Assembly (NCBI RefSeq): GCF_900465055.1
Contig: NZ_LS483250.1
Span: forward strand, 806,001 to 870,000
DNA: 64,000 nt
Source: Moritella yayanosii
GTDB taxonomy: Bacteria; Pseudomonadota; Gammaproteobacteria; Enterobacterales; Moritellaceae
Reading direction: 5' to 3'
Shown here: positions 1-64,000 of the stretch, piece by piece
Layout of the letters: each line of letters starts with the position of its first letter
Position numbering within the stretch: the first letter of the stretch is position 1
The notes under the pieces: model-generated
Told to the model about the DNA's origin: nothing
Databases searched by the model: none
Seen by the model: only the letters and a program-made list of their open reading frames with translations
Translations under genes and position numbers: made by a program

Positions 1-1039
1 TCGCGAATTTATTATTCACGCCTCGAGTATAGAGCTCGACCATTCTTAATGTTTTCCATCTTCCCGCCCGCATGACTAACGAGTCATCATAACCTGCGCT
101 AACAAGATCGCAAGAGGCGCCAACTCGGGCAGAGTGCCCACTGAATGGGCGTTCGGGTAAATCAACATAGAGATCAAAACTGACAGATTGATTATAATCT
201 GTTATTGAATGCCAAGTATTCGCAAATACCAACTCAACAGTTTTGGTTGATATCGGTTTGTCATGTGGGTTTGGACTATGATCACTTGGTTTTAACTTTT
301 CTAATTTACCACCGCGCGGGGTAATACGTTTAAACAAAAACTGGCCATGATGTGCTGATACCTTTTGTAAATACAAAGGCAGTAGTTTAGAGGTGAATTT
401 ACTTAAATGAACAATAGAGCCATCTAATGATTTATCAGTTTTAGAGTTGGTAATGTTGATATTATACAGACCATTCACTTTTTGGATTTGATCGACAAAT
501 AGATTACAGGCTTCACTTTCTCGTAATAAACCGTCATAGCAAATGTTGAGCAATAGTGCATTACGTATCGACAGTAGTGAGTTTATATCGAGTTGCTCGT
601 TTACAAATTTTAAATGGCTATAAGAAAATGCAACCGCTTGCTTACGTTTTACACCGAGTTTTACCTCTCGTTTCGAGATTATTTTTAACCGAGCGGTAAT
701 TATCGTTTTGAAATAAGGGATCTCTAAACCGGCTAAACTGTGGATCTTTGAAACCGCCCAGGCATAAATACGCAGTGTTTGGGCTTTGCAACCGCGCTCA
801 TTTTCTTGTATAAGAAATGCCTCAAGTATCGTTGCGTCTTGGAGAGGCAAGGGAATGACATTATGAGTGAGACAATAATCATTAAATTTACTCACATGGT
901 AATGTAACGACTTTAGCGTGTTTTCTTCTAACTGTTCTTTACGATCACTAAACCGAATTAGATTTTCAATGTGTTCTTCGGTTAAGTGTTCAGACGAGAC
1001 TATTGAGTTATTTCTTATATTTATCAATGCTTTAGGCAT
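1..1039 (-). CDS. Tyrosine recombinase / phage-type integrase (3' end beyond window)
   Basis: This gene was read directly on the minus strand; 346 codons are visible and it runs off the left edge, so the true C-terminus is unseen. It should be a site-specific recombinase that cuts and rejoins DNA through a phosphotyrosine. Seen: box I arginine in GLLRESE near residue 173, box II SGHSARVG near residue 303, a GRW motif, and the catalytic Tyr337 in VELYTRG. The N-terminal ~110 residues fit a SAM-like core-binding domain. The ATG at 1037-1039 follows a weak purine stretch. No phage or integron genes adjoin it inside the window. A copy of a 51-bp dispersed repeat (1139-1189) lies just upstream. 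Family assignment is firm; its element and target site are unknown. Confidence 0.85.
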   Translation of the reverse strand, partial: MPKALINIRNNSIVSSEHLTEEHIENLIRFSDRKEQLEENTLKSLHYHVSKFNDYCLTHNVIPLPLQDATILEAFLIQENERGCKAQTLRIYAWAVSKIHSLAGLEIPYFKTIITARLKIISKREVKLGVKRKQAVAFSYSHLKFVNEQLDINSLLSIRNALLLNICYDGLLRESEACNLFVDQIQKVNGLYNINITNSKTDKSLDGSIVHLSKFTSKLLPLYLQKVSAHHGQFLFKRITPRGGKLEKLKPSDHSPNPHDKPISTKTVELVFANTWHSITDYNQSVSFDLYVDLPERPFSGHSARVGASCDLVSAGYDDSLVMRAGRWKTLRMVELYTRGVNNKFA

Positions 1040-1138
1040 TATTTTTCCAGGTAAATAAAATGTTATTAATGATTAACCGCGCAATTATAGCATTAACAAC
1101 TGTATAAGCAAACAGTATAAACACCTTGTTTTTTGGTG

Positions 1139-1189
1139 CGCTACGTGAAATCTGATCACATGATGTGAGTCCTAGCTAGTAGATTTAAC
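1139..1189 (+). repeat. Dispersed 51-bp repeat, copy 1 of 3
   Basis: Starts with the 14-nt core CGCTACGTGAAATC and continues, without gaps, as a diverged copy of 20151-20201 and 12628-12678; the end GATTTAAC is shared in form with copy 3. It is intergenic, 100 bp upstream of the recombinase start. This copy also holds the palindrome TCACATGATGTGA. Function unknown. Confidence 0.6.
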
Positions 1190-1269
1190 ACAGACACGCC
1201 TAAATTTTTAATTTGTATGTATCGATCCTAATTTAACTCATTAATATTAACGATAATAAGGACATTATT

Positions 1270-1725
1270 TTGAATGAACCAAGTACGGAAAATCATTTTC
1301 TAAGTAAGCATGCCGAACTTTTACTATCCAGTTATTATCGGTTAACTGGAAAGAAACTAATTGATGATACTGATTTAAATATCAATATTGCTAAAGCTTT
1401 ATTTGACGCTGACTTTGTGGTGGTATCGCATGGTACTGAAAGTGATCCAATATTCAATTATGGTAACCAGTCGGCATTAAAATCATTTGAACTTAGCTGG
1501 TCAGATTTTGTTACTTTGCCATCGAGGAAGTCAGCGAAACCCATGGATCGTGATGAAAGACAGGTTTTACTGGCGAGAGTCACGGCGTTTGGTTTCATTG
1601 ATGATTATCGCGGTTTACGTATTTCCTCTACAGGTCGTACTTTTTGGATAGAAAATGCAACTGTGTGGAATCTTATTGATAACAATGGGGCTTTTCGTGG
1701 TCAAGCTGCTATGTTTAAACCATAG
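1270..1725 (+). CDS. MEKHLA-domain (PAS-like) protein
   Basis: A 151-residue protein made almost entirely of a MEKHLA domain, a PAS-like sensory fold known from plant HD-ZIP III factors and from free-standing bacterial proteins. Seen: the family pattern with YGN near residue 66, the LPSRKSAKP block, RVTAFGF, and a C-terminal FWIENATVWNLID segment. There is no signal peptide or membrane segment, so it is probably cytoplasmic. The start is TTG at 1270, chosen because AAGGA lies 7 bases upstream at 1258-1262 and no in-frame ATG precedes the domain. It stands alone between the recombinase and the riboswitch-controlled deaminase. Ligand and role are unknown. Confidence 0.75.
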   Translation: MNEPSTENHFLSKHAELLLSSYYRLTGKKLIDDTDLNINIAKALFDADFVVVSHGTESDPIFNYGNQSALKSFELSWSDFVTLPSRKSAKPMDRDERQVLLARVTAFGFIDDYRGLRISSTGRTFWIENATVWNLIDNNGAFRGQAAMFKP

Positions 1726-1795
1726 ACTTGCTAAATTACATTCTGTACAATCAGTTTCAAGCTAATTCAGCATTTCAATTCTGTAATTAGTTTTC

Positions 1796-1862
1796 CTTCG
1801 TATAACCCTAATAATATGGATTAGGGGTCTCTACCAGGAACCAATAATTCCTGATTACGAGG
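1796..1862 (+). promoter_or_regulatory. Adenine-sensing purine riboswitch aptamer
   Basis: Seen: P1 pairs CTTCGT (1796-1801) with ACGAGG (1857-1862); P2 is CCCTAA/TTAGGG; P3 is CAGGAA/TTCCTG. The junction and loop sequences TATAA, ATATGG, TCTCTACC and GATTACG match the purine aptamer closely. The specificity base in the J3/1 GATTA stretch (position 74 in the usual numbering, about 1855) is T, which in this family selects adenine over guanine. Downstream, TTCTCTTT (1883-1890) can pair with AAAGAGAA (1906-1913), a candidate expression platform. There is no U-run, so control is probably at translation of the deaminase, as in the Vibrio add switch (inference). Confidence 0.93.
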
Positions 1863-1944
1863 AGTTTAGTACTTTAATACTTTTCTCTTTGTAGTGTCTG
1901 TTATTAAAGAGAAGTACTTAATAAATTTTATTAGGAACTTAATC

Positions 1945-2952
1945 ATGAAACAATTTATTCAAAATTTACCTAAAGTAGAACTTCATTTACACATCGAAGG
2001 CACGCTTGAACCCGAACTTATGTTCGAACTTGCCGCACGCAATAATATAGATATTCCTTTCAGCTCATGTGCCGAAGTTAAAGACGCGTACAACTTCCAT
2101 AACCTGCAATCGTTTTTAGATATTTATTATCAAGGTGCGAATGTATTAATCACAGAACAGGATTTTTTCGACCTTACCTGGGCTTATCTGCTGCGTTGTA
2201 AAAACGACAATGTTGTTCATACCGAGGTTTTTTTCGATCCACAAACACACACCGAGCGTGGTATCAGTTTTGATACTGTTGTTAACGGTATCCATAATGC
2301 GTTATCTCAAGCAGTTGATGAGCTCGGTATTACCAGTCAATTGATCATGTGTTTTTTACGTCATCTCGATGAGAAATCCGCATTTATAGCATTAAATCAA
2401 TCACTTGAACACAAAGACAAGATCGTCGCCGTCGGGTTAGATTCGTTAGAAAATGGTAACCCAGCCAGTAAGTTTGAGCGAGTATTTAAATATGCACTTG
2501 ATGAAGGATTTTTAACTGTAGCACATGCTGGTGAAGAAGGGCCCGCCAGTAGCATTCGTGATGCGTTAGACCTGCTGAAATTAACCCGTATTGATCATGG
2601 TGTACGCTGTTCGGATGATGAAACGTTCGTTAAAGAGTTAGCCAAACATAGAACACCGTTGACCGTTTGTCCGCTTTCTAACATCAAACTAAAAGTTTTT
2701 GAACACATGGCTGAACATAATATTGTTGAGTTATTGCGTAAAGGCGTGTGTGTGACGATCAATTCTGATGATCCGGCATACTTTGGTGGTTATATGACAG
2801 ACAATTTTATGGCTGTTGGAGAGGCGCATTCTATGTCTAAAACTGAAATAGCACAATTTACCTTTAATGCAATTGAAGCAAGTTTTATTTCAGATCAGGA
2901 AAAAAACCGGTTAATGTCGATGAATCAAACCTATTTAGATCAAAATATGTAA
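1945..2952 (+). CDS. ade: Adenine deaminase (adenosine deaminase superfamily)
   Basis: This 335-residue amidohydrolase should convert adenine to hypoxanthine and ammonia in the cytoplasm for purine salvage. Seen: zinc ligands H14 and H16 in ELHLH, the HAGEE catalytic stretch, IDHG, and the final NSDDP metal motif. The stretch FFDPQTHTERG is typical of the bacterial adenine deaminases, not of true adenosine deaminases. The adenine riboswitch directly upstream supports that substrate. The start chosen is the ATG at 1945, with AGGA about ten bases upstream; a GTG-started extension from 1894 would cover the riboswitch hairpin and add an unconserved N-terminus. Many databases would label it add. 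Confidence 0.88.
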   Translation: MKQFIQNLPKVELHLHIEGTLEPELMFELAARNNIDIPFSSCAEVKDAYNFHNLQSFLDIYYQGANVLITEQDFFDLTWAYLLRCKNDNVVHTEVFFDPQTHTERGISFDTVVNGIHNALSQAVDELGITSQLIMCFLRHLDEKSAFIALNQSLEHKDKIVAVGLDSLENGNPASKFERVFKYALDEGFLTVAHAGEEGPASSIRDALDLLKLTRIDHGVRCSDDETFVKELAKHRTPLTVCPLSNIKLKVFEHMAEHNIVELLRKGVCVTINSDDPAYFGGYMTDNFMAVGEAHSMSKTEIAQFTFNAIEASFISDQEKNRLMSMNQTYLDQNM

Positions 2953-2987
2953 TCTAGTACCGCAAAAGTGCCATTTTTACGGGGGAT

Positions 2988-3021
2988 GAATTATACCTGT
3001 ATGTATATACAGGTATAATTC
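2988..3021. terminator. Perfect 15-bp inverted repeat between convergent genes
   Basis: GAATTATACCTGTAT (2988-3002) pairs perfectly with 3007-3021 around a GTAT loop. It sits between the deaminase stop and the stop of the convergent small gene at 3025. It lacks a clear T-run on either strand, so a bidirectional terminator is likely from position but not proven. Confidence 0.5.
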
Positions 3022-3024
3022 TGA

Positions 3025-3264
3025 TCACGAAAAATCAATACCTATCTTTTTAAAACCAATCTTTTGTGCATTTGCCGCGGCCGCATCGATCGTCTTAAAT
3101 GCCCTTGGGATATTTGATTCTTCACGTTGTGACGTCATCACATGTACATTCTTATTTACTGTTTTTACTATTAAGATATAACCGTTCATTAATGGCGCTC
3201 GTTTTATTGTTACCGTTTTAAGACCGCCATTATCAAATAAAACTTTTAGTTCTTTCAGTTCCAA
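3025..3264 (-). CDS. Small conserved hypothetical protein (79 aa)
   Basis: A 79-residue, basic, soluble protein with no cysteines and no membrane segment. The layout is an N-terminal LKELKVLFDNGGL helix, a middle of alternating hydrophobics, and a C-terminal FKTIDAAAANAQKIGF stretch. That layout recalls small proteins of marine gammaproteobacteria often labelled RepB-like after a weak domain match; from sequence alone I would not assign replication. It is convergent with the deaminase, with a shared hairpin between the stops. The ATG at 3264 begins MELKELK. Function unknown. Confidence 0.6.
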   Translation of the reverse strand: MELKELKVLFDNGGLKTVTIKRAPLMNGYILIVKTVNKNVHVMTSQREESNIPRAFKTIDAAAANAQKIGFKKIGIDFS

Positions 3265-3374
3265 ACCAATGAATTCCTGATATTTCAGTTAAAATTATAG
3301 ATGTTATTGTACAATCAAAACTAGTATTTTAACAATCAAATTCTAAATTTGATGTCGCTATATATAACTAAAAA

Positions 3375-3403
3375 TGGTCCAGTCAATACAATTTACTGGA
3401 CCA
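3375..3403 (-). terminator. Rho-independent terminator of the AGCS symporter
   Basis: TGGTCCAGT (3375-3383) and ACTGGACCA (3395-3403) form a 9-bp stem; on the minus strand it is followed by TTTTTA. It lies 31 bases past the symporter stop. Confidence 0.85.
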
Positions 3404-3433
3404 TTTATTCTTTAAAAAGATAGGGTTATAAAA

Positions 3434-4993
3434 TTAGTTGTTTATCTCTTTAGAAACCAGTACTCCTTCTTTACTGTAATCTTTTATTTCACCAGATTTA
3501 ACTCGGGCAATAAACGAATGTAACTCTTTTTTCACCACTGGCATTAAGAAATACAAACCGATGATATTGAAGATAGACATTGCAAAGATAGCTGCATCAG
3601 AGAAATCAATCACAGCACCAAAGCTCACACTTGCCCCGACAACCACAAAACAGCAGAACATAATTTTATAGACAAGTTCCGTCTTTTTGCCTTCACCGAA
3701 CAGATATGTCCAAGCTTTAAGGCCATAATAAGACCATGAGATCATTGTTGAGAAAGCAAACATAACAACAGCCACTGCCAGAATATACTCGAAGATATCA
3801 GCCGTTTCAGTAAACGCCGCGGCGGTCAGTGTTACACCGCTAAGGTCGCCATTGTTCATTCCTGAAATGGTGATAACCAGTGCCGTCATAGTACAAATGA
3901 TCACGGTATCAATGAATGGTTCGAGTACCGAAACGAGACCTTCAGTTATAGGCTCTTTGGTTTTTACTGCTGCATGCGCAATCGCTGCTGAACCCACACC
4001 AGCTTCATTCGAGAATGTCGCACGTTTCATACCTTGGATTAATGCACCAACAAAACCACCGGCAACACCAGCACCCGTGAAGGCACCTTCAATGATTTGG
4101 GCAAATGCATCGCCAATCATAGATGCGTTTGATACCAACACAATAACCGACATGCCTACATATAGCAGGGCCATTGCTGGGACTAATTTACTTGTTACTT
4201 TCGCAATTGATGGCATGCCACCAATAATAACCGAACCAACCATAATGGCTAAAATAACCCCTGTAACCCAACCATAACCATCAGGTATACCCAGAGCTTG
4301 TACAATCATTGCGTTCGCTTGGTTGCCTTGGAACATGTTGCCACCACCAAGTGCGCCTAAGATAGTCATAATTGCAAAACCGACAGCCAGGAATTTGCCT
4401 AGATTAGTAAAACCACGTTCTTTTAAACCTCGGCTAAGGTAATACATTGGACCACCCGAGACTTCACCGTTTGGCAGTTCATTACGATACTTAACACCAA
4501 GTGTACATTCACAGAACTTTGAAGCCATACCGAGTAGGCCACACAGGATCATCCAGAACGTGGCACCGGGACCACCAATGGCAAGTGCAGCACCAACGCC
4601 GGCAATATTACCAAGTCCGACCGTACCAGAAAGAGCGGTTGTTAAGGCTTGGAAGTGAGACACCTGGCCAGGATCGTTATTGTTCGGATCAGTGAAGTCA
4701 CCTTTAACGATCTTAACCGCTAAACCGAAACGCTTGAACTGAACAAAACCGAAATAAAATGTGAAAATAATGGCCGCGATAAATAACCAGCCTACGATGA
4801 TGGGAAAATTTGTCCCATTAACAGGGACTGAGGTGAAAATAGCGTTAGCGAACCAACTTAGGTTGTCGTTAAAGAACTGATCAACAGCCTTATCAAACCC
4901 GACTGGTTCACTGGCGGCGAAAGCCGAAGAGGTAAACATGCTTAATATTACAGCAATATAGCAACTAACCTTAGAGATCATATTCAATTCCAT
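3434..4993 (-). CDS. AGCS-family sodium:alanine/glycine symporter
   Basis: A 519-residue inner-membrane carrier that should import alanine, glycine or a related amino acid with sodium. Seen: a hydrophobic N-terminus ending in SSAFAASEP, which is either a signal-like segment or first helix, then about ten membrane helices. The AGCS signature is present as TALSGTVGLGNIAGV with GGPGA, followed by GGGNMFQGNQ and FSNEAGVGSAAIAH. Length is usual for the longer marine members. The ATG at 4993 and a second one at 4981 (MISKV) are both possible. It is monocistronic with its own terminator; the substrate cannot be read from sequence. Confidence 0.88.
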   Translation of the reverse strand: MELNMISKVSCYIAVILSMFTSSAFAASEPVGFDKAVDQFFNDNLSWFANAIFTSVPVNGTNFPIIVGWLFIAAIIFTFYFGFVQFKRFGLAVKIVKGDFTDPNNNDPGQVSHFQALTTALSGTVGLGNIAGVGAALAIGGPGATFWMILCGLLGMASKFCECTLGVKYRNELPNGEVSGGPMYYLSRGLKERGFTNLGKFLAVGFAIMTILGALGGGNMFQGNQANAMIVQALGIPDGYGWVTGVILAIMVGSVIIGGMPSIAKVTSKLVPAMALLYVGMSVIVLVSNASMIGDAFAQIIEGAFTGAGVAGGFVGALIQGMKRATFSNEAGVGSAAIAHAAVKTKEPITEGLVSVLEPFIDTVIICTMTALVITISGMNNGDLSGVTLTAAAFTETADIFEYILAVAVVMFAFSTMISWSYYGLKAWTYLFGEGKKTELVYKIMFCCFVVVGASVSFGAVIDFSDAAIFAMSIFNIIGLYFLMPVVKKELHSFIARVKSGEIKDYSKEGVLVSKEINN

Positions 4994-5580
4994 CCATGTT
5001 TTATCTTATTTAAGCGATACCAATAGAATAATTCACTATTCAACACTGTATTTACCGCTCCATGGCAAAATAATTTAGCAATAAATAAACATTTCATCAA
5101 CAATTGATAATGACTTGCAGTAGATGTTTATTCTTACAAAAACTTTATAACTAGTTTTATAATCCCCATAAAGTAGTTCAGGCAGTTACTACAGCTTAAA
5201 TATGATTCTTTGTTAGTTTATGTGCGATTAACGTTTTATAGGTTACGATCTGTTAAGTTTGTCACCTTTTTTTAGCATAATACTCTAAATTAGTTAGTCT
5301 ATATGGTTTCATGTACTTATAAGGAGTTAGTCTATTTAGGTGTTTAAATTGGGGGATTTAAAAGCATCAATTGTAGTCAATGTATAATTCATGCCATTGC
5401 TTATTTCGGTTTTAGTAATTCGTCTATATAGGTTAATCCTCTTATTAAACGGTCTAAATAACGGATAATTAGTGTGACATCATTATTTTAGTGACAGATA
5501 TCACTGTGCGAATGATTTAGATTTGCAATTGATAATAAATCTCATTAACATTAGTATATCTTATAAATTTGAGGTGGATT
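4994..5580. other. 587-bp intergenic region, divergent promoters
   Basis: This AT-rich stretch separates the divergent symporter and the gene at 5581. I see no coding remnant, RNA fold or repeat. Phrases such as TTGTGAC-like half-sites around 5470-5515 could be regulator sites but are too weak to call. Confidence 0.4.
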
Positions 5581-6075
5581 ATGGAATTGCAACAATGCTG
5601 GATGTGTTACCTAAAGGCAGAAAAGTTAATGGAACATGGTTATTGGCCTGAAGCTCATCAGCTATACGGGGAGGTATTAGACCATCTTCCAAACCATATT
5701 CATCAGGCATTAGAAAATGAGCATATTAAACCGTGCCAGTTTTCATGCTTGTTATCAGGGTTAAGAGATGCCACTGTCGCGCAGTCTGAGATCCTCAATC
5801 AAATGGGGCAGCAACAACGCGCATTTACCACGTTGAACCAGTGTTATGCGCTGTTGCAGTTCATTTCTCTTGAAACAAGTTATCTTGTTCAACGAACGAT
5901 GACGCTTATCGATAATAAAAGTGAAGATATTCTCCGTCATATGGGCGCTTTTTGTCACGCTCAACGCGATGCTCAGTGGATGCTTAAATATGAACATATC
6001 CAGAAAGCGCATCATCACTTTGCTAAGCTAAGAGTGACGGCAGACCCACACCACACCATGCAACGCATCTGTTAA
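5581..6075 (+). CDS. Hypothetical protein, TPR-like, upstream of broken ABC ATPase
   Basis: A 164-residue soluble protein rich in helix-forming residues, His and Gln, with Cys at CWMCY near the N-terminus. The EKLMEHGYWPEAHQLYGEVLDHLP stretch looks like a TPR helix pair, and the rest is probably helical too. ATG at 5581 is preceded by GAGGTG at 5571-5576, which decides the start over the in-frame TTG at 5569. It lies 17 bases before the yejF-like pseudogene and was probably cotranscribed with it. I do not recognise a family with a known role. Confidence 0.6.
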   Translation: MELQQCWMCYLKAEKLMEHGYWPEAHQLYGEVLDHLPNHIHQALENEHIKPCQFSCLLSGLRDATVAQSEILNQMGQQQRAFTTLNQCYALLQFISLETSYLVQRTMTLIDNKSEDILRHMGAFCHAQRDAQWMLKYEHIQKAHHHFAKLRVTADPHHTMQRIC

Positions 6076-6092
6076 ATGGATAAGGACGTATC

Positions 6093-7588
6093 ATGCTAAA
6101 CCAAACCATTCTTCGAGTTCGTAACCTATCCGTCAGTTTTACGACCAATGACGGAATAGTTGATGCGGTGAAAAATGTCAACTTTGAGTTGAGATCCGGT
6201 GAAACACTGGCTATTGTCGGTGAATCGGGATCGGGTAAATCGGTATCCTCTAATGCGCTAATGTGCCTATTACCAGCCAATGCTATCGTGTCTTCACAAT
6301 CAAGCATTGTTTTTGAAGGTGAATCGATCTTAGACAAAACTGAACGTCAAATGCAGTCAATCCGGGGTGATCGTATTGGTATGGTTTTCCAAGAACCAAT
6401 GACGTCTCTGAACCCCTATTTACGAGTGGGTATTCAGGTTGCCGAAGCCATGATATGCCATCGTAAAGTGTCAAAAAAACAGGCTAAAATACGTGTTTTA
6501 GAACTCTTTACTCTCGTTCATTTACCTAGTCCAGAACAAGCTTACAGCAAGTATCCACATGAATTTTCAGGCGGTCAGCTACAACGTATTATGATTGCAA
6601 TGGCGCTTATCAATGAACCTGACATTCTAATTGCTGACGAACCGACCACTGCGTTAGATGTTACGGTGCAGGCCGAAGTGCTGGATTTAATTAAAGAATT
6701 CCAGAGAAAAATGGGTATGGCTATTTTGTTTATTACGCACGACCTCGGCGTTGTTAAACACCTTGCTGACCGAGTGATGGTAATGTGCAAGGGGGAAATA
6801 GTGGAAGAAGGGGAAACGGGACTACTTTTCCGGGAACCACAACACGCATATACCAAAATGCTGATTAACTCGATCCCGAAAGGTCAAAAACAGCCAGTCA
6901 AAGCAACTGCTCCAGAGCTACTTTGTGCTGAAAACATTAAGGTTAAGTTCCTAGTTAAATCTCACTTCATTCCCAGCAAATCCGAATATTTTGAAGCGGT
7001 TAAAGGCATTTCACTCACACTGAAACAAGGTGAGACGTTGGGCATTGTCGGTGAATCTGGCTCTGGTAAATCGACTCTAGGTCGAGCTATCATTGGCTTG
7101 TTGCCCTTTACCGGTAATCTCTCCTATAAAGGTCAAGATCTCAGTTTACTCAGTGATAAGGAAAAATTTGCACTGAAAAAAGACGTGCAGATGGTTTTCC
7201 AGGACCCGTACGGATCGCTGTCACCGCGTATGACGGTTGGCGAAATCATTACTGAAGGCTTAAGGATGCACAAACCTAAAATGTCCAAACAGGAACGGTT
7301 ACAAAAAGCCTGTCTCGCGCTCGAAGAAGTGCGTTTAGAACCGAACTCAATCAATCGTTATCCGCACGAGTTTTCTGGTGGTCAGCGTCAACGTATTGCC
7401 ATTGCGAGAGCACTGATTTTGAAGCCGTCAAAGCCCTATCTGACCGAGTATTAGTGATGCAAAAAGGGAGAGTGATGGAGCAGGGAACTGCTGAGGAAAT
7501 ATTTAATAACCCTCAGCACGATTACACTAAAAAACTGATCAACGCTTCGTTTGACTTGGATGAAGTGGCAATCGAGGGCGTATCTTAG
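6093..7588 (+). pseudogene. YejF-like tandem ABC ATPase broken by an internal deletion
   Basis: The gene encoded a double ATP-binding protein of the oligopeptide/microcin C importer type. Domain 1 is complete: Walker A GESGSGKS, signature SGGQLQR, Walker B ILIADEP, H-loop FITHDLG. Domain 2 keeps Walker A GESGSGKST and SGGQRQR. At about 7425-7434 the text jumps from LILKPS to KALSDRVLVMQKG in another frame, so Walker B, the D-loop and the H-loop of domain 2 (roughly 45 residues) are gone and the main frame ends early at 7454. The C-terminal HDYTKKLINASF tail is still readable to 7588. No permease or binding protein genes adjoin it, so the system is incomplete here. Confidence 0.88.
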
Positions 7589-7606
7589 CTTTCATTAATA
7601 TAAATG

Positions 7607-7629
7607 AAATGCCGCAATATGCGGCATTT
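7607..7629 (+). terminator. Terminator after the ABC pseudogene
   Basis: AAATGCCGCA pairs with TGCGGCATTT around an ATA loop, followed by T; 18 bases past the ancestral stop at 7588. Confidence 0.85.
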
Positions 7630-7734
7630 TATAGGCATCGAGCAAGCAAGTTTGATGGTTTCAAATAATATGTTGAAACTGGTATGACCTCGCGTACAAT
7701 GTTGTAAATATGTTACATGAATGGATAAGCTAAA

Positions 7735-8610
7735 ATGGATAATTTTTTCACAGATGAAGTAGATGTTTATTGCCAAGATGGTTACAAACTTTCGGCCACA
7801 CTCTTTAAACCCACAACTGAGATAAAAGCAGCAATTTTGCTTGCACCAGCGACTGGGATAACACAACAGTTTTACAAAAATTTCGCCTGTTTTTTAGCTG
7901 AGCATGGATATGCTGTGATCACGTTTGATAACCGAGGTATTGGAAAGTCATTATCGGGTAAAGTCAGTGCGAGTACCGCATCACTACAGTGTTGGGGAGA
8001 GCAAGATATGCCGGCAGTCCTTGAGTTTCTCAAAACAACCTATCCAGATAGCTCTTATCACCTGATTGGCCACAGCGCCGGAGGGCAATTAGTCGGCTTA
8101 ATGCATAATGCGAAAGACCTCAGCTCCATTTTCACTTTTGCTAGCTCTTCTGGTCGATTAAAAAACATGAAAATGCCTTATGCTTTTAAAGCACATTTCT
8201 TTATGAATATTTTCATACCAATGAGTAACCTACTTTTTGGTCATACTAAGTCACAGTTACTTGGCATGGGAGAACCTTTACCTAAACGCGTAGCGCAGCA
8301 ATGGCGTCACTGGTGTAATGGACAGGGGTATGTGAAGACGGCCTTTGGTAAATCGATATATAATCACCTGTACGATACACTCTCGATGCCGTCGCTGTGG
8401 GTTAATGCCAGCGATGATGACATCGCTATTGATGTCAATGTGACTGATATGTTGACCGTGTTTAAAAATATGAACGCTGAAACAATGACCTTATCGCCTG
8501 AAGCATGTAATTTAAGTGAAATAGGTCACATGAAGTTTTTTAGTCGCAAGGCGAGTCATTTATGGGAACACCCTTTAACCTGGTTAGAAAATAATGTCCC
8601 CCCGCAGTAG
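7735..8610 (+). CDS. Alpha/beta hydrolase, serine aminopeptidase-like
   Basis: A 291-residue cytoplasmic alpha/beta hydrolase. Seen: oxyanion-side LLAPATGI near residue 37, FDNRGIGKS, the nucleophile elbow GHSAGG with Ser114, a candidate acid in ASDDD near residue 222, and the catalytic His in IGHMKFF near residue 264. The lid region around 150-200 is aromatic-rich. It resembles the uncharacterised hydrolases often found in marine gammaproteobacteria as UCP037442-type; the substrate is unknown. ATG at 7735 begins MDNFF. It is monocistronic and convergent with the TetR gene. Confidence 0.82.
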   Translation: MDNFFTDEVDVYCQDGYKLSATLFKPTTEIKAAILLAPATGITQQFYKNFACFLAEHGYAVITFDNRGIGKSLSGKVSASTASLQCWGEQDMPAVLEFLKTTYPDSSYHLIGHSAGGQLVGLMHNAKDLSSIFTFASSSGRLKNMKMPYAFKAHFFMNIFIPMSNLLFGHTKSQLLGMGEPLPKRVAQQWRHWCNGQGYVKTAFGKSIYNHLYDTLSMPSLWVNASDDDIAIDVNVTDMLTVFKNMNAETMTLSPEACNLSEIGHMKFFSRKASHLWEHPLTWLENNVPPQ

Positions 8611-8653
8611 TGCAGTCGGTAATAGACTGTTAAATAGATCTACGCAGTTTAAT

Positions 8654-9235
8654 CTACCGACACACATCCTGATATAGCTGATCAGCGAGATGCTTAATGG
8701 TATTACCTTCTGGGTGCGTATGGGCGAAGGTTCGTAATCCATATATACCCATCATCAGGTAGTGAGCACGTAAATCCGCATTACGGTCGCTGGTAATTTC
8801 CTTTTGATCAATAGCCTGTTGCAATACATGGGTAATCGCCACCTGCCAGTTGGCAAGATGTAGCGTAATAATGTCATGTACTTCTGCATCTTGTTCAGCG
8901 ACTTCATTCAGCGCCTTAGTCAGTAAACAAGCCCGAGAGGCATCGCAGCTCTGACATTCTAGAACAATATGATCCAGATAGGCTTTAAGCTCAGTGAGTA
9001 CGGGACGTTGACCGGTGAAAATCCCAGCGAACTCCGCATTTCTATCTAGACGATACTGCTCTAATGCGGCTAACAGAAGGCCGCGCTTATTCTCGAACGC
9101 ACAATAGATAGAACCAGGGTGCAAACCTGTGGCCTTTTTCAGATCTTGCATACTGGTCTTACCGTAACCTTTATCCATGAAGGAGGTCATCGCAGATCTC
9201 AGTACTTTCTCTCTGTCAAATTCTGCAATACGCAT
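8654..9235 (-). CDS. TetR/AcrR-family repressor
   Basis: A 193-residue transcription factor. The N-terminal helix-turn-helix spans about residues 8-55, with FMDKGYGKTSMQDLKKATGL and the recognition-helix stretch GSIYCAFENKRGLL. The C-terminal ligand domain holds a cysteine cluster (ECQSCDASRACLL, near residues 93-106) that could sense electrophiles or redox state, as known for NemR-like relatives (inference). It is divergent from an Old Yellow Enzyme gene with palindromes between them, the usual layout for a local repressor of a detoxifying reductase. Confidence 0.85.
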   Translation of the reverse strand: MRIAEFDREKVLRSAMTSFMDKGYGKTSMQDLKKATGLHPGSIYCAFENKRGLLLAALEQYRLDRNAEFAGIFTGQRPVLTELKAYLDHIVLECQSCDASRACLLTKALNEVAEQDAEVHDIITLHLANWQVAITHVLQQAIDQKEITSDRNADLRAHYLMMGIYGLRTFAHTHPEGNTIKHLADQLYQDVCR

Positions 9236-9334
9236 GGCTAGTTCGTCGCTCTCTTTGGGACTCTTTATATCTGAGTCATATTATGCAATGACCCTCATTA
9301 TAATCAATAATGAACGCTTATTCAAAAATAGTTG

Positions 9335-9378
9335 TTGAATGATCATTCAAAAAAGATTATCTTGAACGTACATTCAAG
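9335..9378. promoter_or_regulatory. Two palindromic operators in the TetR / OYE divergent region
   Basis: TTGAATGATCATTCAA (9335-9350) is a perfect 16-bp palindrome. CTTGAACGTACATTCAAG (9361-9378) is an 18-bp palindrome with one mismatch. A third degenerate site TGAACGCTTATTCA lies at 9311-9324. Shared half-site TGAAYG suggests all bind the divergent TetR protein (inference). Confidence 0.7.
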
Positions 9379-9405
9379 AAAGAATCATTGATAATCAGAG
9401 GCGCT

Positions 9406-10458
9406 ATGACTGCTAACTTATTTCAAACTTATGTACTTAATAAGACTTTATCTTTAAAAAATCGCATTCTAATGGCACCGCTGACCCGTTGTGTGGCTGA
9501 TGATGAATTAGTACCGACTCAAGATATGGCTGACTACTATGGTCGTCGGGCCGAGGCCGGTTTAATCATTTCTGAAGCGGTGATCATACGTCCTGACGGT
9601 CAAGGTTATCCAAATACCCCGGGTATCTTTACGCCAGCACAAATTGATGGTTGGAGAACCGTAACTGATGCGGTACATGCAAACGCTGGTAAAATATTTG
9701 CACAGCTCTGGCATACAGGCCGTGTCGCACATCCACACTTTTATCAAGCAACGGGTAGCCAAGATGTAATGGCACCTTCTGCAGTGGGTATTGAAGGCAG
9801 TGTACCGAGAATGCGCGAGCTTACTTATCAAATACCAAAGGCGATAACGGTTGAAGAGATAGCTCAGTTAGTGAGTGATTATTCTCAAGCCGCGGCAAAC
9901 GCGATAGACGCTGGTTTTGATGGCGTTGAAATTCACGGTGCTAACGGTTACTTAATTGATCAATTCTTACATCACGACAGTAACCGCCGCAGTGATGAAT
10001 ATGGCCAGACACCTGAAAACATGTCACGTTTCGCTCTTGAAGTACTAGATGCAATCGTTGCTCGTATCGGTAATGACAGAACGGCACTACGTATATCACC
10101 CGGTGCATACTTCAATATGGCTGGCGACAGTCGTGATCGTGCGGTATTCGATTATCTTATCCCCGAGATTGAGCAGCGTGATTTAGCTTTCTTACATATT
10201 GGCATTTTTGATGATGCGATGGAATTTGATTATTTAGGTGGTCGAGCGTCAAGTTATGTTCGTAGCATTTATAACAAGACATTAGTGGGCGTGGGTAGCT
10301 TTACTGCTGAAGCCGGTAGTCAAGCGATTGCGGATGATAAATTTGATCTGCTGGCGATAGGTCGACCATTTATTGCTAACCCTGATTATGTCGAGCGTGT
10401 TCGTGATGGTAAGGATTTAGTTGAATATTCAGATGAGATGTTGACGAGTCTGGTATAA
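9406..10458 (+). CDS. Old Yellow Enzyme-type alkene reductase (NemA-like)
   Basis: A 350-residue FMN-dependent NAD(P)H oxidoreductase that should reduce activated C=C bonds or nitro groups of electrophiles in the cytoplasm. Seen: the TIM-barrel opening LKNRILMAPLTRC, GQGYPNTPGIF, QLWHTGRVAHP, FDGVEIHGANGYLIDQFLH, the RRSDEYG phosphate/FMN stretch, and FDLLAIGRPFIANPD at the end. The active-site pair is HGAN, the His/Asn type. ATG at 9406 is preceded by AGAGG (9396-9400); an in-frame TTG at 9388 is less likely. The divergent TetR gene and its palindromes suggest induction by the substrate. Confidence 0.9.
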   Translation: MTANLFQTYVLNKTLSLKNRILMAPLTRCVADDELVPTQDMADYYGRRAEAGLIISEAVIIRPDGQGYPNTPGIFTPAQIDGWRTVTDAVHANAGKIFAQLWHTGRVAHPHFYQATGSQDVMAPSAVGIEGSVPRMRELTYQIPKAITVEEIAQLVSDYSQAAANAIDAGFDGVEIHGANGYLIDQFLHHDSNRRSDEYGQTPENMSRFALEVLDAIVARIGNDRTALRISPGAYFNMAGDSRDRAVFDYLIPEIEQRDLAFLHIGIFDDAMEFDYLGGRASSYVRSIYNKTLVGVGSFTAEAGSQAIADDKFDLLAIGRPFIANPDYVERVRDGKDLVEYSDEMLTSLV

Positions 10459-10500
10459 GACAGAGTACTAATATTTTGTAGGTAGCGATAAGAATTAAGC

Positions 10501-10526
10501 GGGTTAGCATTGTGCTAGCCCTTTTT
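10501..10526 (+). terminator. Terminator of the OYE gene
   Basis: GGGTTAGCA and TGCTAGCCC form a 9-bp stem with one wobble and a three-base loop, followed by TTTTT. Confidence 0.88.
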
Positions 10527-10834
10527 GTATTAAAGCGTTTAAAGCAATTAACGCAAACCATCGAGCTAAGCAAGCCTTATCGTCAGTGCTGGTGGACCAT
10601 ACAGTCATGATTTACCGACCTGAATTTAAACCACAAGTAACCAAGGGCTGTTATTAGCTTAGAAGATATTGCCGCGGCCGCTTACGCCCAGCATGTATTA
10701 TGGGGAGCTTTATTGTTGCAAGTTGTTATCTAGTGGAGGTCGTTTTGCTGTGGATCATATGGTTAAGCGCAAAATAGATTTGACGTAATCAGCTTTTGTA
10801 GAGGTTCAACTCGACAGCACAGTAGTTTTACATA

Positions 10835-11115
10835 CGTGGGGTGAAATCTGATTATCTGTTTCCGGTAAAAGCCCTTGCTAATGTGTATCGAGCTAAGATG
10901 ATGCAAGCGTTAAGGCATCGAGAATTAGTTATTGAGAAAACCGATGCGTTAATGAAAAAATCTTGGAATGTATACAGTAAAGCATGTTGCATGTACTTCC
11001 TAAGGGCGTGATGCGAGTTCGTCACTTTGGTTTTTTGGCTAATGCTTGTAAACGAAAAAGACTGGCGCTTATTAAAGAGCAGTTATCATCGGCTCCCGCT
11101 AAAGCAGAACATACA
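10835..11115 (+). pseudogene. Relic of an IS91-family transposase
   Basis: Two pieces remain of a Y2 rolling-circle transposase of the IS91 type. One frame reads FPVKALANVYRAKMMQALRH...MKKSWNVYSKAC, the next reads HVLPKGVMRVRHFGFLANACKRKRLALIKEQL, both recognisable IS91 C-terminal blocks. The part between them, including the catalytic tyrosines, is deleted, and the frame shifts at about 10985. The stretch 10560-10835 between the OYE terminator and this relic contains no further piece I can identify with confidence. Confidence 0.7.
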
Positions 11116-11445
11116 TCAGTAGAATACGCCATGAGCAAGGCCTGTAATAATACGGGCGATAATTAACGTATCATAACCCGGTGCTTGCCACGCCAGTAAA
11201 TTACCAACCACAAACAAGGACATCACAGCAAGTAAGACGTGCTTTCGATTCCACTTGCCAGTCAGTGCCGTTAAAACTGGCGCGCCAACCGCAACACCAA
11301 GGGCGTAAAGGCTAACTAAAAGACCGGCTGATGGTAGGGATACATTTAAATCGGCCGCCATCGTAGGAATAAGTCCTACGATGACGAACTCGGTGGTTCC
11401 GATAGCAAAGGCGCTGAGCGTCAATGCAAGTAGTGCTAAAGGCAT
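11116..11445 (-). pseudogene. MFS transporter, only the N-terminal quarter left
   Basis: 109 residues remain of a drug/sugar efflux MFS protein of the AraJ/YdhP kind, which is normally near 390 residues with 12 helices. Seen: FAIGTTEFVIVGLIPTMAADLNV in helix 1, LLVSLYALGVAVGAPVLTALTGKWNRK through helix 2 and the A-like motif, and GLAHGVFY, where the reading stops. The break coincides with the junction to the IS91 relic at about 11115-11140. It was divergent from the LysR gene next door, a common regulator/efflux pairing; both are dead. Confidence 0.82.
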
Positions 11446-11456
11446 AAGGATTATCT

Positions 11457-12024
11457 CTGTTGATTGGCGTATCTATACTTAATCGCACTACGCGGCGTGT
11501 TGAGTTGACTGATGAAGGTCGGCAATTTGTCGAAACCATACGTATTGGCTTGCTGCGCATTCAACAAGCGGAGGAAGAGCTTATTACGCGCGGAGAATTA
11601 CCTAAAGGGCGCTTACGCGTCGATGCTGCCAGCCCGTTTGTGTTTCATCAGTTAGTGCCACTGGTGCAAGCATTTAATAAGGTTTTGTAGACCTGTTAGA
11701 GAAGAAAACCGATCTGGCTTTTCTGGGCCAAAAATACTCAATCATTGGCCGCTAAAAGGTTTTGAAACATTAGCGTCCACTTTGACCTCTAGCAATGGTG
11801 AAACCGTTCGCCAACTGACGTTAGCGGGGAATGGTATTGCCTGTTTATCGGGCTTTATGGTAAAAAAAGATATTGAAGAAGGGCGATTGGTCGCGTTATT
11901 GGAGCCTGAAAAATTAATCAATACGGGCAGAGAGCAGATCAACGCGGTGTTCTATAAGTCTTCTTCCGTAGCAAAACGTATTTCGGCGTTTATCGATTTT
12001 ATCCAGCCTAAGATCTCTTTATGA
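11457..12024 (+). pseudogene. LysR-family regulator, missing HTH start and broken in the middle
   Basis: The remnant begins inside the wing of the LysR helix-turn-helix domain (LNRTTRRVELTDEG) with no start and no first ~35 residues. It continues through the linker helix (FVETIRIGLLRIQQAEEEL) to FNKVL and then stops at 11690. A second piece in another frame resumes at VDLLEKKTDLAF and runs through TLAGNGIACLSGFMVKKDIEEGRLVALL to the stop at 12024. At least two deletions are needed to explain this. One removed the HTH and the spacer to the divergent MFS gene, whose ATG now lies only about a dozen bases away. Confidence 0.8.
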
Positions 12025-12179
12025 GTTAAATTCGCTGTGATTTAAGCTAAGTTTATGGCTAATCTAAATTGTGTTTACTCACCGATAAACGTTGAACGAG
12101 TGCGAGCTTAATAGAAAGCAGAATAGCTTGCTTAGCCATGATCTCAATTGGGTAATTAATGGTGGCAGGTTTAGCATTA

Positions 12180-12210
12180 AAAAAGTCCCTTTGTTTAGTA
12201 GGGACTTTTT
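12180..12210. terminator. Bidirectional terminator hairpin
   Basis: AAAAAGTCCCT (12180-12190) pairs perfectly with AGGGACTTTTT (12200-12210). The A and T flanks give a T-run on both strands, fitting the convergent LysR relic and the small gene at 12275. Confidence 0.85.
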
Positions 12211-12274
12211 CCGTGGTAAATGCTCAACATACCTATCTAGGCTGTTATTAACTTACTGCCTAGAATACCGGCTG

Positions 12275-12466
12275 TCAGTAATAACCACCTTCCGGGTTAT
12301 GAACCTGAGGATCGTCTTTGATATATTCAAATCCGACTTCAAATTCGTGATTATCCATAAAATCAATAACCTGCATTGTATGTTGTTCGCGATCAATACT
12401 GATGATGTGACCATCGCCTTTTTTACTGGAAATCATCATTCCGGTATGTAATTTTGACAGATCCAT
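12275..12466 (-). CDS. Small conserved hypothetical protein (63 aa)
   Basis: A 63-residue acidic protein beginning MDLSKLHTGMMISSKKGDGHIISID and ending in GGYY. The alternating hydrophobics suggest a small beta-rich (SH3- or KOW-like) fold: a glycine turn in KGDGHI, then strands IISID, TMQVIDF and FEVGFEYI. A strong GGAGG lies just upstream of the ATG on the minus strand. Genes of this size and opening recur in marine gammaproteobacteria without an assigned role. It has its own terminator hairpin at 12180-12210. Confidence 0.65.
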   Translation of the reverse strand: MDLSKLHTGMMISSKKGDGHIISIDREQHTMQVIDFMDNHEFEVGFEYIKDDPQVHNPEGGYY

Positions 12467-12627
12467 AAAACCTCCGACTTTAGACTGTTCTATTAATTAT
12501 AGACACCATTGGCAAACTACAAATGCTGTTGTGCCACAAACGATCTAATAATGCATCTGCGGTCGTCGTGTTACTTATCATGTTGTAGCACTCACTTACC
12601 GGCAATTGACTCACCATTTTTACGTAA

Positions 12628-12678
12628 CGCTACGTGAAATCAGAATCTGTAATCGACATCCTAAATCTATTTTACGTC
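12628..12678 (+). repeat. Dispersed 51-bp repeat, copy 2 of 3
   Basis: Same 14-nt core CGCTACGTGAAATC as copies 1 and 3. Copies 2 and 3 also share the flank TTTTACGTRA directly before the core, giving a short direct repeat of ACGT. The 3' half matches less well (ACATCCTA is shared with copy 3). Confidence 0.6.
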
Positions 12679-13070
12679 GGTTCGCTCCAAGTTAATTACT
12701 TAAAACCCGATGAGCATCTACGGTATGAGATTTGGCTCAGTCATGCCCGCTCCTTTAGATAATTATTTTATGTTGTTCCATATTGAAAGGTAGGCGGTGG
12801 TGTTTTGTTTCAATATGAAACGGGAGGGGCTATTTTATGAATTTTTGTGACTTAAGTTAAATTAACCGCTAATACAAATAAACAAACAATCTTTAACTGT
12901 GGGGACGATCGAGTTTATTGAACGCAATATCATAAAAAAGTTTTATTTAATAAATAGATTGGTTAATTTGGTATTACAAATAAAAGATGATTCTATAAAG
13001 TGACGTTTAAATTATTTATCACTTAGATTAGCATGTAGATTTAAAGAACAACTCAATGTGACAGTTATTT

Positions 13071-13098
13071 TTAATAACCAGAAAATACTGGTTATTAA
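13071..13098 (+). other. Hairpin in the leader of the glycerol dehydratase operon
   Basis: An 11-bp perfect stem with a six-base A-rich loop, 162 bases before the dehydratase start and without a T-run. It could be a regulator operator or an RNA leader structure. Confidence 0.4.
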
Positions 13099-13260
13099 TA
13101 CAGGATTATTTATCTAAACGTGATATCAGTGTCGTATAAGCAAAGCATTCAGGCATTTTTTAATTTTGTTTTTTCGTTTAAATACGGAATGTCGGTTATA
13201 GGATTAACAACTAATTTAGAATATAAAATTAATTAATTATAATCATAAAAGGGTAAAACT

Positions 13261-15672
13261 ATGTACATTTTAAAAGATAATTTTAGTCAACCTAGCGACA
13301 GAATAATAACATTGAAAAATCAAATGCGTGACGCTGTCCCGCGTGTAGAAGCAAGCCGGGCATTATTACTTACAGCATCATACAAAGAAACTGAAGATAA
13401 ACCAACCGTTTTACGAAGAGCAAAAGCCTTTGAGAAAATACTAAATGAAATTCCAATCATAATAAGAGATGAAGAATTGATAGTAGGAAGTCAGACTATT
13501 GAACCTAAATCATCTCAAGTTTTTCCTGAATTCTCGCATAAATGGATTGTTGATGAATTTGAAACGATGGATAAAAGAAGCGGAGATGCTTTCCAAATAA
13601 GTGACGAAGTAAAAGAACAGCTGAAAGATGTTTTTAATTACTGGGAAGGTAAAACGACATCTGAATTAGCCATTTCATATATGACAAAAGAAAATATAGA
13701 AGCATTGGAAGAAAATGTATTTACAGTGGGTAATTACCACCTTAACGGCATTGGACATGTTTCGGTAGATTATGCCAAAATCCTAAAAAAAGGTTATCGA
13801 GGTATCATTGAAGAAGTAGAAAACACGATGGCAGCGGCTGACAAAACAGCTCCCAATTATTTAAAACAGAGACCATTTTGGGAATCAATAATTATATCTT
13901 GTAATGCAGTTATCAGGTACGCCAATCGATATGCAGATTTGGCAAATGAAATGGCAGCACAGGAAAACAATACTCGTCGTAAAGAAGAGCTTTTAATTAT
14001 TGCTAAAAACTGTAAAAAAGTGCCTGAATTTGGTGCGTCAAACTTCTATGAAGCCTGCCAATCTTTTTGGTTTATCGATATGGTTATCAGCATCGAATCA
14101 AATGGTCACTCAATATCTCCGGGTAGATTTGACCAATATATGTATCCTTATTATGAAATGGATACGAAATCAACAGATTTTGATATTGATAAAGCACAAG
14201 AATTAATTGATTGTATCTGGGTAAAATTTAATGACCTTAATAAAGTAAGAGATGCGATTTCTACAAGAGCTTTTGGTGGCTACCCATTGTTCCAAAACCT
14301 CATTGTAGGCGGTCAGACCAAAGATGGTAAAGATGCGACTAATGATCTTACCTATATGTGTATTGATGCGTCTGCTCACGTACGATTATCTGCACCTTCT
14401 TTTTCGGTGAGAATCTGGAATAAAACACCTGATGAACTTCTTATGAGAAGTTGTGAGCTTAGTCGACTCGGAACTGGTATGCCTTCCTACTACAATGATG
14501 AAGTCATCATTCCTTCCCTTGTCAATAATGGACTCACTCTAAAAGACGCCAGAGAATACGCAATAATCGGGTGTGTTGAACCTCAGGTTCCAGGCAAAAC
14601 GGAAGGGTGGCATGACTCTGCATTCTTCAACCTAGCCAGACTTCTTCAAATTGTAGTTGATAATGGCATGTCTAACGGGAAGCAAATAGGGCCAGAAACA
14701 GGCGAATTTACAGAATTCTCTTCAATGGAAGAAATAATAGACGCTTATAGAAAACAAATGGAATTCTTTGTATACCAACTTATAAGCACTGACAATGTCA
14801 TCGATATAGCGCATGCAGAAAGAGCACCTTTACCATTCTTATCTTGCATGGTTGACGACTGTATTTCTACGGGTACATCTCTTCAAGACGGTGGCGCACA
14901 CTATAACTTCTCTGGTCCACAAGGCGTCGGTGTTGCCAATGTAGGCGATGCCTTTGCCGCGATCAAATATCTTGTCTTTGATACAAAAAAACTTACTTTA
15001 AAAGACCTAAAAGAAGCACTTGCAACAAACTTTGGTGACGATGCAGAAAATGCAGAAGATAAAAGAAAGCATGAAGAAATAAGACTACTGATAAAAAATA
15101 AAGCACCGAAGTTCGGTAACGACATTGATGATGTAGATGAATTAGCCAGAATTGGTGCTTTGATTTATTGTGAAGAAGTCGAAAAATATACAAACCCTAG
15201 AGGGGGTGATTTCCATGCGGGATTATACCCTGCGGCGATCAATGTATTACTTGGCGATCTTATCGGTCCTTCTTTAGACGGAAGAAAAGCTCACGACCCC
15301 TTAGCTGATGGCGTATCTCCTTGTACAGGTGCTGATACCAATGGTCCTACTGCAGCAGTAAATTCAGTTGCAAAATTAGATCATTATATTGCATCTAACG
15401 GCACTCTACTTAACCAAAAATTCTATCCAGGATCAATTAAAGGAACTAAAGGGCTACAAAATTTAGGTTCTTTATTAAGAGGTTATTTTGATCAAAAGGG
15501 ACTGCATATACAGTTTAATGTAGTCGATAAAGAAACGCTAATTGCGGCACAAGAAAATCCTAACGAATATAAAGATTTGGTCATCCGTGTAGCGGGTTAT
15601 AGTGCTCAGTTTATTATTTTGGACAAACGAATTCAAGATGAAATAATCAGAAGAACAGAACAAGAATTCTAA
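13261..15672 (+). CDS. dhaB1: Glycyl-radical glycerol dehydratase (B12-independent)
   Basis: An 803-residue glycyl-radical enzyme that should dehydrate glycerol to 3-hydroxypropionaldehyde without coenzyme B12; it is oxygen-sensitive. Seen: thiyl radical Cys438 and base Glu440 in GCVEP, the diol-dehydratase signature; the glycyl radical at Gly779 in RVAGYS near the C-terminus; and substrate-pocket stretches ESNGHSISPGRFDQYMYPYY and ERAPLPFLS. The text is very close, as I recall it, to the Clostridium butyricum enzyme. Propanediol dehydratase is the main alternative, but the DhaT neighbour favours glycerol. No microcompartment genes are present. Arginine is often AGA, unlike the neighbouring core genes, suggesting transfer. 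A GGG-type ribosome site precedes the ATG. Confidence 0.92.
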   Translation: MYILKDNFSQPSDRIITLKNQMRDAVPRVEASRALLLTASYKETEDKPTVLRRAKAFEKILNEIPIIIRDEELIVGSQTIEPKSSQVFPEFSHKWIVDEFETMDKRSGDAFQISDEVKEQLKDVFNYWEGKTTSELAISYMTKENIEALEENVFTVGNYHLNGIGHVSVDYAKILKKGYRGIIEEVENTMAAADKTAPNYLKQRPFWESIIISCNAVIRYANRYADLANEMAAQENNTRRKEELLIIAKNCKKVPEFGASNFYEACQSFWFIDMVISIESNGHSISPGRFDQYMYPYYEMDTKSTDFDIDKAQELIDCIWVKFNDLNKVRDAISTRAFGGYPLFQNLIVGGQTKDGKDATNDLTYMCIDASAHVRLSAPSFSVRIWNKTPDELLMRSCELSRLGTGMPSYYNDEVIIPSLVNNGLTLKDAREYAIIGCVEPQVPGKTEGWHDSAFFNLARLLQIVVDNGMSNGKQIGPETGEFTEFSSMEEIIDAYRKQMEFFVYQLISTDNVIDIAHAERAPLPFLSCMVDDCISTGTSLQDGGAHYNFSGPQGVGVANVGDAFAAIKYLVFDTKKLTLKDLKEALATNFGDDAENAEDKRKHEEIRLLIKNKAPKFGNDIDDVDELARIGALIYCEEVEKYTNPRGGDFHAGLYPAAINVLLGDLIGPSLDGRKAHDPLADGVSPCTGADTNGPTAAVNSVAKLDHYIASNGTLLNQKFYPGSIKGTKGLQNLGSLLRGYFDQKGLHIQFNVVDKETLIAAQENPNEYKDLVIRVAGYSAQFIILDKRIQDEIIRRTEQEF

Positions 15673-15843
15673 TATTAATAGGTAAGGACAATATTCCGCA
15701 CCAACGTATAGCCATGTATTTAAAAACGTTAATTTTACATCGAAGGGATTTTAAAATAAATGTATTTAAGTTTAGTGTTTATATAAATCAGGTGCGGAAT
15801 TAAATTCGTGTCGAACATTAGAATGATGAATAAAGGAATTCGT
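15673..15843. other. Spacer between dehydratase and activase
   Basis: 171 bp, AT-rich. The phrase CCGCACCAACG near 15698 and GTGCGGAAT near 15793 are short partly complementary blocks that could close a long-range fold. No coding sequence seen. Confidence 0.3.
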
Positions 15844-16776
15844 ATGTTGCGAGAAGATAAATACAATAAAAACAAAGAGGGTACTATCTTTGATATACAA
15901 CGTTTCTCTATCAATGACGGACCTGGAATAAGAACTATCGTATTTTTAAAAGGTTGTCCTCTTAAATGCAAATGGTGCAGTAACCCTGAGTCTCAATCAA
16001 AAGACATTCAAATTACATTTAATAAAAGTAGCTGTATTAATTGTGGTAAATGTATAGATGTCTGCCCTCAAGGTGCCATTAGTTTAGATGGAAACAATAA
16101 AATAGATAGAGATAAATGTGACAATTGTGGTCTTTGTGTAGATAACTGTTATAGCAATGCACTTGTGAAAATAGGACGTAAAATTAAGGTAGAAGAGCTG
16201 TTACAAGAATTAAAAAAAGACAGCGTACACTTTAGGCGTTCTGGCGGTGGCGTTACTTTATCGGGTGGTGAATTACTTGGACAAGCAGATTTTGTAGCCG
16301 AGATTCTAAAAGGCTGTAAATCGATGGGCTGGCACACTACTTTAGAAACGACTGCGTTTGCCAAAAAAGAAGCGGTTGAGAAAGTTATTCCTTTAGCAGA
16401 TTTGGTCCTTTTAGATATAAAACATACCAATAATGACATTCATATAAATCATATTGGCGTGGGTAATAAAATTATTCTTGAAAATGCAAAACACATTTCA
16501 ATGATATCAAAGGAACTTATTATAAGAGTGCCCGTTATACCTCATTTCAATTGTGATAATGAAAGTATAAATGCAATTGCTTCGTTTGTGAAAACACTAG
16601 AAAACGTCATAAGGGTAGATTTACTCGCTTATCATAATTTGGGAAGTTCTAAATATCAAAATCTTGAAATGAAATATGAGATGGACAGTGATATAGCAAT
16701 ACCCACTGATAATATTATGAATGAATTCAAAGAAGTGTTTGAAAGTTTTGATATGAAATGTGTGATCGAAGGGTGA
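15844..16776 (+). CDS. dhaB2: Glycyl-radical enzyme activating protein (radical SAM)
   Basis: A 310-residue radical-SAM activase that should install the radical on Gly779 of the dehydratase using S-adenosylmethionine. Seen: the CX3CX2C cluster motif C38-C42-C45 in GCPLKCKWC, and two ferredoxin-type clusters (C64, C67, C70, C74 and C92, C95, C98, C102), the layout of activases for dehydratases, not of PflA. The usual SGGEP SAM-binding motif reads SGGEL here. The start is ATG 15844, preceded by AAAGGA at 15832-15837; in-frame starts from 15808 lack a site. It is the second gene of the operon. Confidence 0.92.
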   Translation: MLREDKYNKNKEGTIFDIQRFSINDGPGIRTIVFLKGCPLKCKWCSNPESQSKDIQITFNKSSCINCGKCIDVCPQGAISLDGNNKIDRDKCDNCGLCVDNCYSNALVKIGRKIKVEELLQELKKDSVHFRRSGGGVTLSGGELLGQADFVAEILKGCKSMGWHTTLETTAFAKKEAVEKVIPLADLVLLDIKHTNNDIHINHIGVGNKIILENAKHISMISKELIIRVPVIPHFNCDNESINAIASFVKTLENVIRVDLLAYHNLGSSKYQNLEMKYEMDSDIAIPTDNIMNEFKEVFESFDMKCVIEG

Positions 16777-16824
16777 GATTATACATTTATTTAGATTTTA
16801 AATATAAATTATAAAGGAAGTATT

Positions 16825-17982
16825 ATGAGATATTATGATTATTTGATGCCAAGTGTGAATTTTTTTGGTCCGGGTTGTTTGGAAGTGGTCGGGAAAAGAG
16901 CAAAAATACTGCATGGTAAAAAAGCGCTTATAGTGACTGATCAATTTTTATATTCTTTGGAAGATGGCCCTGTAAAGAGAACGATCGCTTACCTTAAAGA
17001 AGAAGGCATTGAAGCCGTTGTTTTCGATCGTGTAGAGCCTAATCCAAAAGACACGAATGTATATGATGGTCTTGAAGTATTTCAAGCCAATAATTGCGAT
17101 ATGATTATCTCTATAGGCGGTGGCTCTCCTCATGATTGTGGTAAAGGGATCGGCATTGCTCATACGCACGAAGGATATGTTTGTGACTATGCAGGGATCG
17201 AAACGTTAACGAACCCACTACCGCCAATTATTGCCGTAAATACTACGGCCGGAACGGCTTCTGAAATAACTAGGCATGCTGTTATTACAAATACAAAAAC
17301 AAAGATGAAATCTGTAGTGGTTAGTTGGAGAAATCTGCCTCAAGTATCAATAAACGATCCATTGTTAATGATAGGAAAACCGGCCGCGCTGACTGCCGCG
17401 ACAGGAATGGATGCGCTTACTCATGCGGTAGAAGCCTATGTATCAAAGGATGCCAACCCAGTAACAGATGCCACCGCAATACAATCTATCAAATTGATAG
17501 CTGGAAACCTTAGACAGGCGGTGGCCAATGGTGAAAACCTTAAAGCAAGAGAAAACATGGTTTACGCTTCTGTTTTAGCGGGAATGGCATTTAATAATGG
17601 TAACCTTGGTTATGTTCATGCCATGGCTCATCAGCTTGGTGGTCTATACGACATGCCTCATGGTGTTGCAAATGCAATGCTACTACCTCATGTTTGCCGT
17701 TATAACATGATTGCAAACCCTCAAAAATTTGCTGATATAGCAGAATTTATGGGTGAAAATATCGAAGGACTTTCAGTAATGGCCGCTGCTGAAAAAGCCG
17801 TTGATTCATTATTTGCACTATCATCTGAAATTGGCATTCCGACAAGCCTTAAAGAAGCAGGGATCAAAGAAGAAGATATACAATTAATGTCTGAAAATGC
17901 ATTAAAAGACGGTAATGCCTTTAGTAATCCTAGAAAAGGGAATGTAAAAGAGATAGCTGAAATATTCAAAGCTGCATTCTAA
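16825..17982 (+). CDS. dhaT: 1,3-propanediol dehydrogenase (iron-type alcohol dehydrogenase)
   Basis: A 385-residue group III alcohol dehydrogenase that should reduce 3-hydroxypropionaldehyde to 1,3-propanediol with NADH, thereby reoxidising NADH during glycerol fermentation. Seen: IGGGSPHDCGKGIGI for the nucleotide site, NTTAGTASEITRH, and the iron ligands in TGMDALTHAVEAY and HAMAHQLGGLYDMPHG. Long blocks match the Klebsiella DhaT text from memory (FNNGNLGYVHAMAHQLGG region). The ATG at 16825 is preceded by AAAGGAAG. It closes the operon and is followed by a strong terminator. The organism would need a separate glycerol uptake system, which is not in the window. Confidence 0.93.
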   Translation: MRYYDYLMPSVNFFGPGCLEVVGKRAKILHGKKALIVTDQFLYSLEDGPVKRTIAYLKEEGIEAVVFDRVEPNPKDTNVYDGLEVFQANNCDMIISIGGGSPHDCGKGIGIAHTHEGYVCDYAGIETLTNPLPPIIAVNTTAGTASEITRHAVITNTKTKMKSVVVSWRNLPQVSINDPLLMIGKPAALTAATGMDALTHAVEAYVSKDANPVTDATAIQSIKLIAGNLRQAVANGENLKARENMVYASVLAGMAFNNGNLGYVHAMAHQLGGLYDMPHGVANAMLLPHVCRYNMIANPQKFADIAEFMGENIEGLSVMAAAEKAVDSLFALSSEIGIPTSLKEAGIKEEDIQLMSENALKDGNAFSNPRKGNVKEIAEIFKAAF

Positions 17983-17990
17983 ATATGACG

Positions 17991-18014
17991 AAAGGCTGGA
18001 AGTTTCCAGCCTTT
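17991..18014 (+). terminator. Terminator of the 1,3-propanediol operon
   Basis: AAAGGCTGGA and TCCAGCCTTT form a perfect 10-bp stem with an AGTT loop, 8 bases past the dhaT stop; followed by TTA. Confidence 0.9.
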
Positions 18015-18088
18015 TAGTAAGCCAAATGAAGTTATTAATGTAAGGCGCCACGGAATGGTATTCGCCGTGAGGACCTCGTGATTAATGG

Positions 18089-19414
18089 CTAAATATTAAG
18101 TCGTAGATTTGATTCGACTTCATCAATTAATGATAGTGGGACTGCTTGTTCGGTAGCTAGCACACGCCACGTCGATACATGTTGTGTGATCTCGTTGATG
18201 GTTTCATCTATGAGTTTTTTAGTAAATAGGGGGCTTAGTGTACCCAGACTATAGAAGTCACTACGCTCAAAATGGTCACGCTTACCGTTGAGTGTCATCC
18301 AGTGACAACTTACCCAATGACTATCTGGCTTGTAAGAGTATGCAATGTCGTAAGCGGGAGAAAGAGACCAGACTCCGGCATCGTTCATCATGAATCCAAA
18401 GTTCTTTGAGTGATCGTCATGGTTGCGCGATATGATATTAAAGATTAAGCGTCTCAATAGCTGCATAGCCTCTGGCGCTTTCAACCTCAGTTGACGGACG
18501 ACTCCAAACAATTCCTCATACGAGAATGAACCTGCTTGCTTGTAGCTAACATGTGCCATTGCATTCAGGGTCTGTACATGTACGCGTTTGTTTCCGATTC
18601 TATCGAAACGCTGGGTGATAAAGTGGCGGCGATCACCTTCGTTCAAGAGCTGAGTTGGCATCATATCAATACCGCAAAGCTTATTTGCCATGAGATAATA
18701 CGTATATTCCATCGCGCCGTAACCTAACGGATCACCAAATGTCTCTTTGTTCTTGTTGTGCTCACTGACACCATCAAATTTCATTAAGTAATGGGTAAAT
18801 CCTTTAGGAACTTCAACTTGCCCAGATCGCACTTCGCTAAAATCCTTGTTAAATGCTAAAACCGCTTTAGGTCTAGCACCACCGGCGCTCATTCCAACAG
18901 ACATAAGCTCTAACATGGCGTCTTTGTCTTCACGGCCAGCATGATCAAGTTCGACTCCAAAGTCTTGTCTCTCAGAAAGAATGTTTTGAGCGACAGAAAC
19001 CAGAGACTTGATTTCTATCTCTTGCGACTTATTGAAAGAGTTACCGTATTTCTTTGCCGGGGAGTAAGACAATGCACCCATACCTCTCGCGCCAGTATAC
19101 TTTAGGCGCTCAAGCGGGGTTATCTCACTGGGTAATCGTCCGTTTCGGGCTACCCAAGCATTAAGGACTGTATTACCGAAATCATCTGGTAAAGAGTCGG
19201 CCAAAAGCCCAGAAAGACCTTTAAAGGTGGCGTGATCGATTGATGGGAATGAATAAATCTTCTTGGAGAGTGGCATCATTAGCGGAGATAGTTCAATGCC
19301 ACTCGAAATGAAGCTAGGGTCGTATTCAAACGCGCTTTGTTTTGTCACTGGGTCGTAACTGGCTGCGCCGACAGCAAGGTCGTTATAACTGACCTCAATA
19401 ACTTCTTTTACCAT
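18089..19414 (-). CDS. hipA: HipA-family serine/threonine kinase toxin
   Basis: A 441-residue kinase toxin of a type II toxin-antitoxin module; E. coli HipA phosphorylates glutamyl-tRNA synthetase and induces dormancy. Seen: the N-subdomain-1 region GLLADSLPDDFGN, the LTPLERL-like TPLERLKYTGARGMGALSY, the ATP-binding loop SAGGARPKAVLAFN, catalytic NHDDHSKNFGF near residue 320, and the metal-binding SPAYDIAYSY near 343. Length equals the usual ~440. Its start overlaps the end of the antitoxin gene by 7 bases, so the two are translationally coupled. It looks intact. The target here is not readable from sequence. Confidence 0.93.
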   Translation of the reverse strand: MVKEVIEVSYNDLAVGAASYDPVTKQSAFEYDPSFISSGIELSPLMMPLSKKIYSFPSIDHATFKGLSGLLADSLPDDFGNTVLNAWVARNGRLPSEITPLERLKYTGARGMGALSYSPAKKYGNSFNKSQEIEIKSLVSVAQNILSERQDFGVELDHAGREDKDAMLELMSVGMSAGGARPKAVLAFNKDFSEVRSGQVEVPKGFTHYLMKFDGVSEHNKNKETFGDPLGYGAMEYTYYLMANKLCGIDMMPTQLLNEGDRRHFITQRFDRIGNKRVHVQTLNAMAHVSYKQAGSFSYEELFGVVRQLRLKAPEAMQLLRRLIFNIISRNHDDHSKNFGFMMNDAGVWSLSPAYDIAYSYKPDSHWVSCHWMTLNGKRDHFERSDFYSLGTLSPLFTKKLIDETINEITQHVSTWRVLATEQAVPLSLIDEVESNLRLNI

Positions 19415-19749
19415 CCTAGGTTATCCTCGTTTACGGGTGCTTGTTGTTGTTCTCTTGGACTAGATGCTCTTTTTCGTTCATTCCCATGGAGTTGGGCAAG
19501 CTGAACCGGCGACACCTGGGTTGCAGGAAGAAAAATATCTATTTGATCAATAACGTCCAGCGCCTGCATAATAATGACCATGGTTTCGAGTGAGCATTGC
19601 CCATTCTCAGCATTGGCTATCTTTTTACGGGTTAACCCTACATCTTTTGCGATTGAAGCTTGAGTTTTGTTCGCGTTAAGGCGGTAGGTTTTTAGTCTTT
19701 CACCAATCACCGTGGCGATTGCAGGTGCTGTCATGCTTGAATATTTCAT
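19408..19749 (-). CDS. hipB: HipB-family XRE antitoxin
   Basis: A 113-residue DNA-binding antitoxin. The helix-turn-helix spans about residues 12-68: IGERLKTYRLNANKTQASIAKD, then VGLTRKKIANAENGQCSLETMVIIMQALDV. The C-terminal tail rich in Gln, Arg and Pro probably contacts HipA. It is first in the hipBA operon. Upstream at 19750-19890 there are several related AT-rich phrases (ATGCTCATTAT, ATGCTCACTAA, AATGCTCCATA) that may be operators for autorepression (inference). Confidence 0.9.
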   Translation of the reverse strand: MKYSSMTAPAIATVIGERLKTYRLNANKTQASIAKDVGLTRKKIANAENGQCSLETMVIIMQALDVIDQIDIFLPATQVSPVQLAQLHGNERKRASSPREQQQAPVNEDNLGW

Positions 19750-20036
19750 ATCAACCCTTTAATGTTCTATTATATGCTCATTATAGGTTAAAAATGACCT
19801 TAATGCTCACTAAATGGTATATTAGTTAAACTTATTTTAATGTCCCATAAATCACTCATTAATGGCTTAAAATACAAGTAATGCTCCATATATAAACCAT
19901 TATATACAATCCTTATCCGGTCACAATTTCAATTTTAGCATTACATTATGGTCAGCTTAAACATCTGGGTAGCAGCCAAAAAAGGATAGGGCGCTTGCAC
20001 CAAAAATTTATCATCTTCTATTAAAAGTCATGATTT

Positions 20037-20090
20037 TACGGAGTTACAAATATCACTGTATATAAACACAGTGATATTTAGTTCTCCGTA
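20037..20090. repeat. 54-bp imperfect inverted repeat (large hairpin)
   Basis: The outer stem TACGGAG/CTCCGTA (7 bp) and the inner stem AAATATCACTGT/ACAGTGATATTT (12 bp) are separated by a symmetric 4x4 internal loop; the top loop is 8 bases. There is no T-run. It could be a miniature element, an operator or a structured RNA. Confidence 0.6.
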
Positions 20091-20150
20091 TAATCGAGAC
20101 TTTTTAAGTGCTATTGATAATAAAATCAATAGTATAGATATTTTACGTGA

Positions 20151-20201
20151 CGCTACGTGAAATCTTAATCAGTAACTAACATCCTAGTTAGTAAATTTAA
20201 C
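20151..20201 (+). repeat. Dispersed 51-bp repeat, copy 3 of 3
   Basis: Core CGCTACGTGAAATC followed by 37 bases that align gap-free with copy 1. Within it ACTAAC and GTTAGT can pair around ATCCTA. Intergenic, downstream of the large hairpin. Confidence 0.6.
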
Positions 20202-20468
20202 CTAGGATCGATTCAAAATAGCATCTTGAATTCCAATTAGTATATTCAGTATTAGATTAGTTAAATTTGAAAATTTTAATAATGACAGTTCAGCAAAATT
20301 ATATCGAATAGTTAGCTAGATTAAAGCTGAAATTATTACCAGGTTAAAAACTGTAAATCTAGACTCAGCTAATAAGTGATAACGAGCACTGTGTTAATCG
20401 TGATGAAAAGAACTTCATTGGTTATGCAAAAATATTCGCGTGATTGAAAGAACTGGAACAAACGAGAC

Positions 20469-21392
20469 TTACTCGGTAGCTTTAATGCCATTTTTCTTGT
20501 ATTGAGTATAAAGTGGCTGTATAACGATAACGATTAAGCTACTTGCTAAAATTAATCCTCCACCAATAATTGTTATCTGGTTTAACTCTTCTCCTAAATA
20601 CATAACCGCTATAAAAATCGATATAACTGGCGATAACAATGTTGAGTATGTTGTAAATTCAGCACTTTCCAATCTAATTAATGTAAACCAAAGATAATAA
20701 ACAAGCGCAGAGCCAATGCTTCCTATGTAAAAGATGCTCAATAGAACTGAAGGGGTAGAGACGATCGTTTTTGCTATTGAGCCTATATCAATACTATTAT
20801 TTAGATACCATATTAATGTTAGGCTCATTGTTAACATCAAAGTAAAAATCATTTGAATGGTGACAGTCACCGACATATGAACACCATCAAAAGAAATACG
20901 TTGCGACAAGATTGCCCCCAAGGCCCATATAACGGCATTAGCAAACATCAAGTATTCTCCTAACTGAAATTCGTTTGATTTGGACAGAAGTAATACACCT
21001 AGCCCACAAAATATAATGGCAAACACAGTTAGAAAATGCACCTTTTTGGTAAAGTACATGGTAAATAAACTCGTAATGCAAGGCATCATATATATGATAA
21101 ACGTCGCGCTTGAAACCGTTGTTAGTCCAAGGGCAATGTTGTTAATTAGCGGGACTATAAAAATATTAGGTATACATAATATAAATAACTTTAAATAATC
21201 ACTTCGATCTATTTTATTTATGTGTTTTTTTAAGTATGGGAGCGCAAAAGCGGTAATGACTAAAGTTGAAACGAAAATAGTAGAGAGCCGGAATGGGAAT
21301 GCACCTATCTGTAGTATTCCCATTTGCGATATAGGAAAGCTACTCCCCCAAATAATCCCCATAGCTATCGCGATTAACATTGATTTTCCCAT
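20469..21392 (-). CDS. DMT/EamA-family permease
   Basis: A 307-residue inner-membrane transporter with about ten hydrophobic helices in two EamA repeats. Seen: the opening AMGIIWGSSFPISQMGI, the repeat-1 end with GLGVLLLSKS, and the repeat-2 start EYLMFANAVIWALGAILSQR. The family exports amino acids, metabolites or drugs; the substrate is unknown. Its ATG overlaps the stop of the upstream oxygenase fragment in a TGATG arrangement, so the two were translationally coupled. This hints that the permease once handled a product of that oxygenase (inference). The oxygenase is now truncated, so expression of the permease may depend on a new promoter. Confidence 0.82.
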   Translation of the reverse strand: MGKSMLIAIAMGIIWGSSFPISQMGILQIGAFPFRLSTIFVSTLVITAFALPYLKKHINKIDRSDYLKLFILCIPNIFIVPLINNIALGLTTVSSATFIIYMMPCITSLFTMYFTKKVHFLTVFAIIFCGLGVLLLSKSNEFQLGEYLMFANAVIWALGAILSQRISFDGVHMSVTVTIQMIFTLMLTMSLTLIWYLNNSIDIGSIAKTIVSTPSVLLSIFYIGSIGSALVYYLWFTLIRLESAEFTTYSTLLSPVISIFIAVMYLGEELNQITIIGGGLILASSLIVIVIQPLYTQYKKNGIKATE

Positions 21393-21790
21393 CAGTCAAA
21401 CCTAGCAATAATTGACATTCTTTTTCCTGATCTTTCAGTTGAAACCGTAGACACAAAATGAGGGATATTATTTTCTTTCGAGTCGAACAGAAACATTTGG
21501 CCAAAGGTTGGCGTTAATGAGTCCACAATATTTAAATATTGATCGATAATGTGAGTTATTCCACCAAAAGTTGGTAACCAGTTTTTGGTGATGTTTATCG
21601 CAATTCCTATATTATTACCGCCATCACTATGAATTCCTAGAAAATCACCGTAATCAAATAAATTGATATAAAACTGATTCATGTCACCAATTTGTCTTCC
21701 CTTGGATTCAAATAAGTAAGTGCATAACTTGAAAAGGTAGAAGAAACGGTCAGTTGAATATATGCTGATCGCTTTTTCTCCGGCAAGAGA
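21392..21790 (-). pseudogene. 2-oxoglutarate/Fe(II) oxygenase, N-terminus lost
   Basis: Only the catalytic C-terminal half of a 2OG-Fe(II) dioxygenase (prolyl-hydroxylase-like) survives. Seen: iron ligands in GIHSDGG (H and D of HxD), the strand LPTFGG, the distal histidine in IPHFVSTV, and the 2OG-binding RSGKRMSI arginine. The open frame from the ATG at 21682 is 96 residues. Reading further upstream, the same frame stays protein-like (LFKLCTYLFESKGRQIGD) to about 21770, so the true gene was longer and its start was removed where IS30 sequence now begins. Substrate unknown. Confidence 0.7.
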
Positions 21791-21797
21791 TGCAACA

Positions 21798-21912
21798 ATG
21801 AAAACATATAAACAACTGACCTATGAACAACGATGCCATATTTATGCACTAAAGAAAATAGGTTTAGGTCAAAATAAAATAGCGAAGCAACTAAAAGTTA
21901 GCCAATCCATGA
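21798..21912 (+). mobile_element. IS30-family transposase, N-terminal fragment
   Basis: The ATG at 21798 opens MKTYKQLTYEQRCHIYALKKIGLGQNKIAKQLKVSQS, the N-terminal HTH of an IS30-type DDE transposase (normally ~320 residues). After VSQS the sequence passes into the 3' side of the oppositely oriented ISNCY-type gene at about 21905-21915. The element is therefore reduced to under 40 codons and is dead. Confidence 0.82.
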
Positions 21913-22406
21913 TGAGAACCGTCAATTTGTATGAGCTCACCAACGCAATCACGACGATAGCGAGGTTGATATACTTGAGGCTTACGTTTGGCATGCGGCA
22001 ACCATAGACCGTCAGTGATCATCCATTGACGCAGGGTTTCAACACCAACTGAGATAGCATGTAGTTCGGTGAGTTTTTCGTGTGCGAGAGTTGGACCAAA
22101 ATCTTGATAATGGATTTGAACCAGGTCAAGAACGTGTTGTTTGAATTTATAGGAATGGTGGTGATTACTTGGCTGGCCACGTTTATGTGAAATCAAACCT
22201 TCGGCACCATGTTTTAAATATTGCTTCGTCAGTCGATATACTTGCCGTGGACTTAGGTTAAGAAGCGCGGCAGCATCGACGCCAGAGATGCGTTTATCAA
22301 TAACATTTTTGATGGTATTAATTTTGTATATTTCAATATCAGTCATAGTCAGTAACATCATGTAGGTCCAGAGCGTCGAATTGATGCTCTGAAGATAGTT
22401 CAACAT
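21891..22406 (-). pseudogene. ISNCY-family transposase, C-terminal half lost
   Basis: 171 residues remain. Seen: an HTH with RISGVDAAALLNLSPRQVYRLTKQYLKHG, a basic linker ISHKRGQPSNHH, a second HTH-like SVGVETLRQWM, and the first catalytic acid of the DDE domain in LIQIDGSHH. The frame then reads five junk residues (GLANF) and stops at the junction to the IS30 fragment. A full transposase would be 400-470 residues. Probable start is one of two ATGs, at 22406 or inside (MTDIEIYK). Confidence 0.82.
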
Positions 22407-22453
22407 GACATTTCTAACGGTGACAAACCTGACATCTCTAACGGGGACCTACA
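21905..22453 (-). mobile_element. Truncated ISNCY/IS1202-type insertion sequence abutting dif
   Basis: The remaining end is on the dif side. Its terminus appears to be TGTAGGTCCCC on the minus strand, ending at 22453. Two 15-bp subterminal direct repeats, TGACATTTCTAACGG (22406-22420) and TGACATCTCTAACGG (22430-22444), differ at one base and look like transposase binding sites. Exactly five bases separate 22453 from the outer base of dif. The other end is lost at the IS30 junction. Confidence 0.75.
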
Positions 22454-22458
22454 ATAGC

Positions 22459-22486
22459 ACTGCGCATAATGTATATTATGTTAAAT
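22459..22486 (+). other. dif: Chromosomal dif site (XerCD recombination site)
   Basis: The 28-bp sequence equals the E. coli dif consensus at 26 positions; only the first two bases differ (AC for GG). XerC arm 22459-22469 ends GCGCATAA, the central region is TGTATA (22470-22475), and the XerD arm TTATGTTAAAT is 22476-22486. This is where XerC/XerD with FtsK resolve chromosome dimers, so the window spans the replication terminus. Confidence 0.95.
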
Positions 22487-22720
22487 AGGGTGTGATAGAG
22501 CTTGTAATAGAGGCCGATTCTATTAAGGATGTCTATATTCATGGATCAATACAAGATTGAGATGTTGTCAATTTAACACTTAGCTTATTTACCATAAAGT
22601 ATATGATATGCATCTAAATGATTACATCATATTTTATCCAAAATATGATGTAATCAAATATCTTCAAACATATAAAAACCAAACACTGAACTGACGATTG
22701 GTTTTACCTACAGATTATAA

Positions 22721-23170
22721 CTATTCTGGGAACGCGGCTAACTTAGCTTTTATATAATCCGAATGTTTTACGTAAATAAGATCGGCGACTTGTCTGATTA
22801 ATGCTTCTTCATGTGGATCAATAACACCGTCCGCATAAGCTATATTCCACATTGATTCTATAAGCACATTCCTTTGCTTGTATTCAACATTTCGAAGCTT
22901 TGACGTGAACTCATAAATTGATATAGATTCTTCACTGTCTTTGATGGCAATTGCCAATAGTTCGCTTGCTCTATCTTTGTCGATACCAAGTAGTAATGAA
23001 AGTTGATGCACTTTAGCCGCGCTTTCTTTTTCATTAATGGAGCTATCTGCGCTGGCAACTTCACACAATAATGCCGCCATTGATAATTCAAACTCCTGTG
23101 TATCTACAGCACCTGGCAACGACGTATCATTTGCTAATTGCTTAAACAAATTTTGTATTGCTTTAAACAT
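22721..23170 (-). CDS. TerB-like protein (DUF/COG4103 type)
   Basis: A 149-residue cytoplasmic all-helical protein of the TerB fold. Seen: two related acidic segments, CEVASADSSINEKE near residue 40 and WNIAYADGVIDPHEE near residue 110. The D-x-x-I-x-x-x-E pattern is typical of TerB metal-binding helices. TerB-fold proteins occur in tellurite-resistance and membrane-stress systems, but lone copies like this have no set role. The ATG at 23170 begins MFKAIQNL. It is transcribed toward dif and has no operon partner. Confidence 0.78.
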   Translation of the reverse strand: MFKAIQNLFKQLANDTSLPGAVDTQEFELSMAALLCEVASADSSINEKESAAKVHQLSLLLGIDKDRASELLAIAIKDSEESISIYEFTSKLRNVEYKQRNVLIESMWNIAYADGVIDPHEEALIRQVADLIYVKHSDYIKAKLAAFPE

Positions 23171-23496
23171 ACATGTATCACTCTTATAAATTGAAGGAAT
23201 TAGTCCAGTTAGTCACGTTAAGACAACAAGATAGACAAAAAGTTGTAATCAATACCCTTCTCTTATATTAACGAATGTCTACTACTAATTTTTATATCTA
23301 ATTATTCAATCTCGTTGATTCTTTGTTATTATCCTTGGTTACTCTATGATTTATTTTAAACTTATTCATTCGCCATGAGTCCAATTAAATTTGAGTATAG
23401 GCAATATTATCTATGATGCCGATAAGGCACCGTATAGAACAAAAATAAAGTGTATCAAGCTATTGAAACTACTTAATAACAAGCTAAGGTAAAACA
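23171..23496. other. 326-bp intergenic region
   Basis: Divergent promoter region of the TerB-like gene and the ABC exporter. AT-rich; nothing more specific seen. Confidence 0.35.
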
Positions 23497-25281
23497 ATGA
23501 GTTCATCACCTACTGATAAGACAAGCGCCACACAATCATTCACTAGTTTGTTGCCTATTTTGGCTTTTATCAAGCCATACAAATTAATGGTTTGTTATGC
23601 CCTACTCGCATTGTTAGTAACTGCGGCGGTTAATCTATCGCTTGGCCAGGGCGTTAAATTTGTGATTGATAATGGCTTTATTGCCGGTTCAGAATCACAA
23701 CTACAGTCCGCTATTATTGTACTCGTTATGCTTATTGCTCTTCTTGCTATTGGCACATTTAGTCGCTTCTATTTGATGTCATGGTTAGGTGAACGCGTCA
23801 GCGCTGACATACGAAAAGCGGTATTTAACCAAGTCATTAAACTACACCCGAGTTATTTTGAAGAAAATAGAAGTGGTGAAATCATGTCAAGATTAACGAC
23901 TGACACCACCTTGTTACAATCTATTATTGGCTCGTCATTATCGCTGGCGCTTCGCAGTGTGCTGATGCTCATTGGTGGCTTAATCATGTTACTCGTGACC
24001 AACATCAACCTGACACTTTGGGTCGTGGCGTCTGTGCCTTTTATACTTGTGCCTATTTTAATTTATGGTAAAAAAGTGAGACTGCTGGCAGCAAGCAGCC
24101 AAGATGCAATTGCAGATATTGGTACCTACGCCGGTGAAATAATTCAAAACATCAAAGTAGTACAAAGTTATACTCACGAAGAAACTGAGCAAGCTTCTTT
24201 TGCCAATGAAGTTGAAAATGCATTTTCAGTAGCAAAAAATAGAATTAAACAGCGTTCATTATTGATCGCAATTGTTATCTTCCTGACATTCGGTGCGATC
24301 AGCATTATGTTGTGGATAGGCGGCATGGATGTACTAAATGGCAAGATGACTGGTGGTGAGTTAGGTGCATTTGTTTTCTACGCAATTATGGTCGCGATGT
24401 CTGTCGCCACAATCTCTGAGGTTTATGGTGAACTGCAACGTGCAGCGGGTTCTGCAACGCGATTGTTAGAGTTACTTGAGGTGACAAGTAAAATCCAAAG
24501 TCCAGAAGTACCTAAACAAATTATTAATGATCACGTTAATATTATCGAGTTTAAAAACGTGGATTTTTATTACCCTTCACGTCCCAATACGGCTGCTTTG
24601 AAAGCCATTAATTTAAAAATACCAAAAGGGAAAGTGATTGCTTTAGTTGGCCCATCTGGCGCAGGTAAAACCACTTTATTTGAATTACTACAACGCTTTT
24701 ATGACCCTCAACGTGGTGAAGTTCTGTTTAATAATATTAATATAAATGAGTTAGAACTGAATGAAGTACGTAAACGAATGGGGATGGTTCCGCAGCACCC
24801 AGTATTGTTCAGTTCCGATGTTTGGCACAATATCCGTTATGGTGATCCGACTGCGTCCGATGAAGCGGTAATTAAAGCCGCCAAGCTCGCTCATGCACAT
24901 GAGTTTATTGAACAACTTCCTGAAGGTTATAGCAGCTTTTTAGGTGAGCAAGGGGTTCGTTTATCCGGCGGTCAAAAGCAACGTGTTGCCCTCGCCCGTG
25001 CTATTTTGAAAGACCCAGAAGTATTGCTATTAGATGAAGCAACCAGTGCGCTTGATGCCGAAAGTGAGCACCATGTTCAAGCGGCGCTCGAAGAGTTAAT
25101 GCTAAATAGAACAACCCTGATCATTGCCCATCGGTTATCAACGGTGATAAACGCTGACCTTATCTTGTTGATGGATAAAGGCGAAGTGATAGCACAAGGC
25201 ACACATAATGAGCTCATGCATAAATCAGCGCTGTACCAACGTCTTTGTGAACTTCAATTTGATAACGTGGCGGCAGGCTAG
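23497..25281 (+). CDS. ABC exporter, fused membrane and ATPase domains (MsbA-like)
   Basis: A 594-residue half-transporter that should work as a homodimer in the inner membrane, exporting lipids or hydrophobic compounds. Six helices lie in about residues 25-320 (ABC_membrane domain with ERVSADIRKAVFNQVIKLHPSYFEENRSGEIMSRL as coupling region). The ATPase follows: Walker A GPSGAGKT at about 385-392, the Q-loop VPQHPVLF, signature LSGGQ at about 489, Walker B VLLLDEA at about 509, and the H-loop AHRLS. It is close to the 'ABC transporter in pyruvate/phosphatase' group of Vibrio relatives, and not the genuine msbA, which sits with lpxK; substrate unknown. Confidence 0.88.
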   Translation: MSSSPTDKTSATQSFTSLLPILAFIKPYKLMVCYALLALLVTAAVNLSLGQGVKFVIDNGFIAGSESQLQSAIIVLVMLIALLAIGTFSRFYLMSWLGERVSADIRKAVFNQVIKLHPSYFEENRSGEIMSRLTTDTTLLQSIIGSSLSLALRSVLMLIGGLIMLLVTNINLTLWVVASVPFILVPILIYGKKVRLLAASSQDAIADIGTYAGEIIQNIKVVQSYTHEETEQASFANEVENAFSVAKNRIKQRSLLIAIVIFLTFGAISIMLWIGGMDVLNGKMTGGELGAFVFYAIMVAMSVATISEVYGELQRAAGSATRLLELLEVTSKIQSPEVPKQIINDHVNIIEFKNVDFYYPSRPNTAALKAINLKIPKGKVIALVGPSGAGKTTLFELLQRFYDPQRGEVLFNNININELELNEVRKRMGMVPQHPVLFSSDVWHNIRYGDPTASDEAVIKAAKLAHAHEFIEQLPEGYSSFLGEQGVRLSGGQKQRVALARAILKDPEVLLLDEATSALDAESEHHVQAALEELMLNRTTLIIAHRLSTVINADLILLMDKGEVIAQGTHNELMHKSALYQRLCELQFDNVAAG

Positions 25282-25301
25282 CTGTAGTTTAACACGACTA
25301 A

Positions 25302-25583
25302 TTACGTTCTATACAATATCTTAACGATGTGCCAACCATGCTTGGTCTTCACAAGATGTGGAGTAAGAATTTCAGCATTGAAACAAACCTTATCGAAGGC
25401 GGGAACCATCGCACCTTTTCTGAATTCACCTAAGTTACCACCATCCTTCTTGCCTGATGGGCAAATCGAATGCGACTTGGCAAGCTTCTGAAAGTTTTCA
25501 CCCTTCTCGAGTTTTTTCAATATTTCGTATGCTTTATCTTGGTGCTTAACTAAGATATGCAATGCCGCAGCTGTTTTCGCCAT
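25302..25583 (-). CDS. ppiC: Parvulin-type peptidyl-prolyl isomerase PpiC
   Basis: A 93-residue single-domain cytoplasmic parvulin, the same size as E. coli PpiC, which isomerises peptidyl-prolyl bonds during folding. Seen: the substrate-site histidines AALHILVKH and the C-terminal [12 protein letters not shown]. The middle stretch [34 protein letters not shown] is the classic parvulin core. No signal peptide. Convergent with the ABC exporter gene, with 20 bases between stops. Confidence 0.93.
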
Positions 25584-25839
25584 AACTAACTCAACTCTAA
25601 ATTAATAATTAATTTACAATCGAGTATTTTAACACAATCAATCCACCAATACCTATAGTCTTAATCTACCAGCGTTGGCGACTGGTTATAGCAAAGCGCA
25701 GAAGCAACAACTAAGACCCATTTTTAGTGAGTAAATAGTCATTTCAAATGAAACAGTGTGCCAATATTAACTTATAAGAGGTATACTATTAACAATTTAA
25801 TTCATCATAGCTTTCATTTATTAAAGGATAAAATCGCAC

Positions 25840-27477
25840 ATGGCAGTTCATCCAAGAGCCGGTCAAAAGGCATTAAATTCCGATCTTTGCAACATACCTG
25901 CTCTCGTCTCAAACTATTACATCAATAAACCTGACGTAACTAAAATTGCTCAACGTGTCGCATTTGGGACATCTGGTCACCGTGGTAACGCTTTTGCATC
26001 TTCTTTTAATGAAGACCATATCCTAGCGATTAGCCAGGCTATTGCTGAATATCGTCTTGAACAAGGTATTACGGGCCCTTTATTCATCGGTAAAGACACT
26101 CACGCATTGTCTGAACCGGCTAATATTTCGGTTATCGAAGTCTTAGTGGCAAATGGGATTGATGTACGCGTTCAAGCGGATGATGGTTATACACCTACAC
26201 CGGTTATCTCACACGCTATTTTAACGCATAACAGCCACAACAAAATTCAAGCTGACGGTATTATTATCACACCATCACACAACCCCCCACAAGATGGCGG
26301 CATTAAATACAACCCGCCACACGGTGGACCCGCTGACGACGATGTAACAAAGATCATCGAAAATCGAGCTAACGATATCATTGCCCAAGGTTTAACTGCG
26401 GTTAAACGAATTGGTTTTGCTATTGCTATCGAGTCTGCACATTATCAAGAGATTGATTATGTAGCAGGGTATGTTGCTGATTTAGAAAACGTGCTCAACC
26501 TTAAAGCAATTTCAGATGCTGGCATTAAAATCGGTGTTGATACGTTAGGCGGCTCTGGTTTTGCATATTGGAAAGTGATCGCTGCGAAATATAATTTAGA
26601 TATTGAAGTAGTAAACGATCGCGTTGATCCAACTTTTTCATTTATGTGTCTAGATAAAGATGGCAAGATCCGTATGGATTGTTCATCACCTTATGCGATG
26701 GCAAGCCTGATTAACTTAAAAGATGACTTTGATATTGCCATTGGTAATGATCCCGACTATGACCGCCACGGTATTGTCACTAAAAGTGGTTTAATGAATC
26801 CAAACCATTATCTTGCTGTTGCAATTCAATACTTATTTACCAACCGTACCAACTGGCCTGTCAATGCTAAAGTGGGTAAAACGCTAGTATCAAGTTCTAT
26901 GATCGATCGCGTTGCCGAAAAAATTCAACGCCCTCTTTGTGAAGTGCCGGTTGGCTTTAAATGGTTTGTGGATGGTCTGCACACTGCAGAATTTGCCTTT
27001 GGTGGTGAAGAAAGTGCCGGAGCTTCATTTTTACGTAAAGACGGTACCGTTTGGACAACGGATAAAGACGGCATAATTTTAGCATTACTTTCTGCAGAAA
27101 TTCTTGCGGTGACTGGTAAAGACCCAGCGCAGTTATACGCTGAGTTAACTACAGAATTCGGTTCACCCGTTTATAGTCGCATTGATGCCCCTGCTTCATT
27201 TGCAGAAAAAGCGATTCTTGCTAATTTATCACCAGAGTCTGTTCAGGCTGAAACATTGGCTGGTGAAAAAATCACTGCTAAATTAACCAACGCACCTGGC
27301 AATAATGGTAAAATTGGTGGTTTAAAAGTAACGACTGAAAATGGCTGGTTTGCGGCTCGTCCATCGGGCACCGAGGCTATTTATAAGATTTACGCTGAAA
27401 GTTTCAAAGACGAAACACACTTAGCGTTAATTTTAAGTGAAGCACAAGAAATCGTGTCTGCAGCTTTAAAAGCTTAA
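25840..27477 (+). CDS. pgm: Phosphoglucomutase, alpha-D-glucose specific
   Basis: A 545-residue enzyme that interconverts glucose 1-phosphate and glucose 6-phosphate for glycogen and UDP-glucose supply. Seen: [10 protein letters not shown] near residue 47, the phosphoserine loop [15 protein letters not shown], the metal loop [10 protein letters not shown], the sugar loop [10 protein letters not shown], and the phosphate-binding [14 protein letters not shown] near the end. Length matches E. coli Pgm (546). The ATG at 25840 is preceded by AAAGGA. Single gene with its own terminator at 27536-27583. Confidence 0.95.
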
Positions 27478-27535
27478 GGGTGTTTCGATAACAAACAAGC
27501 CAAAAGTATCGTTTTTAAATAAGTACTATGAATAG

Positions 27536-27583
27536 AAAAGACTAATCACTTATTTTATAGTTAGAGAGGTTTTAGTCTTTTTT
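27536..27583 (+). terminator. Terminator of pgm
   Basis: AAAAGACTAA pairs with TTAGTCTTTT across a 26-base loop and is followed by more T; 58 bases after the pgm stop. Confidence 0.6.
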
Positions 27584-27681
27584 GTTAACAAGCCACCAAC
27601 AAGACTAGTACATTATTATATTTTTTATCATTATCGGCACACGGTGTCCTATATTTAGGGGGTTTTATTAAGCATTTTTGC

Positions 27682-27746
27682 TTGATCATAATCAATTGAA
27701 ATATGAAAATTACATTTTAAGGTCGTATTTCATTGATCTAAATCAA
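27682..27746 (+). promoter_or_regulatory. Two perfect FNR boxes upstream of ccoN
   Basis: TTGATCATAATCAA (27682-27695) and TTGATCTAAATCAA (27733-27746) both match TTGAT-N4-ATCAA exactly; their centres are 51 bp apart, about five helical turns. The downstream one is well placed for an activator, with a TATAAGACTCTATTTTTAA stretch following. FNR, encoded at 34993, would switch on the cbb3 operon at low oxygen. Confidence 0.85.
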
Positions 27747-27942
27747 GCTGACTATAAGACTCTATTTTTAAGACATTTTTAACAATATAACAAACAAATT
27801 CCGCTGTTAATGTTACAAGAAATCGCGTAATATCCCCATCTGAATATGACTGTCAATTTAGATTACTTAAATTTACACATATTCTTTTTGGGTATTCACG
27901 CATCAACAGATGTTTAATTATTTGTAGCACCGGAAGCAAAAT

Positions 27943-29370
27943 ATGAGCTCTCATTCACCTATAAAAATTGACTATAACTATAAAGTTGTACGACAGTTTA
28001 CCGTGATGGCTGTTATCTGGGGTATTGTTGGTATGTCAGTAGGTGTGCTAATTGCAGCACAGCTAATTTGGCCTGTACTAAATTTCGATACTCCTTGGTT
28101 AACTTATAGCCGTCTTCGTCCCCTACATACCAATGCAGTAATCTTTGCATTTGGTACTTCTGCCCTAATGGCAACATCTTTTTATGTTGTTCAACGTACA
28201 TGTCAGGCGCGCCTATTTGGTGGCATCTTGCCTGCTATTGTGTTTTGGGGGTGGCAACTTGTTATTATTTCTGCCGTTATATCATTACCACTTGGTTATA
28301 ACACATCTAAAGAATACGCCGAACTTGAATGGCCGATTGATATCTTAATCACCTTTGTTTGGATTATTTATGCCATTGTATTCTTTGGTACCATTGTTAA
28401 ACGCCGCACGTCGCACATTTATGTAGCGAACTGGTTCTTTGGTGCATTCATCTTAACCGTTGCTGTTTTACACATTGTAAACAGTGCCGCTATCCCACTG
28501 AATGGAATGAAATCTTATTCTATTTACGGTGGTGCGATTGATGCAATGGTTCAGTGGTGGTATGGACATAATGCCGTTGGCTTCCTTCTAACAGCTGGTT
28601 TCCTTGGTATGATGTATTACTTCGTGCCTAAGCAAGCGAATCGTCCTGTTTACTCATACCGTTTATCTATTGTTCACTTCTGGGCATTAATATCGTTATA
28701 CATCTGGGCTGGTCCTCACCACCTTCATTACACTGCACTACCTGATTGGACTCAATCAGTTGGTATGGTAATGTCGTTAATCCTATTCGCGCCTTCTTGG
28801 GGTGGTATGATCAACGGTATAATGACGCTTTCAGGCGCATGGCATAAACTGCGCTATGATCCTATTTTACGTTTCCTAATTGTATCTCTTTCTTTCTACG
28901 GTATGTCTACGTTCGAAGGACCCATGATGGCAATTAAGAGTGTAAACGCATTATCGCATTACACTGACTGGACTATTGGTCACGTACACTCAGGTGCACT
29001 AGGTTGGGTTGCAATGGTATCTATCGGTGCTATCTATCACTTAATCCCGGTGTTGTTTAACCAAGGTCGTATGTACAGCATCAAGCTGATCAACGTTCAC
29101 TTCTGGTTAGCAACGGTTGGTACGGTTCTTTATATTGTTTCAATGTGGATCTCGGGTGTAATGCAAGGTCTGATGTGGAGAGCGGTAAATGCTGACGGTA
29201 CATTAACGTACAGCTTTGTTGAATCACTACAAGCTTCATATCCATTCTACTTCGTACGCTTCCTTGGTGGTGTGTTCTTTGTTACAGGTATGTTTTTAAT
29301 GGCGTTTAACGTCTTTAAAACAATGTCTGCAGCAGATCACTCAATCAAAGCTGACGCTGAACCTGCATAG
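27943..29370 (+). CDS. ccoN: cbb3-type cytochrome c oxidase subunit I
   Basis: The 475-residue catalytic subunit of the high-affinity terminal oxidase in the inner membrane, carrying heme b and the heme b3-CuB centre and pumping protons. Seen: about 12 helices; heme and copper histidine motifs [23 protein letters not shown] (CuB His with the cross-linked Tyr region), [13 protein letters not shown] and the [14 protein letters not shown] block near the end. Length is normal. The ATG at 27943 is preceded by GGAAG. First gene of ccoNOQP under two FNR boxes. Confidence 0.97.
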
Positions 29371-29383
29371 TTAGGAGATAGTT

Positions 29384-29986
29384 ATGAAACATGAATTCAT
29401 TGAAAAGAACGTTGGTTTATTAGCGATCTTCATCGTTATTGCTATCAGCTTTGGTGCGATGGTTGAGATTACACCATTGTTCTGGCAAAAAGATACCACT
29501 GAACCACTTGACACTCTGCGTCCTTATACGGCGTTAGAGATGGAAGGTCGTGATATTTATATCCGTGAAAACTGTGCCGTTTGTCATAGTCAAATGATCC
29601 GTCCATTCCGTGCAGAAACAGAGCGCTATGGTGCATATTCTGTTGCTGGTGAATCTGTATGGGAACATCCGTTCCTATGGGGTTCTAAACGTACTGGTCC
29701 AGATCTAGCGCGTGTTGGTGGTCGTTATTCTGATGATTGGCAGCGTGCGCATTTACTTGATCCACGTAGTGTTGTTCCTGAGTCAAACATGCCGGCTTTC
29801 CCTTGGTTAGCTGAAAATGTATTAGATGGTTCAGAATCTGCGGCAAAACTAAGTATCTTCAAAAACTACTTTGATGTTCCTTACACAGATGCCGACATTG
29901 CTGGTGCAGAAGCCGCAGTAAAAGGTCACACTGAACTAGACGCTTTGGTTGCATATCTACAATCATTAGGTCATGCATTAAAATAA
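29384..29986 (+). CDS. ccoO: cbb3 oxidase subunit II, mono-heme cytochrome c
   Basis: A 200-residue membrane-anchored cytochrome c that passes electrons to CcoN. Seen: one N-terminal helix ([24 protein letters not shown]), the heme motif CAVCHS near residue 61, and the distal axial Met in [10 protein letters not shown]. The [27 protein letters not shown] block is diagnostic. Starts 13 bases after ccoN with a GGAGAT site. Confidence 0.97.
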
Positions 29987-29997
29987 GGGGATAACTT

Positions 29998-30189
29998 ATG
30001 GATTACGGTACATATCAAGGGGTTTATACCCTTATACTAATGGCCATTATGATCAGTATTATTGCTTGGGCTTACAGCAAACGTCAAAAAAGTGCGTTTA
30101 ATGAAGCTGCTAATTTAGTTTTTGCTGATGAACAAGTCCACAGTGATTCACTTAATGGAGAGCAGAAAAATAAATCTGCTCGTATTTAG
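29998..30189 (+). CDS. ccoQ: cbb3 oxidase small subunit CcoQ
   Basis: A 63-residue protein with a single membrane helix near residues 8-25 (GVYTLILMAIMISIIAWAYSKRQK) followed by a polar, mostly acidic tail. CcoQ stabilises the assembled oxidase. Position between ccoO and ccoP, plus the FxxANLVFAD-type ending, supports the call. Confidence 0.92.
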   Translation: MDYGTYQGVYTLILMAIMISIIAWAYSKRQKSAFNEAANLVFADEQVHSDSLNGEQKNKSARI

Positions 30190-30195
30190 GAGTTT

Positions 30196-31113
30196 ATGAT
30201 TATGAGTACTTTTTGGAGTATTTGGATCACAGTGATCACACTCGGCAGTATTTTTGCTTGCCTAGCTCTGCTTTGGATGTGTGATAAAGATGACACCGGC
30301 GTTAAAGAAGGTGAATCTATGGGTCACTCTTTCGATGGCATCGAAGAGTTAAATAACCCATTACCAAAATGGTGGAAATACTTATTTATTTTCACTTGTC
30401 TTGGTGGTTTTGTCTATTTCGCACTTTACCCTGGTCTAGGCAACTACCAAGGTTTACTTGGTTGGACTAGTGCTAACGAGTATGAGCGTGAAATTGAATC
30501 TGCAAACGAAAAATATGCGGCTGTATTTAACAAACTGGTTAAAACAGAAGAAAGCAACTTTACTGAATACCGTGAAATTGCTGACATCGCTAAAGACACT
30601 GAAGCAGTAAAAGTAGGTCAACGCCTATTCTTACAAAACTGTTCTCAGTGTCATGGTTCTTCTGCACGTGGTGCGAAAGGCTTCCCTAACCTAACTGATG
30701 GTGATTGGTTATACGGTGGGTCCACTGCTAATATCAAAACTACTATCATGCATGGTCGAACTGGTGTGATGCCAGCTTGGTTACCTGTATTAGGTGATAA
30801 GAAAATAGACCAAGTAACAACCTATGTGGTTGGTTTGTCTGGCCGTAAAGTAAATGCACGTGAAGAAGCAGCAGGTAAAGAGGTATTCCTTCAAACATGT
30901 TCAGCTTGTCACGGCGCTGATGCTAAAGGTATGATTATGCTTGGCGCACCAAACCTTACGGACAAAATTTGGTTATACGGTGGCTCACGTAAAGCTATCG
31001 CACAAACTATTAGTTATGGTCGTAACGGTGTAATGCCAGCATGGGGTGGTATCCTAGGCGAAGATAAAGTAATGCTATTAAGCGGTTATGTTTACAGTTT
31101 AAGTGTAAAGTAA
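30196..31113 (+). CDS. ccoP: cbb3 oxidase subunit III, di-heme cytochrome c
   Basis: A 305-residue membrane-anchored di-heme cytochrome c, the electron entry point of the oxidase. Seen: an N-terminal helix, the conserved HSFDGIEELNNPLPKWW stretch, a second helix (YLFIFTCLGGFVYFALYPGLGNYQG), then two heme motifs CSQCHG (near residue 150) and CSACHG (near residue 235). Each is followed by a distal Met in GVMPAW. There are two adjacent starts, at 30196 and at 30202; either may be used. A strong terminator follows. Confidence 0.97.
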   Translation: MIMSTFWSIWITVITLGSIFACLALLWMCDKDDTGVKEGESMGHSFDGIEELNNPLPKWWKYLFIFTCLGGFVYFALYPGLGNYQGLLGWTSANEYEREIESANEKYAAVFNKLVKTEESNFTEYREIADIAKDTEAVKVGQRLFLQNCSQCHGSSARGAKGFPNLTDGDWLYGGSTANIKTTIMHGRTGVMPAWLPVLGDKKIDQVTTYVVGLSGRKVNAREEAAGKEVFLQTCSACHGADAKGMIMLGAPNLTDKIWLYGGSRKAIAQTISYGRNGVMPAWGGILGEDKVMLLSGYVYSLSVK

Positions 31114-31130
31114 CGTAATAGTGGTAATTT

Positions 31131-31160
31131 AAAGCTCCATTTACTGAATGGAGCTTTTTT
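31131..31160 (+). terminator. Terminator/attenuator after ccoP
   Basis: An 11-bp perfect stem (AAAGCTCCATT/AATGGAGCTTT) with a TACTG loop and eight T. It separates the structural genes from the assembly genes and should lower expression of the latter. Confidence 0.92.
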
Positions 31161-31199
31161 TTGCTGTATCTTTGTTAATTTCCCTTTTTGGAGTTCACG

Positions 31200-31685
31200 A
31201 TGAAATCTTATTGGTATAAAGAACCTTGGTTCTGGTTTGTCATTTTCTTTCCTGTATTGTCCGTGGTTGCTGGTACGTCGACATTTATTATCTTCCAACT
31301 GAATCAACCAGATATGGTCTCTGACGATTACTATAAAGATGGTAAAAAGATCAACCAAGATTTAACGAAATACCATGAAGCTTTAGCTCGAAATATTACT
31401 TTCAACCTAAAGTTTGACGATGGATTTGCGGTGTTTACACCAGCAACCGGTGACATGGTCGAAAATGAAGCGCTTAATATTTCATTTTTCCATGTTACGT
31501 TGGCAAAACATGATATTTCAGTGCTGGCAACAGCGTCGGGTGACGGCAGTTACAGCGTAGAAATGCCCCGCGATATGCTAAAAGGTAAATGGCGTGTGCG
31601 GGTAGAATCTTTTGATGGAAAATGGCGTATTCAAGAATATGTTAAATATCCCAATACTTCAGTAATTAAGTTAGACGGCGAGTAA
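31200..31685 (+). CDS. fixH: FixH/CcoH-family cbb3 assembly protein
   Basis: A 161-residue protein with one N-terminal membrane helix (PWFWFVIFFPVLSVVAGTSTFIIFQL) and a periplasmic beta-rich domain. Seen: the family opening YKEPWFWFVIFFP, then QPDMVSDDYYKDGKKINQDL. FixH helps maturation of the oxidase, probably with the copper pump CcoI. ATG at 31200 is supported by GGAG at 31190-31193; a TTG at 31188 would overlap that site. Confidence 0.92.
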   Translation: MKSYWYKEPWFWFVIFFPVLSVVAGTSTFIIFQLNQPDMVSDDYYKDGKKINQDLTKYHEALARNITFNLKFDDGFAVFTPATGDMVENEALNISFFHVTLAKHDISVLATASGDGSYSVEMPRDMLKGKWRVRVESFDGKWRIQEYVKYPNTSVIKLDGE

Positions 31686-31690
31686 GATTA

Positions 31691-34084
31691 ATGTCAAACG
31701 GTACTAATTGTTATCACTGTGGCGAAGGTGTTTTAGCTGCAGATAAAAATAAATATAAAGTATATATCGCACCTGAAGAACGTGACATGTGTTGTCCAGG
31801 TTGTATGTCTGTCGCTGAAATGATCGTCGGTTCTGGTTTAAGTTCGTATTATGCACACAGAACTGATTTATCACCGACAGCAAAGCAATTAGTACCGGAT
31901 GAATTATTACGCTTAGAAATATATGATGATAATGAAATTCAAGATGAGTTTGTTTATCAAAACGGTGAAATAAAAGAAATAACCCTCACCGTGGAAGGTC
32001 TTACGTGTGCAGCCTGTGCTTGGTTAATTGAAAGAAGCTTTCGCAGTACCAAAGGTATCCATTTCATTAACGTCAATGCGACAAGTAATCGTATATCGAT
32101 TAAATGGATTGCTGAACAAATCAAACTCAGTGATATATTAAAACAAATTAATAACTTAGGTTACAGTGCATCGCCTTTTCAAGCTGACCAGCATGAACTG
32201 ATGTACAACAAGCAACTTAAATCTTATTTCAGACGCTTGGGTTTAGCAGGGTTAGCGACCATGCAGGTGATGATGTTTGCTGTTGCGCTCTACTCTACTT
32301 GGTTTGGAGATATGGAAGAGATGTACCGCCAACTTTTCCGTTGGGTCAGTTTAATTGTTGCCACACCAGTACTACTTTATTCCGCACAACCTTTCTATTC
32401 TAACGCGCTGCGTAATTTACGTACCCGAACGCTTGGTATGGATGTACCTGTGTCGATCGCGTTGCTCGGCGCTTACACAGCCTCTGCTTATGCAACTATG
32501 ACGGGCACAGGTGAAGTTTATTTTGAATCAATTTCGATGTTCACTTTTTTCTTATTATTAGGACGCTATTTAGAGTTAAGGGCACGAAAGAAAACATCAG
32601 AACTCAGTGCCAATATGGCAAAGCTTATACCTAACATGGCATTACGTGTTAGTGAAGATAAGAGCGAACAACTAATTCCAACCAAACAACTTAATATTAA
32701 TGACTACGTTATTGTTAAAAGTGGCGAAGTGATCCCCTGTGACGGCATTATTATGAATGGTGACACAAGTGTGGACGAATCAATGATTACGGGTGAGTTT
32801 TTACCTATCGTTAAATCAGTTGATAGTGGTGTTTACACCGGTAGTCTCAATGTCGAACAAACAATTACGATATGCGTGACTAAAACACACAAGCATAATT
32901 TAATTTCAGAAATTATTCGTTTACAAAATACAGCGCAGTCATCAAAGCCTCAGATTGCTGTTTTGGCCGATCAAATATCACGTTATTTTGTGCTCGCGTT
33001 ATTAATCATATCCGCCGGTACTTACTTGTTCTGGTTAGGTCATGATCCAGACAAAGCCTTTTGGATCACCTTGTCGGTCCTTGTTGCAACCTGCCCTTGC
33101 GCATTATCACTGGCGACGCCAACAGCACTAACTTGTGCAACCAGTTTCTTATCGCAACGCGGGATCTTAATCCGTAAAGAGCACGTACTTGAATCGCTCA
33201 CCAAAATTGATGAAGTCGCATTTGATAAAACGGGTACGTTAACCAAAGGTGTATTCACCCTTACCAATATAAAATCTGACAGTGAAATGTCAGAGGATGA
33301 ACTGTTACGTACTGCCACGTCATTAGAGCACCATTCAACGCATCCCATTGCGTCTGCGTTTAAATCAAACCAAGATAAAATTCAATTTGATAAAACAGAA
33401 AATCACATTGGTTTAGGTATTTCAGGATGGATTGGTGATGATAGTTATAAAATTGGTTCTGCTAAATTTACACAACAAACCAGCACAGCATCCGACGGAA
33501 AAGACATCGTTGTTTATTTAACAAAGAACTGTCAACTGATCGCTCGTTTTTATATTCAAGATGAGATGCGTGATAATGTGGCGACTACTTTAGATTATAT
33601 CGCTGAATTAGGTTTAGCGGTTACGTTACTCACTGGCGACAATGAAAACAATACCGATAAAGTAACCGAAGGATTAGCAATTACCAATAAGAAAACAAGC
33701 CAATCACCAGAAAGTAAACTTGCTTATATTAATGAACAGCAAGCTAACAAAAAAATGATGTTGATGGTAGGCGATGGTGTTAACGATGCGCCGGTCTTGA
33801 GTGCCGCAACAGTATCTGTGGCCATGGGAGAAGGTTCCGATTTAGCTAAAAATAGTGCTGACGTGGTGTTATTAACTACAGATTTTATCGCAATTAAATA
33901 TATGCTGGCAACTGCGACCAAAACATATAAAATAATCAAACAAAACTTAATGTGGGCGCTTGGGTATAATTCATTAATTATACCGTTAGCAATCTCAGGT
34001 AGTGTACCTCCGTACATTGCAGTGATTGGTATGTCACTTAGCTCACTGCTCGTTATAGGTAATTCATTAAGGTTGTTGAAGTAA
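31691..34084 (+). CDS. ccoI: Copper-transporting P1B-type ATPase for cbb3 assembly
   Basis: A 797-residue copper pump that delivers copper for the CuB site. Seen: an N-terminal cysteine-rich extension (CYHCGEGVL, CCPGCMSVAEMI), an HMA domain with the metal site LTCAACAW near residue 103, eight helices, the ion-path CPC in TCPCALSLATP, phosphorylation DKTGTLTKG, the nucleotide-domain HP motif THPIAS, and hinge GDGVNDAPVLSAA. The double-cysteine N-terminus is the mark of FixI/CcoI pumps, in contrast to CopA. It overlaps ccoS by one base. Confidence 0.95.
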   Translation: MSNGTNCYHCGEGVLAADKNKYKVYIAPEERDMCCPGCMSVAEMIVGSGLSSYYAHRTDLSPTAKQLVPDELLRLEIYDDNEIQDEFVYQNGEIKEITLTVEGLTCAACAWLIERSFRSTKGIHFINVNATSNRISIKWIAEQIKLSDILKQINNLGYSASPFQADQHELMYNKQLKSYFRRLGLAGLATMQVMMFAVALYSTWFGDMEEMYRQLFRWVSLIVATPVLLYSAQPFYSNALRNLRTRTLGMDVPVSIALLGAYTASAYATMTGTGEVYFESISMFTFFLLLGRYLELRARKKTSELSANMAKLIPNMALRVSEDKSEQLIPTKQLNINDYVIVKSGEVIPCDGIIMNGDTSVDESMITGEFLPIVKSVDSGVYTGSLNVEQTITICVTKTHKHNLISEIIRLQNTAQSSKPQIAVLADQISRYFVLALLIISAGTYLFWLGHDPDKAFWITLSVLVATCPCALSLATPTALTCATSFLSQRGILIRKEHVLESLTKIDEVAFDKTGTLTKGVFTLTNIKSDSEMSEDELLRTATSLEHHSTHPIASAFKSNQDKIQFDKTENHIGLGISGWIGDDSYKIGSAKFTQQTSTASDGKDIVVYLTKNCQLIARFYIQDEMRDNVATTLDYIAELGLAVTLLTGDNENNTDKVTEGLAITNKKTSQSPESKLAYINEQQANKKMMLMVGDGVNDAPVLSAATVSVAMGEGSDLAKNSADVVLLTTDFIAIKYMLATATKTYKIIKQNLMWALGYNSLIIPLAISGSVPPYIAVIGMSLSSLLVIGNSLRLLK

Positions 34085-34272
34085 TGGAAATTATTTTTAT
34101 GTTAATTCCGATAGCGATGATTTTCGTTGCTATTGCCGTTGCTATCTTTTTTTGGGCTGTTAAGTCAGATCAATTCGAAGATTTAGAACGTGAAGGCAGT
34201 AATATCTTGTTTGACGATGATATTAACGACAATAGTAACGACGAATCATCAGTCACCAAACATGATAACTAG
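34084..34272 (+). CDS. ccoS: cbb3 oxidase maturation protein CcoS
   Basis: A 62-residue protein with one membrane helix (residues 3-24) followed by the family stretch FFWAVKSDQFEDLEREGSNILFDDD. CcoS is needed to insert redox cofactors into the oxidase. Its ATG overlaps the ccoI stop (TAATG) and its own end overlaps the next gene by 11 bases, so the assembly genes are tightly coupled. Confidence 0.95.
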   Translation: MEIIFMLIPIAMIFVAIAVAIFFWAVKSDQFEDLEREGSNILFDDDINDNSNDESSVTKHDN

Positions 34273-34948
34273 TCTAATTGCGGCGTTTATGATCGGGATA
34301 TTAGGTGCTGGTCATTGTATTGCTATGTGTGGCGGTATCTCAGGCGCTATTGCACATGCTAGTAAACAAACGACAGACGCTAATACCCTCGCTCCGCTTT
34401 TTTATAATTTAGGACGAATAAGTAGTTATACACTGATCGGTGCTATCGTCGGGTTCACTGCGCAAATTGGATTAAATTTTGGCGCCGGTTATGATTTATT
34501 ACTGATCTTACGCTTTGTGTCGGGTATTACATTAATACTGATTGGTTTATACATTGCACAACTCAATTCAGCGATTCTCCAACTCGAAAAAGTAGGCCGT
34601 TTAGTCTGGCGCTACATTCAGCCACTTGCACGCCGATTTTTACCATTAAAAACACCTTATCACGCCTTTCCTTTGGGCTTTTTATGGGGTTGGTTACCCT
34701 GTGGTTTAGTGTATTCGGCATTAACACTGGCTTTATCTAGCGGGTCACCATTAAACTCGGCATTAATTATGCTCGCATTCGGCTTAGGCACCTTCCCTAT
34801 CATGTTCTTGGTGGGTAGATTATCAAGTGAATTCAACAAGTTAATACAGAATTCAAAGTTTAAAAAGTTTAGTGGTTTACTACTGGTTTTATTCGGTTTA
34901 CATGTTATTTACATAGCTTTAGTACAATTAAGTGCTTCTGGTATATAA
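34262..34948 (+). CDS. Sulfite exporter TauE/SafE-type membrane protein (UreH/DsbD-like)
   Basis: A 228-residue inner-membrane protein with about six helices. Seen: GAGHCIAMCGGISGAI near residue 15, with a paired Cys-x3-Cys, and the second half FLWGWLPCGLVYSALTLAL with a matching cysteine. This is the DsbD/UreH-like two-repeat fold. Members next to ccoNOP-ccoIS are thought to take part in copper or thiol delivery during cbb3 assembly. ATG at 34262 starts MITSLIAAF inside the end of ccoS; the longer in-frame start at 34190 would place an unconserved tail over ccoS. Confidence 0.88.
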   Translation: MITSLIAAFMIGILGAGHCIAMCGGISGAIAHASKQTTDANTLAPLFYNLGRISSYTLIGAIVGFTAQIGLNFGAGYDLLLILRFVSGITLILIGLYIAQLNSAILQLEKVGRLVWRYIQPLARRFLPLKTPYHAFPLGFLWGWLPCGLVYSALTLALSSGSPLNSALIMLAFGLGTFPIMFLVGRLSSEFNKLIQNSKFKKFSGLLLVLFGLHVIYIALVQLSASGI

Positions 34949-34961
34949 ATTTGCTACAATA

Positions 34962-34975
34962 TTGATATATATCAA
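34962..34975 (+). promoter_or_regulatory. FNR box in the fnr promoter
   Basis: TTGATATATATCAA matches TTGAT-N4-ATCAA exactly. It ends only 17 bases before the fnr ATG, so binding there would more likely repress than activate, fitting negative autoregulation (inference). Confidence 0.8.
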
Positions 34976-34992
34976 AAGAGTTTATTGGAATT

Positions 34993-35727
34993 ATGGCCTT
35001 AGATAAGAAGATACCAACACCGAAGAGTGCAATCCACTGTCAGAACTGCAGCATCAGCCAACTTTGCATACCATATTCTTTGAATGATTCAGAGCTAGAT
35101 TCACTCGACCAAATTATCGAACGCAAAAAGCCTTTTCAAAAAAATGACGAAATTTTTAAAGCTGGTGATAAAGTTAAAGCACTTTATGCTATCCGTTCAG
35201 GTTCTGTTAAATCATATACAATTACTGAGCAAGGTGATGAACAAATCACAGGCTTCCACCTAGCCGGTGACTTAATCGGCTTTGATGCATTAAGCACTGG
35301 TGTGCACCCAAGTTTTTCACAAGCTCTTGAAACATCGATGGTGTGTGAAATCCCGTATGACACCCTTGATGAACTGATTGGCAAAATGCCAATGTTACGT
35401 CGTCAAGTGATGCGTTTAATGAGTGGCGAAATCGCTGCAGACCAAGAAATGATCTTATTGTTAAGCAAGAAAAATGCTGAACAGCGTCTCGCTGCTTTCT
35501 TAAATAATCTTTCGATACGTTTCTCTGAACGTGGCTTCTCTGCTAAAGAATTCCGTTTAACCATGACGCGTGGTGATATTGGCAATTATTTAGGCCTTAC
35601 TGTTGAAACTATTAGTCGCTTACTCGGTCGTTTTCAAACAAGCGAAATGATTGAAGTAAAGGGCAAGTACATCAGCATTATCGATCACGCAAGCCTTGCA
35701 TTGCTTGCAGGTAAAAAAGAAGCTTAA
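34993..35727 (+). CDS. fnr: Oxygen-responsive regulator FNR (EtrA)
   Basis: A 244-residue CRP/FNR-family activator that holds a [4Fe-4S] cluster and dimerises on DNA when oxygen is low. Seen: cluster ligands C16, C19 and C25 in the [12 protein letters not shown] stretch, a fourth Cys in SMVCEIPYD near residue 118, a cyclic-nucleotide-like beta roll, the dimer helix, and the recognition helix [12 protein letters not shown], which carries the FNR E..SR contact set. It sits just after its target operon; fnr-uspE-ttcA order is conserved in gammaproteobacteria. Confidence 0.97.
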
Positions 35728-35733
35728 GCTCGT

Positions 35734-35763
35734 GCCTGTGAGTAAAAATATTTACTCACAGGC
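35734..35763 (+). terminator. Terminator of fnr
   Basis: A perfect 13-bp stem GCCTGTGAGTAAA/TTTACTCACAGGC with an AATA loop, then TTAAC; 6 bases past the stop. Confidence 0.75.
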
Positions 35764-35898
35764 TTAACAAAAAAGTAGCGCATTTATGGCATCTATCACA
35801 AATTGAGATATAGTTAGGTAAGTGAAATTTTTGATTATGTATAATCGATATAATAAACATGTACTTAATCTATATTAAATTTGTTATCAAGGTGCCTT

Positions 35899-36810
35899 AT
35901 GAATAAATATAAAAATATTCTAGTGGTTGCAGATCCCGTAAACACCCCTCAAATCGCATTATCCCGCGCTTTGTATCTTGCTTCTCAACAAGATAATGTT
36001 TCTATCTCTCTTCTCCTTGTTATCTACGACCTATCTTATGAGTTAACCTCTCTTTTTTCGAGTGATGAACGTCAGTCTATGCAAGACGCGATTGTTTTCG
36101 AAGAGAAAAAATCATTTACCAGACAATTAGAACAAGATTATCCAGGTATAAATATAAAGTTAAAGCTGATCTGGCATAAGCGTCCATTCGAATCAATATT
36201 AGAAGAAGCGAAGCTGAATAATCATGATTTGATTGTTAAAAGCACCCACGCTCATAATAAATTAAGTGCTGTAGTGTTTACGCCAACAGATTGGCATTTA
36301 TTACGTAAAAGTCTTTGTCCCGTGTTATTAGTAAAGGATCATGAGTGGCCAATTGATGGTAATATTGTCGCGGCAATTCAGGTGCTTGAAAGCACGAGCT
36401 TAAGTTCAGAAAATGATTACTCAATTAACGAGCGGATCACACAAGAAGCAATGCAGTTAAAAGCATTGTTGAATGCAAATATACATTTAGCTAACGCATA
36501 CCCAAGTACCCCCGAGCATATCTCAATAGAAATCCCCAATTTTGATGCTGCTGCCTATAATCAAGAAATCGAAGATCACCACAAAACTGCCATGTATAAA
36601 CATGCGGAAAAATTTAACGTCGCTAAAGAAAATGTGCATATACAATCAGGGGCTCCTGAAGATGTTATCGCTGATATTGTTCAAAAAGTCGATGCCGAAT
36701 TAGTTATTCTTGGCGCTCCAACGCGTAATGGATTTTCTGCATTTTTAATCGGTAACACTGCCGAGATGGTTATTGATTCGATTAACTGTGATCTTTTAGC
36801 CTTAAAATGA
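35899..36810 (+). CDS. uspE: Tandem universal stress protein UspE
   Basis: A 303-residue cytoplasmic protein with two Usp domains (about 1-145 and 155-303). The second keeps the nucleotide-binding pattern ELVILGAPTRNGFSAFLIGNTAEMV. The first has a degenerate site (IVKSTHAHNKLSAVVFTPTDWHLLRK). UspE supports survival under stress and is usually FNR-linked in position. The ATG at 35899 (MNKYKNILVVAD) follows AAGG; the in-frame TTG at 35881 is unlikely. Confidence 0.93.
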   Translation: MNKYKNILVVADPVNTPQIALSRALYLASQQDNVSISLLLVIYDLSYELTSLFSSDERQSMQDAIVFEEKKSFTRQLEQDYPGINIKLKLIWHKRPFESILEEAKLNNHDLIVKSTHAHNKLSAVVFTPTDWHLLRKSLCPVLLVKDHEWPIDGNIVAAIQVLESTSLSSENDYSINERITQEAMQLKALLNANIHLANAYPSTPEHISIEIPNFDAAAYNQEIEDHHKTAMYKHAEKFNVAKENVHIQSGAPEDVIADIVQKVDAELVILGAPTRNGFSAFLIGNTAEMVIDSINCDLLALK

Positions 36811-36928
36811 TTATATAATAATAACCTAGATACTTAAGCCAACAGTACGTATAGGCGCCGGAACTTGCTTTTCCGGCTTGCTTGGGTATACTGCGCTGCT
36901 TACAGCAATATTTATCCTGAGTGTCCCA

Positions 36929-37858
36929 ATGAATCCTGAAAATCTTACCGCTTTAGAAAAAAAACAATTTGCTAAACTGAATAAAAAATTGCGCCATGAA
37001 ACAGGTAAAGCAATCATTGATTATAATATGATTGAAGATGGTGACAGAGTCATGGTTTGTTTATCTGGTGGTGCTGACAGTTATACAATGCTCGACATTC
37101 TGATTCAATTACAAGCAGCGGCCCCAATCAGTTTTGATATTATTGCGGTGAACTTGGATCAAAAACAACCGGGTTTCCCTGAAGATATTCTGCCCCGCTA
37201 CCTTGAAAATCTGGGTATTGAATACAAGATTGTTCAGAAAGATACTTACAGCATCGTTAAAGACAAGATCCCAGAAGGAAAAACGACTTGTAGTCTTTGT
37301 TCTCGTTTACGTCGTGGCATTCTTTATAACGCAGCCGTTGAACTCCGCGCGACCAAACTGGCACTTGGCCATCATGCTGACGATATCGTTGAAACATTAT
37401 TCTTGAATATGTTTTACGGTGCAAAAATGAAAACAATGCCACCAAAACTTATTTCTGATGATAAACGTAACATTGTTATTCGACCACTGGCATATTGTCG
37501 TGAAGCCGATATTAAAGCTTACTCAGCATTTAAAGCATTCCCAATTATTCCTTGTAACCTTTGTGGCTCACAAGAAAATCTACAACGCCAAGCCGTCAAA
37601 AAAATGTTAGCACAATGGGATGAAGCAAATCCTGGGCGAGTAAATAATTGTTTCAACTCGATCCGAAACATTGTACCAAGCCACCTTGCCGATCTTAAAG
37701 CGTTTGATTTTGTAAACATGGATCTAGAACGTGCTGATGAATTAACAGAATTCGATACTGCGTTTGATAATGAAATTGATGTGATACCGACTGCGCAATC
37801 TAAGTCAGGTGTTGAGAATTTCGATCCAAATGAAATGGTTACTATCGTTGAATTATAA
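36929..37858 (+). CDS. ttcA: tRNA 2-thiocytidine(32) synthetase TtcA
   Basis: A 309-residue PP-loop ATPase with a [4Fe-4S] cluster that thiolates cytidine 32 of some tRNAs. Seen: PP-loop [12 protein letters not shown] near residue 46 (most relatives have SGGKDS; the consensus allows this position to vary), [10 protein letters not shown] near residue 115 and CNLCGSQ near residue 210 for cluster cysteines, and GHHADD. The start is ATG 36929 ([10 protein letters not shown]); the upstream in-frame alternative at 36878 adds a hydrophobic leader not expected in this enzyme. Confidence 0.95.
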
Positions 37859-37892
37859 AAACGGCAGAAGTTAAGAATAAAGTTAGAAATAG

Positions 37893-37923
37893 AAAAGCAC
37901 TGCGTTAATGCAGTGCTTTTTTT
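37893..37923. terminator. Bidirectional terminator between ttcA and the DUF2987 gene
   Basis: AAAAGCACTGC/GCAGTGCTTTT, an 11-bp perfect stem with a GTTAAT loop and T-runs on both strands, between convergent genes. Confidence 0.93.
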
Positions 37924-37925
37924 GC

Positions 37926-38573
37926 TTAAATTTCAGTTAACGGTACGATACGTAACGGCTTTTTACTAAATTTTATTCCAGCAATCTTATCGCGAATAAT
38001 TTCGTCCTGCGATAATGAAATTTGTTTGCCACTTTTAAATAAATTACCACTGGTAGTGTAGGCATCTACAACCTCATCAAAAATAAACTGTACGCCCACC
38101 GTTGCTGGTAAATTCATTCGGCCAAAGTAACCTGCCATATTGCCTAAAAACAGATCGAATTCTTCAATTTGCTTCACTAAAGATAAAGTTGAATATTCAG
38201 CAGCGTTATTTTCTGTTGTCATAATTTGAAACGTAACGTCACAAGACGCTTTATCGGTTACATTAACGTGTAGTTTTGCTTTATTGTCACGTAAATCTTT
38301 ATCGAAAGGGAGCATAAGCTCAAAGTCAGCACCAATTTCGACATCCGTAATAGCGCCTTCGAAATTAATAAATGCATTTTCAATCTGGCAATGTTTACCC
38401 GTCTGACTATTATTAAGAAAAACGCCTATTTTGGTATTAACGTATTGTTCTTTTTTACTATTTTTTATTCGATTATAAAAACCATCATAACCAACGACTA
38501 ATTCTTGGGCGCTTAAAGAAGGGACAAGGAGACTTGAAAGAAGCACCACTTTAATGAAATGGTTATTGAACAT
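37926..38573 (-). CDS. DUF2987-type exported protein
   Basis: A 215-residue secreted protein. A Sec signal peptide covers about residues 1-22 (MFNNHFIKVVLLSSLLVPSLSAQ), so it is periplasmic or outer-membrane associated. The body is beta-rich with GYDGFYNRIKNSKK near the start, a single pair of cysteines (CQIE, CDVTF), and a C-terminal PLRIVPLTEI. The pattern matches the DUF2987 family of Vibrio and Shewanella; no function is known. It shares a bidirectional terminator with ttcA. Confidence 0.82.
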   Translation of the reverse strand: MFNNHFIKVVLLSSLLVPSLSAQELVVGYDGFYNRIKNSKKEQYVNTKIGVFLNNSQTGKHCQIENAFINFEGAITDVEIGADFELMLPFDKDLRDNKAKLHVNVTDKASCDVTFQIMTTENNAAEYSTLSLVKQIEEFDLFLGNMAGYFGRMNLPATVGVQFIFDEVVDAYTTSGNLFKSGKQISLSQDEIIRDKIAGIKFSKKPLRIVPLTEI

Positions 38574-38854
38574 GTTCTGATCCTTAATAAATAAGTAAAG
38601 GGTTAACTAAAACGAAAAGTTATATGACTTTGATTATACCTAATATCGGTCATAAATTAGAGTACATATTCCGCCTTTATTTATTTTAAAAGTTTTAAAA
38701 ATGACCTGAACGTGTTTTAACTCCATTATTTTTATTGAAGTGCCAATTTATGCTTCATTTCTGTGAACTATAGCATTAGAATTCACGCAAATTGTACATC
38801 TTATTAAATTAGATGTACCTCTTATCATTTAGGTTTATTGATGCTTAACAGAAA
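38574..38854. other. Intergenic region upstream of the pot scar
   Basis: About 280 bp, AT-rich; presumably the DUF2987 promoter on the minus strand and whatever is left of the pot promoter. No coding sequence or fold recognised. Confidence 0.35.
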
Positions 38855-39168
38855 TCAGAACTCACAACATGTAGCAATTGCACGCGCTGTGATTAGCCAT
38901 CCCTAAGAATGCGAAGAACGTTGATGCTGTACACAAGCTTATCGACTTCTTATTACGTCCAGAGGTAGCTGCGGAAGTTGCTTTAGAGATTGGTTACCCA
39001 ACGCCTAACAAGGCCGCTAAAAAGTTGCTACCAAAAGAGTTTACTGAAAATAAGATCGTATTTCCAGATGCCGCAACAATTGCAAACGGTGAGTTCCATT
39101 CTGATGTTGGCGAAGCGAATATTATATACGAACGTTATTACGAAAAATTAAAAGCACAAAACCTATAA
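38855..39168 (+). pseudogene. Scar of a potABCD deletion: PotA signature joined to PotD C-terminus
   Basis: Bases 38855-38893 read SQHVAIARAV, the end of an ABC signature as in PotA. Directly after, in another frame, 38896-39168 reads IPKNAKNVDAVHKLIDFLLRPEVAAEVALEIGYPTPNKAAKK and on to YYEKLKAQNL with a stop. This is the last ~90 residues of a spermidine/putrescine-binding protein PotD. A single large deletion inside potABCD would explain it. The PotD part is certain in type; the PotA part is only about ten residues and less sure. Confidence 0.72.
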
Positions 39169-39202
39169 GGTTAGTCGCTAACAAGCGTGAGTGTTGAATA
39201 TT

Positions 39203-39231
39203 AAGAAGGTGCATAGAAGATGCACCTTCTT
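39203..39231 (+). terminator. Terminator retained after the potD remnant
   Basis: AAGAAGGTGCAT/ATGCACCTTCTT, a 12-bp perfect stem with a five-base loop. It also serves the convergent sirtuin gene (39264). Confidence 0.85.
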
Positions 39232-39263
39232 ATTATCAATAATATTAGATTACAATAGTTCGT

Positions 39264-39989
39264 TTAGAAGAACTGTTTATCGCGAGCCATTAACTCTTCT
39301 ACTAATTCTCTCACTTCAGCTGTTGCTTTTCCCACACGATGCTCTCTAAAGTTATCTGAGATATGGGTTGCATCAAGGTTTATTTCAATTGTATGTGCAC
39401 ATACTTTATTGGCTTCATTAACGAAATCAGCCGCTGGATATACTGATCCCGATGTACCAATAGCAATAAACAAATCAGCTTCGCTGAGTGATTTATAAAT
39501 ATCGTTCATAAATAACGGTATTTCATTAAACCAAACGACGTGTGGACGAAGGTTACCTTGTTCTTTACAACACGGACATTTCAATAATTTATTTAACTGC
39601 TTGTATGGGAACAATTTTTGCGTTTTTTCACAGCGCGCTTTGACTAACTCGCCATGCATATGAATAATATCGTTTGCTCCACCTCGCTCATGTAAATTAT
39701 CAATATTCTGAGTAACAATAGTGACATTACCTGAATATTTTTTTTGCAATTCTGCGAGTGCTATATGTGCGTCATTCGGTTGAATACTGGGTAAAGACAA
39801 TTGATTAAATCTTTGATTATAGAAACTATAAACTAACTCTGGATCTCTACGGTAACCCTCCAAAGTTGCTATATCATCAATGTGATGCTTAGCCCATAAC
39901 CCATCACTTGCACGGAATGTTTCAATCCCCGATTCAGCTGAAATACCGGAACCGGTGAGGATGACTATGTTGTTATAGGTGACAAACAT
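39264..39989 (-). CDS. cobB: Sir2-family NAD-dependent protein deacylase
   Basis: A 241-residue cytoplasmic sirtuin that should remove acetyl or succinyl groups from lysines using NAD. Seen: GSGISAESGIETFR near residue 13, TQNIDNLH, catalytic HMHGE, one zinc-ribbon pair CPCC plus an incomplete other pair (CEKT), IGTSGSVYPA, and NLDATH. The ATG at 39989 (MFVTYNNIVILTG) fits the family length; the longer in-frame start at 40049 adds 20 unconserved residues. With only one clear CxxC pair zinc binding may be altered. Confidence 0.9.
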   Translation of the reverse strand: MFVTYNNIVILTGSGISAESGIETFRASDGLWAKHHIDDIATLEGYRRDPELVYSFYNQRFNQLSLPSIQPNDAHIALAELQKKYSGNVTIVTQNIDNLHERGGANDIIHMHGELVKARCEKTQKLFPYKQLNKLLKCPCCKEQGNLRPHVVWFNEIPLFMNDIYKSLSEADLFIAIGTSGSVYPAADFVNEANKVCAHTIEINLDATHISDNFREHRVGKATAEVRELVEELMARDKQFF

Positions 39990-40247
39990 TCGACTTCTCT
40001 TTGTTATAAAACTTATATTAACCATACCATTATTGTGCTTTTGTGGCACGATGAAATAACCGTTTAAGATGATTTACTTGTGTAATGTGATACGGATTTA
40101 AACTTACAATTCAGATGATTATAACGAATTATGTGACTGGATGTTAGACTTTGGGACACTTGAAAATAAAAGACGACAAGTGTACTCTAAGCATTAAATC
40201 GGTAGTAAAGGCTTGTCGCCATTACTACCAAAATAACCGTTTTTATA

Positions 40248-40880
40248 TTACGATTTCTTTTTAGCTACATTTTTTTTAACACGGCGATTAGTTATTTTTT
40301 TTGTATGTTGCTTAACTACGGTCACTTTCTCAACAACTTCTGTTACTACTGGTTTAACGATAACGGGAGTAACTTTGGTAGTGATTGCAGTCACTCCCTC
40401 CGTCACTTTGTCAACAGCGGTCGTGATTTCAGCAGTTACTGTTGCAGCTAGCTCGACTTTTTCAATTACTTCTTGTACAGCTTCAATCTCTGTAGCCATT
40501 ACATTTTTTTGTTCAGTTTTAGCATCAGCAAGTGCAATTTCGATTTGTTCAATTTTATCAATAATGTTATCGAAAGTATTAGCATCAATATGCGTTAAAT
40601 TTGAAACTGCTCTTTGAACTTTATCTTGTAAAGCATTTGTCGCATTTTGACTAATCGATGCTAATTTGTTTTTTTTAGACGAGATAGTCTGTGTCGTATC
40701 CGCCTCTAACTTGCGGCCACGTTCGACGAGTTCGTCAAATATAGAATGGCTTTTAGTCATAGTGTTAGATGCAGATTCATAACCTTTATCGTAGGCACCT
40801 AAACCTGCTAACCAGATATTACGTGTGATTTGATCTTTGGCAGACCATACTTGTTTTGCTGCAGTAATTACTTTAGACAT
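40248..40880 (-). CDS. Phasin-family polyhydroxyalkanoate granule protein
   Basis: A 210-residue protein with an amphipathic helical N-terminal phasin domain (AKQVWSAKDQITRNIWLAGLGAYDKGYE, residues 8-35, then a coiled coil to about 120). A Val/Thr/Glu-rich repetitive middle follows, and a Lys/Arg-rich tail (RRVKKNVAKKKS) of the PhaF histone-like kind that can bind DNA. Phasins coat PHA granules and may link them to the nucleoid. No PHA synthase is in the window. Confidence 0.82.
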   Translation of the reverse strand: MSKVITAAKQVWSAKDQITRNIWLAGLGAYDKGYESASNTMTKSHSIFDELVERGRKLEADTTQTISSKKNKLASISQNATNALQDKVQRAVSNLTHIDANTFDNIIDKIEQIEIALADAKTEQKNVMATEIEAVQEVIEKVELAATVTAEITTAVDKVTEGVTAITTKVTPVIVKPVVTEVVEKVTVVKQHTKKITNRRVKKNVAKKKS

Positions 40881-41122
40881 AAAAAACCCTTTTGAAGCCG
40901 TTAATACAATATAAGTGGTTACTCATATATTATCGAGGTAAATTAGAAGATACATTCCAAAGTTTTAGATCCATAAGCCAGCTCGCACTGTTTAAATAAC
41001 TTTTTGATTAACCATATATTAACAAATTTCAATTTAATTAAAAATACCCCACAATTTAGCTAACAAATTAACTTAAATAGAACTAAAATAGGCATTATTT
41101 TTTACTTTTCAGTAATATAACC

Positions 41123-42349
41123 ATGCCCAGTCAAACCCATAAACTGCAAATAAACTTTATTATTAAACTTGGCCTTGCATTACATCGTTGTGGTGCGACG
41201 AGTTACAGAATTGAAAACCATTTATTGAATTTGTCAAAATTCTGGAATATTGAAGCAAGTTTCCTTGTCACACCCACGGCTTTTACCTTCATTTTTTCGA
41301 GTGATCCAGATGATCAACGCACACATATTGCTCGTGTTCAGCCCTCTGGAAATGATCTTGGGAAATTGGCTGTTATTGACGAAATCGTCGAAAAAGTTGT
41401 TGATTCACGGGTGACTCTCGATGAAGCTATCGAATTGTTAATTGAAGCAAAACAACAACCTGGTTTTTATGGCGTTAAAACAGAAGCACTAGGCTGGTGT
41501 GTAACCGGCGGTGCGTTTGCTATGCTATTGTCATCGTCGAGTTTAGATATCATCAGTTCGTTCTTATTTTCGTTCCTGGTGTTTGTATTATATAAATTAT
41601 CAGCTAATTCTCTCCGTCTAGCGTCAATTGTGGAGTTTTTCGCGCCGTTTATTTCCGCTATTCTAGCCTGCTTCGTCGCAAGTCTTGGCTTTCACATCAA
41701 TGTACCTTTTGTGATTTTGTCTTCGGTTATCATTTTTATTCCCGGACTCGCACTTACAGTAGCACTAAGTGAAATTGTAAATAAAGATCTGGTATCAGGT
41801 ACATCAAAGTTAGTTGATGCAACAATGCTGTTGTTCAAGCTGTATTTCGGCGCATTACTCGGTATTACTTTAGGGAATCTGATATGGACAACCGATCCGC
41901 TTGTACTAGATATGAGCTACGCATTACCTGATTGGAAAAACTATATTGCGGTTATTGCGCTCTCAACAGGACTTGTTGTTGCCTTTAATGTACACAAATC
42001 AGATATGATTTGGGGTATTATAGCGGGCCTGATTGCATATGTTGTCAGTACCTTTGCCGCACAATATTTGGGATTTACACTGGGTACCTTTGTGGGGTCG
42101 TTTACTGTAGGTCTTTTCAGTAATATCTATGCCATTATTAAAAACAGACCCGCATCGATTGTCTTAATTCAAGGTATTGTATTGTTAGTACCTGGCAGTC
42201 GTACCTACATGGACTTGAACACTTACATCTCAGGACATCAAATATTAAATAATACTAATGACAGCAGTTTCGTATTTATGATCTTCATTGCAATCATCGC
42301 TGGCATGATCTTAGCGAATGCCGTATTACCTGCGAAAAAGAGTTTGTAA
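41123..42349 (+). CDS. ThrE/YjjP-type threonine-serine exporter
   Basis: A 408-residue membrane protein fusing both halves of the ThrE family, which are separate proteins (YjjP and YjjB) in E. coli. Residues 1-125 are a cytoplasmic domain with LHRCGATSYRIENHLLNLS. About ten helices follow, with IPGLALTVALSEIVNKDLVSGTSKLVDA ending the first part and IVLIQGIVLLVPGSRTYMDL in the second. It should export threonine, serine or, as shown for some relatives, succinate. ATG at 41123 is well placed. Single gene. Confidence 0.88.
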   Translation: MPSQTHKLQINFIIKLGLALHRCGATSYRIENHLLNLSKFWNIEASFLVTPTAFTFIFSSDPDDQRTHIARVQPSGNDLGKLAVIDEIVEKVVDSRVTLDEAIELLIEAKQQPGFYGVKTEALGWCVTGGAFAMLLSSSSLDIISSFLFSFLVFVLYKLSANSLRLASIVEFFAPFISAILACFVASLGFHINVPFVILSSVIIFIPGLALTVALSEIVNKDLVSGTSKLVDATMLLFKLYFGALLGITLGNLIWTTDPLVLDMSYALPDWKNYIAVIALSTGLVVAFNVHKSDMIWGIIAGLIAYVVSTFAAQYLGFTLGTFVGSFTVGLFSNIYAIIKNRPASIVLIQGIVLLVPGSRTYMDLNTYISGHQILNNTNDSSFVFMIFIAIIAGMILANAVLPAKKSL

Positions 42350-42434
42350 TATAATCAAGCGGCATCAATAACTGTATATACATCCAGATACTCATGCTAT
42401 CATTATCGCATGAGTATCTTTTTATAGTTAAGTC

Positions 42435-43829
42435 ATGGCCAAAACTCCAAAAATAAAAATAAGTTTCCTCTGTTCCGAATGTGGCGCTAACTTCCCTCGT
42501 TGGCAAGGCCAGTGTAACGCTTGTAAAGCATGGAATACATTAGCTGAATTCAAAGAAGCAACATTACCTAGCCAACAACGAGCAATTGCATCTCAAGGTG
42601 GTTATGCTGGTACAATCGGCAATACTGTTAAAAAAATGTCAGAAGTATCGCATGTTGAATTAAACAAAATTAATACCCAAATAGGTGAATTAAACCGTGT
42701 GCTTGGTAATGGCCTTACAGTAGGCTCTATTGTATTAATCTCTGGTGATCCAGGTTCCGGAAAAACAACAATATTGACACAGCTCGCTGCAAATATCAGC
42801 AAACAGATGGTTTCGATGTACTGCACAGCAGAAGAAAGTTTAGAACAGTTCAAAACTCGTGCGATAGAACGTTTAAAAATTGATTTTGTTGAAGACAACT
42901 TACTTCTTATGTCTGAATATATCGTTTCGAATATTATGGCACGCGCACTCGAATCAAAAGTTAAATTTTTAATTATCGATTCCATTCAAGCGCTAGAAAG
43001 TGAACATTGTAATGGTAGTGCCGGTTCCGTCAGCCAAGTGAAAGGCTGCGCACAAGAGCTCAGTCGATTTGCTAAACAACACGGTATCACGCTAATTATT
43101 GTTGGCCATGTGACAAAAGGCAGTGACTTGGCTGGTCCTAAAACGCTCGAACATATCGTTGATACCCTACTCCACATTGAAGTTAACGACAGTATTATTC
43201 GTACTATTCGCGCGAGTAAAAACCGTTTTGGTGATGTAGACCAAGTTGGCATTTTTCAAATGCACAGTAAAGGCATGCTGTCTGTTGATAATCCCAGTAA
43301 ATTATTCCTGTCTGGTGCTGACGAGAAAGTAGCAGGCTCGGCGATTACTTGCATACGTGATGGTAATCGTAATTTGTTACTTGAAGTACAGTGCTTAGTT
43401 TCAGAATGTGAAGCTGAAAATCAACAACGTGTCAGTATTGGTCTTAGTTTCAACCGTTTGAAGATGATAACAGCCGTTCTACGTAAACACGGGCGGATTA
43501 AACTCTACCATGATATTTATGTTAACCTAGTTGGCGGTTTAAAATTACCAGAAACTGACACTAGTGCTGATTTGGCTATTGCCGCTTCACTTATTAGCTC
43601 ACTGAATGATAAAAAAATGTCTCGTAAACATTGTTTTATGGGGGAAATATCATTGAGTGGCGAGGTTAGACCAATTAATGGTGGTGTTCCTCGCGTCAAC
43701 GAAGCAATCAAACACGGTTTTGAAGTGATATATATCCCTAAAGCTAACTATCATAAGTCGATGGAAAGTAGTGGTGTTAAGATAATACAGATCGAAAAGA
43801 TTGGTGACTTGTTAGAAGCACTCAATTAA
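42435..43829 (+). CDS. radA: DNA repair protein RadA
   Basis: A 464-residue RecA-like helicase that drives branch migration in recombinational repair. Seen: an N-terminal zinc ribbon (CSECGANF and CNACKAW), Walker A GDPGSGKTT near residue 104, Walker B FLIIDSIQ, the RadA-specific KNRFG motif near residue 261, and a C-terminal Lon-like domain (GGLKLPETDTSADLAIAASLIS). The sequence is rather diverged from enterobacterial RadA. In many gammaproteobacteria radA follows serB; here it stands alone. Confidence 0.95.
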   Translation: MAKTPKIKISFLCSECGANFPRWQGQCNACKAWNTLAEFKEATLPSQQRAIASQGGYAGTIGNTVKKMSEVSHVELNKINTQIGELNRVLGNGLTVGSIVLISGDPGSGKTTILTQLAANISKQMVSMYCTAEESLEQFKTRAIERLKIDFVEDNLLLMSEYIVSNIMARALESKVKFLIIDSIQALESEHCNGSAGSVSQVKGCAQELSRFAKQHGITLIIVGHVTKGSDLAGPKTLEHIVDTLLHIEVNDSIIRTIRASKNRFGDVDQVGIFQMHSKGMLSVDNPSKLFLSGADEKVAGSAITCIRDGNRNLLLEVQCLVSECEAENQQRVSIGLSFNRLKMITAVLRKHGRIKLYHDIYVNLVGGLKLPETDTSADLAIAASLISSLNDKKMSRKHCFMGEISLSGEVRPINGGVPRVNEAIKHGFEVIYIPKANYHKSMESSGVKIIQIEKIGDLLEALN

Positions 43830-43980
43830 CTTGCTAAGAAATCATTGAAGTTTAATGCTTAGATTATTGACTGTCTAAGTGTTTAATTAAAGTAAGATGT
43901 TTTGAATTAACATATAACAATATGCATGATGGTCTAAGTTTGCAATAGTGATATTAACGAATAAGCATTAAAACACGAGT

Positions 43981-44012
43981 AAATTAAAGGAGCGATTAAG
44001 CCCCTTTAATTT
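43981..44012 (-). terminator. Terminator of the yecH-ycgN-ycgM group
   Basis: AAATTAAAGGAGC and GCCCCTTTAATTT form a 12-13 bp stem with one mismatch and a six-base loop, at the end of the leftward gene group. Confidence 0.65.
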
Positions 44013-44254
44013 TATTTGTTCTTACAACCGCAACTTGTTTGAGCTGTTAAAATACCATTCAGCTCTACAATACGACCTTTAGCCATCATGTTGGCTAATA
44101 TTTGGTTTTTATCCATGCCTTTCACTTTGCATGTATGGAATAAATCCAGTGGGTATTCTTGCTCTATCAACGCAAGTAACGCAGCTTGATCTATACCCGC
44201 AACTTTTGCTGCTAATAGTGCAACGACTTCTCTACCATGAACAGATTTAGACAT
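44012..44254 (-). CDS. yecH: YecH-family metal-binding protein
   Basis: An 80-residue cytoplasmic protein. Seen: the SVHGREVV start, LDLFHTCKVKGMDKNQILANMMAKGRIV in the middle and a C-terminal cysteine patch TSCGCKNK. This agrees with E. coli YecH (DUF2492), a small putative metal-binding protein of unknown role. A good ribosome site (GGAGAT) lies upstream on the minus strand. It sits 13 bases after ycgN and is last in the group. Confidence 0.85.
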   Translation of the reverse strand: MSKSVHGREVVALLAAKVAGIDQAALLALIEQEYPLDLFHTCKVKGMDKNQILANMMAKGRIVELNGILTAQTSCGCKNK

Positions 44255-44267
44255 AATATCTCCTAAA

Positions 44268-44702
44268 TTATAATTTAAACGTGATGATATGGTCTTCTAA
44301 ATCACCTGCTTGTGATTCGGCAACCGCTTTACCACGAATCGAATAACCTAGCTTGTGCATCTCTGATTGACTCCCCGTGAGTAATGGATGCCATTCAGGT
44401 ATATCACGCCCTTCTAAAATACGCTTGTAAGCACATGTTTCTGGTAGCCAATGGAATGCATCAATATCATCTAGTGTGACTTTAAAACAATCAAAAACGT
44501 ACTTAAATCGCTTTTCATATTTTTTACAGCGACATGTTTTAGTGTTTAATAATTCGCAAGCTACGTTGGTAAAATGAATTTCTTCTGATTCATCATCAAT
44601 GATCTTATGTAAACAACACTTACCACATCCATCACAGAGTGATTCCCACTCTGAACCTGTCATTTTAGCGAGTGTTTTAGTCTGCCAAAATTTTTCTACC
44701 AT
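44268..44702 (-). CDS. ycgN: YcgN-family cysteine cluster protein (UPF0260)
   Basis: A 144-residue protein with the CxxCxxCC motif CDGCGKCC near residue 22, a CRCKKYEKRF segment and PETCAYKRI near residue 85. These eight conserved cysteines suggest a zinc or Fe-S site. The family is widespread but uncharacterised. It follows ycgM by 11 bases. The gene order ycgL-mltB-like-ycgM-ycgN is typical of the group. Confidence 0.92.
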   Translation of the reverse strand: MVEKFWQTKTLAKMTGSEWESLCDGCGKCCLHKIIDDESEEIHFTNVACELLNTKTCRCKKYEKRFKYVFDCFKVTLDDIDAFHWLPETCAYKRILEGRDIPEWHPLLTGSQSEMHKLGYSIRGKAVAESQAGDLEDHIITFKL

Positions 44703-44713
44703 GTAAATAATCT

Positions 44714-45385
44714 CTAAATGAACTCGCAGCCGAATTTATAACGGTTTGTAAGTGTTAATGCAAGCTTATCGCCTGAATTAAGTACCCCTACCCCTGCGGG
44801 CGTGCCGGTTAATACAATATCACCGGGTAACAAGGTAAAACATGCCGTAATCTCGGTCAGCAATGACTCAATAGAACGCATCATATTAGCAGTACATCCC
44901 AGCTGCCTTAACTGATCATTGACGGACAACGTGAAATCAAGGTTATGCACATTTTCAAATTCTGCAAGTGGGATAAACGGAGTAACCGGACAAGCATGAT
45001 CAAACGCTTTCGCTCTTTCCCAAGGATGTCCTTGGGCTTTAAGCAATGATTGCAAATCACGTAGCGTCAGATCAAGCCCTAACCCAACGCCCCAGATTAA
45101 CTCAGAAAGTACAATCGGTGTTCCTTTCGTTATTGGAGACTTAATTAATAATGCCACTTCTAACTCATTATGGCAGGCCCCTAAATCAATCGGAAGTTGC
45201 AACGGTTTATCGAGTGCAACTAATGAGGTGGAAGGTTTAATAAAAAGCAATGCTTGTTCGGGTACGTCATTACCAAGTTCACGGATATGATCAAGGTAGT
45301 TACGTCCGATACAAACAACTTTACCAACTGGCAGTGCGAGTGGCTTATTATCTATGGTTTGGTGTTCATAAAGAGAATCAAGCAT
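44714..45385 (-). CDS. ycgM: Fumarylacetoacetate hydrolase-family protein YcgM
   Basis: A 223-residue FAH-fold hydrolase, probably an acylpyruvase or oxaloacetate-type decarboxylase. Seen: CIGRNYLDH near residue 25, the metal-binding ELEVALLI (E-x-E), GVGLGLDLTLRDLQ, and the C-terminal TGTPAGVGVL. The ATG at 45385 starts one base after the stop of the upstream lytic transglycosylase, whose end supplies the ribosome site GGGACTG. An in-frame start at 45436 would overlap that gene by 50 bases and is less likely. Confidence 0.9.
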   Translation of the reverse strand: MLDSLYEHQTIDNKPLALPVGKVVCIGRNYLDHIRELGNDVPEQALLFIKPSTSLVALDKPLQLPIDLGACHNELEVALLIKSPITKGTPIVLSELIWGVGLGLDLTLRDLQSLLKAQGHPWERAKAFDHACPVTPFIPLAEFENVHNLDFTLSVNDQLRQLGCTANMMRSIESLLTEITACFTLLPGDIVLTGTPAGVGVLNSGDKLALTLTNRYKFGCEFI

Positions 45386-45386
45386 T

Positions 45387-46349
45387 TCAGTCCCTGAATT
45401 TGATCGCATCTGATAAGTATGCGACGGAAGTTGCAAAATAATCTGAACGGTTCCAACGCATTATGCTTTTATAATTGTTGTAAGCTAAATAGATACGACC
45501 ATTTTCACCATCGGGCATGATCAGTGACGCATCAAGAACAACGTTTGGTAATGATTTACCTTCAAATGTTCTTATCCCTAGCGCTTGCCATTCTGGTAGC
45601 GTCTTGGTCAGTTTTAATCCTGAAATCTTAGCATCATAGCCTTTTGGCAGTGTTACTTGTCGACCCCAAGTATAAGTATCGTCCCACTTTGCTTGTTTAA
45701 GGTAATTTGCAGCAGAAGCTAATGCGTCTGCTTTGCTATTCCAGATATCTTTTTTACCGTCGTTATTATAATCAACAGCATATGCATTAAAGGATGTTGG
45801 CATGAATTGAACCTGCCCCATCGCGCCGGCCCAAGAACCTTTCATATTTTCGGCGGTAATATGTCCTTCATCAATAATTTTTAATGCCGCAAAAAATTCC
45901 TTCTTAAAAAACGTTTCGCGTCGGCCATCATAAGCAAGGGTAGCTAACGCAGAAAGTGTCGAAAAGTTGCCTGTATAATTGCCAAAGTTAGTTTCAATAC
46001 CCCATAAAGCTACAATAAAGCGTGGTTGTACACCATAGTCTTTACCTATACGCGCTAATAATTCGATATTCTGGTCGTATGACCTACGTGCTTTCGCTAT
46101 TTTCCACTTAGGAACAGCTCTGGGAATGTATGCATCGAGCGTAATCTTTTGACGCTCTGGTTGCGCGTTATCATGCACAATGGTTTTTTTACGGTATCGG
46201 ATAGAAGCAAACGCGTCATCAAGCGTATCCGAACTCAATCCAAGTGTTTCTGACTCCGTACGTAAGGTAGATAAATACTCATCAAATGTCGGTTTAGCTG
46301 ATACCACTGAAGAACTTAAAGCGAATAATACCAATCCTGCTAATTTCAT
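45387..46349 (-). CDS. Lytic murein transglycosylase, MltB family
   Basis: A 320-residue periplasmic enzyme that cleaves peptidoglycan glycan strands to 1,6-anhydro-muropeptides. A signal peptide spans about residues 1-18 (LAGLVLFALSSSVVSA) with no lipobox cysteine, so it is soluble. Seen: catalytic Glu in ALWGIETNFGNY near residue 118, then GSWAGAMGQVQFMPTSFNAYAVD and the EF-like DYNNDGKKDIWN loop. No C-terminal peptidoglycan-binding domain, as in the MltB-only form. Confidence 0.93.
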   Translation of the reverse strand: MKLAGLVLFALSSSVVSAKPTFDEYLSTLRTESETLGLSSDTLDDAFASIRYRKKTIVHDNAQPERQKITLDAYIPRAVPKWKIAKARRSYDQNIELLARIGKDYGVQPRFIVALWGIETNFGNYTGNFSTLSALATLAYDGRRETFFKKEFFAALKIIDEGHITAENMKGSWAGAMGQVQFMPTSFNAYAVDYNNDGKKDIWNSKADALASAANYLKQAKWDDTYTWGRQVTLPKGYDAKISGLKLTKTLPEWQALGIRTFEGKSLPNVVLDASLIMPDGENGRIYLAYNNYKSIMRWNRSDYFATSVAYLSDAIKFRD

Positions 46350-46386
46350 TTTATCTCCTTATAACGACGTTCAAATAGCATTTCAT

Positions 46387-46665
46387 CTATTTATTTCTAT
46401 CACGCCATTTTTTATATTCTACTAAATGATCGATTGGTGGTGGCGGCATTTGCAGATAAAACCCTTCCGATGTTAAATTGTCTAATACTTTTTTTGTATC
46501 AGCAAAAGCCAACGTTCGTTTTTCTGTCAAATTCATCGTCACAACTAACTTAGGTTGACCGAACATTTCTAATAAAGTTTCTGGTATTTGGCTAAAATCT
46601 TCACGACGAGATATAAATAAATACATCCCTTCTTTTTTATTTGTCTTATAAATTGAACAAAGCAT
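46387..46665 (-). CDS. ycgL: YcgL-domain protein
   Basis: A 92-residue cytoplasmic protein with the YcgL (DUF709) pattern: CSIYKTNKKEGMYLFI at the start, FGQPKLVVTMNL in the middle, and GFYLQMPPPPIDHL at the end. No known activity. It is divergent from minCDE, a neighbour relation conserved across gammaproteobacteria. Confidence 0.93.
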   Translation of the reverse strand: MLCSIYKTNKKEGMYLFISRREDFSQIPETLLEMFGQPKLVVTMNLTEKRTLAFADTKKVLDNLTSEGFYLQMPPPPIDHLVEYKKWRDRNK

Positions 46666-46790
46666 TGTTTTTCTCTTAAGTAATGAACTTGCCTATTTTA
46701 CGAGTAAAATATAACATGGCATAATGATTTATCTAAGTGCTATAACGATAAATGCTGAAACAGGCATAAAAACTAAGCAACCAGGAAATA

Positions 46791-47510
46791 ATGATGGCAG
46801 AACAGTCGATAATATTTAAAGGAACAAGTTTTACACTTTCGGTGATTCATATCGAAAATGATGCCGCTATGGCTAATCTGCACACCTTTATTGCCGACAA
46901 AGTAGGCCAAGCACCCGCATTTTTTAAATCTGCTCCCGTTGTGGTTAATGTTGCCAACCTTGTTGAAAACATCGATTTTAAGACAATTCAACAAATTATC
47001 ACTCAAAATGGGATGAACCTCGTTGGTATCGAAGGTTGCCAGACTGCGGAACAAAAACTAACCGTTCGAGAGTCCGGTCTTTCAGTAATTTCAAATACTG
47101 CCAAAAATACAGCTACTAAATTAGTGCCTACTGCAGATATAAAACCAGAAATTCAGACGGTCATTGTTGAAAAATCGATAACAAAGACCATAGTTCACAA
47201 AGGACAGATACGTTCAGGTCAACAAGTTTACGCTCAGAATGCATCATTAACAGTACTCGGTAATATAAGTGCCGGGGCAGAAGTGATCGCAGACGGTTCA
47301 ATTCATATCTATGGCGCATTACGTGGCAGAGCAATCGCGGGCGCAAAAGGTGATGAAAGTGCACAAATATTTTGTAATAAATTAGACCCTGAGTTACTGT
47401 CCATAAATGGTACTTACATTTTAAGTGATGCAGTCCAGGCTGAATTCATAAATGCTCAAGCACAAATTAAGTGTATTAATAACAAATTAGAAATTACAAA
47501 GTTCGATTAA
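46791..47510 (+). CDS. minC: Septum site-determining protein MinC
   Basis: A 239-residue inhibitor of FtsZ ring assembly near cell poles. The N-terminal FtsZ-binding domain covers about 1-110. The C-terminal beta-helix (from VHKGQIRSGQQVYAQNASLTVLG, residue ~140) holds the MinD-binding RGRAIAGAKGDESAQIFC segment. Two adjacent ATGs (46791 and 46794) share one AGGAAAT site. First gene of minCDE. Confidence 0.95.
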   Translation: MMAEQSIIFKGTSFTLSVIHIENDAAMANLHTFIADKVGQAPAFFKSAPVVVNVANLVENIDFKTIQQIITQNGMNLVGIEGCQTAEQKLTVRESGLSVISNTAKNTATKLVPTADIKPEIQTVIVEKSITKTIVHKGQIRSGQQVYAQNASLTVLGNISAGAEVIADGSIHIYGALRGRAIAGAKGDESAQIFCNKLDPELLSINGTYILSDAVQAEFINAQAQIKCINNKLEITKFD

Positions 47511-47525
47511 ATTCAAGGAATTAAA

Positions 47526-48335
47526 ATGGCTGAAATTATTGTTGTCACCTCGGGTAAAGGTGGTGTAGGTAAAACAACTACCAGCGCTGCAATTGCTACT
47601 GGGCTAGCACTACAAGGGAAAAGAACTGTTGTTATCGATTTTGATATCGGTCTACGTAATCTAGACTTAATCATGGGTTGTGAACGCCGCGTGGTTTATG
47701 ACTTCGTTAATGTGATCAATGGTGAAGCAAACCTATCTCAAGCATTAATCAAAGATAAGCATGTAGATAACCTTAATATCCTACCCGCGTCACAAACACG
47801 TGACAAAGATGCACTGACAAAAGAAGGTGTGGGTAAGGTTTTAGAGCAACTTGCAGAAAATCACGACTATATTATCTGTGATTCACCTGCAGGTATCGAA
47901 GCAGGTGCGATGATGGCGTTATACTTCGCTGATACTGCAATTATCACAACAAATCCTGAAGTATCGTCAGTGCGTGATTCAGACCGTATCATCGGCATGC
48001 TGCAAAGCCGTTCACGTCGTGCTGAACTCGCGCTTGAACCGATTAAAGAGCACCTGCTCATTACACGCTATGTTCCTGAGCGTGTAGAACGTGGTGATAT
48101 GCTGAGTGTTGAGAATATTACTGAAATTTTGGCGATACCACTTGCAGGGGTCATCCCGGAATCAAGTGCCGTACTTAAAGCGTCAAACTGTGGTCGACCT
48201 GTGATCCTAGATACTGAAAGTGATGCTGGACAAGCATATACTGATACAGTTGCTCGGATTCTTGGTGAAGAGCGCAAATTTCGCTTTCTTGAAGTAGAAA
48301 AAAAAGGCTTTTTAAGCAAAATTTTTGGAGGTTAA
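47526..48335 (+). CDS. minD: Septum site-determining ATPase MinD
   Basis: A 269-residue membrane-cycling ATPase that recruits MinC and is displaced by MinE. Seen: the deviant Walker [12 protein letters not shown] near residue 8, [16 protein letters not shown], switch [11 protein letters not shown], and the C-terminal amphipathic membrane helix [11 protein letters not shown]. It lies 15 bases after minC and one base before minE. Confidence 0.97.
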
Positions 48336-48336
48336 A

Positions 48337-48597
48337 ATGGCGTTACTTGATTATTTTCGTTCGTCTAAACCAGATGCAAGTTCAGCAAATCTAGCGAAGG
48401 ATCGGTTACAGATTATCATTGCGCATGAACGTAGTTTACGTGACAATACTCCAGATTATTTGCCACAATTGAAACACGATATACTTGAAGTGATTAAAAA
48501 ATATGTTGCAATCACCTCTGACCAAGTTCATGTTAAACTTGACCAAAAAGACAATCTTTCTGTGTTAGAATTGAACGTGACTCTTTCTGAAAAATAA
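48337..48597 (+). CDS. minE: Cell division topological factor MinE
   Basis: An 86-residue protein that drives Min oscillation. Seen: membrane-targeting MALLDYF, the anti-MinCD helix with [13 protein letters not shown], and the dimer domain [19 protein letters not shown] 48337 follows GGAGG in the minD end, favouring it over an in-frame upstream start at 48325. Confidence 0.96.
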
Positions 48598-48601
48598 AAA
48601 T

Positions 48602-48641
48602 AATTAAGCAAGTGCTGAAAATGATCGGCACTTGCTTAATT
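48602..48641. terminator. Bidirectional terminator between minE and rnd
   Basis: A 14-bp perfect stem AATTAAGCAAGTGC/GCACTTGCTTAATT with a 12-base loop and T after it, at the minE/rnd convergence. Confidence 0.88.
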
Positions 48642-48642
48642 T

Positions 48643-49773
48643 TCATTTATTGGCCATTAAACTTTCAAAGATAGTGTTGCCAATAAGTTCTGCACGCCAA
48701 TTACATAACATAATAGGTTTATCCCCTACTTCGCGCTCTTCAGTTGTTAATTTCCAACACCAATTTAATAGCTCATTAATAATTTTCTTTGAGCCAATTA
48801 ATTCGGCTGGAATATTTTTAGCTTCAGCGACAATCGCAATTTTATTTCGTATCGATTGGACAATCTTTTTATAACCAGGGTAGTCAGAAATACGTGTCAA
48901 TGGTTGCGGTAACTGATCATCAGAGAGTAACTCAACTTGTTTTACCATTTCAATTATTTGTTTACCATGGCGTTTTATTTCTATTGGTAATAATCCAAGC
49001 TTATTTAAATCTCGTAATGATTTTGGCTGCTGCTTTGCGATTTCGAGAATGTGTGCTTCTTTGACAACAAAGTTTACTGCCATATCACGATTTACCGCAT
49101 TATTTTCACGCCATTCACCTAACGCTTGTAAAGTAGCAAGTTGACGAGGAGACAAGAAAGATGCGTTTTTGAATTGCTTATACACCGTTTTAGGATTTTT
49201 ATTTTGCATTTTACGACGGCGTAAATTATCTAATTCTTGTAAGTAATAATCGTAATACCCTAACTCGTTAAGTTTAGCTTGTAATTCATTCCAGCAAGGT
49301 AATAAATGATAAACATCAGCTGCGGCATAACTTAATTGCTTCTCTGTTAACGGACGCGCTAACCAATTAGAACGTGATTCACCTTTATCCAAAGTGATTT
49401 TTTGGAATTCAGCAACTAAACCGCCAAAACCAAGAGAAGAACCAAGGCCACAAAATGCTGCAGCGATTTGGGTATCATGGAAAAAATCTGGGATTTTATT
49501 TGCCACAGTCATGAATACATCGAGATCTTCAGAACAAGCGTGAAGTACGACAGGTTGGCGATCAAGAAGTCGCCATAAAGAACTGAGGTCTTCGACGGCA
49601 ATAGGATCGACTAAATAAGTTTCGGTGCCCGTATATAGCTGAAACAATCCAAGAATGGGGTAATAAGTACGCTGTCTGATAAATTCAGTGTCGATTGCTA
49701 ACACTTCAACGTTCGAACATTGCGCTATCATCTTCTGCAATGTCATTTGATCTTCAACTAAAATATATTCCAC
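48643..49773 (-). CDS. rnd: Ribonuclease D
   Basis: A 376-residue 3'-5' exoribonuclease that trims tRNA precursors. Seen: DEDD acids in LAIDTEFIRQRTYYP, HACSEDLDVF and the YAAADVYHL motif, followed by two HRDC domains (LATLQALGEWRENNAVNRDM near 215, then a second to 340). Length matches E. coli Rnd (375). A terminator hairpin (49790-49821) lies just upstream of it and closes the fadD transcript. Confidence 0.95.
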   Translation of the reverse strand: MEYILVEDQMTLQKMIAQCSNVEVLAIDTEFIRQRTYYPILGLFQLYTGTETYLVDPIAVEDLSSLWRLLDRQPVVLHACSEDLDVFMTVANKIPDFFHDTQIAAAFCGLGSSLGFGGLVAEFQKITLDKGESRSNWLARPLTEKQLSYAAADVYHLLPCWNELQAKLNELGYYDYYLQELDNLRRRKMQNKNPKTVYKQFKNASFLSPRQLATLQALGEWRENNAVNRDMAVNFVVKEAHILEIAKQQPKSLRDLNKLGLLPIEIKRHGKQIIEMVKQVELLSDDQLPQPLTRISDYPGYKKIVQSIRNKIAIVAEAKNIPAELIGSKKIINELLNWCWKLTTEEREVGDKPIMLCNWRAELIGNTIFESLMANK

Positions 49774-49789
49774 TTATAACCTCAAAAAA

Positions 49790-49821
49790 AAGCCACTTTC
49801 TTACAATTTAGAAAGTGGCTT
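49790..49821 (-). terminator. Terminator downstream of fadD
   Basis: AAGCCACTTTCT/AGAAAGTGGCTT, a 12-bp perfect stem with an eight-base loop, followed on the minus strand by a long T-run; between fadD and rnd. Confidence 0.92.
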
Positions 49822-49881
49822 AATTTTAGCGAAATATATGACAAATTATAAGTGTTTTATGTCTTTAAATTAGATTAATGA

Positions 49882-51540
49882 TTAATCACGCAATTCACGA
49901 CGTAAGATTTTACCCACATTACTCTTTGGTAATTCATCGCGGAATTCGATAATACGTGGGATCTTATAAGCAGTAAGATGTTCTCGACAATGAGCAATGA
50001 TTTCATCTTTCGAAATCTCACCTTTTTTAACAACAAATATCTTAACTGTCTCGCCTGATGATTCGTGAGGCACACCAATAGCCGCAGCTTCAAGAATGTT
50101 GTCGTTTAATGTTAGTACGTCTTCGATTTCGTTAGGGAATACGTTAAAGCCAGAAACAAGGATCATATCTTTTTTACGGTCCACGATGTAGAAAAAACCA
50201 ATTTCATCCATACGAGCGATATCACCCGTGTTTAGCCAGCCATCAGCCGTAATCACGTCTGCTGTATCTTGTGGGCGCTGCCAATAGCCTTGCATAACCT
50301 GAGGACCACGCACTTGCATTTCGCCTACTGCACCTGGTTTTGTTAATACACCACCTTCGTCATCAATAATACGAACTTCTGTTGATGCCACAGGTAGACC
50401 AATAGAACCATTATATTCATATAAGTCGTAAGGGTTTACCGTTACAAGCGGTGAACATTCCGTTAAACCATAACCTTCAAGTAAGTGATTGCCTGTGATC
50501 TTCTTCCATTTTTCAGCGACTGAACGTTGAACAGCCATACCGCCGCCAACTGATAATTTCAATCCAGAAAAATCAATCTTTGCGAATGTTTCATCATTTA
50601 CAAGCGCATTAAACAAGGTGTTCACACCTGTAATTGCAGTTGGTTTATGGTCGTCAATTTCTTTGATTAACGCTGGGAGGTCGCGAGGGTTGGTAATAAG
50701 AACATTTTTACCACCGCTCAAGAAGAACAATAAGCCATTCACTGTTAATGCAAATATATGGTACAGCGGTAATGCCGTTATAACGGTTTCAGTACCAGGG
50801 TTAATAATACTACCGTATGCACCTTCTGCCTGTAATACGTTAGCAAGCATATTTTTGTGCGTTAATATTGCACCTTTTGATACACCCGTCGTACCTCCTG
50901 TATACTGAAGGAACGCAATATCATCAAAGCCAGTTTCAACTTTGGTAAACGGTAATGAACGACCTTTTCTCAATACACGGTTGAATGGAATCGAATTTGG
51001 TAAGCTAAACTTAGGTACCATTTTCTTCACATACTTAACAACTAAGTTCGTGATAGCGCCTTTTACAGGAGAAAAAAGGTCGCCTAATTGCGTTAAGATC
51101 ACATGCTCAACAGCTGTATCTTTAATTACTTTTTCTAACACACTAGCGAAGTTTGAAATGATCACAATGACTTTTGCGCCTGAGTCACCTAGTTGATGCT
51201 TCAACTCACGCGGTGTATATAAAGGATTGACATTAACAATAACCATGCCTGCACGTAATGCACCAAACAACGCGATTGGATATTGCAGTAAGTTTGGCAT
51301 CATTAACGCGACACGGTCGCCTTTACTTAATTTAAGCTCGTTTTGAAGGTAAGCAGCGAAAGCACGAGATTTATCTTCGAGTTCACCATAGGTCAATGAA
51401 CAACCCATATTTACATATGCAGGTTTATCTGCATATTTTTGAACTGTTTGATCGAATATATCGTTTAAAGAACGAAATGAACCAAAGTCAATTTCTGCGG
51501 GAACATTTTCCGGGTATCTCTTTAACCAAACCTTTTCCAC
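49882..51540 (-). CDS. fadD: Long-chain fatty acid-CoA ligase
   Basis: A 552-residue adenylate-forming enzyme that activates fatty acids to acyl-CoA at the inner membrane for beta-oxidation or lipid recycling. Seen: ATP motif [14 protein letters not shown] near residue 212, the acid motif [12 protein letters not shown] near 360, [23 protein letters not shown] near 430 and the catalytic Lys in [11 protein letters not shown] at the end. The fadD-rnd pairing is conserved in Vibrio and Shewanella. Confidence 0.96.
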
Positions 51541-51767
51541 CTTAACACTCCTTTTATTTAACTTTTTAATTTAACAACACAATGGCTTTATTATTAATCC
51601 CTTAATAATAAATTGCCATTGATGAAATTATGTATTGTGAATGGATCTTAATTGATTAACACTCAATTAACAAATGAAATATCGACATTAGGCGTTTATT
51701 TAAAGCTTCCTAATTTAGAATTAGATGACAATAATCTTATTTTTAGCTGTCAAATAAACCATTATAG

Positions 51768-52643
51768 TTAATTATTAACAAATTTAACGATAACGCTTGC
51801 GGTTTCAGCAGCATTATCCATGTGAACATGATGCCCACCTGAGAGTTTTAGAATATTAAAATTGGCTTTACAAAAGAGTGCTAAATTTAAGCTCTGATTA
51901 ATTAAGGGATATCCTTTATCGCCAATTATAATCAAGCATACCGTTGATATAGAAGATAAAATATTAATTACTTGAGGTTCTGTCAAACGCACTAATGAAC
52001 GAACTTTCAACTTAGGGTCAGAACAAAAACTAACGCCATTTTCATTAATGGTTAAATTTCTGTTACAAATCAATTTTGCATGTTCTTCATTTAAATCTGA
52101 AACGAAACAGCGGGCTTTCACAATCTTTTCCAACGTTAAAGCATTATTTTTACGACTCGTACTTTGGTTGCTGTTTTTATTGTAAATAGCCCGACTTTCT
52201 ATGCCTTTACGTAATTGGTTCACTGTTTGCTCTGCTTCTGCTGAAATAGCACCCAAGCCTTCAATTAATACAACACGTGTTACTAACTCTGGAAAAGTAG
52301 CGGCAAGAATAGAACAGATCATTCCTCCCATTGAATGCCCTATAATAGTAACAGGACCCCAACGTTGAGATTTAATAATCTGGTATAAATCATCGACCCA
52401 GTCAATAAAGTTATAATGCCCGACTTTATGGGTAGAAAGTCCATGACCAGGTAAATCAATCGCAATTAATTGATAGGGTAGAGAACCATCGTCCAAACTG
52501 TCTTTTAACGCTTCTGCGAGCGGGATAAAACTGGCCGCATTATCTAACCAACCGTGTACAGCAAGCAACACGGGTTTAGAGCTGTCTCCATATTGTAAAC
52601 CAGCAATAATATTGCCGTTAACCTCCATGTTAAAATCATTCAT
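51768..52643 (-). CDS. Alpha/beta hydrolase
   Basis: A 291-residue cytoplasmic hydrolase of the esterase/haloalkane dehalogenase-like group. Seen: AVHGWLDNAASF near residue 28, the nucleophile elbow GHSMGGMI near residue 103, and the catalytic His in SGGHHVHMDNA near residue 272. The HGWLDNAASF text is typical of the hydrolases next to tsaB and fadD in marine gammaproteobacteria. Five bases follow the tsaB stop, so both share a transcript with yoaA. Substrate unknown. Confidence 0.9.
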   Translation of the reverse strand: MNDFNMEVNGNIIAGLQYGDSSKPVLLAVHGWLDNAASFIPLAEALKDSLDDGSLPYQLIAIDLPGHGLSTHKVGHYNFIDWVDDLYQIIKSQRWGPVTIIGHSMGGMICSILAATFPELVTRVVLIEGLGAISAEAEQTVNQLRKGIESRAIYNKNSNQSTSRKNNALTLEKIVKARCFVSDLNEEHAKLICNRNLTINENGVSFCSDPKLKVRSLVRLTEPQVINILSSISTVCLIIIGDKGYPLINQSLNLALFCKANFNILKLSGGHHVHMDNAAETASVIVKFVNN

Positions 52644-52648
52644 TATTG

Positions 52649-53353
52649 TTATTCTCTACCTGGTAGCTTCTTCCAAGTAACAGTATCTCGAACATAAACA
52701 GGCATTGCATCTTCGACTGCAACGGCTTTACCGTTTGCAAAATCAGCGGTCGCAATCGCGATCATATCGTGTGATATTGGAAACTGAATACCTTCACATG
52801 CAGTGAGTTGCGATACATTTAATCCAGCAAGTTGTTCTGCGTACGTTTCCCAACCTGTTCCAAGCGTATAAAACTCGCGTTCTGGTTGATTGTAATTAGC
52901 CACTAATTCAGCCGCGGTAATGACCATTTCATTGCCAACTAACGTCATTATACCGGCATCATTAAGCTGGTATTGAGCAAAGTATATTTCGCCCATACGC
53001 GCGTCAATAGCCGGTAATACATCGGTTGCATTATGTAGTCGATGTGCACCTTGCGCCATTATCGCCAATGTAGACACTGGTAACATAGGTAAATCAGCAC
53101 CAAAAGCGAGCCCTTGCGCAATACCAGTGCCAATACGAACACCGGTAAAACTGCCCGGTCCGCGACCAAATGCAAGTGCATCTAAATCTGTCAACTTAAT
53201 GCCCGCTTCAGACAATAAGCTATCAACCATTGGTAAGATCCGCTTAGTGTGTTCACGTGGACTTACAAACTCTCTTACTAATACCTCACCGTTAATACTC
53301 AGTGCGGCAGAACAATTTTCGGTTGATGTGTCTAGTGCTAAAATATTACTCAT
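52649..53353 (-). CDS. tsaB: tRNA threonylcarbamoyladenosine modification protein TsaB
   Basis: A 234-residue inactive ASKHA-fold partner that scaffolds TsaD and TsaE to make t6A37 in tRNA. Seen: ILALDTSTENCSAAL at the start, SPREHTKRILPMVDSLL, and GRGPGSFTGVRIG near residue 70. The start is the ATG at 53353 (MSNIL); a GTG three codons earlier is possible. It follows yoaA by 12 bases. Confidence 0.94.
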   Translation of the reverse strand: MSNILALDTSTENCSAALSINGEVLVREFVSPREHTKRILPMVDSLLSEAGIKLTDLDALAFGRGPGSFTGVRIGTGIAQGLAFGADLPMLPVSTLAIMAQGAHRLHNATDVLPAIDARMGEIYFAQYQLNDAGIMTLVGNEMVITAAELVANYNQPEREFYTLGTGWETYAEQLAGLNVSQLTACEGIQFPISHDMIAIATADFANGKAVAVEDAMPVYVRDTVTWKKLPGRE

Positions 53354-53365
53354 AAAATTCACTTT

Positions 53366-55339
53366 CTAATTGTTAGTTTTCTTAATAAAAGATAACACGG
53401 TATTTATATCTCTGGTTCGTGGCATGTCAGGTAAGCTATTGATAAACGTAGCGCCATACCCACGAGATACGATACGCGTATCACAAATAATAACACATCC
53501 GGTATCTTTGACATCACGGATTAAACGCCCTACCCCTTGCTTTAAATTAATGACTGCTTTTGGTATTTGCAAAGCAGAAAAAGGGTCTTCACCTTTGCGC
53601 TGGCAATCTTCGATACGCGCTTGTAAAAGAGGATCATCGGGTGATGCAAAAGGCAATTTATCAATAATAACACAGCTTAAGGTTTGTCCGCGTACATCGA
53701 TGCCTTCCCAGAACGAGTATGTGCCAATAAGTAATGCATTACCGTGCTCAATAAATTGGTCGAGTAACACTTGTTTATTATCTTGCCCTTGCACAAAAAT
53801 AGGCATAGTCAGCTGTTGTTGTAATAAACTAGCTACTTGTCTTATCATGTAATGACTTGTACATAGGAAAAAACAACGACCTTTATTAGCGATAATAATG
53901 GGCGCTAATTTTTCAACTAGTATGCGCGCAATATTGGGATCATTGGGTTCAGGTATATTACGCGGCACACACAATATTGCCTGCTTTTGATAATCAAATG
54001 GACTTGCTAGAATTAACTCTTTGGCATCTGCTAATCCCATTTGCTGGCGATAATGTGAGAAACAATTATCGACAGCTAATGTCGCAGAAGTAAAGATCCA
54101 GGCTGATTTACTTTTGGCTTGTTCAGCGCTGAAGCGTTCGGCAATATTAAGTGGCGTTATATTTAAAGTAAAGTTTCGTTTAGTGCATTCATACCAATAG
54201 CTCTCACCAGTATTATTAACCGCCATTATTTGTTGAAATGTTGCTTTAATTTCCACAACGCGCTCGAAACATTGATCAACAAGTTCGGTTCTGCCTAGAT
54301 TAAGCTTGAGCACTTCATAGATGAAATCGAGTTGATCTTGAAAACGTATGATCGTTTTCATTACCGCTTGTTGAGTGAATAAATGCCGCCAATTTCCGCG
54401 GCCAGATTCCATCGAAAAACTCAATCTTAAATCTTCCGTCGCATTTGCTAAACCATTCGCCGCTTTGGTTACTTGTATTGAGTCCTTAAGGTCCGTTCGC
54501 CCCAGATACTGCACATCTTTACATAGCGCTTGGATCTGTTTACTGGTGATACTTTTACCAAAATACGCTGAAGCAATGTCGGGTATTTGGTGAGCTTCAT
54601 CAAAAACAATCACATCGGCGTCTGGTAATAATCGACCAAACCCTGAATCTTTAACATTCAAATCAGCAAAATATAAATGGTGGTTAACAACCACTATATC
54701 CGCGTCAAGAGCCTTACGGCGAGCTTTGACTAAAAAACAATCGTCATAATCAGGACAATCTCGTCCTAAACAATTATCGTTCGTGGAGGTAACTAAGGGT
54801 AAGATCTCAGCGTCGTCTTTAAGTCCTGGAACTGAACTCATGTCACCACTAATGGTGATATTGGACCAACCCTTTACTTTGACATAGTCACTTAATATCG
54901 CTTGGTTTTGATATTGAGTTTCTCGTCCTAACCGCGTTAAGCGTTCGGTACACAGGTAGTTACTTCGGCCTTTAAGCAACGCAGTTTTGGCTTTGCTGTT
55001 TAATGCAGCAATAATGAAGGGTAAATCGCGATTGAATAATTGCTCTTGAAGATTTTTACTGCCCGTACTAATAATTGTTGTTTTATCATTAATCAATGCT
55101 GGTATTAGATAAGCAAACGTTTTACCTGTCCCGGTTTCAGCTTCAACAATTAAATTTCCCTTGCTTGTGATCACTGAATTAATGGCTTTTGCCATATCTA
55201 TTTGTGGTTGACGAGCGGTATAGCCATCGATGACCTTGGCTAAAGCGCCACCCGATAAAAAATATTGCTCTATCACCAACAAGTTTCCATATAATTTTAT
55301 AAGACAGCATTTAATATCATCACTAGTCACAATAATCAA
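53366..55339 (-). CDS. yoaA: DinG/XPD-family Fe-S DNA helicase YoaA
   Basis: A 657-residue 5'-3' helicase linked to repair of replication blocks; in E. coli it pairs with HolC. Seen: Q-like RQPQIDMAKAI, Walker A AETGTGKTFAYL near residue 66, Fe-S cysteines in YLCTERL and CLGRDCPDYDDC, the DEAH box VIVFDEAHQIPD, and the C-terminal helicase motif INLKQGVGRLIRD. The start is uncertain: homologues begin near GGALAKVIDGY, so a GTG or TTG around codon 20 may be right in place of the ATG at 55339. Confidence 0.9.
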   Translation of the reverse strand: MIIVTSDDIKCCLIKLYGNLLVIEQYFLSGGALAKVIDGYTARQPQIDMAKAINSVITSKGNLIVEAETGTGKTFAYLIPALINDKTTIISTGSKNLQEQLFNRDLPFIIAALNSKAKTALLKGRSNYLCTERLTRLGRETQYQNQAILSDYVKVKGWSNITISGDMSSVPGLKDDAEILPLVTSTNDNCLGRDCPDYDDCFLVKARRKALDADIVVVNHHLYFADLNVKDSGFGRLLPDADVIVFDEAHQIPDIASAYFGKSITSKQIQALCKDVQYLGRTDLKDSIQVTKAANGLANATEDLRLSFSMESGRGNWRHLFTQQAVMKTIIRFQDQLDFIYEVLKLNLGRTELVDQCFERVVEIKATFQQIMAVNNTGESYWYECTKRNFTLNITPLNIAERFSAEQAKSKSAWIFTSATLAVDNCFSHYRQQMGLADAKELILASPFDYQKQAILCVPRNIPEPNDPNIARILVEKLAPIIIANKGRCFFLCTSHYMIRQVASLLQQQLTMPIFVQGQDNKQVLLDQFIEHGNALLIGTYSFWEGIDVRGQTLSCVIIDKLPFASPDDPLLQARIEDCQRKGEDPFSALQIPKAVINLKQGVGRLIRDVKDTGCVIICDTRIVSRGYGATFINSLPDMPRTRDINTVLSFIKKTNN

Positions 55340-55683
55340 ATTGATGTTTTATAAAACTGAGTTTATGGTTGTTTTTCGACCCTATTTGAGAAACTATCAC
55401 GCTAATACATTATCTGCATATTGCGTCTTGTTTTGATATCCCAGCGAGTTTCTGAGATTGCACGTTGAAGTAGTTTGGCTATATAGGTTGTTCTTTTTAA
55501 CAAAACTAATCAGTAATAGTGGCATCACTCTCCACATCTGCTAAAATTGCCGTCAAATCGACAGCAACACCTCGAATCTAGCTAAATTAGTCCAAAGTAA
55601 CTTGGAAGAGCCTTCAGGGAAATTGAAAGAAACTCTTCCAAGTTACTTAGGTATAAGATTAAACTCTATAAGGATAGTTAACA
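55340..55683. other. 344-bp divergent region between yoaA and purC
   Basis: Holds both promoters and, on the purC side, a large hairpin (55595-55648). I looked for a PurR operator of the AACG/CGTT-centred type and saw none that is convincing. Confidence 0.45.
55595..55648 (+). promoter_or_regulatory. Strong hairpin in the purC leader
   Basis: AAGTAACTTGGAAGAG (55595-55610) pairs perfectly over 16 bp with 55633-55648; the loop is 22 bases. It ends 21 bases before the AAGGA ribosome site of purC and has no T-run, so it is not a simple terminator. It may act on RNA stability or initiation, or be a DNA operator. Confidence 0.65.
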
Positions 55684-56787
55684 ATGAGTCTTGCTGATAA
55701 AGTATTAGCTGTAAACAATGATTTACCGATCCGTACAGATAAACCGGTTCACAGCGGTAAAGTACGTTCTGTTTACTGGTTAACTGAAGCTGACAGTCGC
55801 CGTCTAATCGAAGAAAAAGGTTACGATGTAGCGGCTGATGCACCACTTGCAATTATGGTTATTAGTGACCGTATTTCTGCGTTTGAATGTATTTGGCATG
55901 GTGAAGATGGCATGCGCGGTGTACCTGGGAAAGGTGCTGCGCTAAACGCAATTTCAAACCATTGGTTTAAGTCTTTCCGTGAAAATGGTTTAGCTGATAG
56001 CCATATTCTTGATATCCCTCACCCATTCATTTGGATCGTTCAAAAAGCCAGACCAGTAATGATTGAAGCAATTTGCCGTCAATACATCACAGGTTCTATG
56101 TGGCGTGCTTATAGCAAAGGTGAGCGTAACTTCTGTGGTATCCAACTACCAGAAGGTTTAACTAAAGACCAAAAGCTACCAGAATTACTCATTACACCGT
56201 CGACTAAAGGTATTTTAGAAGGCATTCCAGGTGTACCCGCTGTCGATGATGTTAACATTTCTCGTAAAAATATTTCAGATAACTTCGAAGCGTTTAACTT
56301 CAAATCGATTGATGATATTGCTTACTACGAAAAGTTACTAAAAGAAGGCTTTAACGTGATCAGTGATGCATTAGCGGATGTTGACCAGGTATTTGTCGAT
56401 ACTAAATTCGAATTTGGCTATGTCACAGACAGTAAAGGTCAAGACAAGCTTATCTATATGGATGAGGTGGGTACACCTGACTCATCACGTATTTGGGATG
56501 CAGCAGCTTTCCGCGATGGTAAAGTGGTTGAAAACTCAAAAGAAGGTTTCCGTCAGTTATTGCTTAACTACTTCCCTGAACCCGATATTTTACTCAATAA
56601 AAACAGAATGGAAGAACGTTTAGCGCTTGCCAAACATAATGTATTACCAACATCTGTTTTGATGTCTGTTTCTGAAACTTACTTAAATATTGCAGAGAAG
56701 ATCACTGGCGAAAAAATTATTTTATCTGATAATCCGAAAGCTGAAATCATCGAGATCTTACGTAACGATTATAATCTTATCGACTAA
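55684..56787 (+). CDS. purC: SAICAR synthase (long form)
   Basis: A 367-residue enzyme joining aspartate to CAIR in purine synthesis. Seen: [11 protein letters not shown] near residue 23 for [46 protein letters not shown] and [15 protein letters not shown]. coli PurC is only 237 residues; this is the longer type found in Vibrio and Shewanella, with a C-terminal extension. Followed by a terminator at 56849. Confidence 0.95.
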
Positions 56788-56848
56788 TACTACTCCGCAC
56801 AAAATACATCAGTATCAATCTAAAAAATAATAATCTAACTAACTCCAG

Positions 56849-56878
56849 AGCCGTGCACTTAAAGTGCACGGCTTTTTA
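56849..56878 (+). terminator. Terminator of purC
   Basis: An 11-bp stem AGCCGTGCACT/AGTGCACGGCT with a three-base loop followed by TTTTT. Confidence 0.93.
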
Positions 56879-57110
56879 CTTTTACCATTCCAGCACAGTC
56901 AGATTTAACATCTAAATTTCAAGCGTTAAACTTCCGTCCCCGCCCTCATTATTGATTAAATATGATCAACATCTAATATTAGAGTAAATACTCGAAGTTT
57001 ATTTAGTACTCACTAGTGGGTACTTGGTAATAAGGGTAGAATGGCATCAACTAATTTAATTATTGTTGGGGAACGCATCAGCCTACCCCACGCTACATAC
57101 AGGTGAGTTT
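56874..57110. other. Promoter region of the hyp cluster
   Basis: Contains TTGATTAAATATGATCAA (56952-56969), a near-palindrome built from FNR-type half-sites but with eight bases between them, so not a standard FNR box. AGTACTCACTAGTGGGTACT (about 57007-57026) forms a small hairpin. No clear -24/-12 promoter was found. Confidence 0.35.
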
Positions 57111-57779
57111 ATGGATAACTTTAAGATTATAGAAATAAAAGAAGGCATATTTGCCAACAATAACAAACACGCAGATTCGTTACGACTCGATTTAAAACAA
57201 AAAGGTAATTTACTAATAAACTTAATGTCATCGCCGGGTTCAGGTAAGACGACAACCCTAGTTGCTACGATTAACAAACTTAAAAATGAAATGAATATTG
57301 GTGTTATGGAAGCTGATATTGATTCCGATGTTGACGCCCAAACTATTGCCAAAACCGGTGTCAAAGTGATCCAGTTACACACTGGTGGAATGTGCCATCT
57401 CGATGCAGAGATGACGATGCAAGGGCTACAAGGGCTTGATGCAGAAGGGCTTGATTTAACGATTCTAGAAAATGTCGGTAATTTAGTTTGTCCGGCCGAA
57501 TTTGATACTGGCGCGGCCAAAAATGTAATGATTCTGAGTGTTCCCGAAGGTGACGACAAACCGCTTAAATACCCATTAATGTTCTCTATCTGTGATGTAC
57601 TCCTAATTAATAAAATGGATGCAATGGACTTCTTTGATTTTGACTTAGAAGCCGTTATAGAGCGTGTCAAAAAATTAAATCCAAACATTAAAGTATTTCC
57701 AATTTCAGCTAAAACTGGCGAAGGTATTGAAGATTGGACTAACTGGCTTCGTACAGAAGTTAAACATTGGAAAAAATAA
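57111..57779 (+). CDS. hypB: Hydrogenase nickel-insertion GTPase HypB
   Basis: A 222-residue GTPase that delivers nickel to [NiFe]-hydrogenase large subunits. Seen: P-loop SSPGSGKTTTL near residue 39, MEADIDSDVDAQTIAKTG, metal-binding GMCHLDAEM, ENVGNLVCPAEFDTG, and NKMDAMD for guanine. The N-terminal histidine-rich or CxxCGC segment of E. coli HypB is missing, so it lacks the extra nickel site. ATG 57111 is preceded by AGGTGAG; an in-frame TTG at 57063 gives a longer, unlikely start. The gene ends inside a hexamer repeat. Confidence 0.94.
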   Translation: MDNFKIIEIKEGIFANNNKHADSLRLDLKQKGNLLINLMSSPGSGKTTTLVATINKLKNEMNIGVMEADIDSDVDAQTIAKTGVKVIQLHTGGMCHLDAEMTMQGLQGLDAEGLDLTILENVGNLVCPAEFDTGAAKNVMILSVPEGDDKPLKYPLMFSICDVLLINKMDAMDFFDFDLEAVIERVKKLNPNIKVFPISAKTGEGIEDWTNWLRTEVKHWKK

Positions 57780-57801
57780 AAATAAAAATAAAAATAAAAA
57801 T
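57772..57801 (+). repeat. Hexamer tandem repeat (AAAAAT)x5
   Basis: Five exact AAAAAT units start in the last codons of hypB, contain its stop codon, and end 12 bases before the TTGGAG ribosome site of the next gene. A gain or loss of units would change only spacing and upstream RNA, not frame. Confidence 0.9.
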
Positions 57802-57827
57802 AATATTTTAACTTTGGAGACAATGTG

Positions 57828-60536
57828 ATGGGAAAAGACAAAGTTTTAGATCTTGCGAACAAGATCAGTCGAGTTAAGCGAGGTTCAAAATCAGGCGTTA
57901 CGTTTGACGATCCTGAATATAAAATTTATAGCCCTTGGATGTCGGAAGATGTGGCAGAAGTTACCCTTTGCTTGAAACTTCGTGAAAAAATGAGTGCAGC
58001 AGAAGTTTCTGCTGTTTGCGGCAGACCTGAAGAAGAAGTAGCTAAACTACTATGGGAATCTGCAGTGGGCGGTGCAGCCTTTGTGAACAAGATTGAGGGT
58101 GTGGACAAATACTGGGTTGATATCTGGGTTCCTGGTCACATGGAAATGGTTGTTAACAATAAAGAGCTTATTCAGAAGTATCCTGAACTAGGTGCCGCTT
58201 TTGATGCATTTGGTAAGAAAAAAGGCCCACTTTGCGCAGGTAATATCCCTGTTGGTAAAGGCCCTATGCGGGTCATTCCGATCGAAACTTCGATTGATGG
58301 AGATACGCGAACGGCTTCTTATGAAGAAGTGTCTAAATACCTTAATGATAATGAAGTTTTCTCTCTTTCTGATTGTGCTTGCCGTACATCTCGCGAAGCC
58401 ATGGATGAAGGTTGTGGTCACTTAAAAGAAGATATCTGTATTCAGATGGGCCATGCTGCGGAATACTATATCCGTACCGGTCGTGGTCGCGAGATCACCC
58501 GTGAAGAAGCCATGGTAGTTATCAAGAAAGCTGAAGATAACGGCTTGATGCACAGCATTCCAAACTTCGATGGTTCCGGAAAAACTCACGCGATCTGTAA
58601 TTGTTGTGGTTGTGGTTGTTTCGCAATGAGACTTGCGGAACAGTGGCAAAACCCGGATATGGTTCGTTCTAACTATACGGTTAAAATTGATCTAGATAAA
58701 TGTGTTGCTTGTGGCGAATGTGTTGAAACATGTCCGACTAATGCATTGAAACTAGGTCAGAAACTATGTAGTAAAGTGCCAGTAGCTGAAAAAGAACGTG
58801 AGCTCCCTCATAATACCGAATGGGGCGAAGATAAATATAACCCTGATTACCGTACCAACAAACAAGTTGTTACGGAAGGTGGTACGGCACCTTGTAAAGC
58901 GGGTTGTCCTGCACATATTGGTGTTCAAGGTTATATCAAACTCGCTTCGCAAGGCAATTATGAAGAAGCACTTAAATTGATCAAGATGGAAAACCCGTTC
59001 CCAGCAGTGTGTGGACGCATCTGTCCAAAATTCTGTGAAGACGATTGTACCCGTTGTGATCTTGATGGTGCGGTTGCTGTTGATGATATTAAAAAATTCA
59101 TTGCGCAGAAAGAAATGGACGCGGATACACGCTACATTCCGAAAATAAAATACGATTATGATAAGAAAATTGCTGTTATCGGTGCTGGTCCAGCCGGTCT
59201 TTCTTGTGCTTATTACCTAGCTGTTGAAGGCTACAAAGTAACCGTATTTGAAAAACAAACTGCACTGGGTGGTATGTTAACCCTCGGTATTCCGTCTTAT
59301 CGGCTTGAAAAAGATGTGATAAACGCAGAAATCGATGTTTTGAAAGAATTGGGCATTAAGTTTAAAACTGGCGTTGAAATAGGTAAAGATATCACTCTTG
59401 CTGAACTGAGAAAACAAGATTACCAAGCATTCTACATGGCAATTGGTGCTCAGGCTGGTCGTTCGCTAGGTCTTGAAGGTGAAGATGCGCAAGGTGCGGT
59501 CACGGGTGTTGAGTTCTTACGTAAAGTTAACCTAGGTGAAAATAGCGAACTTGAAGGCAAAGTGATTGTTATCGGTGGTGGTAATGTTGCCATTGACGTA
59601 GCAAGAACAGCAACGCGAGTTGGCGCTACACAAGTGGACATGTTCTGTCTTGAAAGCCGCGAAAAAATGCCTGCTCACGCAGATGAAGTACATGAAGCGT
59701 TGGATGAAGACATTAACATCAACAATTCTTGGGGTCCAAAACGTATCGTTACTGAAGATGGCAAAGTTGTTGGTGTAGAATTCAGAAAATGTCTTTCTGT
59801 TATCGATGCAAACGGCAGATTTAACCCGAGCTATGACGAAAATAATACTAAGATTGTAGATGCCGAGCATGTATTGCTTTCAGTGGGTCAAGCAATAGAT
59901 TGGGGTAACATACTTGAAAACAGTAATATCGAGTTGAATCCTAACCAAACAATCCCTGCCGATGCTGCTACTTATCAAACTGATGAGCCAGACATATTTG
60001 CTGGTGGTGACGTAGTAACAGGCCCTCGATTTGCCATTGATGCGATTGCTGCAGGTAAAGAAGGTGCTATTTCTATCCACCGTTATGTACAGAATGGACA
60101 AAGTTTGGTACTTGGTCGTGTTAAACGCGATTATCGTGCATTTGATAAAACGAACATTGATCTTGACGGATTTGACAATGCACCAAGACAGAATATTGCT
60201 CATGTTGACGGTAAACAGTCTAAACAAACATTCCGTGATCTACGTGAAACATTCACCGAGGAGCAAGTCCAGTTAGAAACTGAGCGTTGTCTCGGTTGTG
60301 GTGTCGCTGTTGCCGACGAATTTATGTGCATTGGCTGTGGTTCATGTACAACGAAATGTAGATTTGGTGCGATTACGCTTGTTAAAACACATAATGCTGA
60401 GGGTTCAGACCTGAAAGAAGTGAAGAAGATCATCATCAAGCATGTGTTAAAACGTAAAGTGCGGATAGCTGTAAACAAACCGTTCAAAAAAATAAAAGCA
60501 ATAATAAAAGGCTACGACATAAAGTTGGATAAATAA
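57828..60536 (+). CDS. Large Fe-S flavoprotein, GltD-like NAD(P)H oxidoreductase (copy 1)
   Basis: A 902-residue cytoplasmic redox enzyme. Order: an N-terminal cysteine-rich domain with CACRTSREAMDEGCG near residue 184, YYIRTGRGREIT and CNCCGCGC near 257; a ferredoxin motif CVACGECVETCP near 292; GltD-type Fe-S domain APCKAGCPAHIG near 354 with CGRICPKFCEDDCTRC; FAD site VIGAGPAGLSCAYYL near 449; NAD(P) site VIGGGNVAIDVARTA near 580; a C-terminal cluster pair CLGCG and CIGCGSCTTKC near 819-840. It should move electrons between NAD(P)H and ferredoxin or a hydrogenase. Lying between hypB and hypA suggests hydrogenase metabolism (inference). The ATG at 57828 is chosen over GTG 57825 because copy 2 aligns there. 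Confidence 0.88.
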   Translation: MGKDKVLDLANKISRVKRGSKSGVTFDDPEYKIYSPWMSEDVAEVTLCLKLREKMSAAEVSAVCGRPEEEVAKLLWESAVGGAAFVNKIEGVDKYWVDIWVPGHMEMVVNNKELIQKYPELGAAFDAFGKKKGPLCAGNIPVGKGPMRVIPIETSIDGDTRTASYEEVSKYLNDNEVFSLSDCACRTSREAMDEGCGHLKEDICIQMGHAAEYYIRTGRGREITREEAMVVIKKAEDNGLMHSIPNFDGSGKTHAICNCCGCGCFAMRLAEQWQNPDMVRSNYTVKIDLDKCVACGECVETCPTNALKLGQKLCSKVPVAEKERELPHNTEWGEDKYNPDYRTNKQVVTEGGTAPCKAGCPAHIGVQGYIKLASQGNYEEALKLIKMENPFPAVCGRICPKFCEDDCTRCDLDGAVAVDDIKKFIAQKEMDADTRYIPKIKYDYDKKIAVIGAGPAGLSCAYYLAVEGYKVTVFEKQTALGGMLTLGIPSYRLEKDVINAEIDVLKELGIKFKTGVEIGKDITLAELRKQDYQAFYMAIGAQAGRSLGLEGEDAQGAVTGVEFLRKVNLGENSELEGKVIVIGGGNVAIDVARTATRVGATQVDMFCLESREKMPAHADEVHEALDEDININNSWGPKRIVTEDGKVVGVEFRKCLSVIDANGRFNPSYDENNTKIVDAEHVLLSVGQAIDWGNILENSNIELNPNQTIPADAATYQTDEPDIFAGGDVVTGPRFAIDAIAAGKEGAISIHRYVQNGQSLVLGRVKRDYRAFDKTNIDLDGFDNAPRQNIAHVDGKQSKQTFRDLRETFTEEQVQLETERCLGCGVAVADEFMCIGCGSCTTKCRFGAITLVKTHNAEGSDLKEVKKIIIKHVLKRKVRIAVNKPFKKIKAIIKGYDIKLDK

Positions 60537-60557
60537 TGTTTTAAAGCCTAGGCATCA

Positions 60558-60589
60558 AAAGGGCGAGGAATATAAGTTCTTCGTCCTTT
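60558..60589 (+). other. Intercistronic hairpin before hypA
   Basis: AAAGGGCGAGGAA and TTCTTCGTCCTTT form a 13-bp stem with two wobbles and a six-base loop, followed by CAATC and not T. It lies 21 bases after the oxidoreductase stop and could be a weak terminator or an RNA processing and stability element. Confidence 0.55.
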
Positions 60590-60614
60590 CAATCAAACTA
60601 ATAAGGAGGTTCTT

Positions 60615-60956
60615 ATGCACGAATTAGGCGTTGTCTTTGAAGTCATAAAAACCGTTAAGAATTTCGTAGATAAAAATGGATTAACAAAAGTCGATACAAT
60701 TGTGCTACAAATTGGTGAGCTATCATCAATGATCCCGAAATACATTCACGAATGCTTCCCTGCAGCCATCGATGGCACGGAGTTCGAAGATACCAAATTG
60801 GAAATTGAAATCATACCGGCAGAAGCCATCTGTAAAGAGTGTCAGTATGTTTTTAATATTCTCCGACACAAATCTGAATGTCCGAGATGTGAAAGTCTGG
60901 AATGGGGTATGTTAAGCGGCAAAGAGTTCTCGGTAAAAGAAGTCATTGCTTGCTAA
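60615..60956 (+). CDS. hypA: Hydrogenase nickel-insertion protein HypA
   Basis: A 113-residue partner of HypB. Seen: the nickel-binding N-terminus MHELGV, LQIGELSSMIP, and zinc-ribbon pairs CKEC and CPRC in the C-terminal half. The ATG at 60615 follows AAGGAGG. The order hypB-oxidoreductase-hypA is unusual, since hypA normally precedes hypB directly; both being present says a [NiFe]-hydrogenase is encoded nearby, outside the window. Confidence 0.94.
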   Translation: MHELGVVFEVIKTVKNFVDKNGLTKVDTIVLQIGELSSMIPKYIHECFPAAIDGTEFEDTKLEIEIIPAEAICKECQYVFNILRHKSECPRCESLEWGMLSGKEFSVKEVIAC

Positions 60957-61610
60957 TAGTTACGCGCAGCTATTTGTTTATGGCTGGCTTTTCACATTAC
61001 CTAAAAGCTGGGTCGCTGGTTGTCACGTGCTGGCAAAGGTGATCTCGGCAATTTTAATTTTAATTCCCACAAGCCACATCATACAGTCTGCATGAAATAG
61101 ATAATTATCTACATATCCATTTTAAAAGAAAATAATAACCTTAAAAATAATTTCATTTCGATTTTACAATAATGTTTGGCTGTTAAGGATTAATTGACTT
61201 TTTACACTTAAATCCACTTCTGCATCAAACTTAAATACCACTCATCTAAAAAATGCAGCAATTAATTTTTTTGTGCATATTTACCTCATACGCAACACAT
61301 TGTTTTTTTTGGTTAATCGTGATTTGCATCTAGGCATGAATACCCAAGATTGAATATAATTACCATACAATTAGTAGGTGATTAGGTGGGAGGGATAAGA
61401 CCTGGTTCCTATTATAAAAATAGGTGGAACAGGCTCCCTCGTTAGCGCATTAGTTGCGCACAAAAAATCAACGTCACCCCTAAAAAACGGATTAAATATT
61501 TGCGTATCAGAATACGCCTCCCTTAACTGTGTCAGAAGGCAATGACTGGATATGCAGTTAAGTAACTAATTTAAAATAATAATTAGTATTTAAACTTTGG
61601 AGTTAATGTA
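60957..61610. other. 654-bp intergenic region with a structured leader
   Basis: The first 400 bp (60957-61380) are AT-rich with nothing recognised. The last 200 contain several stacked hairpins (see 61388-61561). No second ORF or -24/-12 promoter was found. Confidence 0.45.
61388..61561 (+). ncRNA. Structured leader RNA candidate upstream of oxidoreductase copy 2
   Basis: Seen: outer stem GGGAG/CTCCC (61388-61392 with 61434-61438) enclosing CCTG-TTCC/GGAA-CAGG (61401-61409 with 61426-61433); hairpin GCGC/GCGC (61445-61459); hairpin GCGTAT/ATACGC (61502-61517); then CTCCC and a long-range stem TTAACTG/CAGTTAA (61523-61529 with 61555-61561). The last hairpin followed by GCCTCCC, then CTG and AGAAGG, resembles the 3' part of the Moco riboswitch as I recall it from E. 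coli moaA. The 5' half does not obviously match, so this is a suggestion only. Confidence 0.35.
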
Positions 61611-64000
61611 ATGGTAAAAGAAAAAGTAATAGACTTGGCGAATTTGATCAGTAGGACTAAACGAGGGGCTAAAGATGAAGTCAAACCAGAACACCCTGAA
61701 TATAAAGTATTAGAACCCGTAGTCACCGATGAAATGGCAGAAGCGGCGTTATGTCTTAAATTTCGTGACGGGAAGACTGTAGAAGAAGTTGCTTCTGAAT
61801 GCGGGAAATCACCAGAAAAAACCAAAGAACTGTTGTGGGAACTCGCCATGGCAGGAGCCACTATTGTGGGCGAGCAAGACGGCGTCGATAAATTCTGGCT
61901 CGAGCTCTGGGTCCCCGGCCACATGGAAATGCTGGTCAATCACAAAGAAAACTCGATTAAATATCCGCAAATGGGTAAAGCATTTAGTGATTATGGCAAA
62001 AAAAGAGGCCCCCTTGCGATAGGTAACTTTCCGGTAGGTACGGGTCCGATGCGGGTTATACCAATCGAATCTGCGATTTCAGGTGAAACTAAACGTGTAT
62101 CGAATGATGAAATATCTAAATACTTAAATGATAACGATCGATTCTCGGTATCAGACTGTTCTTGCCGTACTGCCAGAGAGGCAATGGGAGAAGGCTGTGG
62201 TCACCTTAAAGAGGACATGTGTATTCAATTAGGCAACGCCGCTGAATATTATATTCGTACTGGCCGTGGTCGTGAAATCACCCGTGAAGAAGCATTTGAA
62301 ATCATTCATAAAGCCGAAGATAACGGTTTAATGCATAACATGCCAAATGTAGACGGACCAGGGCACACACACGCGATATGTAACTGTTGCGGTTGTGGTT
62401 GCCTTGCTTTAAGAAACGCCAACATGTTGATGAACCACGATTTCGTGCGTTCTAACTATACCGTAAAAGTAGATGCAGATAAGTGTGTTGCTTGTGGCGA
62501 ATGTGTTGAAGTATGCCCGACGAATGCATTGAAACTAGGACAAAAACTGTGCAAGAATACGCCTATTCCTAAGGTTGAACGTGAGCTTCCGTATAACACA
62601 GAGTGGACGCCAGACCGATGGAATGAAGATTACCGTATCAACAGAGAAGTTGTTATGGCAGAGGGTACTGCACCTTGTAAAGCGGGCTGCCCTGCGCATA
62701 TCGGTGTTCAAGGTTATATCAAGTTGGCATCGCAAGGTAAATATGCTGAAGCACTCCAACTGATTAAGCTGGAAAATCCGTTCCCTGCTGTGTGCGGACG
62801 TATTTGTCCAAAATTCTGTGAAGATGATTGTACCCGTTGTGATATAGATGGTGCGGTTGCTGTTGATGATATTAAGAAATTCATTGCACAGCAGGATATG
62901 AACGCTGACACCCGTTATGTTCCAACGATTAAACATGACTACGATAAGAAAATAGCCGTTATCGGTGCTGGTCCTGCTGGTCTATCTTGTGCTTACTATT
63001 TGGCTGTGCAAGGTTACAAAGTTACTGTGTTTGAAAAACAAAAAGCACTGGGCGGCATGTTAACACTGGGTATTCCTTCTTATCGTCTTGAAAAAGATGT
63101 GATCAATGCTGAAATCGATGTGTTGAAAGACTTGGGTATTGAATTTAAAACGGGCGTTGAAATTGGTAAAGATATCAGCCTTAGTGATCTTAGAACACAG
63201 GATTACAAAGCGTTCTACATAGCGATTGGTGCTCAGGCAGGTCGTTCGCTAGGACTTGAAGGTGAAGATGCTGAAGGCGTTATCACCGGTGTTGAGTTCT
63301 TACGTCATGTTAATTTAGGCGATCATTCGAAATTTGAAGGTAACGTGATTGTTATCGGTGGTGGTAATGTTGCGATTGACGTAGCAAGAACCGCAACCCG
63401 AGTTGGCGCTGCACAAGTGGATATGTTCTGTCTTGAAAGCCGCGAAAAAATGCCTGCACACGCAGAGGAAGTTCAAGAAGCGTTAGATGAAGACATTAAC
63501 GTCAACAATTCTTGGGGTCCAAAACGTATCGTTGCTGAACACGGCAAAGTCGTTGGTGTAGAATTCAGAAAATGTATTTCTGTATTTGACGCTGATGGCA
63601 AATTTAATCCAAGTTATGACGAGAATGATACTAAGATTGTTCCTGCTGATCATGTACTTCTTTCTGTGGGCCAAGCGATGGATTGGGGCAGTATTCTTGC
63701 AGACAGTAAAGTTGTATTGAATCCGAACCAGACTATTCAAGCGGATGTTGATACCTTCCAAACTGGTGAACCAGATATTTTCGCCGGTGGTGATGCATTA
63801 ACAGGTCCTCGCTTTGCCATTGACGCGATTGCACACGGTAAAGAAGGGTCTATCTCTATTCATCGTTTTGTTCAACATGGTCAAAGTTTGGTGTTCGGTC
63901 GCCTAAAACGTGATTACCGTGCATTTGATAAGGCTAATGTTAATCTTGCTGGTTTTGATACTGCGCCAAGACAACAAACTGCGCATGTAGATGGTAAAAA
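61611..64000 (+). CDS. Large Fe-S flavoprotein, GltD-like oxidoreductase (copy 2, runs off window)
   Basis: 796 codons are visible with no stop; a paralogue of the 902-residue protein at 57828, aligned over its whole length. It keeps CSCRTAREAMGEGCG, YYIRTGRGREIT, CNCCGCGC, CVACGECVEVCP, APCKAGCPAHIG, CGRICPKFCEDDCTRC, the FAD site VIGAGPAGLSCAYYL and the NAD(P) site VIGGGNVAIDVARTA. The C-terminal Fe-S pair lies beyond the edge. Divergence is greatest in the first 160 residues, while the FAD/NAD(P) half is nearly identical. Even the ribosome site ACTTTGGAG and spacing are shared with copy 1, so the duplication included the leader end. ATG 61611 is clear. Confidence 0.88.
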   Translation, partial: MVKEKVIDLANLISRTKRGAKDEVKPEHPEYKVLEPVVTDEMAEAALCLKFRDGKTVEEVASECGKSPEKTKELLWELAMAGATIVGEQDGVDKFWLELWVPGHMEMLVNHKENSIKYPQMGKAFSDYGKKRGPLAIGNFPVGTGPMRVIPIESAISGETKRVSNDEISKYLNDNDRFSVSDCSCRTAREAMGEGCGHLKEDMCIQLGNAAEYYIRTGRGREITREEAFEIIHKAEDNGLMHNMPNVDGPGHTHAICNCCGCGCLALRNANMLMNHDFVRSNYTVKVDADKCVACGECVEVCPTNALKLGQKLCKNTPIPKVERELPYNTEWTPDRWNEDYRINREVVMAEGTAPCKAGCPAHIGVQGYIKLASQGKYAEALQLIKLENPFPAVCGRICPKFCEDDCTRCDIDGAVAVDDIKKFIAQQDMNADTRYVPTIKHDYDKKIAVIGAGPAGLSCAYYLAVQGYKVTVFEKQKALGGMLTLGIPSYRLEKDVINAEIDVLKDLGIEFKTGVEIGKDISLSDLRTQDYKAFYIAIGAQAGRSLGLEGEDAEGVITGVEFLRHVNLGDHSKFEGNVIVIGGGNVAIDVARTATRVGAAQVDMFCLESREKMPAHAEEVQEALDEDINVNNSWGPKRIVAEHGKVVGVEFRKCISVFDADGKFNPSYDENDTKIVPADHVLLSVGQAMDWGSILADSKVVLNPNQTIQADVDTFQTGEPDIFAGGDALTGPRFAIDAIAHGKEGSISIHRFVQHGQSLVFGRLKRDYRAFDKANVNLAGFDTAPRQQTAHVDGK

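Follow-up and report, generated by a model that had tools for sequence, protein, structure and literature searches.

The stretch of DNA analysed here, the window, comprises 64,000 nucleotides of Moritella yayanosii (bases 806,001-870,000 of a 4,433,651-bp single-contig genome) and contains, at 22459-22486, a dif site with the end of an insertion sequence (IS) close to its XerC arm (Table 1). The site, ACTGCGCATAA TGTATA TTATGTTAAAT, agrees at 26 of 28 positions with the sequence that we take to be E. coli dif, and the next-best 28-mers in the window score 20; an earlier sequence-only reading had placed dif here with the same score, and that assignment holds. The 18-bp core has one exact occurrence in the genome, and four more places were found with two or three mismatches, a number equalled by the reversed control. 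The 11-6-11 bp layout of the XerC and XerD arms, the single occurrence and the position are those of a chromosomal dif: it lies at 828,459-828,486 and dnaA at 3,048,480, a separation of 2.22 of 4.43 Mb. With the single contig assumed to be circular, dif is opposite dnaA, at the terminus. A dif was located in 10 of 11 Moritella genomes, and the one in the window is identical at 28 of 28 positions to that of six of the nine others, so that its continued function is plausible. Frames of the size of XerC and XerD, which presumably encode these recombinases, are present in the genomes. About 3 kb from dif, at 18089-19749, a HipA-like kinase gene and an upstream HTH gene form a toxin-antitoxin-like pair.

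Table 1. Features at and beside dif in the window (positions of the window)
Feature	Position	Strand	Evidence or remark
XerC arm of chromosomal dif (ACTGCGCATAA)	22459..22469	+	Sequence, genome core scan, genus comparison
Central spacer of dif, TGTATA	22470..22475	+	Sequence, genus comparison
XerD arm of dif (TTATGTTAAAT)	22476..22486	+	Sequence, genus comparison
5-bp gap ATAGC, interpreted as the target-duplication copy next to dif, distal copy lost	22454..22458	.	ATAGC-dif also in G006
Left 546 bp of a 1,559-bp IS1202-family IS, terminus TGTAGGTCCCC at 22453	21908..22453	-	100% identity to two complete copies
Outer subterminal 15-bp repeat, putative transposase site	22430..22444	-	Role by analogy with ISAjo2 (PMC10132070, sections drawn on here)
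Inner subterminal 15-bp repeat	22406..22420	-	Sequence
Truncated transposase frame, 171 aa	21891..22406	-	162.6 bits with NCBIfam transpos_ISNCY_2, less than the cut-off of 250 set for the whole protein
Other transposase fragment (HTH_38), joined to the inner IS break	21798..21907	+	Domain and frame search
Stretch with no match in G006	20386..21907	.	Genus flank comparison

The IS piece lies 5 bp outside the XerC arm, where the dif-like score is 19/19. From 22453 inward to 21908 it is identical at 546 of 546 positions to two complete copies elsewhere in the genome, which confirms the terminus proposed from the letters of the window. The two 15-bp subterminal repeats (CCGTTAGARATGTCA) described with it occupy IS positions 10-24 and 34-48, that is, window 22444-22430 and 22420-22406, and the transposase was rightly described as a truncated one of ISNCY/IS1202 type: 171 residues remain of 469 (counted from the first ATG), and the full protein scores 500 bits against transpos_ISNCY_2 (cut-off 250). 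Calling the piece a relic, as that reading did, is not appropriate, for it is neither old nor decayed, with 0 mismatches to intact copies. Because identity to the complete copies is total, the piece represents a recent insertion, which was probably truncated later. The fragment joined to its inner break we take to be of IS30 type. The unmatched stretch contains an EamA transporter, a fragment of a 2OG-Fe(II) oxygenase and a second transposase fragment; together with the IS piece it replaces about 300 bp that adjoin dif in G006, the relative with the most similar flanks.

The complete copies, both of 1,559 bp, lie at 1.356 Mb and 4.21 Mb. The first is flanked by a 5-bp duplication, TTTAA, which is followed on one side by CCTGCGCATAA CGCATG TTATGGTTAAT and on the far side by TGTAGGTCCC, apparently the end of an older element. 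The second has a 6-bp duplication, TCCAAC, followed by ACAACAACTGT TAGCGT TTATGTTCAAT, a site whose XerD arm agrees at 10 of 11 bases and whose XerC arm agrees at 2 of 8 informative bases. All three close copies in the genome are thus at dif or a dif-like site with the gap set by the duplication, that of the window copy, ATAGC, being 5 bp with its duplication partner lost; a fourth transposase match is weak (42% over 66 residues). The sequence-only reading had taken the spacing beside dif to fit a five-base duplication and had looked to full-length copies for a check: their ends are as predicted, with a duplication of 5 or 6 bp and a dif-like site at exactly that distance.

The IS has TGT/ACA ends and inverted repeats matching at 17 of 26 positions (TGTAGGTCCCC and the reverse complement of TGTTAAACCCC); at the right end, motifs related to the 15-bp repeat occur about 24 and 49 bp inward and are putative transposase sites. 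The transposase contains D162, D223 and E267, with Q at E+7. According to the sections of Harmer, Pong and Hall (2023; PMC10132070) drawn on here, the ISAjo2/ISAba71/ISAba32 group of the IS1202 family comprises elements of about 1.5 kb with TGT...ACA ends, imperfect inverted repeats (24-26 bp in ISAjo2-type elements) and inner repeats; the DDE transposase has Q seven residues after E and, in ISAjo2, is modelled with two N-terminal HTH domains and a TnsB/Mu-like fold. The duplication is 5 bp and once 6 (3-5, or 6, for the type), and insertion leaves 5 bp between the left end and the XerC arm and has a fixed orientation, chromosomal dif being among the targets (PMC10132070, same sections). Size class, ends, DDE with Q, duplication, gap and orientation are common to that group, as there described, and to the present element, which belongs to the IS1202 family and is ISAjo2-type; what differs is the Moritella host, the length of 1,559 bp and a transposase about 54% identical to the plasmid-borne Acinetobacter proteins among the matches listed. 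ISLad2-type transposases are among the closest named (about 61% among the matches listed). ISLad2, ISKpn21 and ISSen13, with short duplications and dif-like targets, come from Enterobacterales (Table 8 of PMC10132070, in the part considered), whereas the present target is the chromosomal terminus of a marine bacterium.

The same sections of PMC10132070 report dif-site targeting in Acinetobacter and other hosts and propose contact with XerC, so that targeting of chromosomal dif by the ISAjo2 group is already published and hence not new here; the mention, in the sequence-only reading, of IS1202-group elements about 5 bp from the XerC arm at XerC/XerD sites is borne out in print. What goes beyond those sections is the equality of duplication and gap, the types with 15 or 16 bp, a gap of 5 despite changes of spacer, a block in the dif flank of the genus and one genome in which two IS ends stand in place of dif, and the host range of dif targeting is widened to Moritella, Photobacterium, Vibrio, Shewanella and phage-like contigs. 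A likeness to Tn7 and TnsB, in the TGT/ACA ends and the several transposase sites near each end, is also noted there (PMC10132070). The present element is unlike Tn7 in having no TnsA, C, D or E partners and in its target, an XerCD site. Tn7 also makes a 5-bp stagger. Siguier et al. are reportedly the authors of a 2023 paper on the IS1202 family. Among titles and abstract starts of the open literature, neither 15/16-bp elements at dif nor family elements on filamentous phages were found.

Relatives were collected from the genus (11 genomes, six with matches), the order (394 genomes, 13 with strong matches), genome contigs (the best 80 of 341) and viral contigs (17). An automatic end-caller missed many ends and was dropped, and ends were called instead by the motif TGT-N15-ATGTC / GACAT-N15-ACA, which gave 109 distinct left ends; these are counts of ends, not of independent events. 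In a scan that let the spacer length vary and applied a single threshold (13.5 of 19), 79 of the 109 left ends had a dif-like site at 5 bp (65), 6 bp (7) or 15 bp (7), three had one at another gap (3, 7 and 29), and 27 scored below 13.5, 11 of them facing another IS end and the rest being partly unexplained. A laxer score at some of the expected gaps raises the count at 5, 6 or 15 bp to 82 of 109, 79 being the count at uniform threshold. Random windows reach 13.5 at any gap in 1.3% of cases, and a site scoring at least 14 occurs near a random point in 1.2%. Right ends reached the threshold in five of 97 cases, two at 16 bp and one at 5. In a fixed-spacer scan the XerC arm was proximal in all 72 left ends scoring at least 13, and the best site in the opposite orientation scored 12. 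Family copies are therefore not scattered away from XerCD sites, the outcome that the sequence-only reading had named as counting against it.

In 39 of the 44 copies with a duplication of at least 4 bp, the duplicated stretch is exactly as long as the gap that separates the IS from the XerC arm (30 at 5, four at 6, three at 15 and two at 16); for this count, sites scoring as low as 12 were allowed at gaps of 5, 6, 15 and 16, which admits the copy at 4.21 Mb. Among the five exceptions, L144 aligns best at a gap of 3; L172 (second end) and L190 are both behind another IS, and L201 (5-bp duplication) and L212 (4-bp) have no convincing site. It follows from the 39 equalities that one cut falls at the outer edge of the XerC arm. 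An IS without target preference might have landed beside dif by chance, and a single event such as that in the window could alone be so explained; with three of three copies in this genome, 79 of 109 left ends at expected distances and duplication equal to gap in 39 of 44, the counts already refute this, and we give it practically no weight.

Among ends scoring at least 13.5, the gap is 5 at 14 of 15 sites with a spacer other than 6 bp; sequence conservation is seen in both arms but hardly in the 5-bp gap, where it amounts to 0.0-0.5 bits per base (n = 25 and 39). The constancy of the gap over changes of spacer, and the near absence of consensus within it, point to an anchor on the XerC side, which would likely be read through bound XerC. 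Five left ends, that of the copy at 4.21 Mb included, combine a weak XerC arm with a strong XerD arm (the other four with XerC 4/8 and XerD 10), and one shows the reverse; since some targets thus have a poor XerC arm and a good XerD arm, XerD or DNA shape may be as important as XerC.

Viral contigs, several of which have the size of a filamentous phage, contributed 17 loci. The motif identified a left end in 12 of these, and for every one of the 12 the best placement leaves 5 bp to the XerC arm, the arms being separated by 7 bp (six), 11 bp (four), 13 bp (one) or 6 bp (one, a weak site). L261, on a Vibrio phage classed in the Tubulavirales, has a gap of 5 and arms 7 bp apart. Family elements are thus seen on phage genomes (the IMG/VR contigs L214-L229, and L261) at dif-like sites with mostly 7-13 bp spacers, and these sites are probably the attP of the phages.

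An alternative is that the transposase reads dif DNA directly, by its arms or as AT-rich bent DNA, with no Xer protein involved. Conservation of both arms in the targets would fit this, as would the two N-terminal HTH domains modelled for the ISAjo2 transposase (PMC10132070, sections as above), but the consensus of the XerC arm is not the same in Acinetobacter as in other hosts, the spacer varies from 6 to 13 bp with a gap of 5 held at 14 of 15 unusual-spacer sites, and some targets have a very poor XerC arm. On these three grounds a protein complex adapted to each host is the simpler account, and direct reading seems to us rather unlikely, if by some way the strongest of the competitors.

A further alternative dispenses with transposition at this locus: the IS end would have been brought to dif by homologous or XerCD recombination with an IS-bearing site. 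A possible donor type is seen at L084 in G003, where a very similar IS end is followed by the same ATAGC and the same XerC arm at a dif-like site with a different spacer; moreover, the segment adjoining dif is a replacement relative to G006 rather than a clean insertion, and the distal duplication is lost. Against this, the spacers of L084 and of the dif in the window differ. Differing spacers normally block XerCD exchange. The sequence-only reading had also proposed looking in relatives for the empty site, and ATAGC-dif without this IS is indeed found in G006, although immediately past ATAGC there is a block that looks like an older IS end. The flank is for this reason probably older than the IS, and we regard recombination as improbable.

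The reading that we prefer, with a probability of about 0.88, is that an ISAjo2-type IS was placed by targeted transposition at the Moritella dif, the XerCD site being read most likely via XerC together with XerD. The transposase would recognize the site most probably by XerC (with XerD) bound there; of the two strand transfers, one would coincide with the outer boundary of the XerC arm and the other would lie a fixed distance farther out, 5 bp (sometimes 6) here and 15 or 16 bp in two relatives, with the consequence that the gap between IS and XerC arm is the target duplication. In a later rearrangement, two thirds of the IS and the distal duplication would have been lost and the remainder joined to a fragment of another IS, with dif left intact; 20386-21907 may have been brought in by the same rearrangement. 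DDE elements that find a single host site unaided by helper proteins are, as far as is known, few. Should XerC be the beacon, transposition would be tied to chromosome segregation, the termini of many bacteria would be within reach, and repeat strikes on the same spot would be possible, another family end directly following in 12 of the 44 copies with a duplication.

The relatives with long staggers are of two types. Type-3 elements leave 15 bp between their left end and the XerC arm, and L077, L075 and L167 show duplications of that length (a Moritella sp. PE36 record repeats L077); the hosts are Moritella, Shewanella surugensis and two metagenome-assembled genomes, one labelled Aliivibrio and the other Flavobacteriaceae. 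In a relative from Shewanella benthica (80% identity) the gap is 5 bp, and L212, 69% identical, has a weak site with its 4-bp duplication. In two degenerate loci, L080 (G006:C8) and L082 (G010:C1:2014522), a type-3 left end faces a dif-like site across 15 bp and is joined to a type-1-like transposase remnant, so that stagger may follow end type. Type 2, from Moritella G010, makes 16-bp duplications with its right end inward (L071 and L074, the site of the latter having a full XerD arm and an XerC arm of 3/8), whereas a Photobacterium relative has 5 bp and the left end inward. On an Aliivibrio salmonicida plasmid, the right end of a relative lies 16 bp from ATTGCGCATTA TCGTCT TTATGTTCAAT; the 16-bp flanks agree in their last bases only, and the duplication is not clean. 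On this plasmid, pVSAL320 (L259), the type-2 IS shares 94% identity with that of Moritella and adjoins a class B site of the Moritella kind (see below), which suggests exchange of such units between genera.

The ISAjo2 group as described in the sections of PMC10132070 drawn on here differs from these two relatives, which duplicate 15 or 16 bp yet adjoin dif-like sites, one with its right end inward. Those sections also list IS1202 members with long duplications (IS1202, ISTde1, ISShha1 and ISVisp7; 16-28 bp), and at the left side, where examined, these have no dif-like targets (PMC10132070). The present 15/16-bp elements are 55-57% identical to the short-duplication element and fall outside that branch: in a maximum-likelihood tree, types 2 and 3 cluster with their 5-bp relatives (86/98), next to the main 5-bp group (92/89) and far from the ISShha1-like outgroup, the very long branch of which makes the rooting uncertain. 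The row L072m carries a wrong label, L5 (the locus has a 5-bp and a 15-bp element on one strand), and four label changes include this error. The ISShha1-like elements of Moritella, a name inferred from size, duplication and 32% identity, served as controls; none of three has a dif-like flank, and two have duplications of 16-17 bp. A search for type 3 in 369 genomes of the class gave seven loci besides the own genome: at L258 and L251 (53-54% identity) the IS lies 5 or 6 bp from a dif-like site, five loci of 46-49% identity have no dif-like flank at any end found, and one of these five, L255 (47%), has a 16-bp duplication with no dif-like site on either side. These last five loci and the three controls argue against widening the targeting to the distant family, and dif targeting with 15/16 bp is claimed for types 2 and 3 alone.

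Fifteen or 16 bp is about one helical turn more than 5 or 6 bp, and both staggers would therefore lie on the same face of the DNA. We would give even odds to a wider proposal, that within the branch (about 55% identity upwards) bound XerC is the ruler: one cut would fall at the outer edge of its arm at any arm spacing from 6 to 13 bp, and the other 5-6 or 15-16 bp out, with either IS end inward. Were this so, long duplications and dif targeting would be compatible, and these elements would be natural reporters of the positions of Xer complexes on chromosomes, plasmids and filamentous phages. Comparison of the classes with 5 and 15/16 bp also gives direct access to the way in which a transposase of this kind determines its stagger.

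The flank of dif has a history of its own in the genus. At the dif of nine other Moritella genomes a conserved block (..AACCCAGATAGAGATGTC..) opens the XerC-side flank (L231-L239) and resembles the left end of the family. A relaxed form of the end motif matches four of the nine blocks, at a distance of 2-4 bp from the arm (15 in L233, which has the block twice); the other five were judged by alignment and eye. No transposase remnant was found beside the block in these nine genomes. A decayed old IS end would be the simplest reading of the block; alternatively, it may be a conserved binding site. In the 5.1-Mb genome G010 no dif was found within three mismatches. In its expected place, at about 2,571,000 of C1 (L073), there are, as judged by eye, two inverted type-2 IS ends: the type-2 element starts where the XerC arm should start and is followed by an inverted partner and then by the far-side sequence. 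Family elements may thus harm dif.

Cassette-like arrays, in which the dif-like sites used by other copies of the IS are located, are also present in the genus, bounded by two classes of such site, mostly in one orientation (L084-L091, L100, L102 and L077, in G002-G010; in the own genome, sites at G000:C1:1355876, 1358338, 2270871 and 2952835). Class A is ACTGCGCATAA CGCATG TTATGTAAGAT and class B ..TGCGCATTA TCACCT TTATGTTCAAT; there is often one gene between B and A, and a conserved A-to-B unit of 141-260 bp. Within three mismatches, class A is found in 10 of 11 genomes of the genus and in none of 284 others of the order, with 0 in the reversed control. Reading the sites as integron attC was set aside, as they fit XerCD arms; IntI scores above cut-off in five of the 11 genomes, and arrays are present also in genomes without it. 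The arrays may be an integron-like system that uses the host XerCD, and their genes include those for GFA-like, MarR, Abi_2, MFS and beta-lactamase-family proteins.
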